Of a DNA stretch of 35,039 nt, positions 1 to 35,039 are shown in pieces. The notes below the pieces were generated by a model that worked only from the letters and a program-made list of their open reading frames with translations, did not search any database and was not told the DNA's origin. Both the position numbers and the translations under genes were made by a program. This DNA is from Candidatus Endomicrobiellum pyrsonymphae (lineage in GTDB: Bacteria > Elusimicrobiota > Endomicrobiia > Endomicrobiales > Endomicrobiaceae). The stretch's first letter is position 1, and every line of letters begins with the position of its first letter. The DNA is taken from NCBI GenBank assembly GCA_020328045.1, contig JAIXMY010000004.1, positions 1 to 35,039 of the forward strand, given 5' to 3'.

Positions 1-260
1 CCACCAGCTTCATAGTCGATCCATTTCGCACTATGAAGCTGGTGGGTAGTCGGTTTGAAAAGTGTGAGCTTGACAGCGCCACAGGGGAAACAGTATGTGT
101 AAATCCTTGCCTTCAAGAAGCTTATCACCATATTTCATGCTCTTAAACCTAACAGTCGAGGTACTTCCCTTATTTACACATACTGTTTCCCCTGTGGCGC
201 TGTCAAGCTCACACTTTTCAAACCGACTACCAACCAGCTTCATAGTCGATCCATGTCGCA
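1..260. repeat. Nested inverted duplication at left window edge
   Basis: Bases 30-104 are repeated in inverted orientation at 172-246 (75 bp, one mismatch) around a 67-bp loop. Bases 4-30 repeat 234-260 in direct orientation with one mismatch (t25 versus g255). Bases 1-16 and 30-45 therefore form a perfect inverted pair. The repeated DNA is protein-coding: both arms read MKLVGSRFEKC on opposite strands. The order is direct, inverted, direct copy, running off the window. It could be a fold-back rearrangement, an invertible cassette, or an assembly chimera. Confidence 0.85.
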
Positions 261-354
261 CTACATCCTCTGCCACACCAACGGTTTTAATGTCGTTCTC
301 AAATACATTAAATCTTCTTACCTCAAACTTTTCTGCCGGCAAATGTAACTGCCA
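104..354 (-). pseudogene. Broken fragment of an unrecognised, probably secreted protein
   Basis: An open minus-strand stretch with no ATG starts after a TAG at 355-357. It reads EKFEVRRFNVFENDIKTVG, then STMKLVGSRFEKCELDS, then FKSMKYGDKLLEGKD, before running into the inverted copy of itself and stopping at 31-33. The last roughly 23 residues are just the antisense of the duplicated arm. I do not recognise the family. The phrase TMKL..G..F resembles residues in the neighbouring relic at 372-605, so the two may be pieces of one gene or of tandem domains. A low-complexity or surface role is only a guess. Confidence 0.45.
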
Positions 355-371
355 CTATTATGTCAATCCGA

Positions 372-605
372 TTATATTAACTTAAACCTTCTAATTTGCA
401 AGGACTGAAAAATCTCAAACACATATTGTACATTTTGAAAGTTGGTACAATGAAGTTAACAGCATATGGTGCCAACTTTTTGTTTAGTATCTTGTGGCAT
501 TATGCGTGCCGTATTCTGCTGTTTTGTTGCGTCCGCATGCCACATGTTGTGTGCGCTCGGCAGAAACAAAACCGTAACGATTATTGTTGCTAGCATACGA
601 GTCAT
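372..605 (-). pseudogene. Signal-peptide ORF interrupted by a 42-bp inversion
   Basis: An ATG at 603-605 opens a frame with a plausible signal peptide (MTRMLATIIVTVLFLPSAHN) that stops at 456-458 after 49 residues. The stop lies inside a segment, 438-479, bounded by 8-bp inverted repeats. Reading that segment in the opposite orientation removes the stop and extends the frame, in phase, to a TAA at 372-374, giving 77 residues. The restored part contains KVGTMKLTAYGANF, similar to the TMKLVGSRF phrase of the fragment just downstream. No good ribosome site precedes the ATG. The family is unknown. It is either a decayed gene or an off-state of an invertible one. Confidence 0.45.
438..479. repeat. 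42-bp segment bounded by 8-bp inverted repeats
   Basis: AAAGTTGG at 438-445 and CCAACTTT at 472-479 bound 26 bp of unique sequence. The whole segment is 42 bp, a multiple of three, and its ends coincide with codon boundaries of the minus-strand ORF, so inversion keeps phase and removes the in-frame TAA. This is what one expects of a small inversion between short inverted repeats. Confidence 0.7.
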
Positions 606-722
606 AGAAAGCACCAGTAACTCCAAGTACTTTAGAGATCTCAGAAATCCCTTTTACTGCGCAGACTTTTCTTTTTTGAACCGACAGAATCAAGACATTT
701 ACCGCAAAATCCTCATGCTAGG

Positions 723-1400
723 TTAAGTTAAGTTTAATAATTCACTTACGGTGACTATTTCGTAGCCTTCCTCTTTAATTTCATCAATAAAAGTTCCTAG
801 AAATGATAATACTTTTTTATTTTTAGATAAATCATGCATTAAAAATATTGCTCCGTTTTTAATGGCCTGTTTATACTTTACATGCATCTCTTCAGCGCTC
901 ATATCTTGCCAATCAGTTCCAAAACTCCAATTTATCAAATAATAATTATGTTTCTTAGTCGCTTCTATAGCATCGGATTTCATATATCCGTAAGGGAAAC
1001 GCGCTAAAAACGACTGAATGCCAAGGGTTGATTTTATCACTTCTTCACACTGCAAAAGTTCTTTTTCTATTTTTTCTGCCTTATCTTCATCTTTATAAGC
1101 ATAAAAATTTATATGTTCGTAAGTATGATTACCAATTTCATGCCCTGCAGCAACAACCGCCTTTGCAGTTTCCGGGTCGTCTACTACTCTTGCACCTAGC
1201 ATAAAAAACGTAGCTTTAACATTTTTTTCTTCCAGTATTTCTAAAATCTGTTTTGTCGCTTTTCCCGGTCCATCGTCAAAGGTTAAAGAAATTTTTTTAA
1301 CATCTTCCGATCCATCGGCATAAAACATTTTTGTCTGCGCAAAACATGCGATTGAATAAAAAAGAAGTATTAATACAATAATTTTTTTCATTTTGCCCAC
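723..1400 (-). CDS. NodB-type polysaccharide deacetylase, exported
   Basis: This 225-residue carbohydrate esterase family 4 enzyme would remove N-acetyl or O-acetyl groups from an envelope polysaccharide such as peptidoglycan. A signal peptide (hydrophobic to residue 21, ending ACFA) points to the periplasm. The family motifs are intact: TFDDGP at 40-45 (catalytic base and metal Asp), HTYEH at 92-96 (the two metal His), RFPYG near residue 135, and LMHD near the C-terminus. Its start overlaps the end of the upstream lipid-kinase-like gene by 13 bp, so the two are probably co-transcribed. The exact substrate cannot be read from sequence. Confidence 0.88.
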   Translation of the reverse strand: MGKMKKIIVLILLFYSIACFAQTKMFYADGSEDVKKISLTFDDGPGKATKQILEILEEKNVKATFFMLGARVVDDPETAKAVVAAGHEIGNHTYEHINFYAYKDEDKAEKIEKELLQCEEVIKSTLGIQSFLARFPYGYMKSDAIEATKKHNYYLINWSFGTDWQDMSAEEMHVKYKQAIKNGAIFLMHDLSKNKKVLSFLGTFIDEIKEEGYEIVTVSELLNLT

Positions 1401-1981
1401 GCTATAAAACTTGATAGTAATGTTAACGCTCCAGCATTAACCAGCTGCATCCAAAAATTATCATTTAATTTCCAAGGTGCTGCTTCAACAAGCGTTGCTA
1501 TAATAGCCCCGGCAAATGCAAACTGCCATTTAAAAAGAAATAGTCCCAATATAAAACACACTACAAAACAAGCTAAACTGCCTTCAAAGCTTTTACCTGT
1601 AAAAGTTTTATGTTTTCCAAAAGTTTTGCCAACTAAAGCCGCGACAGCGTCGCCAAACGAAAGATAAAGCAAACTTGCAAAAACCATATATTTGTTAGGA
1701 AATATCAAAATAGCAAGTAACGCGCCCGATAACGTCCATATTAAACCGGTGACTTTATTAGCTTCTTCAGATCTGTAAAACCCTTTAAAATTATTTTTAA
1801 AAAAATTATTAAATTTTGGGAATTTAAACCTTGCATATTCAAATAGAGCGACAATGATAACTGCAGCAGTAAGCACATTTACAATGAAATTTTTTGGAAG
1901 ACACCAATACCCAAAAACATATATAAGTGTTAATAGATGAATTCCTTTTCTTTTTATCTCGTCTTTTGGAACGCTAACCAT
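1388..1981 (-). CDS. SEC59/VTE5-like CTP-dependent polyprenol or lipid kinase
   Basis: This 197-residue polytopic membrane protein is of the dolichol kinase / phosphatidate cytidylyltransferase superfamily. An N-terminal EIKRKGIHL (8-16) matches the family's opening motif. The signature GDAVAALVGK (110-119) followed by GKSFEGS (129-135) is the nucleotide-binding loop region. About six hydrophobic segments surround it. Bacterial members phosphorylate isoprenoid alcohols or diacylglycerol with CTP; which substrate is used here is unknown. It overlaps the M50-like gene upstream by 28 bp and the deacetylase downstream by 13 bp, which argues for translational coupling in an envelope-related operon. 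Confidence 0.72.
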   Translation of the reverse strand: MVSVPKDEIKRKGIHLLTLIYVFGYWCLPKNFIVNVLTAAVIIVALFEYARFKFPKFNNFFKNNFKGFYRSEEANKVTGLIWTLSGALLAILIFPNKYMVFASLLYLSFGDAVAALVGKTFGKHKTFTGKSFEGSLACFVVCFILGLFLFKWQFAFAGAIIATLVEAAPWKLNDNFWMQLVNAGALTLLSSFIAWAK

Positions 1982-2643
1982 ATTTCTAACACCCCGATGT
2001 ACAAAAATTTATAAATTTTTAATATATTATCATAAGCATGTAACCAAACATCTTTAATGTCTATGTCATCAACAAAAGCAGATGACGCTATCAGAGCAAA
2101 TGCTATAATATTTACAGTGAGAATTGCAATATAAGAAAAAAATGTTCCATAAACTTTCAAATCGGGCTGTTCTATGGAAAGAATGTACATGGTAAGAGCA
2201 ATATGAAAAGATATTGAAAACCCGATAAGAAAAAGATAATACGAATAAAATTGTTTTATGTTGGTAAACCAACCAAGTAAAACATAAATGCCTATTATTG
2301 CAATTGTATAAATCGGGAAAAAATATGGAGCAAGCGTTATCCATATATTATCTTCAGTTAAAACCACACTTCCGGATTCTGCGCCCAATTTAAATTTTTT
2401 TATCTTTGCGCCACTCAAAATCCCAGCTATCGCATGAGAAAGCTCGTGTCCAAATATATAGGTTCTCATAGGTTTATAAAAAACAATCTGAAAAACTATA
2501 TAACACAAAATTCCTATCCAAAACGGAACATAGAGACTTCCGGCAGAAACTGTGAAATACAGAAATTTTTTAACAAGAGTGTATCCTGCAGCGCAAATTG
2601 CAGGTATTAATAAAAATGCAAAAATATTTCTTAAAAATTTCAT
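1954..2643 (-). CDS. M50-like membrane metallopeptidase
   Basis: This 229-residue integral membrane protein carries a zinc-protease HELSH motif (66-70, HExxH) inside a hydrophobic segment, followed by a conserved-looking LAPYFFPIY (104-112). This arrangement is seen in M50/site-2-protease relatives that cleave or process membrane proteins. The usual PDZ domain is absent. It is the first gene of a three-gene overlapping minus-strand set with the lipid kinase and deacetylase. The active-site motif is plain, but the third zinc ligand was not firmly identified, so proteolytic activity is inferred. Confidence 0.7.
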   Translation of the reverse strand: MKFLRNIFAFLLIPAICAAGYTLVKKFLYFTVSAGSLYVPFWIGILCYIVFQIVFYKPMRTYIFGHELSHAIAGILSGAKIKKFKLGAESGSVVLTEDNIWITLAPYFFPIYTIAIIGIYVLLGWFTNIKQFYSYYLFLIGFSISFHIALTMYILSIEQPDLKVYGTFFSYIAILTVNIIAFALIASSAFVDDIDIKDVWLHAYDNILKIYKFLYIGVLEIWLAFQKTR

Positions 2644-3068
2644 TTTATTATAATAAAATAAACACTATAATCTAGCCACAACAAAAGCACCCAATCTACA
2701 TACCCCTACGGATTAACATCCGTCCGCCACCGCCGAGCTAGGCTCGCCACCCCTTTCAACAATGAAAGGTGAATTACTAAGAGAGGACGGGAAGAGAGGC
2801 AAAGGATTGAGGAAAAAAGACACGAACTTAAAAGAGCAACTTAAAGCAATTTGACTCTATATCTACTAATTTTCAGTACCTGAAACGATTTTTGTTCGTG
2901 ACAGAACAATACCTCGTTCACAATAAAAACCTTCGAGGATAAACTCCACCTGACGGGTATTTATGTATCTATATATTTAAATAATGTTTTTATCGTGGGA
3001 ACTGCTACAATTTTCAGAAAAAGTGGAATAAAAATGGGAATTTACAACAACGTTTTTATCAGAGTAAT
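2644..3068. repeat. Gene-free stretch with REP-like palindromes
   Basis: I see no credible gene. At 2699-2770 lies a copy of a dispersed family that begins ATACCCCTACGG, contains a 13-nt hairpin CGAGC-tag-GCTCG (2734-2746) and a CCTTTC/GAAAGG stem (2752-2769), and ends near GGTGAATT. Related copies are at 14085 and 16549. AGAGCAACTTAAAG near 2837 recurs at 29646. ACCTTCGAGGATAAACT near 2931 recurs, slightly changed, near 5431. The segment looks like accumulated repeat debris between two operons. Confidence 0.55.
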
Positions 3069-3416
3069 TTATGCAGCTTTTGCAACTTCAACTAATTTTT
3101 TAAATGTCGCATTATCGTTTACTGCAATTTCTGCAAGCATTTTCCTATCTATTACAACATTGGCTTTCTTAAGCCCAGAAATAAATCTGTTATAGGACAT
3201 TCCTTCTTCTCTTACTGCTGCATTAAGACGAATTATCCAAAGAGTTCTGAAATTTGCTTTATTATCTTTTCTTCCAGTATAAGCATAATTAAGAGACCTT
3301 TCTACCTGCTGAATAACCATTCTCCAACGGTTTTTCTTTGTAGCATAGGATCCCTTTGCAAGTCTAAATATTTTTTTCTTTCTTTGCCTAGTATATACAG
3401 CGCTTTTCGTACGCAT
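3069..3416 (-). CDS. rplT: 50S ribosomal protein L20
   Basis: This 115-residue basic protein has the usual L20 length. It opens MRTKSAVYTRQRKKKIFRLA, continues with GSYATKKNRWRMV and LNYAYTGRKDNKANFRTLWI, and ends in the conserved C-terminal helix region (FISGLKKANVVIDRKMLAEIA). L20 binds 23S rRNA early in 50S assembly and in many bacteria represses its own operon. AAGGAG precedes the start at a good distance. It is the last gene of infC-rpmI-rplT, 33 bp after rpmI. Confidence 0.97.
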   Translation of the reverse strand: MRTKSAVYTRQRKKKIFRLAKGSYATKKNRWRMVIQQVERSLNYAYTGRKDNKANFRTLWIIRLNAAVREEGMSYNRFISGLKKANVVIDRKMLAEIAVNDNATFKKLVEVAKAA

Positions 3417-3449
3417 CTCAAATCTCCTTAGATTATATAAATGATATTA

Positions 3450-3650
3450 TTAGAAGCCATATGGCATAATCTTTTTCATAGTTTTCATATCTGTATCTGC
3501 AACTATCACAGACTTTCTCGATTTTCTATTTTGATTACCGGAATCTCCAGTCATAAGATGCCTCTGTCCGGGTTTTTTATACTTAACTTTCCCTGTTCCT
3601 GTGACTTTAAAGCGCTTTTTTGCGCCACTATGCGTTTTCATTTTAGGCAT
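3450..3650 (-). CDS. rpmI: 50S ribosomal protein L35
   Basis: At 66 residues it is the normal L35 size. It starts MPKMKTHSGAKKRFKVTGTG and has KPGQRHLMTGDSGNQNRKSR, both typical of the family. The ATG at 3648-3650 is chosen because GGGAG lies just upstream. An ATG-less seven-codon extension would not match the family. It is a small basic 50S protein, between infC and rplT as in most bacteria. Confidence 0.96.
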   Translation of the reverse strand: MPKMKTHSGAKKRFKVTGTGKVKYKKPGQRHLMTGDSGNQNRKSRKSVIVADTDMKTMKKIMPYGF

Positions 3651-3726
3651 TTTTTCTCCCATTAATTGCAACGGATTAAATCATGTTTACAAAGTCCAAA
3701 CACGATATGTTATGAATGTTCGTTTT

Positions 3727-4275
3727 CTACTTTACTTTCTTTTTTGGAACCAATGTTAAGAACACTCTAGTACCCATTGAAGAAATTCTTCCTTCCGTCT
3801 CTGCGATGTCAGACAAAGCCTCTTTGATTTTATCCATAATTTTAATTCCCAAATCTTTGTGTTGCATTTCCCTTCCGGAAAACATTGCAGTAAGCTGCAC
3901 TTTATCTCCACCATCAATAAAACTTCTAGCATGTTTAATTTTAATTTCTAAATCATGCGCACTGATACGAGACCTTATTCTAACTTCTTTTATATGAGAA
4001 ATCTTCTGCTTTTTCTTTGCTTCTTTTTCCTTTTTATCCATTTCATACTTAAGTTTAGAGAAATTAACTATCCTGCATACAGGCGGACTTGCCTGAGGAG
4101 AAATTTCCACTAAATCTAATTCTTTAATTTGCGCTCTTGCTAAAGCATCGGTTGTTTTTACCACTCCCATCATTGTCCCATCAGAATCTACAAGTCTTAC
4201 CTCAGGCACTCTGATAAATTGGTTTATACGAAATCTCTTGTTTTCGACGACTCCTCCTCTTGGCATTTGGGACAT
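3727..4275 (-). CDS. infC: Translation initiation factor IF-3
   Basis: IF-3 binds the 30S subunit, prevents premature 50S joining and proofreads the start codon. The N-domain (RINQFIRVPEVRLVDSDG), the flexible Lys-rich linker (EKEAKKKQK) and the C-domain (KEVRIRSRISAHDLEIKIKH) are all present. The start is uncertain: ATG at 4273-4275 gives 182 residues, a second ATG lies at 4264-4266, and a TTG at 4285-4287. A strong AGGAGG lies inside the frame just after the second ATG with no standard start at correct distance behind it. Rare start codons are known for infC. The gene is preceded by its own promoter and hairpins. Confidence 0.93.
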   Translation of the reverse strand: MSQMPRGGVVENKRFRINQFIRVPEVRLVDSDGTMMGVVKTTDALARAQIKELDLVEISPQASPPVCRIVNFSKLKYEMDKKEKEAKKKQKISHIKEVRIRSRISAHDLEIKIKHARSFIDGGDKVQLTAMFSGREMQHKDLGIKIMDKIKEALSDIAETEGRISSMGTRVFLTLVPKKKVK

Positions 4276-4283
4276 TGTCCCAA
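4267..4283 (-). promoter_or_regulatory. Hairpin enclosing the proposed infC start codon
   Basis: TTGGGAC and GTCCCAA form a 7-bp stem around a 3-nt loop, and the ATG at 4273-4275 starts in that loop and ends in the stem. Folding would hide the start, so it could participate in translational control of infC. Its effect is inferred from position only. Confidence 0.5.
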
Positions 4284-4294
4284 CCAATTTTTGA

Positions 4295-4330
4295 TAAAAA
4301 AATCAGGAGCGGAATATAAACTCCGCCCCG
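4295..4330 (-). terminator. Rho-independent terminator or attenuator ahead of infC
   Basis: On the minus strand GGGGCGGA and TCCGCTCC pair across an 8-nt loop and are followed by a run of seven T. It lies between the candidate infC promoter and the infC start, so it may be a leader attenuator. It would equally stop transcripts reading out of rplM-rpsI. Confidence 0.7.
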
Positions 4331-4453
4331 GAAATATAACAAACGCAAAAGAACACTATTTTACAGTTCTAATCTTTGCCCTCAAGCCACGTACTACATA
4401 CGGTGGGTGAAAGCCAGTTGGGACGGCTACTTTCTATAATGACCTATTGTATA

Positions 4454-4482
4454 ATTCTGCAATAAGCGTCTTGTTTTGTCAA
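4454..4482 (-). promoter_or_regulatory. Candidate sigma-70 promoter for infC-rpmI-rplT
   Basis: A perfect minus-strand TTGACA (4477-4482) is followed after 17 bp by CAGAAT (4454-4459). TATACA lies slightly further on. It sits just after the rpsI stop and would give a leader of roughly 170 nt ending in the 4295-4330 hairpin. Confidence 0.6.
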
Positions 4483-4502
4483 ATTTCCACTGTAAAAAAG
4501 TA

Positions 4503-4898
4503 TTAACGTTTTGAGAACTGGAAACGCTTTCTTGCTTTTGGTCTTCCTGATTTCTTTCTTTCTACCATTCTTGAATCCCTGGTTAAAAGACCTTCTTTTT
4601 TCAATGCTGTTTTTGAAGGTTCATTAAGTTGCAAAATTGCTCTTGCCAAGCTGTGACTGATAGCCCCTGCTTGTCCGCTGATGCCACCGCCATCAACATT
4701 AACATAAACATCATAACTCCTCATTCCTTCCCAAACTTCTAAAGGCTTCAAAGCTAATTTCTTAAGTCTTTCCAAACCGCTAAAATATTCATCCACAGTT
4801 TTATCATTGATTACAATTTTGCCACTACCACATGAAATCTTTGCTCTAGCAACCGCATTTTTTCTGCGTCCCGCACTTAAATAAGAAACATTACTCAT
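4503..4898 (-). CDS. rpsI: 30S ribosomal protein S9
   Basis: This 131-residue S9 carries the family features: SAGRRKNAVARAKI near the N-terminus, GGGISGQAGAISHSLARAIL in the middle, LTRDSRMVERKKSGRPKARK, and the invariant C-terminal basic tail ending FQFSKR, whose last Arg contacts P-site tRNA. The start overlaps the rplM stop by 4 bp (ATGA), so translation is coupled. S9 lies in the 30S head. Confidence 0.97.
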   Translation of the reverse strand: MSNVSYLSAGRRKNAVARAKISCGSGKIVINDKTVDEYFSGLERLKKLALKPLEVWEGMRSYDVYVNVDGGGISGQAGAISHSLARAILQLNEPSKTALKKEGLLTRDSRMVERKKSGRPKARKRFQFSKR

Positions 4899-5338
4899 TT
4901 TTTCTCCCTCTTCACCGACATCGCTAACTGTGCGCTATGCGTATGTTTACCATCTTTAAATACTCTTAATCTTGTAAGTTGCTTGTCAGCAAGCTTATTT
5001 TTAGGAAGCATCCCTTTAACTGCAGCAACCAGAGCTTTCTCAGGGCTCTCAGCCATTAAAACAGAATAAGGCGTTAATTTTGCTCCACCGGGATACCCTG
5101 AGTATGTAAAATATGTCTTTTGATCAAGCTTTTTGCCCGTAAGAACAATTCTACTTGCATTCGTAACAATCACAAAATCACCACAATCTACATGGTTGGC
5201 ATAGAAAACTTTATTTTTACCTCTTAAAAGTCCCGCTATTTCAACCGCAAGTCTGCCTAGAACCTTCTTATTTGCATCTATTAAGTGCCATTTTCTTTCA
5301 ACTGCATCTTGTTTCGGTGAATGAGTCTTTTTATTCAT
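4895..5338 (-). CDS. rplM: 50S ribosomal protein L13
   Basis: This is a 147-residue protein when started at ATG 5336-5338, which gives the family's usual length. A 22-codon upstream extension has no family resemblance. Typical L13 segments are RKWHLIDANKKVLGRLA, NHVDCGDFVIVTNA, KTYFTYSGYPGG and AVKGMLPKNKL. L13 binds 23S rRNA early in 50S assembly. It is the first gene of rplM-rpsI. Confidence 0.96.
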   Translation of the reverse strand: MNKKTHSPKQDAVERKWHLIDANKKVLGRLAVEIAGLLRGKNKVFYANHVDCGDFVIVTNASRIVLTGKKLDQKTYFTYSGYPGGAKLTPYSVLMAESPEKALVAAVKGMLPKNKLADKQLTRLRVFKDGKHTHSAQLAMSVKREKK

Positions 5339-5758
5339 CTTTTGAAACCTTGTCCCATTAAAAATTATATTTTTTGCTACAACTACGAAAATACACCAGT
5401 CCACTCTTCGCTGTTATACTCGACTAAGACCTTCTAGGATAAACTTGCTCTGTCGTCATTCTCACGAAAATGGGAATCTATGCTAAACATCAAAGAAATG
5501 GATCTCTGATTTCCGTAGATGACAACTAAAGTGCGAACACACTCTAACTGCCTAGCACACGACTTGTCAAATCTTCAGTGAGACAACCAAAATCCTAACA
5601 ACAACACCCCGATTATTGTACACATTTAAGTACATAAAAAGCAAACGATGCAGAATAAACTACAAAACGCAGGACAAGCGTTGGCAGATAATAAACTAGC
5701 TCAGCCGAAAAACAAAAACGAAGCCAACATATAAAAATCGGCTTCGTTAATTAAAAGC
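5339..5758. repeat. Gene-poor stretch with REP-like repeat copy
   Basis: No convincing gene. ATTCTC/GGGAAT around 5457-5475 form a degenerate palindrome of the common ATTCCC...GGGAAT type. GTCGTC plus AAAATGGGAAT recurs near 14133-14167. ACAACCAAAATCCTAACAAC near 5583 recurs at about 14387. These mark a shared, internally divergent dispersed element. A 28-codon plus-strand ORF at 5648-5734 (MQNKLQNAGQALADNKLAQ...) has no ribosome site and overlaps a terminator, so I do not call it. Confidence 0.5.
5712..5748 (-). terminator. Terminator after the DUF5679 gene
   Basis: AACGAAGCC (5717-5725) and GGCTTCGTT (5740-5748) form a 9-bp stem. On the minus strand the stem is followed by TTTGTTTTT. It lies 11 bp beyond the stop of the small zinc-ribbon gene and fits its 3' end. 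Confidence 0.8.
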
Positions 5759-5908
5759 TTACTTGTTTTTGCCAACAATTTTAAAAACTTTTGTTGAACA
5801 ATGAGGGCATACTCCGGAAATAGCTCTTATACCATTTTTCATTACTACGTCCTGAGGATCCTTTACTTCAACTTGCTTTTTACATTTCATGCATCTTGCC
5901 TCTGCCAT
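5759..5908 (-). CDS. Small zinc-ribbon protein, DUF5679 type
   Basis: This is a 49-residue protein with two Cys pairs: CMKCKK (6-11) and CPHC (34-37). Between them DPQDVVMKNGIRAISG matches the pattern of the DUF5679 family (CxxC, a central KNG, then CPxCG-like). The four Cys should bind one zinc. The start is supported by GGAGG ten bases upstream, and a terminator follows the stop. The molecular role of the family is unknown. It stands alone between rplM and tRNA-Gly. Confidence 0.8.
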   Translation of the reverse strand: MAEARCMKCKKQVEVKDPQDVVMKNGIRAISGVCPHCSTKVFKIVGKNK

Positions 5909-6014
5909 AATAATATCCTCCATTTTTTACCGCCCGTAACCAGGCAAACTTATGTCGACATATCGCACCAATCAATACAAAGTTGTTTAACTACAATTAG
6001 CTCTTTATAACAGA

Positions 6015-6085
6015 AGCGGGCGATGGGAATCGAACCCACATCACAAGCTTGGGAAGCTTGGGTTTTACCACTAGACTACGCCCGC
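6015..6085 (-). tRNA. tRNA-Gly (anticodon CCC)
   Basis: Acceptor arms GCGGGCG/CGCCCGC pair fully. The anticodon stem CAAGC/GCTTG holds the loop TTCCCAA, giving anticodon CCC. The T-arm has GGTTCGATTCC. The discriminator is T and CCA is not encoded. Confidence 0.95.
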
Positions 6086-6111
6086 GCTTGCTTATCCTTT
6101 TTGCCTGCCCG

Positions 6112-7557
6112 TCAGATTCTATACTTTTTTTTAATATGTGTCAATTTTGCTTTAACTAACTCTAACGCCTCCGCAGTGGTAGATGTTTCACATTCTTTAT
6201 GAGCTTCTACAGCAATTTTTAACAGTTCTCCAATCCACGGACCCGGTTTTAAGTTCAACTTTTTCATTATTATGTTGCCATCTATAATTTTTGGAAGAGG
6301 TTTTACATTTTTTAATTCGTAATAATACTCTAACAAATTTCTTACAGATTTTTCCTGAAGCTTTAACTCTTTAGAAGAAAAAACTTTCAGCGTTTTATAA
6401 GAGTGCCAATCTGCCGTTGCAATAATAAGCAAATCGGGAGTATTCTCGCCAACATCTCTAAAAAACTTTAATGAAGCTTTTTTTGTAACGATATTGTTTC
6501 TAGTTAAAGTTGACGGACGCATATGATGCTTTACTAAAAACATTGCAAACTCAATATCCTTTTTTCCACATTTAAGCTGGCCCATAATTTCTTTCATTTT
6601 TTTCGCGCCACGTTCTTCATGCTCAAAAAAACGCATTTTGCCATTCTCAAAAGATGCAGTTTCTGGTTTTGCATTGTCATGAAATAATGCTGTAAATTTT
6701 AATAGTCCCACCCTTGTAACATTCTCAGAAAAGAGACAACTATCATCAAAATGTTTTTGTATATCAACAAAATTTGACGGGAAGTATTTTCTTAGATTGT
6801 TTAGAATATTTTCGGCAGACCCCATAGTTTCAAAAGAGTGTTGAAATAAGCCGCCCTTATGATAATAATATTTTTTGCAGGATTTTTTCATTTTATTAAT
6901 TTCAGGAAAAAGTTCTGCAAGAAGTCCGCATTTGTCCATCTCGTCAATTAAAACTACGGCATTTTTTACTGCCAATACTCTAAAAAATTCATTTTTTATC
7001 CTTTCAGGAGCAACTGCGCTTATAAGTTTTGCATTTTGTTTTATTTGTTGTAATGTTTTTTTTGAAAATTTAAAATCAAATTCTGCTGCAAACCGGAATG
7101 CCCTAAGCATTCTTAAAGGATCGGACTTAAACGATTTTGTGGAAACAACATTTAATGTTTTTGATTTTAAATCTTTTAAAGTATTTTTGTTAGGTAAAAT
7201 AATATGCTTTTTAAAATTTTCAAAATTCTTCAAATCGAAAGCTACGGCATTAATCGTAAAATCTCTGTTTTGCAAATCTTCTCTTATTGTTTTGCCGTTA
7301 ATTAAAGATATATCTATATTTGCGACAACGTTATCTTTGAGTATTATTCTGTAAGTTTCGTTTGCCGCGTCCAAAGTAATAAGTTTTGATTTAAAAGCCA
7401 CAGCAATTTTTTTAGAATACTTTAAAGCATTTTTATTTACAGCCAAATCAACATCACTATATTTACGCTTTAAAAACAGATCCCTCGAGAATCCGCCTAC
7501 CGCGTAAATCTCGTCGCCCTGCGATAATTCGTTAATTTTCTTAATAAATTTATTCAA
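6112..7557 (-). CDS. cca: CCA-adding enzyme / tRNA nucleotidyltransferase with HD domain
   Basis: This 481-residue class II nucleotidyltransferase would build or repair the 3' CCA of tRNAs. The head domain has VGGFSRD (20-26) and the catalytic pair SDVDL (34-38), then EDLQNRDFTINAVAFD with the ribose- and base-selecting region, and LRMLRAFRFAAEF for the neck. An HD phosphohydrolase domain follows (LFQHSFET near 240, ALFHDNAKP near 290, KHHMRPS near 345). All four tRNA genes of the window lack an encoded CCA, so the cell needs such an enzyme. Some genomes split CC- and A-adding functions between two relatives, so the exact specificity is open. Confidence 0.88.
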   Translation of the reverse strand: MNKFIKKINELSQGDEIYAVGGFSRDLFLKRKYSDVDLAVNKNALKYSKKIAVAFKSKLITLDAANETYRIILKDNVVANIDISLINGKTIREDLQNRDFTINAVAFDLKNFENFKKHIILPNKNTLKDLKSKTLNVVSTKSFKSDPLRMLRAFRFAAEFDFKFSKKTLQQIKQNAKLISAVAPERIKNEFFRVLAVKNAVVLIDEMDKCGLLAELFPEINKMKKSCKKYYYHKGGLFQHSFETMGSAENILNNLRKYFPSNFVDIQKHFDDSCLFSENVTRVGLLKFTALFHDNAKPETASFENGKMRFFEHEERGAKKMKEIMGQLKCGKKDIEFAMFLVKHHMRPSTLTRNNIVTKKASLKFFRDVGENTPDLLIIATADWHSYKTLKVFSSKELKLQEKSVRNLLEYYYELKNVKPLPKIIDGNIIMKKLNLKPGPWIGELLKIAVEAHKECETSTTAEALELVKAKLTHIKKKYRI

Positions 7558-7606
7558 CTATTATTATATCCACAGTATATTTGTTTTGCTGTTCTTTAAA
7601 AATATT

Positions 7607-8911
7607 TTACTTTTCATTGGGATTAATAATTACAGTAACAGAGTTTTGAGAGAACACCTTATTTGCAACGTTGATTATATCCTGCGTTGTAACTTTCTCT
7701 ATATCTTTAATAAACTCAGTGTCATATTGATAGCCTTTGCCCGTAACTTCGCGCAACCCATAATAATAAGACTGCTCCCATACTGTCTGCCTGCTCATAA
7801 CATAAGTACCTTTCATATACGTTTTTGTATCTTTCAATTCTTGTTCAGAGATTTTTACAGTACAAAAATCCTTTAAAATTTCGTCTATTTTTTTTAATGT
7901 TAAATCTATATTCTTTTTATCAAGACCTATGTGAACTGCAAAATGACTTTCTTCTCTTCTTGATGGATATACAGCGCCTACTGCGTATGCGAGACCTAAT
8001 TTTTCTCTAAGCTCTACAAACAACCTGCTTGTCATTCTCCCACCGTTTAAAACGCTTGTTGCGATATTGATAGCGGCAAAATCTTTGTCGTAAAGGTTAG
8101 GCGCAGGAAAACCCATATATATGTACGCTTGATTAAATTTACCTTTGATTTCTTTTTTTATAGATTCCGCATGTTTTATATTAAAAGCAGGCATTTCAAA
8201 TTTTACGCCGGTAGGAACATTTGAAAAATATTTTTCCAAAGATTGTCTTACTATTTTCTCATCAACGTTGCCTGATATAGAAATCAAAATATTTGAAGCA
8301 TTGTAAGAATACTGATGCCATTTTATTAAATCTTCTCTATTAAGTTTTGAAATAGTTTCTTTAGACCCCAAAATGGGCGTAGAGTACGGAACATTTCTAT
8401 AAAATATTTTTTTAAACTCATCGGAAGCAGTACAACCTATACTGTCTTTGCGAGAATCAAGAGTAGCTGTAATGGTTTGTTTTTTAAAAGACAACTCTTT
8501 TTCGTCAAATGCAGGATTTATAATTACGTCTGCAAGAATTTCCGCTGCTTTATCAAAATACTCAGGAAGAAAAAACATTCCGATTTCAGTTGTATCGTAG
8601 TCAGCATTAGCGGACAAATATGCGCCAATATTTTCTGTATCTTTCGCAAGAATCTCACTAGAACGATTTTTTGTAGAATGCGTCATAAGTTTTGCAGTAA
8701 GATGAGATATCCCGGACTTATCGGACGTCTCGTTTATCACGGAAATAGGTGTCATAATCCTTGCGGCAACAACTTCTGCTCCGGTTGTTCTGTTGAATAA
8801 AACTTTAATATTATTTTTAAGCGTAAAACTTTCCATTTTTCCCCCAAACGCGCTTTGCAGAAACATCATTTGAATCAAAATTACTAAGTACAATAATTTC
8901 TTTCTCCGCAT
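7607..8911 (-). CDS. M16-family zinc-peptidase homologue without active site
   Basis: This 434-residue exported protein has the two-domain M16B fold (pitrilysin/processing-peptidase type). A hydrophobic N-terminus ending near residue 23 suggests export. Where active members have HxxEH this one reads HLTAK (70-74), so zinc binding is lost. The C-terminal part retains NGGRMTSRLFVELREKLGLAYAV, the R/Y-containing substrate-side motif. It directly follows an M16 gene with an intact HxxEH. In bacteria such pairs form heterodimers of one catalytic and one substrate-holding subunit, which is the likely role here. Confidence 0.85.
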   Translation of the reverse strand: MRRKKLLYLVILIQMMFLQSAFGGKMESFTLKNNIKVLFNRTTGAEVVAARIMTPISVINETSDKSGISHLTAKLMTHSTKNRSSEILAKDTENIGAYLSANADYDTTEIGMFFLPEYFDKAAEILADVIINPAFDEKELSFKKQTITATLDSRKDSIGCTASDEFKKIFYRNVPYSTPILGSKETISKLNREDLIKWHQYSYNASNILISISGNVDEKIVRQSLEKYFSNVPTGVKFEMPAFNIKHAESIKKEIKGKFNQAYIYMGFPAPNLYDKDFAAINIATSVLNGGRMTSRLFVELREKLGLAYAVGAVYPSRREESHFAVHIGLDKKNIDLTLKKIDEILKDFCTVKISEQELKDTKTYMKGTYVMSRQTVWEQSYYYGLREVTGKGYQYDTEFIKDIEKVTTQDIINVANKVFSQNSVTVIINPNEK

Positions 8912-8943
8912 ATATCTGCTCCCTATGACTAACTTTACTTATA

Positions 8944-10254
8944 CTACTTTTTTGGCAACAATGCCACATTAGAAACTGTCGCAGATGAATAATACTTTTT
9001 AAAGAAATTTATTACATCTTCAACTGTCATTTTTTCCATTTCACTGATATATCCATCTATAAACTTGGAATTCCCCATCAATTGCCAAAAGCCGTTAATT
9101 TCAGCAATATCACAGGGCCTTTCATGTGAAAATGTCCAGCTGGTTTTTATTGCAAGTTTTGCTCGACTCAATTCTTCTTCAGAAATTCCATTGTTGATTA
9201 TATCCTCAATCTGCTTTTTTATTTCATCTTTTATTGCTACAAGATTTTTGGGATCAAAAATTGACGAAATATACATAACGCCTGCTCCCTTTGTCATTAA
9301 ATACGAAGAACCTATGGAATATACAAGATGCTTATCGTCATAGAGAGCTTTGTATAATCTTGAACTTTTACCGCCACCCAAAACGCTTGCAGCCAAAGCT
9401 GTGACATAAATATCATCCACATTTACATCCGGTCCCAAAAAGCCCGTAAGCATATGCCCAACCGCTACTTTGCCATATTCAACTATATCTTTGCCTTTAT
9501 GCGTTTTTTCTGTGAGCATCGGTTCTATTGGGATGGACTGTTTGGCAAATTTGCCAAAAGTTTCGTTTAAAAGTTTTTTTATTTTTAGTTCATCAAAATT
9601 ACCGGACACGACAACAATCATCTTTGCCGGAACATAATGGGTTTTATAATAATCGCATATTTCATCGCGCGAAACATTTGTAATAACTTGCGCTGAACCT
9701 ATAACACTGTTTTTTAATGCGCTTTCCATATAAAGCGTTTCATAAAATTTCCCCCAAAGAACAGAATTCGGAGTATCTAAGTGTCTTTGAATTTCTTCAA
9801 TAACAACTTTTCTTTCCATATCAATTTCGCTCTGAGGAAAAAGAGGATTGCAAACAGCGTCGGCAAGCATTTTTACGCTTTCTTCCACACCGTCTTGCTG
9901 AATGTCTATATGGTACATCGTAAATTCTTTAGAAGTCATAGCATTGATGTAACCGCCCATATTTTCGACATTTCTTGTCATTAAGTCACCGGGATAATTT
10001 TTACTGCCTTTAAACATCAGATGTTCTACGAAATGCGAAAGCCCGGCTTGCAACGGATTTTCATCAACCGATCCCGCCCTTACAAAAACAGCTACAGACG
10101 CTACAAGACTATTTTTATCGTTTATTAAAATGGACGTAAGACCATTCTCATATTTCACAGTTTCTACTCCTTTTGAAGCGCAGCCGATTATAAAAAGCAC
10201 AGCTGTTATAAGTGATAGTGTTATTTTATTTTTTAGTTTAAATTTTGCACCCAT
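8944..10254 (-). CDS. M16B zinc peptidase, lipoprotein, catalytic subunit
   Basis: This 436-residue protein has a lipobox IIGC with Cys25, so it is probably membrane-anchored. The inverted zinc motif HFVEH is at 74-78, and the third ligand fits VIEEI (E154), the usual spacing. The second domain has LGGGKSSRLYKALYDDK. It is likely to degrade peptides in the periplasm together with the degenerate partner encoded 33 bp downstream. The ATG at 10252-10254 lies inside the last codons of the radical SAM gene (22-bp overlap). Confidence 0.88.
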   Translation of the reverse strand: MGAKFKLKNKITLSLITAVLFIIGCASKGVETVKYENGLTSILINDKNSLVASVAVFVRAGSVDENPLQAGLSHFVEHLMFKGSKNYPGDLMTRNVENMGGYINAMTSKEFTMYHIDIQQDGVEESVKMLADAVCNPLFPQSEIDMERKVVIEEIQRHLDTPNSVLWGKFYETLYMESALKNSVIGSAQVITNVSRDEICDYYKTHYVPAKMIVVVSGNFDELKIKKLLNETFGKFAKQSIPIEPMLTEKTHKGKDIVEYGKVAVGHMLTGFLGPDVNVDDIYVTALAASVLGGGKSSRLYKALYDDKHLVYSIGSSYLMTKGAGVMYISSIFDPKNLVAIKDEIKKQIEDIINNGISEEELSRAKLAIKTSWTFSHERPCDIAEINGFWQLMGNSKFIDGYISEMEKMTVEDVINFFKKYYSSATVSNVALLPKK

Positions 10255-11120
10255 CCGTCCTCCATGTTTAGCAACTTAAGATAATTTAACGCTTCTTCGT
10301 ATTCTTCTTCTGTCAACGAACGTAATAACTCTTGGAATTTATCTGATTTATAGGCGGGGTGATACTGTGCCATCAAACTTATAAAAGTCTTTCTCGACAA
10401 TTCTTTCGCTATAAGATATAAAACTTTTTTAGTATTTTCAATATTTCCCGGCAAAACCAAATGCCTTATAATGATACCTTTCTTTGCTACTCCATTGCAA
10501 TCAACCACTAAATCGCCGACCTGTCTTCTCATCTCTTTTAAAGCCGATTGATTTGCTTCAACATAATTTTTAACTCCGGAATACTTAAAAGCTGTTTCGT
10601 TATCAGAATATTTTATGTCAGGAAGATATATATCAACTATTCCTTCGAGAAGTTTTAGAGTTTCAACATTTTCGTACCCGCTACAATTATACAGTATAGG
10701 TATTTTTAACTCTTTTTTGCGTGCAAGGTACACAGACTTTGCAATTTGTGCGCTGTAATGCGTGGGCGTAACAAAATTTATATTATGCGCGCCTCTGTTT
10801 TGGAGATTTAGCATCATCTCAACTAAATCATCGATACTTATTTCTCTGCCGTTACCAAACTGACTTATTGGATAATTCTGACAAAAAACGCACTGTAAAG
10901 TACAATTTGAAAAAAAGATTGCGCCTGAACCGTTTTTTGCGCTTATCGGAGGTTCTTCGCCTGTGTGGATATTGCTACTTGCAATAAATATCTTATCGGT
11001 AGTTTTGCAAAGACCTTTCTGTCCTGCATTTCTATTTACGCCACACTTTCTTGGACATATTACACACTCGTCCATCATAGAGTAAAGCTTTTCTATATTA
11101 TCTTCAAAATTAATCATCAT
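10233..11120 (-). CDS. PflX-type radical SAM protein (pyruvate formate-lyase activase-like)
   Basis: With ATG 11118-11120 the product has 295 residues. A longer reading frame would run into tRNA-Arg, so it is rejected. The radical SAM cluster is CTLQCVFC (C73, C77, C80). The N-terminus adds a Cys set CVICPRKCG plus Cys38, typical of the COG1313/PflX group, and STIDD-like and LPDIKYSD segments follow. The family is annotated as glycyl-radical-enzyme-activase-like, but its substrate is not established. It is co-oriented and overlapping with the M16 pair, a linkage with no obvious functional meaning. Confidence 0.82.
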   Translation of the reverse strand: MMINFEDNIEKLYSMMDECVICPRKCGVNRNAGQKGLCKTTDKIFIASSNIHTGEEPPISAKNGSGAIFFSNCTLQCVFCQNYPISQFGNGREISIDDLVEMMLNLQNRGAHNINFVTPTHYSAQIAKSVYLARKKELKIPILYNCSGYENVETLKLLEGIVDIYLPDIKYSDNETAFKYSGVKNYVEANQSALKEMRRQVGDLVVDCNGVAKKGIIIRHLVLPGNIENTKKVLYLIAKELSRKTFISLMAQYHPAYKSDKFQELLRSLTEEEYEEALNYLKLLNMEDGWVQNLN

Positions 11121-11152
11121 TCTTGCTACACAAATACCGCAATCAAAAAAAC

Positions 11153-11225
11153 TGCGCCCATCCGGACTTGAACCGGAATCACCGGCTTCGGAGACCAGCG
11201 CTCTATCCAATTAAGCTATGGACGC
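11153..11225 (-). tRNA. tRNA-Arg (anticodon CCG)
   Basis: Acceptor GCGTCCA pairs with TGGGCGC (one T-G). The D-arm reads AGCTTAATTGGATAGAGC. The anticodon loop CTCCGAA gives CCG. The T-arm has GGTTCAAGTCC. Discriminator A, no encoded CCA. Confidence 0.95.
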
Positions 11226-11307
11226 GTCAAATTACATCACAGAAACGAAATTTCAACTTTATCGGTCGACGTCGTAAAGGAAGAATAAATGTAAAAGACA
11301 ATCACTA

Positions 11308-14043
11308 TCATATGTACTGCTGAGCATTTTCTATTGCGTGTTCTAAGTTCGACAAATCTTTGGTTCCACCTTGCGCAAAATCCGGCTTGCCACCACCCGA
11401 ACCATTAATTGCAACGGCAAAAGCTTTTGCAAATTTTCCCGCATTAATCCCCTTCTGCACACAGTCTGCCGTAGCAGAAACTATAAAAAAAGCTTTGCCT
11501 TCACTTTTTGAAACTATCAGTAATAACGCAGATTTTAATTTTGCTTTTAGCTGATCTGACATTTCTCTTAAAGATTTCACATCAGCGCCATCAACTAATA
11601 TACGTAAAAAGTTCACTCCGTTAACTTCTTCAATTTTTTTTGCATAATAGTCTATCTTACTGCTTTTATATGCATTAATTTCACTTTCAATTTTTTCAAT
11701 TCGCGTCTGCGCTTTGCTTACAGAAGACTCTTTCTCTGGAGGTAACGGAGGATCGAGAATTTCGTCCAATTTTTCCGAAACTTCATTTATCAAATCATCT
11801 CTTTCACGTAACTTTGCATCTCTTTCATTTAATTTTTCTAAAAGTTTAATTAGCAAAGCACTTTTTTTATCCAACTCTTCTAAAATTTTACTTTTTTTAG
11901 CTTCTTCATCTAAAATATAATCTTCCGCGGAAATACCGGCAACTGCCTTTATGCGTCTTACGCCTGCAGCAACAGAAGATTCGGACACAATTTTAAACGT
12001 TCCAATATCGCCTGTTCTATTAACGTGCGTCCCGCCGCATAATTCCATTGAATAATTGTCATTACTATCTTCGTTTTTTACAGACACTGCTCTCACTGTC
12101 TTACCATATTTTTCACCAAACAAAGCCATCGCGCCCGCGTTGCGGGCATCGATTATATCCATGGTTTCAATACACACTGCAGAGTTTGCTCTTACAACTG
12201 AATTTACTTTTTTTTCTATTTTAATTAAATCTTCTTTTTTAATTGCGGAAAAATGCGTAAAATCAAAACGTAAGTAATCGCTCGTTACCAAAGATCCCGC
12301 CTGCACTACATGCTCGCCAAGCGCTTCGCGAAGAGCTTTATGAAGAATATGCGTAGCGGTATGATGTCTTGCAATTTGTTTTCTGCGCTCAATATCTATG
12401 ATTGTTGACACTGTATTGTTTGTCTTTAACGAACCCTTTACAACTTTAACTTTATGGACAAACAAACTTCCTATAGGTTTAGAAACATCTTCAACAACAG
12501 CTTCAAAATTATTATTTTCTATTCTACCTTTATCAGAACTCTGTCCGCCTGATTGCGCATAAAAAGACGTTTGCGAAAGAATAATTTCGCCTCCATCACC
12601 GGCACTTAATTCGACAACTTCTTTACCGTCTTTAACTAAAGATAAAACTTTGCCTTTGCTTACATAATTTTCATATCCTTTAAAAACGGTATCATTTGTC
12701 TTTTTATGCAATATGGAGTAAAAAGTAACGTCTTTTTCACCTGACCCGCCCCAAGCCGCGCGGGATTTTTCTTGAGCATTTTGTTGCTCTGATTTAAAAC
12801 CGTTTTCGTCAACAGTCAGTCCGTTTTCGGAAGCAATTTCTTTTGTTAAGTCATAAGGAAATCCGTAAGTATCGTAAAGTTTAAAAACATCTTTCCCTGC
12901 AATAACATTTACACCCTTAGATTTATAAGAACTTACAATATCGGAAAGCATTTCAGAACCTGACTCAAGCGTTTCTAAAAATTTTTCTTCTTCTATTTTG
13001 ATAATAGATTTTATATTACTAAGTTTTGAAGCAAGTCCAGGATATGCTGGCTCCATAATGTTAAACACTGTTGAGGCAAGCTCGTTTATAAACGGTTTAT
13101 CGTATCCATAAGGTTTGCCTTGTCTTAAAGCTCTTCTTAAAATTCTTCTTAAAACATACCCTCTGCCCTCATTTGACGGAAAAATACCATCTGAAATTAA
13201 AAAAGTTACAGCCCTTGAATGATCTGCAATCATTCTAAGTTTTGATATATTTTTGCCTTCGTTTTTTATCTTTAATATTTCAGCTGCATTTTCCATTGTA
13301 GGCATAAACAAATCGGTATCAAAAATATTCTTTTTTCCGTTTGCCACAGCTACTATTCTTTCCAGCCCCATGCCGGTATCTATATTCTTCCTCGGAAGAT
13401 TTTTTAGAGAACCATCTGCCTGCCTGTCAAATTGCGTGAAAACAAGATTCCATATTTCAAGATATCTGTCGCAATTACAATCTAGACCGCATGTAGGTTT
13501 ACCACAACTCATTTCAGGTCCTAAATCTATTAAAACTTCCGAACATGGACCGCACGGACCTGTATCGCCCATATTCCAAAAATTTGTTTCGTCGCCCATT
13601 CTTATAATTTTATTTTCAGGAACTATCTTTTTCCATATTTCTACGGTTTCTGTATCGTCTTTATAAACAGTTATGTAAAGTTTATCTTTAGGCAACGCCA
13701 TATTTTTTGTTAAAAATTCCCATGCCCATATAATTGCTTCTTTTTTAAAATAATCGCCAAAAGAAAAATTACCTAACATTTCAAAAAATGTTAAGTGTCT
13801 TGTAGTTATTCCAACCTGTTCGATATCCGACATTCTAAAACACTTTTGACAGCTTGCAGCTCTTGTAAAAGAATCTTTACTCTGACCTAAAAAATGTTGC
13901 TTAAACTGAACCATGCCAGCTGAAGTAAAAAGCAACGTTTTATCGCCTGTAGGAACAAGCGAGTCCGATGAAACAACAGTACAACCGTTATTGTTAAAAA
14001 AGTTTAAAAATTCTGCTCTGATTTTTGAGGATTGTTCATTCAT
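11308..14043 (-). CDS. alaS: Alanyl-tRNA synthetase
   Basis: This 911-residue full-length AlaRS charges tRNA-Ala. The catalytic core begins IRAEFLNFFNNNGC and contains FTSAGMVQFKQHFLG and FEMLGNFSFGDYFKKEAI. The editing domain has HHTATH (560-565) and CGGTH (669-673), the zinc ligands that clear mischarged Ser/Gly. A long charged coiled coil (about 715-810) leads to the C-terminal C-Ala domain with SGGGKPDFAQGG. The start ATG at 14041-14043 gives the expected N-terminus. It is followed by tRNA-Arg in the same direction. Confidence 0.98.
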   Translation of the reverse strand: MNEQSSKIRAEFLNFFNNNGCTVVSSDSLVPTGDKTLLFTSAGMVQFKQHFLGQSKDSFTRAASCQKCFRMSDIEQVGITTRHLTFFEMLGNFSFGDYFKKEAIIWAWEFLTKNMALPKDKLYITVYKDDTETVEIWKKIVPENKIIRMGDETNFWNMGDTGPCGPCSEVLIDLGPEMSCGKPTCGLDCNCDRYLEIWNLVFTQFDRQADGSLKNLPRKNIDTGMGLERIVAVANGKKNIFDTDLFMPTMENAAEILKIKNEGKNISKLRMIADHSRAVTFLISDGIFPSNEGRGYVLRRILRRALRQGKPYGYDKPFINELASTVFNIMEPAYPGLASKLSNIKSIIKIEEEKFLETLESGSEMLSDIVSSYKSKGVNVIAGKDVFKLYDTYGFPYDLTKEIASENGLTVDENGFKSEQQNAQEKSRAAWGGSGEKDVTFYSILHKKTNDTVFKGYENYVSKGKVLSLVKDGKEVVELSAGDGGEIILSQTSFYAQSGGQSSDKGRIENNNFEAVVEDVSKPIGSLFVHKVKVVKGSLKTNNTVSTIIDIERRKQIARHHTATHILHKALREALGEHVVQAGSLVTSDYLRFDFTHFSAIKKEDLIKIEKKVNSVVRANSAVCIETMDIIDARNAGAMALFGEKYGKTVRAVSVKNEDSNDNYSMELCGGTHVNRTGDIGTFKIVSESSVAAGVRRIKAVAGISAEDYILDEEAKKSKILEELDKKSALLIKLLEKLNERDAKLRERDDLINEVSEKLDEILDPPLPPEKESSVSKAQTRIEKIESEINAYKSSKIDYYAKKIEEVNGVNFLRILVDGADVKSLREMSDQLKAKLKSALLLIVSKSEGKAFFIVSATADCVQKGINAGKFAKAFAVAINGSGGGKPDFAQGGTKDLSNLEHAIENAQQYI

Positions 14044-14508
14044 GGTGTCGTAATTCTACTAAAAAAATTCTAGCAACTCAAATGATACCCCGACGGCTAT
14101 GCCACCAACCCGCAAATACCTCGACAATGCCTAAAGGCATTGTCGTCACTTTTTACAAAATGGGAATAAAATGATATTTCGCGCTAAAACGAAAAACACG
14201 GACAGTAGTATTAACACTGATCGTGCTTCTTAAATTTCGCTCGCAACCGCTTCTGATTACAATCGCTAATCGCTGTCTCTCGTTCTTGCTATTTATTACA
14301 TCAAATAGCATATATATATAACGTAATATACTTTTATGTATCCAAACACGAGTCAAGCAAAGAACAGAAACTATATTTAAAAATCACAACCAAAACCTTA
14401 ACAACAATAACTTACACATTCGTGATATAAAATTTTATTTGGAACTAAGCAAAAAAATGTGAATTCTTGTGAAATTTACTCTGCGCTTATTTTTTAAAGT
14501 TTTAGATT
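14044..14508. repeat. Gene-free stretch with dispersed-repeat copy
   Basis: No supported gene; a 67-codon minus frame at 14153-14356 looks like chance. ATACCCCGACGGCTATGCCA near 14085 matches 16549 and 2700. A 10-bp stem CGACAATGCC/GGCATTGTCG with a TAAA loop lies at 14112-14135. AAAATGGGAAT and AACCAAAACCTTAACAACAA match pieces near 5467 and 5584. The middle (about 14170-14370) is unlike the other copies. Confidence 0.5.
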
Positions 14509-16479
14509 TCAATCATGTCTTAAAGCATCGATAGGATTTAAAAGAGAGGCTTTTCTTGCGGGCCAAACGCCAAAAATTAAGCCTGTGAATACTGAAAAAC
14601 CGAAAGCAAGAACTACGGAAAAAAGCGTTATATAAGTTTTCCATTCGTCGGCAAACTTGCTTATTATAACTGATATGCCTGTTCCAAGCAATATCCCTAT
14701 GATGCCGCCCACGCAACATACAAAAATAGACTCAATTACAAACTGAAATAAAATGTCCGCATTATTTGCGCCTATAGCTTTACGCAAGCCTATTTCTTTT
14801 GTTCTTTCTGAAACAGAAACAAACATAATGTTCATTATGCCTATTCCTCCAACAAGCAAACTTATAAAAGCAGTAGATCCTAAAAGAATAGAAAATGTTC
14901 GTGCTGTTGAAGAATACATTTTTCGAATATCTTCCATATTAGACACTTCTATAGCATCTTGCTCTGAAGACGGCATTCTGTGCGTAAACAGAAGTCTTTT
15001 TTTTATAGCATCGGCAACTTCATTCATATTTGCATCATCTTTTACCTGCGCGCCCATATAGTCTAGTTTTCTATCACCCACAACTCTATGCAAAGCAGTG
15101 TTTAAGGGTATAATAACTAAATCATCCTCATCAAACCTCCCGTCAAAACCTTTAGCAGGTAAAACCCCTATAACTTGAAAATCTATTTTGTCAATTTTTA
15201 CATGCTCGCCTATAGGATTAAATTTTTTGTCTTTGTAAATTTTTCCAACTACAGTTTCTCCAAGCAATATAACTTTCTTTCTTCCCTTATTTTCATCTTC
15301 TGTAAAAAATCTGCCAATAGACGGATGCGCAGGCTTTAAATCCGCATAAGCTACCGAAACACCGCAAAGAAACATATTGTGATTATTACCATTTGCGGCA
15401 ATTTGTACTCGCTTATATTTATACCCAGTTATATATTTTATACCGGGAACGTTCCCCTTGATATCATCAACATCTTCGCTTCCAAATTTCATATAGTCGC
15501 CGGTTTCATAAGAAATTCCACCTTTTTTTGTAACACCGGGTGAAATGTATAAAAAATTTGTACCCAAATATGAAAGTTGTTTTTCAACAGATTTTTTCGC
15601 CCCTGTGCCTACGGCAAGCATTGCAATCAAACTTGCAACGCCTATCATTACACCCAAAACTGACAACATGGAACGCATCTTGTTTCCTGTAATAGCTCTT
15701 GAAGCCTGAATAAAATAATCTTTAATTCTTGATAACGAAAAAGATTTGTATTTGAATTGTCTTGTCGGTTGTTGCTGCGCGCTTGCGCTGCTTTTATCCG
15801 ATACTTTTTCATCAGATATTATAATTCCATCTTGCATCTTTATAGTTCTTGTCGCATAAGAGGTAAGCTCAGGCTCGTGAGTTACCATTATTATTGTTAT
15901 GCCCGCGTTATTTAAATCTTTAAGTATTTTTATAATTTCTCTTGCGGATTTTGTGTCTAAATTTCCCGTCGGTTCATCCGCAAAAATTATCAGAGGTTTG
16001 TTTATAAGGGCTCTTGCAATAGCGACCCTCTGCTGTTGCCCTCCTGAGATTTCACTTGGACGATGACCTATGCGCTCAGACAATCCTACCATATTAAGCA
16101 GTTTTACGGGATCTTCATGTTCTTTTTTATCCTTTAAACTCGCATACATCGCGGGCAGAGCAACATTTTCTAAAATTGTAAGTTTCGGTAAAAGATTAAA
16201 CTGTTGAAAAACAAATCCTAAATACTGGTTTCTTAATGCGGCAAGCTCGTTATCGGAATAATTTGAAATTTCTACTCCCACTAGTTTATAAGACCCTTCT
16301 GTTGGTTTATCAAGCAATCCCAAAATATTTAAAAGCGTGGACTTTCCGCTACCGGAATGTCCCATAATCGCAACGAACTCACCCTGCATAATTTCTAAAT
16401 CTATGTCGTGCAAGACCGGAACGTCCAACTTTCCCAAATAATATGTTTTCTTGAGATTTTTAAGTTCTATTACATTCAT
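14509..16479 (-). CDS. macB: MacB-type ABC exporter, fused ATPase and permease
   Basis: This 656-residue protein joins an N-terminal ATPase to a MacB/FtsX permease. Walker [10 protein letters not shown] is at 40-48, the ABC signature SGGQQQR at 145-151, and Walker B FADEPTG at 166-172 is followed by D-loop NLD. One membrane helix precedes a periplasmic domain. Three helices follow, with the motif [20 protein letters not shown] and a C-terminal [16 protein letters not shown], the classic end of this family. With a fusion protein and a TolC-like channel upstream it should form a tripartite mechanotransmission pump. The substrate (drug, peptide, lipoprotein or siderophore) is unknown. Confidence 0.9.
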
Positions 16480-16611
16480 TTTAATTTTTATTTACCTGAA
16501 AAATATTTTACAACTAGACGAATGCCAAATATTAACACTACATGCCATACCCCGACAGCTACGCCAGCCACACCTTTCAATGAAACGGGAATTAAAACTG
16601 CGCCGTTTTTA
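16480..16611. repeat. Dispersed-repeat copy between macA and macB
   Basis: The 132-bp spacer contains CATACCCCGACAGCTACGCC, then CCTTTCAATGAAACGGGAATT, the same order as at 2699-2770. It splits what is otherwise a tight operon. Confidence 0.55.
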
Positions 16612-17526
16612 TTACTTTTCCGCTTTCGGTTTTGTCTTTGGTTTTGGGCTTAAAACCACGACTGTTTCACTCGCATTCAAACCTGAAACTATTTCTGTAA
16701 ATTTGCCGTCGGTTATGCCCGTTGTTACTTCTCTTATTTCAAATATCGGTTTTTTTGCAGTCCCTGTTTTTATAGTTACCGTCTTTGCTTGCTCTTTTTC
16801 CGTAACAAAAATACTTGGAATTGACATCGCATCCTTTTTAGATTCCGCCGTTATCGTTATAATCACGCTCATCCCTGCTCTAAATACTTTGGGCTTTTCT
16901 AGAGGTTTTATTCGTATGGTATAGACCGTAACATTGTTTACTGACTTGGATTCATGATATATATGCTCTACAACACCTTCAAACCTTTCAGCTGGATATG
17001 CATCTAAGTACATCCTAAGCTTAAGTCCAATCTCAATGCGACTTAAATCTGTTTCATCTATATCCGCAAAAACTATCAAATCGTCAGCCATAGCCAAAAT
17101 TGTATCAGAAGAAGACACGATCTGTCCGGGCTCTTTATTCCTTGCAATAATAAACCCATCCATCGAAGCTACTATTGGCGCAGGCTTATAAATATTCTGC
17201 CACCGTTGATGTTCTTTCTCACTTATCGCCATCGCAGCATCTATCAGTGAAGCCCTTTCCCTGGAACTCATCCAAACAATAATTTGACCTTTTCTTATTG
17301 CATCACCTTCCTCTACAAGAATTTCTTCAATTCTTCCGGGAAACTGAGGTGTGATTGCAAGTCTGTTCCTTGGATATACTATTCCGTTTTCTCTAAACTC
17401 TACATGCAATTCCCTCGATTCTAGCCTTGCTTCCTGTTCTATTTTCTGTTTTTGCGACTTAAACACAGCTATCGCTATTGTTGATGCAACAATCAAAAGC
17501 CCAAAAATTAACAATATTTTTTTCAT
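16612..17526 (-). CDS. macA: MacA/HlyD-type periplasmic adaptor protein
   Basis: This 304-residue membrane-fusion protein would link the MacB-like pump to the outer-membrane channel. One N-terminal membrane helix (about 3-22) is followed by a split lipoyl domain (TPQFPGRIEEILVEEGDAIRK near 63 and IVASMDGFIIARN near 120), a short helical hairpin, and a beta-barrel plus membrane-proximal domain (GLKLRMYLDAYPAERFEG, FRAGMSVIITI). The coiled coil is shorter than in E. coli MacA. The start overlaps the tolC-like stop by 4 bp. Confidence 0.85.
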   Translation of the reverse strand: MKKILLIFGLLIVASTIAIAVFKSQKQKIEQEARLESRELHVEFRENGIVYPRNRLAITPQFPGRIEEILVEEGDAIRKGQIIVWMSSRERASLIDAAMAISEKEHQRWQNIYKPAPIVASMDGFIIARNKEPGQIVSSSDTILAMADDLIVFADIDETDLSRIEIGLKLRMYLDAYPAERFEGVVEHIYHESKSVNNVTVYTIRIKPLEKPKVFRAGMSVIITITAESKKDAMSIPSIFVTEKEQAKTVTIKTGTAKKPIFEIREVTTGITDGKFTEIVSGLNASETVVVLSPKPKTKPKAEK

Positions 17527-18776
17527 TTATTTTCCTCTTCGTCATTAGTAAAACCTTTCCCTAAAAAATTGTCCCAGTTAACCCTCGATTGCGCCACCTT
17601 CTTCCTGTGATCCAACAGTTCTATTTGAAAGTTTATATAATTGTCTTCCATCGTGTGCCAATCGTGATAAATTAAAAATCCGTTTAGATATTTTTTTGAC
17701 GAAATTTCCGCTTGCAATTTTAATGCGCTTAAATGATATGTTTCTGTTTCTAGCGCTTCTTGAGCATCGATAATATCGTTATAGCGTTTTACTGCGTCTA
17801 CTTTTAATCCACTTATTGTGTCTTTTAATGTTTCTGAAGCTATTTTTAAATTATTTGAAGCCGTTTTGACATTGTTGTAGTTTTTGCCTCCGTCAAAAAA
17901 GGGGAATGATATCCTTATTTTAGCAACCCATTCTTCAGTATCAGGAGACCATTTATTGGAACGCATCATATCCCCAACAATATCTACCGATGGCAGCCAA
18001 CATTTTTTCACCATCGCACTGTGAGCTTTACTCGCATCTTGCTTGTATTTGGCAATCAAGAATTCAGGAATTGTTGCTATAAGACTATTGTAGTCGGGTT
18101 TTGAGAGCGCTTGTTCTAAAGATATAATTTTTTCATCTGTTTCTAAAATTACAGCATCATCATTTCTACCTGTTGCTTTAAGTAAAGCCGCGGAAGTCGT
18201 CTCTATGTATCTTTGTGCTCTACGTAAATTATGATCGGCATTCGCAACATTGGCTTCTTCTATCTTTAGCGAACTGATATCTACATCGCCCAAATTGTAT
18301 TTAAACTTTATTAAATCTTTGTTTTTTATTCTTCTTTCTCTTATTTGGACTGACAATTCAACTGTTTCATACGCCCACATTAAATTTATATATTCGGTAC
18401 GAGCCGTGCACATAGCATTGGAAACAGCTCTATCGTAATTTGCCTGTGCAACTTTAACAAAGGCAGCTTTCTCTTTTACGTCATTGTATGTTTTAAAGCC
18501 TGAAAAAAGGGAAAGAGATGTCTCTAATCCGTAAGAACGCTCTCGTTTTTCAAATTTAGCGTCTGAGGATGTTCCAAACAAAGTCAAGCTAGGAAAGAAC
18601 GAACCGAAAGAACCATAATATGCTCGCTTTGCATTATCCAAGTTAAGTTTTGCCACAGCAATAGACGGATTATTTTTCAAGGTTTGTTTGTCAACAAGCG
18701 CTCTATTAATTTTTTCTGCGTAACCATAAGAACCTAAAAACATTATTGATAATAAAATCATAACAATCTTTTTCAT
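17523..18776 (-). CDS. TolC-family outer-membrane efflux protein
   Basis: This 417-residue OEP protein would form the trimeric channel of the pump. It has a signal peptide ending GSYGYA, then two long alpha-helical halves rich in Ala/Asn/Lys with the usual ETSLSLFSGFKTYNDVKEK and ISFPFFDGGKNYNNVKTA motifs at equivalent positions, reflecting the family's internal duplication. First gene of the tolC-macA-macB set. Because a TolC homologue is only useful with an outer membrane, it indicates a Gram-negative envelope. Confidence 0.88.
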   Translation of the reverse strand: MKKIVMILLSIMFLGSYGYAEKINRALVDKQTLKNNPSIAVAKLNLDNAKRAYYGSFGSFFPSLTLFGTSSDAKFEKRERSYGLETSLSLFSGFKTYNDVKEKAAFVKVAQANYDRAVSNAMCTARTEYINLMWAYETVELSVQIRERRIKNKDLIKFKYNLGDVDISSLKIEEANVANADHNLRRAQRYIETTSAALLKATGRNDDAVILETDEKIISLEQALSKPDYNSLIATIPEFLIAKYKQDASKAHSAMVKKCWLPSVDIVGDMMRSNKWSPDTEEWVAKIRISFPFFDGGKNYNNVKTASNNLKIASETLKDTISGLKVDAVKRYNDIIDAQEALETETYHLSALKLQAEISSKKYLNGFLIYHDWHTMEDNYINFQIELLDHRKKVAQSRVNWDNFLGKGFTNDEEENK

Positions 18777-19193
18777 AGCTAACTAATTAGCCCCCATATT
18801 CCCCATTGCGCAAAGATAATCAACAACACTGGATCCATTGTATCAATATTATTTAACTAATGCAACGCACGCACCATAATCATGTAAAATGACACCGAAA
18901 AAGAGCAAAATATACTACTCTAATCCCGCAAGGGATTAGAATGAAAAAGGAAACTAAAAAGGCTTCTAAATCGGTGCCTTTTTATGATATTTTACTTCCT
19001 TTTTCCTTCCATTTTTCGATGCCTTTTTTTAATGATTTGGCAGGAAAAGTGAAGAATATGTAGTAACTGTCAAGATAAAAATTAAACAGTGACGGTTAGG
19101 CATAACAGCTTCCCGCTTTTTTTATTTAAATTTATTACTCTAAAAATGATATAATATTTTGTCTAACAAAAATCCAAACAACAGGTGTTTTCT
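18777..19193. other. Divergent intergenic region with two hairpins and a short ORF
   Basis: This separates the minus-strand pump operon from plus-strand dnaE. A 9-bp stem TCTAATCCC/GGGATTAGA with loop GCAA is at 18919-18940. AAAAAGGC/GCCTTTTT at 18956-18983 followed by T-rich DNA resembles a plus-strand terminator, although no gene ends there. A 40-codon plus frame at 18941-19063 (MKKETKKASKSVPFYDILLP..., SMPFFNDLAGKVKN) vaguely recalls the N-terminus of a class I methyltransferase and might be a gene relic. I do not call it as a gene. Confidence 0.4.
19150..19155 (+). promoter_or_regulatory. Candidate -10 box for dnaE
   Basis: TATAAT stands 38 bp ahead of the dnaE ATG. No good -35 hexamer is visible 16-18 bp upstream. 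Confidence 0.45.
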
Positions 19194-22100
19194 ATGGTGG
19201 CAGAATTTGTACATTTACACAATCATACCGAATATTCACTCCTTGATGGCGCATGCAGATTGACAGATGACAAAGGAAAACCCGGAGCGTTATTTAATCT
19301 TATAGCTAATGAATATAAAATGTCCGCTCTTGCTATTACAGATCACGGTAATATGTACGGAGCTATGGAATTTTATTGGGCTGCAAAACAAAGCGGCATA
19401 AAACCGATTATAGGTTGTGAAGTATATGTTGCTCCAAAATCACGTTTAGATAAAGTTATAGATAGGACAGCTGAAGATGGCGGTAATTACAATCATTTAA
19501 CGTTGCTTGCCAAAGATTTCGAAGGTTATCAAAACCTTATGCGTTTGGTAAGCGTGGGTTTTACGGAGGGTTTTTATTATAAGCCTCGAGTTGATAAGGA
19601 AAGTATAGGAAAATACAGTAAAGGTCTTATTGCTCTTTCGGGTTGTCTTGCAGGCGAAGTTGCGTCGGCGCTACTTAAAGGAAATAAGGAGAAAGCGGAA
19701 AAAGTTGCAATAGAATACCGCGATATTTTCGGCGCGGATAATTTTTATATAGAAATTATGGATAATGGTCTTGAAGATCAGAAAAGAATAATTCCCGATT
19801 TTATTGAACTGTCAAAAAAAACAGGCATTCCTCTAGTTGCAACAAACGATTGTCATTTTTTAAGAAAAGAAGATTCTAAAATTCACGACATTTTGCTTTG
19901 TATTGGCACAGGGAAGATGTTAGACGATGTAAAAAGACTGCGATTCGATTCAGACCTTTTTTATTACCGTAGCGCGGAAGAGATGACAAAAACGTTTTCT
20001 TACGTACCTGAGGCAACAAAAAACACTTTAATCATTGCTGAAAAAATTAATCTTGAAATCAATACAGATAAACTGCTCTTGCCACAATTTCCCGTACCAA
20101 AAGAATATCAATCAGATTCAGAATATCTTGAAACGCTTTGTCGTCAAGGACTTGCTAAAAGATACAATATAATTAAACCCGAACATGATGAAAGATTAAG
20201 GCATGAACTTTCTATTATTAACAGGATGGGTTTTGCGTCTTATTTTTTAATAGTATCTGACTTCATAAAATATGCAAAAGATCATAGCATTCCAGTAGGA
20301 CCAGGTAGAGGTTCAGGCGCGGGCTCGATGGTCGCATACACTTTAGGCATTACAGACATTTGTCCGTTAAAATATGATTTATTGTTTGAAAGATTTTTAA
20401 ACCCTGATAGAAGATCAATGCCTGATTTAGATATAGACTTTGCAGATACGGGACGTGACGAAGTTATAAAATATGTGCGTCGCAAATACGGTGAAGAAAA
20501 ATGCGCGCAGATTATAACATTTGGCTCAATGCAGTCTAGACTTGTTATAAGAGACGTTGCAAGAGTGATGGGATTTACTCCTACGGAATCAAATAACATC
20601 GCAAAACTTATCCCCCAAAATGCAAGTATTGCGGAGGCTTTAGAGACTACAACAGATTTGTCAAAACTTGTTAAAGCGGACGAACGTATTGCAAAACTCA
20701 TAGCTACTTCGCAAAAGTTAGAAGGTCTCAAAAGACATACCGGAGTGCATGCCGCGGGGATGGTTATAGCAAATGAAGAAATTACAAATTATTCTCCTCT
20801 TGCAAAAGGTTCAAAAGATATTATTACAACTCAGTATGACGGCGTTGTACTGCCTCAGTTGGGTCTTTTAAAAGTTGACTTTTTGGGATTGAGAACGCTT
20901 ACAATTATTGACGATTGCGTTAAATTTATACATGAAAAAAATCCGGATTTTAACTTAGACATTATTCCGTTAAACGATAAAAAAACTTATCGATTACTTG
21001 ACGAAGCTAAAACTATGGGCGTGTTTCAGTTAGAAAGTAAAGGTATAAGGGATTTGATAAGAAAACTTCAGCCGAGCAGTATTGACGATATAGTGGCATT
21101 AATTGCCTTGTATCGACCTGGTCCTATGGGTTCAGGAATGTTGGACGATTTTGTAAACCGCAAACATGGCAGAACAAAAATTGTTTACGATTATCCTTTG
21201 CAAGAACCTATATTGAAAAGCACTTACGGCGTTATTTTGTATCAGGAACAGGTAATGAAGATGTCAGTTGCCATGGCAGGATTCACACCCGGAGAAGCAG
21301 ACAGTTTACGTAAAGCTATGAGCAAAAAGATACCTGAAGTTATTGAAAAAGAAAGAGAGAAATTTATAAATGGCGCTAAAGAAAAAAATATTGATAGAAA
21401 AATATCAGAAAAAGTGTTTAATAACATTGTTGCTTTTGCTGGATATGGTTTCAATAAATCCCACTCTGCTGCGTACGGCGTAGTATCTTATCGTACAGCA
21501 TATTTAAAAGCAAATCACCCGTTAGAATATATAACCGCTTTGCTTAATAGTGAAATAGGCCGTTCTTCTGTAAAGGGTAATGAAGAAAATAAATTGATAA
21601 TGTATTTAGAAGATGCCGCCCTTTTTGGTATTAAAGTATTACCCCCGGACGTACAATACTCTGATGGAAATTTTAGAATAGAAGGCAAGAATATACGTTT
21701 TGGGTTGCTTGCAGTTAAAACTGTCGGAGAAGGACTAACAGAATCTATAGAGCAAGCAAGATTGGATGGTAAAAAAAGCAAAGAATTTAAGGACTGGAAT
21801 GATTTTTTACAAAGAATAGATTTGAAATCAACAAATAAGAAAGCTCTTGAAAGTCTTGCAAAGGCCGGCGCTTTCGATACTTTTGGCAAAGACAAACTTG
21901 CAATAAGAGCAAGTCTTATTCAAAGTATAGATTCATCTGTAAATAAAACTGAAAAAATAAAACAAGAAAGAGATTCAGCGCAAGGGTTCCTTTTCAATAA
22001 TTCAGAAACTATGGTAAGCGTATCTTCATTACAAAAGGCAAAACCGCTTGAACTTTCTGAAGCGTTAGCTTTTGAAAAAGAAGTTTTGGGATTTTATCTT

Positions 22101-22724
22101 TCGGGGCATCCGTTAACCCCGAGAAAGAGAGATCTTGTTGCATATTCTAATTATAGACTTGACAAATTACCGGAACCGAAAGAAAATGTTGATTTTAAAA
22201 CGGCGCAAAGCGTACGCGTTGCCGGTATGATAGTCTCTGTAAAAAAACTTATTTCAAAAGTAAAAAAAGAACCTTATGCGAGATTGAGAATAGAGGATCT
22301 GCACGGTAGTGTTGATGCGATACTCTTCCCAAAAAATTTTGAAAGATTTAGTTCTTATATTACGCCCAATAATGTTGTTGTAGCAAAGGGTGGATTAATG
22401 GGAACGCATGGACAACCTGAAATAATAGTAGAGGATATAATGACAATAGATGAAGCCAAAAAGAAATTTCCGGCAAATTGCGGAGAAGTGCATGTAAAAG
22501 TTTCTACAACAAGATATGATGATACTTTAAGCGATGAACTAAAGAAAATTTTTAGTCAACATAATGGCAAAGCAAAAGTTTATCTTGATTTAGAAGATTC
22601 CTTACACGGAAAATTTTCTATTGAAACAGAATATCTGTCCGAATGTTCTGATAAATTTATAGACGATGTTGAAACAGCAATAGGTTTCAAGGATTGTGTG
22701 GAACTACATTATATGAACATATAG
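19194..22724 (+). CDS. dnaE: DNA polymerase III alpha subunit
   Basis: This 1176-residue replicative polymerase begins with the PHP domain (FVHLHNHTEYSLLDGA). The family-C catalytic core carries GPGRGSGAGSMVAY near 365 and the catalytic aspartates in MPDLDIDFAD near 410. YEEQ-type IYQEQVMKMSVAMAGF, FNKSHSAAYGVVSY and a C-terminal OB-fold segment (VRVAGMIVSVKKLISKVKK) follow. ATG 19194 is preferred over GTG 19185 because AGGTG lies at suitable distance. It synthesises chromosomal DNA in the replisome. It stands alone with long non-coding flanks. Confidence 0.97.
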   Translation: MVAEFVHLHNHTEYSLLDGACRLTDDKGKPGALFNLIANEYKMSALAITDHGNMYGAMEFYWAAKQSGIKPIIGCEVYVAPKSRLDKVIDRTAEDGGNYNHLTLLAKDFEGYQNLMRLVSVGFTEGFYYKPRVDKESIGKYSKGLIALSGCLAGEVASALLKGNKEKAEKVAIEYRDIFGADNFYIEIMDNGLEDQKRIIPDFIELSKKTGIPLVATNDCHFLRKEDSKIHDILLCIGTGKMLDDVKRLRFDSDLFYYRSAEEMTKTFSYVPEATKNTLIIAEKINLEINTDKLLLPQFPVPKEYQSDSEYLETLCRQGLAKRYNIIKPEHDERLRHELSIINRMGFASYFLIVSDFIKYAKDHSIPVGPGRGSGAGSMVAYTLGITDICPLKYDLLFERFLNPDRRSMPDLDIDFADTGRDEVIKYVRRKYGEEKCAQIITFGSMQSRLVIRDVARVMGFTPTESNNIAKLIPQNASIAEALETTTDLSKLVKADERIAKLIATSQKLEGLKRHTGVHAAGMVIANEEITNYSPLAKGSKDIITTQYDGVVLPQLGLLKVDFLGLRTLTIIDDCVKFIHEKNPDFNLDIIPLNDKKTYRLLDEAKTMGVFQLESKGIRDLIRKLQPSSIDDIVALIALYRPGPMGSGMLDDFVNRKHGRTKIVYDYPLQEPILKSTYGVILYQEQVMKMSVAMAGFTPGEADSLRKAMSKKIPEVIEKEREKFINGAKEKNIDRKISEKVFNNIVAFAGYGFNKSHSAAYGVVSYRTAYLKANHPLEYITALLNSEIGRSSVKGNEENKLIMYLEDAALFGIKVLPPDVQYSDGNFRIEGKNIRFGLLAVKTVGEGLTESIEQARLDGKKSKEFKDWNDFLQRIDLKSTNKKALESLAKAGAFDTFGKDKLAIRASLIQSIDSSVNKTEKIKQERDSAQGFLFNNSETMVSVSSLQKAKPLELSEALAFEKEVLGFYLSGHPLTPRKRDLVAYSNYRLDKLPEPKENVDFKTAQSVRVAGMIVSVKKLISKVKKEPYARLRIEDLHGSVDAILFPKNFERFSSYITPNNVVVAKGGLMGTHGQPEIIVEDIMTIDEAKKKFPANCGEVHVKVSTTRYDDTLSDELKKIFSQHNGKAKVYLDLEDSLHGKFSIETEYLSECSDKFIDDVETAIGFKDCVELHYMNI

Positions 22725-22737
22725 TCAACTAACTTTT

Positions 22738-22905
22738 ATGTTGATACAATTGCGCTACTTAATTTTCAATGAAATTTTGGCTGTTTTATAAGAGATAGTG
22801 TAGTATTGAACTATTGACCAATAAAACAGATGAAATTTACTGAAAAGGGTGTATGACGTAAAAATAGCGCGTTGTGGCGTTTGACTTCCTAGCAAGAGGA
22901 ATGAG
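22738..22905 (+). repeat. Dispersed repeat family A, copy 1
   Basis: GATACAATTGCGCTACTTAA (with one change), AAATTTACTGAAAAG, AAAAATAGCGC and GACTTCCTA occur in this order here. They occur in the same order on the opposite strand at about 29485-29575. Copy 1 additionally carries a 52-bp insert with terminal inverted repeats. A weak third match (AATACGTCGTTGTCGTTTGAC) is near 26481. In copy 2 the family reads as open coding-like sequence, so it may be decayed gene DNA rather than a regulatory element. Confidence 0.65.
22769..22838. mobile_element. MITE-like 52-bp insert with target duplication
   Basis: CTGTTTTAT at 22781-22789 and ATAAAACAG at 22821-22829 are 9-bp inverted repeats. ATGAAATTT occurs directly repeated just outside at 22769-22777 and 22830-22838. 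The homologous repeat copy near 29540 lacks the insert. Three bases (TGG) lie between left duplication and left inverted repeat. It is far shorter than a normal MITE, so origin by slippage remains possible. Confidence 0.45.
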
Positions 22906-22994
22906 TTATTGCTTCGTCGGTTCGTCTCGCGTTACATCCATTTTTGAGCTAACGTACCAATATAAAGTTAGCCGACTATATATAAGGAGAGAAA

Positions 22995-24284
22995 ATGCTA
23001 GACATCAAAGTTATTAAAGAAAATGTTGAAGCTGTTAAACAAGCGATGCTAAATAGAAATAAAGCTGTCAACTTTAATCAAATATTGAAGTTGGACGAGA
23101 AAAGAAAGTTTGTAATAGGGGAGATAGAAAAACTAAGGCTTAAAAGAAATAAAGAATCTGGAGAAATAGGAAAACTTAAAAGAGACGGCAAAGAGCCTTC
23201 TCCAGATATTCTTGCAGAAATAAATGAAACAAGAGATATAATTCAAGAGCAGGAAAAACAGCTTTTGCTGATTAAAAACCAAATGGAAGATTTTCTTCTT
23301 GGGCTTCCAAACATTCCTGACGAAAGTGTTCCGATAGGCAAAGATGAAAAAAATAATAAGATTATAAGAGTTGTCGGGGAGATAAAAAAAAATTCATTTC
23401 AACCTAAACATCACTGGGAAATTGGAGAGAAACTGGATATTCTTGATTTTGCGACAGCATCAAAAATTTCGGGTTCGCGTTTTGCAGTTTTAAAAAATGA
23501 AGGTTGCGCTTTAGAGAGAGCAATTATCTCTTTTTTCTTAGATACGCATAAATCAAGAGGATATAAGGAAATAATGACCCCTTATCTTGTGAACGGTGCT
23601 TCTATGAGGGGGACAGGTCAGTTGCCGAAGTTTGGAGAAGATGCCTTTAAATGCGCTAACGATGATTTGTATTTAATACCTACAGCGGAAGTACCTGTAA
23701 CAAATATTTACAGAGATTGTGTTTTAGACGAATCTTTGCTCCCACAAAAACTTGTTTCCTATTCCGCATGTTTTAGGAGAGAGTCCGGAACGTATGGTAA
23801 AGATGCTAAAGGGCTTATAAGAAACCATCAGTTTAATAAAGTTGAGCTCGTAAAATTTGTTAAACCCGAAACTTCAAGCGAAGAATTAGAATCTCTTGTT
23901 CTTGATGCAGGTAATGTTTTAGAATTGCTCAAGCTCCCATATAGAGTTGTTCTTTTGTCAACAGGCGACATGAGTTTTTCATCGGCGAAAACTTATGATT
24001 TGGAAGTATGGCTTAGCGGAAATTCAATGTATAGGGAAATTTCTTCATGTTCAAATTTTAGAAATTTCCAAGCAAGAAGAATGAATATAAAAATGAAATA
24101 TTTTCAAAATAAGAGAAAAGATCTTTTACACACACTAAATGGTTCAGGTGTCGCCGTTGGTAGAACTTTTGCAGCAATACTTGAAAACTATCAGCAAGAA
24201 GACGGCTCTGTAGTAATTCCTGAGGCACTGAGAAAATATACGGGTTTCGACATAATAAAATCTAAAAAAGCGCAAGTACCATAG
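22995..24284 (+). CDS. serS: Seryl-tRNA synthetase
   Basis: This 429-residue class II synthetase charges tRNA-Ser, including the tRNA-Ser(GCT) at 26365. The N-terminal long antiparallel coiled coil that grips the tRNA variable arm spans about 25-100 ([19 protein letters not shown]). Motif 2 is [19 protein letters not shown] and motif 3 is [19 protein letters not shown] followed by VVIPEAL. AAGGAGAG precedes the ATG by seven bases. A shared terminator lies just after the gene. Confidence 0.97.
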
Positions 24285-24300
24285 GTGTGGCAACAAACAA

Positions 24301-24335
24301 AAAAAAGCCGACTCTTCTTAAGAATCGGCTTTTTC
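24301..24335. terminator. Bidirectional terminator between serS and the Lys-rich mini-gene
   Basis: AAAAAAGCCGA and TCGGCTTTTT pair across a short, partly self-complementary loop, with A and T runs on the two sides, so it can end transcripts from both converging genes. Confidence 0.85.
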
Positions 24336-24348
24336 ACTTCACAAAATT

Positions 24349-24447
24349 TTATTTTTTCTTCTTTTTAGCAACAGTTTTGCTTGCCACTTTTTTTACAATC
24401 TTCTTTTTCTTAGACACTGCTTTTTTTCCTGCGCATCCACAAGCCAT
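24349..24447 (-). CDS. Lys-rich 32-residue mini-protein with N-terminal CGC
   Basis: MACGCAGKKAVSKKKKIVKK followed by a similar AK-rich tail, 32 residues, about half of them Lys. AAGGAG lies eight bases ahead of the ATG, and a strong terminator lies just past the stop, so the gene unit is well framed. A longer frame upstream lacks a ribosome site. The composition suggests nucleic-acid binding (histone H1-tail-like), and the Cys pair could bind metal. Both are inference. Function unknown. Confidence 0.6.
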   Translation of the reverse strand: MACGCAGKKAVSKKKKIVKKVASKTVAKKKKK

Positions 24448-24556
24448 GTGCGACTCCTTTTGGGAAGAATCTCCCTTTTTATACTTCCGCACGCAAAGCG
24501 CGGAAAGTTTCACTTCGGACACCATTATTATAAAAAAGAAAAAAAAAAGCAAATTA

Positions 24557-25351
24557 TTATTTTAAATCATTTGGAGTTTCACGAGGAGGAAGTTTGATAT
24601 TTCTCATTGCAAAAATGCCGGCAACGATTGAACCAATAAAATAAATAGACCACAGATAAGTGTAATAAGAGCCGCAAAGTACAGCGATGCCTGCTGCTAT
24701 AAACGATGCTGCAAAAATAATTAAACTTGCTTCAAGATATCTCCATTTTGTGGGTATTAAATTATAAATATTTGCAAGCTGATAATTATGTCGTCTATGT
24801 CTTACATATGCTGCAGCGAGAAGTAAAAATCCTACAGGTGAAACAAACTGGCAAATTAAATGTATTAATATAAGTTGTATCGATGGATGTACGGATTGAA
24901 ACCACACAGGGTCGTATATATTAATATCGCCCCATGTTGACACAACTTTAGATCCCGTTACGGCAATACTGTTTAGCAAAACAAAAATTATTCCCATTAA
25001 AGATCCCATTGTATAAGCGGCAAATTTTGTAGAGTGTGGCGCGCCGCTAGGTGTAGGTACCCAGTGGAAAATAGCAACAAGAATAGAAGGAGCAATTACA
25101 GCCATTAAAAAAAATTGCCTCATACAATTTATTATCAATGGCCATGGATGAGGTCCTAAAACATTCTGAAAGGGTCGCGTAATAAAATAAATACCAAATA
25201 TTATGAACGCAAATTCAATTTTTTTAAAACCGATTTCGCCAAACATCATAGAACGAAACCTGCTTGTACGTTTTACTTCAATCGCCATAAAAAAATACAG
25301 CGTACCTGCTAGAATCGGCAGGAAAAAAGTTATAATAAAATCAAAATTCAT
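24557..25351 (-). CDS. Unrecognised polytopic membrane protein
   Basis: A 264-residue protein with about seven or eight hydrophobic segments: 5-24, 47-60, 78-98, 111-132, 155-180, 208-228 and 232-250. Between them are TRPFQNVLGPHPWPLI near 58, HWVPTPSGAPHST near 95 and a basic loop VRHRRHNYQ near 183. No enzyme motif was recognised. Its ATG overlaps the folD stop by 4 bp, so it is translationally coupled to folD, without any evident link to folate metabolism. Confidence 0.75.
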   Translation of the reverse strand: MNFDFIITFFLPILAGTLYFFMAIEVKRTSRFRSMMFGEIGFKKIEFAFIIFGIYFITRPFQNVLGPHPWPLIINCMRQFFLMAVIAPSILVAIFHWVPTPSGAPHSTKFAAYTMGSLMGIIFVLLNSIAVTGSKVVSTWGDINIYDPVWFQSVHPSIQLILIHLICQFVSPVGFLLLAAAYVRHRRHNYQLANIYNLIPTKWRYLEASLIIFAASFIAAGIAVLCGSYYTYLWSIYFIGSIVAGIFAMRNIKLPPRETPNDLK

Positions 25352-26238
25352 TTTATCTCCGAGCGAACGTAATTGTTTCTGTTGCTAAATGCTTTTAAAG
25401 TGTTTCCTAAAAGCATCGTTATTGTCATTGGTCCAACTCCGCCGGGAACAGGTGTTATTGTTATATCCATGTTTTTAACATCGTCAAAATCAACGTCGCC
25501 GCTCAGTCCGTTAGGCGTTCTATTTATTCCGATGTCAATAACCGTTGCTCCGTCTTTTATAAATTCTTTACTCACAAATTTTGGTTTGCCTATAGCTACG
25601 ATAACAATGTCTGCGATCTTACACATCTTTTTTAAATTTTTTGTTTTTGAATGAGCCATTATAACCGTTGCGCTGTTTGCAAGTAAGAGCATTGAAAGAG
25701 GTTTGCCCACCAAATTTGATCTGCCTATAACAATTGCTGTTTTTCCTTCAATTACTACATTTGATTCATGTAATAAATGTATAACGCCAAGAGGTGTGCA
25801 AGAAACTAAAATATTTTTTTTGATTATTTCGTCCCAGTTTTTTGATAAATTGAGAAGTCCCGCATTAAAAGGATTAAGACCGTCAACATCCTTTAAAGGA
25901 CTTATTGCATTAATGCATTCTTGAACATCTTCACCATTTGGAAGAGGTAGTTGCAATAAAATACCGTCAATTTTGGGATTTGCGTTCAATTCGTTTATTA
26001 AAGCGATAATCTCTTTTCGAGAAGCATTATTATCAAGATTGTGGTGGTAGGATATTATTCCAGCATCTTCGCATGCTTTAATTTTTGATTTAATATAAAC
26101 TTGGCTTGCAGGATCTTTGCCCACTAAAATCGTTGCAAGACCCGGGACATTTCCCGTTTGTTGTTTAAGCAGAGCAACTCTTTCTTTAATTTCAATTCTT
26201 TTATCATTTGATATTTTTTTACCGTCAATTATTTGCAT
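25348..26238 (-). CDS. folD: Methylenetetrahydrofolate dehydrogenase / cyclohydrolase
   Basis: This 296-residue bifunctional enzyme interconverts 5,10-methylene-, methenyl- and 10-formyl-THF in one-carbon metabolism. Signature segments: VGKDPASQVYIKSKIKAC with the catalytic Tyr-Lys, DGILLQLPLP, SCTPLGVI, the NADP-binding VIGRSNLVGKPLSMLL, DIGINR, and the C-terminal PVPGGVGPMTITML. The length is normal. First of two coupled genes on the minus strand. Confidence 0.96.
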   Translation of the reverse strand: MQIIDGKKISNDKRIEIKERVALLKQQTGNVPGLATILVGKDPASQVYIKSKIKACEDAGIISYHHNLDNNASRKEIIALINELNANPKIDGILLQLPLPNGEDVQECINAISPLKDVDGLNPFNAGLLNLSKNWDEIIKKNILVSCTPLGVIHLLHESNVVIEGKTAIVIGRSNLVGKPLSMLLLANSATVIMAHSKTKNLKKMCKIADIVIVAIGKPKFVSKEFIKDGATVIDIGINRTPNGLSGDVDFDDVKNMDITITPVPGGVGPMTITMLLGNTLKAFSNRNNYVRSEIK

Positions 26239-26364
26239 TTATTGCCTCAATTGTAGACGCAACATTTCAGTGCGCATTATTTCTGCTTCGTCGAAACAGG
26301 ATTATATCAACTAATACGTTTTATTGCAAGGAACGGTAATATTTAGTACAATCCCTGCTTGTTT

Positions 26365-26456
26365 GGAGGGGTCGCATAGTTGGTCTAGTGCGCCGGTTTG
26401 CTAAACCGGTGTACGGATGAAAGTCCGTACCGAGAGTTCGAATCTCTCCCCCTCCG
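26365..26456 (+). tRNA. tRNA-Ser (anticodon GCT)
   Basis: A 92-nt class II tRNA. Acceptor GGAGGGG/CCCCTCC. Anticodon stem with CCGGTTTGCTAAACCGG gives GCT. A long variable arm TACGGA...TCCGTA follows, then T-arm AGTTCGAATCT. Discriminator G, no encoded CCA. Confidence 0.96.
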
Positions 26457-26582
26457 TTTGGAGATACTGTCATAAAAAAAATACGTCGTTGTCGTTTGAC
26501 AAGATGGACTTATTTATATACAATTCTGCTCCCGGTGATTTTTGCGACGGGTAAGCTATGGTGTTGAGTATGGAGGTACAGA

Positions 26583-26834
26583 ATGGCAGTTCGACTACGT
26601 TTGCAGAGAAGGGGCAAACCAAAAAGACCTTATTACAGAGTAGTAGCAGTTGATCAGAGGTCTAAGAGAGATGGAGAACCTATAGAAATTCTTGGTCAGT
26701 ATGATCCAATAGCAGTGGATAATAAATTCAATGTTAATATGGACAGAGTGAATTATTGGCTAGGTACCGGGGCGCAAGCTTCAGAAACGGTGGCTGCATT
26801 AATAAAAAAGAGCCAAATAATTGAAAATAGATAG
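26583..26834 (+). CDS. rpsP: 30S ribosomal protein S16
   Basis: This 83-residue protein starts MAVRLRLQRRGKPKRPYYRV, continues VAVDQRSKRDGEPIEILGQY and has the WLGTGAQASETV segment, all standard for S16, a 30S assembly protein. GGAGGT stands seven bases before the ATG. First gene of the rpsP-khpA-rimM-trmD group. Confidence 0.97.
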   Translation: MAVRLRLQRRGKPKRPYYRVVAVDQRSKRDGEPIEILGQYDPIAVDNKFNVNMDRVNYWLGTGAQASETVAALIKKSQIIENR

Positions 26835-26872
26835 TTGATAGTTACTAAGTTGTTTACTACGAGGGGGGGCTT

Positions 26873-27103
26873 ATGAAAGAACTTGTGCTTTTAATTGCGA
26901 GGGCTTTGGTTGACAGTCCGGAACAGGTAGAAGTCAGAGAAATTGCAGGAGAGAAAGCAACGGTTTTGGAATTAAAAGTCGCCGATGGGGACAGAGGCAA
27001 GATTATTGGTAAAGAGGGCAGAATTATTAAGGCAATAAGAATTATTGTGAATTCAGCTTCCGCAAAACTTAATAAAAGAGCAACTGTCGAAGTAATTGAG
27101 TAA
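26873..27103 (+). CDS. khpA: KH-domain RNA-binding protein KhpA
   Basis: This 76-residue single KH domain has the GxxG-type loop GKIIGKEGRIIKAIR (about 44-58). KhpA proteins bind RNA, often with KhpB, and are linked to ribosome assembly, division or elongation control in other bacteria. A strong G-rich ribosome site (GAGGGGGG) precedes ATG. The position between rpsP and rimM is the usual one. Confidence 0.92.
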   Translation: MKELVLLIARALVDSPEQVEVREIAGEKATVLELKVADGDRGKIIGKEGRIIKAIRIIVNSASAKLNKRATVEVIE

Positions 27104-27107
27104 GGAA

Positions 27108-27419
27108 ATGGATCTGAAAAAGAACGATTTAAAGTGGAAGATTTCCGACATCTTGGGTTTTGAAGTCTTTAATCAAAACGGACTTCGTTTGGGGATTCTT
27201 TCGGATGTTGTGTTAACGGGTAGCAATGACGTTTGGATTGTAAAATGTTACAATGAAGAAATCTTGATTCCTGCATTAAAAAATGTAATAAAAGAGGTGA
27301 ACATTGCGAGGAAGAAAATTTTTGTTGCTTTACCTAAAGAGTATGAAGACATTTATGGTCAAGTGAAACTGGCTGACGATCTTTTTGAATATAATGGTCA
27401 TTATGTGTATGAGGATTGA
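27108..27419 (+). CDS. rimM: RimM reduced to its PRC-barrel domain
   Basis: RimM normally has about 170 residues: an N-terminal RimM barrel and a C-terminal PRC barrel, and helps mature the 30S head by binding S19. Here only 103 residues exist. ISDILGFEVFNQNGLRLG, DVVLTGSNDVWIVK, EILIPALKNVIKEV and IFVALPKEYEDIY match the C-terminal PRC half, while the N-terminal domain is missing. The ATG at 27108 is only 4 bp after the khpA stop, so there is no room for the missing part. Position and orientation are canonical. Whether the half-protein works is unknown. Confidence 0.8.
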   Translation: MDLKKNDLKWKISDILGFEVFNQNGLRLGILSDVVLTGSNDVWIVKCYNEEILIPALKNVIKEVNIARKKIFVALPKEYEDIYGQVKLADDLFEYNGHYVYED

Positions 27420-28128
27420 CATTCTTACGATTTTCCCTAAAATGTTTAAAGGTCCATTTACGGAAAGTTTAATAGGCAGAGCGGCAAAAAAAGAATTTCT
27501 TAAAATTAATATTGTTGATATAAGATCTTTCTCTGAAGACAAACATAAAAAAGTTGATGATAAGCCCTTTGGTGGCGGTGTTGGAATGGTTATGAAGCCT
27601 GAGCCGTTGTACAATGCTATAAAAAGCGCGGGTGTCAAAAGGAAAAACAGTGCTTATAAAAGTCCATATTCAAAACCATATGTTATTTATATGTCGCCAC
27701 AGGGTAAAACGCTAAACAATAAAATTGTAAAAAACCTTGCAGAGTTTAAATATTTAGTTCTTGTATGCGGGCATTATGAAGGTATTGATGAGCGTGTTAT
27801 AAATTATGTTGATGAAGAAATATCGGTTGGCGATTATGTTCTTACCGGTGGAGAGATTCCCGCAATGGTTTTAGTCGATAGTATTGCAAGAATGCTTCAC
27901 GGAGTTGTCAAAGAGGAAGATTCTGTAAAAAATGATTCATTCTATAATGGGTTGTTGGATTATCCCCATTACACAAGACCTGCAGTGTTTAAGGGTCATA
28001 AAGTTCCAGAGGTACTTTTGTCGGGGGATCATAAAAAAGTTGGCGAATGGCGTGCAAAAGAATCGTATAAAAGAACGAAGGAACGTCGCCCGGATTTATT
28101 GATAGACAAAGTAGAAATTGAAAAGTAA
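27409..28128 (+). CDS. trmD: tRNA (guanine-N1)-methyltransferase
   Basis: This 239-residue SPOUT enzyme methylates G37 of tRNAs with a G36, preventing frameshifts. Start ATG 27409 gives the family N-terminus MRIDILTIFPKMF; it overlaps rimM by 11 bp. DDKPFGGGVGMVMKPEPL, YMSPQGKTLNN, LVCGHYEGIDERV and the knot segment EISVGDYVLTGGEIPAMVL are intact, as is the C-terminal DYPHYTRPAVFKG. Confidence 0.97.
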   Translation: MRIDILTIFPKMFKGPFTESLIGRAAKKEFLKINIVDIRSFSEDKHKKVDDKPFGGGVGMVMKPEPLYNAIKSAGVKRKNSAYKSPYSKPYVIYMSPQGKTLNNKIVKNLAEFKYLVLVCGHYEGIDERVINYVDEEISVGDYVLTGGEIPAMVLVDSIARMLHGVVKEEDSVKNDSFYNGLLDYPHYTRPAVFKGHKVPEVLLSGDHKKVGEWRAKESYKRTKERRPDLLIDKVEIEK

Positions 28129-28352
28129 AATGTGATTGGTTGCAGTGCAGTATAAGTGTATCTACATCGACGCCGACGACGCTGTATAGGGTGGCTGTAC
28201 TCAGCCAACCTCGCGGGCGTTATGCCCGCGAGGAATAAAAAAGTAAAATCGTGGAGTAGCGTAATTGACTATCGTGCTTGCTTTGGGAGCAAGAGGGTGT
28301 AGTATTTCTTGCTAGTCCAAGTTGTTTTGTTGTTCATAAAGGAGAGTAGTAA
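28129..28352. other. trmD-rplS spacer with two adjacent hairpins
   Basis: TGGCTG/CAGCCA around TACT at about 28190-28205 is followed directly by a strong 10-bp stem CCTCGCGGGC/GCCCGCGAGG (28207-28231, loop GTTAT), which is unusually GC-rich for this DNA. No U run follows in either direction, so it is not a simple terminator. It might be an rplS leader structure or a repeat hairpin. No gene is seen. Confidence 0.5.
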
Positions 28353-28745
28353 ATGTTATTACTAGAGCATGTTCAGTTAGCGCAGAAAAAGGATTTGGGG
28401 GTATCTTTCAAATCCGGCGATCAGATAAAAGTATATTTTAAAGTAGTTGAAGGTGAAAATGAAAGAACACAAGTTTTTGAAGGCGTAGTTATACGTGTGA
28501 AAGGTAGCGGACTTTCAGAAACTTTCACAGTAAGAAAAATTTCTTTCGGAGTAGGAGTTGAAAGGATTTTTCCTATTCATTCCCCTCGCATTGAAAAAGT
28601 TGAAGTTGTAAGACGTGGAAAAGTGCGCAGAGCAAAATTGTATTATCTAAGAAATCTTTCAGGTAAGGCTGCAAGAATTTCTGAAGATTCTTCTAGAAGA
28701 TTTGGGAAGAAAGAATCGCCAACGCAAGTTTCTGTTGCAAATTAA
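28353..28745 (+). CDS. rplS: 50S ribosomal protein L19
   Basis: A 130-residue protein; the usual L19 is about 115. Core segments [59 protein letters not shown] and [20 protein letters not shown] are typical. The tail (about 15 residues after RISE) is an extension. It sits at the 30S-50S interface. GGAGAG is placed correctly before the ATG. Confidence 0.96.
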
Positions 28746-28759
28746 GATTGTACAAACGA

Positions 28760-29368
28760 ATGGTAACGTTCTCTTTTGATAGTAGCTTTTACGATAGAGG
28801 GTATGATGCCGTTGCAGGCATTGATGAAGCTGGGCGGGGTCCTTTGGCAGGTCCCGTGGTTGTAGCTGCAGTAATTCTTCCCAAAGACATAATAATCCAA
28901 GATTTAAACGATTCAAAACAGTTGTCGCCAAAGAAAAGAGAAAGGCTTTTTGAAATAATAAAAGAAAGAGCTTCGGCTTACGCTATTGAAACTGTTGATA
29001 ATGAAACCATAGATAAGATCAATATTTTGCAGGCGACATTCCTTGCAATGTCGCGGGCTGTGCTTAGATTACGAGTAAAACCTGATTTTTGTTTAATAGA
29101 CGGCAATCGTAAAGTCCCAAACCTATCTATTAATCAAGAAACAGTTATTAGCGGAGATGCAAAAAGCGCACGTATTGCGGCTGCTTCGATTCTTGCTAAG
29201 GTCATTAGAGATAGAATGATGGCAGATTATGCAAAGCAATACCCTATTTATGGGTTTGAAACACACAAAGGCTATGGCACGAAGAAACATATAGAAGCCT
29301 TGGAGAAGTACGGTCCATGCCCGCTTCATAGATTAACTTTTGCTCCCATAAGCAATATTGTTTCTTAG
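28760..29368 (+). CDS. rnhB: Ribonuclease HII
   Basis: RNase HII cuts RNA-DNA hybrids and removes misincorporated ribonucleotides. The active-site DEDD set is visible: VAGIDEAGRGPLAGPVV (Asp22, Glu23), LNDSKQLSPKKR, a central LIDGN, and later AAASILAKVIRDRMM. With ATG 28760 it has 202 residues; a TTG at 28748 is an alternative, and neither has a strong ribosome site. The spacing of 14 bp to rplS suggests co-transcription. Confidence 0.94.
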   Translation: MVTFSFDSSFYDRGYDAVAGIDEAGRGPLAGPVVVAAVILPKDIIIQDLNDSKQLSPKKRERLFEIIKERASAYAIETVDNETIDKINILQATFLAMSRAVLRLRVKPDFCLIDGNRKVPNLSINQETVISGDAKSARIAAASILAKVIRDRMMADYAKQYPIYGFETHKGYGTKKHIEALEKYGPCPLHRLTFAPISNIVS

Positions 29369-29689
29369 ATAAAACTTAACATTTAGTTGAGTTACTTGTT
29401 ATCGTTGATGTACCGTTACTAGTTTGACTCGGAATTCATTTTGTGTAATATAGTCAAATTACTTAAAATTGCACCATAGGAAGTCCAACGACACAGTGCG
29501 CTATTTTTGAGCTTAACCTACGAGCTACGCTCTTTTCAGTAAATTTAAGTAGCGCAATTGTATCGATATAAAACCTAGTTGATCGTAGCTTGCCACAACT
29601 TGCAAACGTCGCAAGTCTCGCAATTGAGAGTCGTTAAACCTTAAATAGAGCAACTTAAAGTGATTTAACTATAGATAGCCAAGGATTTT
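29369..29689 (-). repeat. Dispersed repeat family A, copy 2, in gene-free stretch
   Basis: Read on the minus strand, 29575-29485 matches the block at 22742-22890 but without the 52-bp insert. The strand is open in one frame for about 38 codons (DTIALLKFTEKSVARRLSSK, then IAHCVVGLPMVQF and stop), so the family could be a decayed coding sequence. AGAGCAACTTAAAG at 29646, next to yraN, repeats a piece at about 2837. Confidence 0.55.
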
Positions 29690-30055
29690 ATGAAAACAAC
29701 CAAAGATATTGGCTTTGAGAAAGAAAAAGAAGTTGTTGAGTATTTAAAAAAGTTAAAATATGAAGTTATTGAAACAAATTTCAGTACAAAATTTGGCGAG
29801 ATAGACATAATAGCAAAGCATAAAGACGCTATAGTTTTTATTGAAGTCAAATACAGAAAATCTTTATATAGCGGTGTCCCTCAAGAAGCAGTAACATTTA
29901 AAAAACAGCAGAAAATTATTAAGTCAGCAATAACGTACGTCAAGCAGAATAATATCAAAAATGATATTCGTTTTGATGTTGCTGCCGCAGATGATAATAA
30001 AGTAGAAATTATAGAATCAGCTTTTACATCTTCCGATCATTCATATTACTTTTAA
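29690..30055 (+). CDS. yraN: YraN/UPF0102 endonuclease-fold protein
   Basis: At 121 residues this is the usual size. The nuclease-like core GEIDIIAKHKDAIVFIEVKYR contains the E37-D39...E52-K54 arrangement of the restriction-endonuclease fold. The biological role of the family is unsettled (nucleic-acid processing suggested). It often follows rnhB, as here. Its last 4 bp overlap the end of convergent ccdA. Confidence 0.88.
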   Translation: MKTTKDIGFEKEKEVVEYLKKLKYEVIETNFSTKFGEIDIIAKHKDAIVFIEVKYRKSLYSGVPQEAVTFKKQQKIIKSAITYVKQNNIKNDIRFDVAAADDNKVEIIESAFTSSDHSYYF

Positions 30056-30768
30056 ATAATATAAAGTACAAACGATGTGATTTTAGAAAATCCGTTTGTG
30101 ATGAGTAATACGCCAGTAAAAATCAACAATATTCCTGATACGATTTCTATTGTTTTATAATGTTTTTTTATAACATTAAAGGCGCTTAAAAATTTATTTA
30201 CAAAAAGAGCAGTGAGCATAAACGGAATGCCAAAACCCAAAGAATAAAATACCAACAACCAAAACCCGTTTAAAATTGTTTCTTGAGTTGAAGCAACAAT
30301 TAAAATTGATGCCAAAACCGGACCAACACACGGTGTCCAACCTAAAGCGAATGTTACACCTGTAAAAAATATGCCTATGTTTGTTAGCGCTGAGGGTGGA
30401 CTTTTGCTTGCATAAGAAAAATGTCTATACAGAAAACTGATTTTTAATACTGCGCACATATGCAGTCCAAACAATATGATGATGCAACCGCCGATATATC
30501 TCAATATTGCGTTATATTTGCCAAGCAAACTTCCAAACTGACTCACAGACATTCCAAGTCCAATAAAAACAAGAGAAAAACCCAAAATAAAAAGCAAAGT
30601 TTTTATAAATATATGCTTTGATGATTTATTTGATGTCTTTAAATCGTCAACTGACATGCCGGTTATAAGAGAAATAAAAGATGGTATTAAAGGCAAAACA
30701 CAGGGACTTACAAAACTTGTAAGTCCGGCAACTAAACTTATAAAAACAGTGACGTCATTGGTAGTCAT
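30052..30768 (-). CDS. ccdA: CcdA-type thiol/disulfide membrane transporter
   Basis: A 238-residue, six-helix protein of the CcdA/DsbD-gamma family carries reducing equivalents from cytoplasmic thioredoxin across the inner membrane. The two redox Cys lie in SFVSPCVLPLIPS (Cys23) and GWTPCVGPVLAS. ATG 30766-30768 is chosen because GGGGGAC sits just before it. An in-frame ATG 12 codons upstream lines up with the start of the Cys-rich protein gene at 34181 through the duplicated module, so it may be a relic. Likely partner: the thioredoxin-fold lipoprotein encoded upstream. Confidence 0.9.
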   Translation of the reverse strand: MTTNDVTVFISLVAGLTSFVSPCVLPLIPSFISLITGMSVDDLKTSNKSSKHIFIKTLLFILGFSLVFIGLGMSVSQFGSLLGKYNAILRYIGGCIIILFGLHMCAVLKISFLYRHFSYASKSPPSALTNIGIFFTGVTFALGWTPCVGPVLASILIVASTQETILNGFWLLVFYSLGFGIPFMLTALFVNKFLSAFNVIKKHYKTIEIVSGILLIFTGVLLITNGFSKITSFVLYII

Positions 30769-30802
30769 TTGTCCCCCACGATAAAAATCAAACCTATTAA
30801 TC

Positions 30803-31174
30803 ATCCTTTTGCGCCATTAGACGCTTTTATTTTACTCTACGCTAGGCGCAAAGTGTGTTTACAATCACCCTACAACGTCTATTTCCTCTTTTGTGGTATT
30901 ACTACAGTATTTAATTAATGAATAACCGTAAGTTTTCTATGAAATCTTTTGAGAACTCTTAGGGAATGTTACATGCGACTTGTTAAATCTTGTGTTGATG
31001 TGAATTCAAGAGTTATCCAAACTATTGGCGGGCGAGAAAAGAATATACAACTTTTTCTGTTTGACTGCTGTCTATGAAAGAATGCTACATCTTTTCTATG
31101 GGTTTGTCAAATTTAAGATATTAAGATATAAAGTATTTATGAAATCTTTATGATTCTTATGTTTTCCTTGCAGA
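30803..31174 (-). repeat. Duplicated upstream module, copy B1
   Basis: A roughly 370-bp block upstream of ccdA is similar over its whole length to 34189-34654. Shared marks include CCATTAG, GCTAGGC-CAAAG, TTTGTGGTATT, TGTTGATGTGAATTCAA, the palindrome GTT-ATCCA-AAC, GTTTGTCAAATTTAAGATA and CTTGCAGA. In B2 the gene-proximal part encodes a 51-residue ORF. In B1 the same stretch has stops and indels (IPQKRK then stop), so B1 is the decayed copy or serves only as leader/promoter. Confidence 0.8.
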
Positions 31175-31251
31175 TGTGTGCATATCACTCAAGAGTCTTA
31201 AGCAAGACTTTAAGGAGCTTTGTCTATTTCCTATTCATCTTCATGTTCATC

Positions 31252-32124
31252 TCATTTTTCTTCAGGAAGAGCTTCGTTTATAATTTTTTCTAAGTTCTTT
31301 TTTTCCCGATCTTCTACTTCTTTTATTTTTTTTGCTAGAACCATTTTGCCGTCTTTGACTTTTTTAAACAAAAACAAACTTGGAACACCCTCTATTTTTA
31401 TTTGCAACTTCTCCAACAGGGAGGACTTAAATAATTCCCCATTTTCACTTGTATTAACTTTACATATTTTTGCTTTCTTCCCCTCATACGTAGATGCAAG
31501 TTCATTAACAGTAGGAGAAAGTTTCCTGCAGTGTGGACAATTTGGACTCGAAAAAACAACTAACACCACCGGCTTGTCCGACGACAAAACCTCTCTTTCA
31601 AATTCAGCTTCTCCAACAATTTCAACTGGCTTGGGTATTTTGCTAACTCTTTCTTCTGCTTTTTCGACTGCGTCTGCTTCTAACATCATCCCAACTGACA
31701 ATTTTTGGGCTATTTCCTTAATTGTTTCATCATATCCGTAGTCAGAGTATCGTTTAAGAAAACCTTTTTTAGTAGTAGCTACAGTATATCTAGTTGGATC
31801 GACATAGCATGAATGTTTGGCAGGGTCAACGCATTTACCTAAGCCTATGTCAAGATCATCATGGAAACAACACGAGGAAATTCCCTTTGAATTATCTCTT
31901 GGAACGATGTTGGTGTTATAACATACACCTTTATTTGGATCAATACATTGATTTTCCTTAAGACCCCATTGAACCAGGTTTCCATCGTAACAACACGTAG
32001 TCGCAAGGTGGTTTCTCAGTATCCGATCATTTCCACCACTCCCATTATTCTTGTTGCTTCCACATGAACACAACACAAAGCTAAATAAAACAATAATGCT
32101 TACGACTTTCTTGAAATTAATCAA
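31252..32124 (-). CDS. Thioredoxin-fold lipoprotein with two Cys-rich repeats
   Basis: This 290-residue envelope protein has a lipobox LCSC (Cys21). Residues 44-68 and 85-106 are tandem copies of one module: CC(Y/F), then C(I/V)DP, then CY, giving four Cys each. A charged linker leads to a thioredoxin domain (about 165-288) with active site CPHC (196-199) and the cis-Pro in GVPSLF (Pro248). It probably reduces or shuffles disulfides outside the inner membrane, fed by CcdA encoded downstream. The start is TTG 32122-32124 after a strong GGGGGAGGGGA site; no ATG fits. The Cys-rich repeat is not one I recognise. Confidence 0.85.
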   Translation of the reverse strand: MINFKKVVSIIVLFSFVLCSCGSNKNNGSGGNDRILRNHLATTCCYDGNLVQWGLKENQCIDPNKGVCYNTNIVPRDNSKGISSCCFHDDLDIGLGKCVDPAKHSCYVDPTRYTVATTKKGFLKRYSDYGYDETIKEIAQKLSVGMMLEADAVEKAEERVSKIPKPVEIVGEAEFEREVLSSDKPVVLVVFSSPNCPHCRKLSPTVNELASTYEGKKAKICKVNTSENGELFKSSLLEKLQIKIEGVPSLFLFKKVKDGKMVLAKKIKEVEDREKKNLEKIINEALPEEK

Positions 32125-32263
32125 ATCCCCTCCCCCGTGTTTTATTTACAAGCGTAATATATAAGTCTTTTGTCTTTCTTTACAAACAGTATTTATAGAA
32201 ACGACTAGCTCTCGTAACTGTTGTGATTATACAAAACTAATTATACCAATTTAAACCTTTTTT

Positions 32264-32623
32264 TTAGTTTGCCCATGTTGGCGCTGGAATATTAAACATG
32301 ATAGAATTGTTAGATAACAAAGGTAAATCGTCAACTAAATCTTTTGTACTTGTAGAAATTGCTTGCATTCCTGTAAATTTCCAGCCCATATTTTCGAGTT
32401 CTTCTCTCGCATCGAAATCTTTGTTGATCGTTTCTATCCACAGTTCGCAAGCCTCTTTAAACATTTCTTTAGCATGCGATAAATCTTTGCCTGAAGTCGC
32501 TATCAGCAAAGACGGACATTCTGCTACAACCTCTTTATGTTTTTGGTCGCAAAAAAATTGTACAACTAATTCTGCTTCTACTATCTGTCCATTTCTCACA
32601 ACTACCTTGTTTGCTGTTTTCAT
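32264..32623 (-). CDS. HicB-like antitoxin-fold protein, no HicA partner
   Basis: A 119-residue protein. VVAECPSLLIATSGKDLSHA followed by KEMFKEACELWIETI matches the partial RNase-H fold of HicB (substrate-mimic strand, then helix). The tail has no clear DNA-binding domain. HicB normally neutralises HicA mRNA interferase encoded next door. I searched both sides and found no HicA-like frame, so it is an orphan regulator or remnant. GGAAAG precedes the ATG. Confidence 0.6.
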   Translation of the reverse strand: MKTANKVVVRNGQIVEAELVVQFFCDQKHKEVVAECPSLLIATSGKDLSHAKEMFKEACELWIETINKDFDAREELENMGWKFTGMQAISTSTKDLVDDLPLLSNNSIMFNIPAPTWAN

Positions 32624-33049
32624 GCTACTTTCCTTTATTTAGTTTATAATTTACTAAATAATCCCTTTACAACTTGCAGGGATTGATAAAATATCTGTGA
32701 AATAATAACATATTGTAAATTACAAAGTAAAATAAAAGAGATATGTTGTGGCTACAGAAAAACATGTATTGATTTCTAGAGGCGGTTAGTTGAATATCCA
32801 CACGAACAAAAGATTATAGATTTAATTCATGGCTATCAAAAGTGTTGGATGACGGTTGGATAGAAAACAGATGCAGTGTGTTGATATCAGACAATTTTTA
32901 GTAGTTTTATCAAGCACAGAGTTGTAAGCAATTTGTAAGCAGAGAATGATTAAACTTGACAGGAATTGATAACTGTTGATATGTTTAATTTGTACAATTT
33001 CTCGTCAATAAAAAGAACTAACATCAGTATATTGTCGATATTTCAAAAA
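32624..33049. other. Gene-poor stretch with small hairpin and recombinase-like relic
   Basis: AATCCCT/AGGGATT (32660-32684) form a hairpin beside the hicB-like start. A 27-codon plus frame at 32780-32863 (RRLVEYPHEQKIIDLIHGYQ...) resembles the EQ..I..I linker region of serine recombinases but has stops on both sides. Otherwise nothing is recognised. Confidence 0.35.
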
Positions 33050-33123
33050 TGCTGCCAACGGGATTTGAACCCGTGATCTCCGCCTTGAGAGGGCGATGTC
33101 CTAAACCGCTAGACGATGGCAGC
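33050..33123 (-). tRNA. tRNA-Glu (anticodon CTC)
   Basis: Acceptor GCTGCCA/TGGCAGC. The anticodon stem TCGCC/GGCGG holds loop CTCTCAA, giving CTC. The T-arm contains GGTTCAAATCC. Discriminator A, no encoded CCA. It lies beside recombinase-like relics. Confidence 0.95.
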
Positions 33124-33332
33124 ATGAACAGTAAGTGCGCTGTTTCAAACACTAAACAAATACCTGAGAACAGTGATTATATATAAAACGTGCTTATATT
33201 TCAATCAGAACTTATTAGATTGTCAACGCAAAATCAAAAAGATACTAAAAAATAGAAAGATGCAAAATCAAAACAATACTGTTTATATCTAAATCTAACA
33301 AGGTAGGAGGCAGGTATGAAACAGTTAAGAAT

Positions 33333-33645
33333 TTGTTAAAACAATATCGCCAAAACGAATTAAGTTTATCATACAATCGGACAAGCATCAATCAAAGTCT
33401 TGAAAAAGAACACAATAGTCTAATTCTTTATGAATTAAAAGAGCGGTTCAAACTTATACAAGACAGCGAAATACCGATATATCGTTATAATTACAGTTAC
33501 GCACAGCAAGCAATATTGTATTTTAGGTTACATTTGGGGGATATTAAACAGAAAAGAAATATCAATGAGAACAGGCATACCTAAGTATCAAGTAGAGAGA
33601 TTTGTAAAGGCAATTAGGACTTATGGATATGATGAGCTATCCTAA
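33333..33645 (+). pseudogene. Frameshifted DNA-binding-type gene
   Basis: Frame one (to 33584) reads LLKQYRQNELSLSYNRTSIN and YSYAQQAILYFRLHLGDI. After about 33540 the coding sense moves to another frame ending at 33645: RKEISMRTGIPKYQVERF, then VKAIRTYGYDELS, a helix-turn-helix-like end. A well-placed AGGAGG and ATG at 33316 open a third frame that stops after seven codons (MKQLRIC), so there may be two frameshifts. I read it as a broken small DNA-binding protein gene, possibly from a mobile element. Family not identified. Confidence 0.5.
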
Positions 33646-33684
33646 AACAGACAGTCATTATGGGGTCGGCGGGACAGATTAAAG

Positions 33685-33722
33685 AAACTTACGGGCATAC
33701 TTAGGGTATTACCCGTAAGTTT
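33685..33722. terminator. Strong stem-loop after the broken gene
   Basis: AAACTTACGGG (33685-33695) and CCCGTAAGTTT (33712-33722) pair over 11 bp with a 16-nt loop. It lies between the broken plus-strand gene and the convergent Cys-rich gene, and fits a terminator for either, although the U tract is short. Confidence 0.65.
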
Positions 33723-33764
33723 TGAAAGTACTTGAAGGAGTTGATTTATAGGTCTTTATCTTAC

Positions 33765-34181
33765 TCAGTTGTTTTTATTAACATTTACACGTGGCAAAGC
33801 TTGGAATTTTGAACTTGCTTTTTCCTCCAGTTCATCCATATCTATATCTTCTCCATAGCAAAGTTCCTCTACAAATTTCTCAGCTTCATCTACTTTCGTG
33901 CAGTAGTGGGCTCTGTCAATATCATTAGCTGCCTCTTCTGATACACTATGATCACATCCCCACGTTTTTGCACATTTTTCATGTTCTCCTTTTATATAAC
34001 GTGCCTGCATACAGTTCGCTCGAGAGTTTATATAGTTTTTCTGAGCTGCTGCACAATTAATTGTAATTGGTGGATCAAAAACTGGACATGTTTTAAATTT
34101 TTCAGCTCTACTAACCCCAGCAAAACAAAAACACAAAGCAAGTACTAAAACAACTTTTGTTACATCTTTAAATCTAATCAT
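33765..34181 (-). CDS. Exported Cys-rich protein of unknown function
   Basis: A 138-residue protein with a signal peptide ending near GVSRA (residue 26). The mature part has seven Cys (32, 43, 57, 70, 76, 94, 108), no hydrophobic segment, and an acidic C-terminal stretch (GEDIDMDELEEKASS). Several Cys suggest disulfides in the envelope or outside, which would suit the CcdA/thioredoxin genes nearby; this is inference. Its ATG overlaps the stop of a 51-codon gene by 8 bp, so translation is coupled. No family recognised. Confidence 0.72.
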   Translation of the reverse strand: MIRFKDVTKVVLVLALCFCFAGVSRAEKFKTCPVFDPPITINCAAAQKNYINSRANCMQARYIKGEHEKCAKTWGCDHSVSEEAANDIDRAHYCTKVDEAEKFVEELCYGEDIDMDELEEKASSKFQALPRVNVNKNN

Positions 34182-34329
34182 TTAAACCATCCTTTTTTAA
34201 GCCATTAGGCTCTTTATTTAACTCTGCGCTAGGCACAAAGTATCTTCCTGCACAATCAAAGCTACCTGCTTTACCTTTCTTACACACTACGTACTGCTTC
34301 CTCCTTTGTGGTATTGTTGCAACATTCAT
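34174..34329 (-). CDS. Small 51-residue protein overlapping the Cys-rich gene
   Basis: The frame starts at ATG 34327-34329 (MNVATIPQRRKQYVVCKKGK), continues AGSFDCAGRYFVPSAEL and ends KKDGLND at TAG 34174-34176, inside the start of the downstream gene. It has two Cys and no signal peptide. The CKKGK...DC...Y pattern recalls disulfide-closed C-termini of pilins, so it could be the tail of an older, larger gene within the duplicated module. The homologous stretch in copy B1 is broken by stops. No good ribosome site precedes the ATG. Confidence 0.45.
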   Translation of the reverse strand: MNVATIPQRRKQYVVCKKGKAGSFDCAGRYFVPSAELNKEPNGLKKDGLND

Positions 34330-34654
34330 TTAACTAGACTATGTGAATGTAGAGGTCTATTGTAAAACTTTTGTGAAATCATTTTGTGTCTTTTTTAAGA
34401 AATGTTACATGTGGATTGTTAAATTTTATGTTGATGTGAATTCAATAGTTATCCAAACTATTGGTGAGAAAAGAATATAGAACTTTTTTTATTTGACTGC
34501 TACTTGACAATTTTTATGCTTGTTTCTGTTTGATTCTGCTACTTGTAAGAGAATGTTACATTTTTTCCATGTGGTTTGTCAAATTTAAGATACAAAATAT
34601 TTACGAAATCTTTGGAACTTTGTTCCTTATGATTCTTAGCTTTTCCCTTGCAGA
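34189..34654 (-). repeat. Duplicated upstream module, copy B2
   Basis: Homologous to 30803-31174 with several indels. The central palindrome AATAGTT/AACTATT is at 34444-34462, and a minus-strand TTGACA is at 34577-34582. It contains one extra 15-bp hairpin unit at 34614-34628 absent from B1. It lies directly upstream of the Cys-rich gene and includes the 51-codon ORF. Confidence 0.8.
34614..34628 (-). repeat. Single 15-bp micro-hairpin insertion
   Basis: On the minus strand this reads AAGGAACAAAGTTCC, identical to unit three of the tandem array at 34801-34815. The flanks GAAATCTTT and ATGATTCTTA are contiguous in copy B1 (31141-31159), so this is a clean 15-bp insertion or deletion. Confidence 0.85.
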
Positions 34655-34712
34655 CCCGTATTATATCAAATCAAATTCTTAATTTATAATTCAACCCTAA
34701 AATCAAACAAAG

Positions 34713-34820
34713 ATGACAAACAAAAATCAATCAAAAACTCTCAAAAAACGGCTAATAGGACTCTATAATAAAGGAGCTAAGCTCCAAGAGCCAATGGCTC
34801 AAGGAACAAAGTTCCAATGA
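34713..34820 (+). CDS. Possible 35-residue ORF containing the hairpin array
   Basis: ATG 34713 opens MTNKNQSKTLKKRLIGLYNK, and the array then codes pentapeptides GAKLQ, EPMAQ, GTKFQ before TGA 34818-34820. There is no ribosome site. The 15-bp period equals five codons, so units could be added without shifting the frame. Translation is unproven. Confidence 0.25.
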   Translation: MTNKNQSKTLKKRLIGLYNKGAKLQEPMAQGTKFQ

Positions 34821-34830
34821 ACAAAATTCA
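34771..34830. repeat. Tandem array of four 13-nt hairpins, period 15 bp
   Basis: Units start at 34773, 34788, 34803 and 34818, each preceded by AA: GGAGC-taa-GCTCC, GAGCC-aat-GGCTC, GGAAC-aaa-GTTCC, TGAAC-aaa-ATTCA (last pair of the fourth mismatched). Stems differ between units but keep pairing, so what is repeated is the architecture rather than the sequence. Confidence 0.85.
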
Positions 34831-34937
34831 AAGACTTTTCAGATTAATACAAAGATTTTTATACGCGAATCACGCATGCGTATATTTTCTCGTCGGATAG
34901 CAAAGATTTTTCAGACTAGTATAAAGATTTTTTATAC
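34829..34937. repeat. 36/37-bp direct repeats around a palindromic spacer
   Basis: CAAAGACTTTTCAGATTAAT... (34829-34864) and CAAAGATTTTTCAGACTAGT... (34901-34937) are near copies, both ending TTTTTATAC. The spacer has ATACGC...GCGTAT and the perfect palindrome ACGCATGCGT (34872-34881). A protein-binding or recombination site is possible. Confidence 0.55.
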
Positions 34938-34942
34938 TGCAG

Positions 34943-35039
34943 CTACAACCTCTCTTGCAATATCTTTCTCGTCCCCAAATCTGTTTTCAACGCCGCCATC
35001 ATTCTTTCCTCAAGCATCCTGCCATTTTCGCCATATTGC
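34943..35039 (-). CDS. C-terminal end of an unidentified gene running off the window
   Basis: One minus-strand frame stays open from the window edge to TAG 34943-34945 (YGENGRMLEERMMAALKTDL, then TRKILQERL). A second frame over the same bases reads GVENRFGDEKDIAREVVAAV and stops at 34932, but it has a stop near 35010. Either could be the true end, or a frameshift joins them. Too little is visible for a family. Confidence 0.35.
   Translation of the reverse strand, partial: QYGENGRMLEERMMAALKTDLGTRKILQERL

Follow-up and report, generated by a model that had tools for sequence, protein, structure and literature searches.

Tandem 15-bp hairpins that keep their pairing but not their letters in Candidatus Endomicrobiellum pyrsonymphae and its relatives

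Our data point to a family of very short hairpin units in Candidatus Endomicrobiellum pyrsonymphae in which pairing is retained rather than sequence. Positions 34771-34830 of the window (the whole 35,039-nucleotide stretch of DNA analysed here) form a genuine array of 15-base hairpins, and many more such arrays exist in this bacterium and its relatives. Each unit consists of a hairpin of 13 nt, in most cases with a C-NNN-G loop, and a spacer of about 2 nt, giving a length of about 15 bp. Some units stand in tandem and others are scattered, and they are found both between genes and, in frame, within them; copies and orthologues differ by whole numbers of units, and the stems differ on both sides.

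The four consecutive 5-3-5 hairpins with AA spacers and exact 15-bp starts described in the initial annotation are present (Table 1). The array at 34773-34830 comprises three perfect hairpins and one with four of five pairs, starting at 34773, 34788, 34803, and 34818. Its score of 19/20 pairs is the best of any four units in phase 15 in the window and is reached at the array only, the maximum in 300 dinucleotide shuffles being 17. The claim that chance is very unlikely holds for the window, in which arrays with at least 19 of 20 pairs are expected about 9e-6 times, but not at database scale, with about 66 expected in 264 Gb. At that scale, therefore, the window array alone proves little, and it is the other arrays that supply the proof. 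An Rfam search of the window returned tRNAs only, and the array had no match to any known structured RNA family. The frame said to be stop-free over units 1 to 3 is indeed open there, but unit 4 adds a stop to it.

Table 1. Features at and around the hairpin array in the window
Feature	Positions	Strand	Remarks
Downstream gene, 138 aa, small protein, signal-peptide-like start	33765..34181	-	Start and upstream region common to C51 gene, mature part different
Left repeat module	34600..34772	.	At other loci, different hairpin arrays follow its end (CGGCTAATAGGACTCTATAATAAA)
Further single unit AAGGAACAAAGTTCC within left module	34614..34628	-	
Unit 1: AA + GGAGC.TAA.GCTCC, perfect	34771..34785	+	Also in C51; in C46 with one mismatch
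Unit 2: AA + GAGCC.AAT.GGCTC, perfect	34786..34800	+	Identical in C46; GAGTC.AAT.GGCTC in C51; first unit in C89
Unit 3: AA + GGAAC.AAA.GTTCC, perfect	34801..34815	+	Recurs in C51 and within C30 coding arrays
Unit 4: AA + TGAAC.AAA.ATTCA, 4/5 pairs	34816..34830	+	Last unit of C51 identical
Right repeat module	34830..35039	.	Holds 3' end of minus-strand gene; copies on C11, C95, C119, C12
Upstream gene, C-terminal end (...QYGENGRMLEERMMAALKTDLGTRKILQERL stop)	34943..35039	-	Cut off by contig end; stop at 34943-34945

The genome (1.25 Mb) is assembled in 122 contigs, of which the window is C69, a contig that ends 209 bases past the array. Two dispersed repeat modules meet at the array: matches to the left module end inside it, and those to the right module begin at 34830, so that the boundary of the right module is the end of the array. 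It is placed between two minus-strand genes, one with its stop at 34943-34945 and the other, encoding the 138-aa protein, with its start at 34181. No NCBIfam match was found for the 138-aa protein. This gene and a gene on C51 (locus L014) share the same start (MIRFKDVTKVVLVLALCF) and about 600 bp upstream, and the mature parts of the two small secreted-type proteins differ, a pattern as if a promoter and signal-peptide cassette had been reused.

Further arrays with different compensated stems are found on at least five contigs of the same genome (C51, C46, C52, C85, and the phage-like C30). In C51 and C46, the left flank seen in the window is followed by longer arrays with other stems, and in C52, C85, C89, and C35, it is followed by yet other units or by remnants; the array of C89 begins with the unit that is unit 2 elsewhere. 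Unit number is strongly variable among copies of one module. C30 encodes a capsid protein with 28-30% identity to Bdellovibrio phage capsids and has PHROGs matches to a head protein and a neck protein. Its arrays lie both within open frames and between consecutive genes, there immediately ahead of ribosome-binding sites. One stretch has five units on the exact 15-bp beat, with stems GGGAC, GGGAC, GGGAC/GACCC (one mismatch), GAATC, and GAGTC. Steps are 12 or 15 in the coding arrays, with 13, 14, 16, and 17 also found between genes; a lone step of 10 in a coding stretch is an overlapping chance match.

The excess over shuffled sequence that would be expected of such units was found locally but not in bulk. 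In 220 kb of the genome, we counted 353 hairpins of the 5-3-5 type versus 376 in shuffles, whereas 11 kb around three array loci held 61 versus 15. Three-base loops closed by C-G are preferred at these loci (46 of the 61 hairpins, versus 2.5 in shuffles). The units of this genome are therefore concentrated in phage-like, mobile, or repeated DNA and show no bulk excess, as judged against a background sample that covers, outside the array loci, about a fifth of the genome.

That structure is kept rather than sequence, as the initial annotation had proposed, is supported by a pairing test and by an alignment of homologous positions with changes on both sides. To make the pairing test noncircular, every CNAAG core in four array loci of the genome was taken, not only those picked for pairing. 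Fully complementary 4-base flanks, with 10 different arms, surround 31 of these 140 cores (22%), versus 15 of 1601 (0.9%) elsewhere in the sampled genome. Unique cores have a mean of 1.84 of 4 pairs, compared to 1.15 when the right arms were re-dealt (maximum of 1.47 in 2000). Furthermore, the first unit beside the shared flank could be aligned in six copies, with stems GGAGC, GGGAC, or GAGCC. In this alignment, which is small and was chosen by flank and not by pairing, 96.7% of the cells are paired, three pairs are changed on both sides (the C89 row could reflect deletion of unit 1 and not a rewritten stem), and covariation is 0.733, versus 0.325 in shuffled alignments and no more than 0.27 in slid controls. 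The stem is the variable part; the loop and its closing pair are steadier, and the spacer is mostly AA. One-sided mismatches occur alongside perfect stems, as in GAGTC.AAT.GGCTC of C51 and GGGAT.AAA.GTCCC of C85, and therefore pairing also decays.

When 295 genomes of the phylum were scanned with a two-unit pattern, the genome studied here had 24 matches and no control match. Relatives of the same family followed with 11 (G194), 5 (G177), and 2 each (G154, G143, and G185). Outside the family, counts were near the control level, and we therefore make no claim beyond it except for Dependentiae. A scan of a genome collection returned four matches. The one in Dependentiae (SOKE01000024.1, locus L059, minus strand, around 3464-3510) is convincing as a genuine array: three compensated units (GGAAC, GGGAC, and GAAAC, with loop TAA) stand in frame in a helicase-like gene, here in another phylum. 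Those in Treponema and Lachnospiraceae are possibly genuine, and the one in Planctomycetota was discounted as low-complexity coding sequence. Viral contigs searched with two array patterns and the C30 capsid yielded no relatives, plasmids yielded no matching arrays, and in the literature on Endomicrobium, we found no account of such an array.

The suggestion that units of five codons could be tolerated in genes is borne out in the relatives, in which conserved genes carry in-frame units in exact steps of +15 bp. They are found in rlmI-like, radical-SAM, recQ, and tyrA-like genes (names read from the protein sequences, not database assignments) of other genera of Endomicrobiaceae, and three orthologue series were compared in genus g21. 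The rlmI-like gene of G194 reads GTA AAA GGG ACA ATG TCC CAA GGA GCG AAG CTC CTG, and that of G154 reads GTA AAA GGA GCT AAG CTC CTG, a short form also present in G177 and G150. Compared to its three relatives, the gene of G194 is longer by exactly 15 bases, which form a hairpin adjoining an older hairpin. The inserted unit (GGGAC.AAT.GTCCC) differs from its neighbor (GGAGC.GAA.GCTCC), which is easier to reconcile with a copy brought in from elsewhere than with local duplication. The radical-SAM gene has two hairpins in G194 and none in four relatives, in which it is 15 bases shorter. In recQ, there is no hairpin in G150, GAGAG.GAA.CTCTC in G154, and four units with +45 bases in G177, where an inverted loop, TTC, is seen beside GAA; G194 has GGAAC.GAA.GTTCC in nearly the same place as, and with equal length to, the hairpin of G154. 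The encoded peptides differ by gene (GTMSQ in rlmI, QERSS in recQ, and GDNVP in the radical-SAM gene). By inspection, 9 of 11 genes of relatives have the purine-rich arm leading on their coding strand; in the window array, this arm leads on the strand opposite that of the genes. The part of the G194 sample that reads N was excluded from the conclusions.

Other repeats were seen in the same genomes. Different species have different repeats in the tyrA-like loop, where three unrelated repeat types in three species (L145, L207, and L208) mark a hot spot of in-frame repeat insertion. In the mfd-like gene of G194 (L132), in-frame peptides such as RQILKQVQNDKQKQRRHPELVSGS and STLHSPLSTL represent longer repeats inserted in a conserved gene. 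Another type of variable-hairpin array has a constant spacer, which is TGATG in G177:C6:168-240 (L189) and ATGATAC-like in G194:C102 (L135:1200-1400); an example is TGTCCC.TGC.GGGACA TGATG TGCAC.TGC.GTGCA TGATG TTTCC.TTT.GGAAA. Dispersed 19-bp hairpins (GTTTTCGCAAAGCGAAAAC and GTTTCGGCAAAGCCGAAAC), often paired, are found in G177:C1 and C8 (L184 and L191); they are REP-like and again have C-NNN-G loops.

The explanation that best accounts for these data, which we put forward tentatively, is a 15-bp hairpin unit that is gained and lost whole, stays palindromic through template-switch correction, and need not have a function. The mini-hairpin would fold in single-stranded DNA at the fork, and the polymerase would copy one arm from the other; such template switching, or quasipalindrome correction, would turn a one-sided mutation into a two-sided one. 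C-GAA-G and similar loops form very stable DNA mini-hairpins, and this stability would favor fold-back copying. Template switching is documented to produce perfect stems as well as compensatory changes of several bases, and thereby to make and keep hairpins (PMC8794818), and it has been proposed for coding palindromes in the mitochondrial DNA of Nematomorpha (PMC6649704). Spread between loci, on the other hand, needs recombination, duplication, or an enzyme, and the units may be duplicated in tandem, recombine with one another, and be transferred as copies. The chief reservoir would be phage-like and repeated DNA, and in tolerant stretches of proteins units can persist because one unit equals five codons; no function would be required of them.

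Two species have hairpins of equal length but different stems at one site of recQ, and a third has none, which is the pattern that turning existing sequence into a hairpin would leave. However, loops are mostly of one orientation (NAA or AAT) and only some are inverted, although switching between strands should invert them, and neither the purine-first arms on one strand nor the C-G closing pair is predicted by correction alone. No event with one arm visibly copied into the other was seen, nor a close pair with a single inferred event; the species compared have about 75-88% protein identity at these genes, and therefore, several steps may be hidden. A bolder reading, which we regard as unlikely, is a repeat inherited as a shape: a five-codon, 15-bp unit would multiply and insert precisely, and its stem letters would be continually rewritten by fold-back copying. 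If true, no smaller self-spreading unit of DNA would be known, and this one would have no conserved sequence.

The arrays might instead be selected RNA (or DNA) structures, serving as terminators, 3'-end protectors, or insulators between codirectional genes, with compensatory changes fixed by selection. We consider this rather unlikely. Consistent with it, either strand of the window array folds better as a single strand than all of 200 shuffles (z of -4.8 and -4.7), a terminator-like match lies at 34785-34773 on the minus strand, which carries both flanking genes, and arrays of the phage-like contig stand just before ribosome-binding sites. Units also lie in frame within coding regions, both conserved ones and those of low complexity, in which a terminator would do harm, and the strong variation in unit number among copies of one module likewise speaks against selected structures, as does the variation of loops, spacers, and orientation relative to genes. 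It is doubtful, too, that an enzyme acting in trans moves the unit as a tiny mobile palindrome, in the way proposed for REP/REPIN elements (RAYT transposase) or cyanobacterial small dispersed repeats (SDR). The exact 15-bp insertion beside an older hairpin in rlmI, the recurrence of a 13-mer (GGGACAATGTCCC) at several places in G194, and the dispersal of units in unrelated genes would agree with such mobility. However, a Y1 transposase (PF01797), which is present in G177, G154, G143, and G017, was not found in the genome studied here (G000) or in G194 (only 70% complete), the two richest genomes found; moreover, the stems lack the sequence conservation expected of a recognized substrate, and no conserved flanking motif was seen.

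Protein-level selection of a pentapeptide repeat of the KEQSS or GTKFQ type, with palindromes as a by-product, is very improbable. EQSS-like coding repeats do occur in C30 and in a Lachnospiraceae locus, but frames differ between genes and units are common between genes; this reading was rejected because intergenic arrays with compensated stems were found. Chance, or an artefact of amplification or assembly, has the least probability of all, next to nil. The assembly does hold long fold-back palindromes at some contig ends (G000:C110:1-160 and the start of G000:C51 [L014:1-200]), and there is another in G103:C93 (L225); these are probably amplification or assembly chimeras, and since the assembly is fragmented and contains them, C110 and the long G103 palindrome were left out of the evidence. 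The short units, however, are seen again in independent genomes, where orthologues carry them in frame and in exact 15-bp steps, and they show covariation; the orthologue series and the covariation test led us to reject an artefact.

Short palindromes are usually found by sequence, and therefore, a repeat preserved by pairing only would escape ordinary repeat annotation. If template switching keeps the units, natural bacterial arrays would record that mutation process directly. The in-frame steps of five codons show how hairpins can enlarge proteins, and a genome family with zero to several units at one gene position makes the process testable.

Several known systems share some of these features. 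Rickettsia palindromic elements (RPE) are palindromes scattered between genes and also inserted in frame within genes of a host-associated bacterium (PMC10969869, PMC3733652), and in-frame palindromic insertion within conserved genes is likewise found here. However, the RPE is about 150 bp long with a conserved peptide, whereas our units are 15 bp and tandem, have no conserved stem or peptide, and are read in several frames. REP/REPIN elements are small hairpins that are sometimes clustered and sometimes intragenic (PMC3733652, PMC3116915). REPs, at 20-40 bp, have conserved GTAG or CGTC tags, in contrast to the differing stems and 15-bp period seen here without a conserved tag; GTAG families go with a Y1 transposase (RAYT), which the genome studied here lacks. 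Palindromic amphipathic repeat coding elements (PARCEL) are similar as tandem coding repeats with dyad symmetry and mobile-element association (PMC2996958), but they encode an amphipathic protein motif of 25 residues, whereas the 15-bp (five-codon) units have no motif, lie in different frames, and are often intergenic. In the repetitive hairpin-forming elements of sponge mitochondrial DNA, hairpin families occur in tandem and within genes (PMC2800124); there, the stems are conserved and the loops vary, whereas here the stems vary with compensation. Template-switch mutations are similar in that a single event yields compensatory changes of several bases and a perfect new stem (PMC8794818, PMC6649704), but the published cases concern single stems or long coding palindromes, and our literature search found no description of tandem hairpin arrays with a fixed 15-bp beat.

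Nearest in spirit, by analogy, may be the cyanobacterial SDR. According to Elhai (2008), SDR of 21-27 nt reportedly form families that share a hairpin backed by compensatory changes and are perhaps the smallest mobile elements. A common hairpin with compensatory changes is found here as well; one precise 15-bp insertion was seen, in the rlmI-like gene. The present units differ from the SDR so described in being 15 bp long, tandem, in frame in genes, and variable within one array. Given these differences, we place the array in none of the RPE, REP, sponge element, and SDR families.
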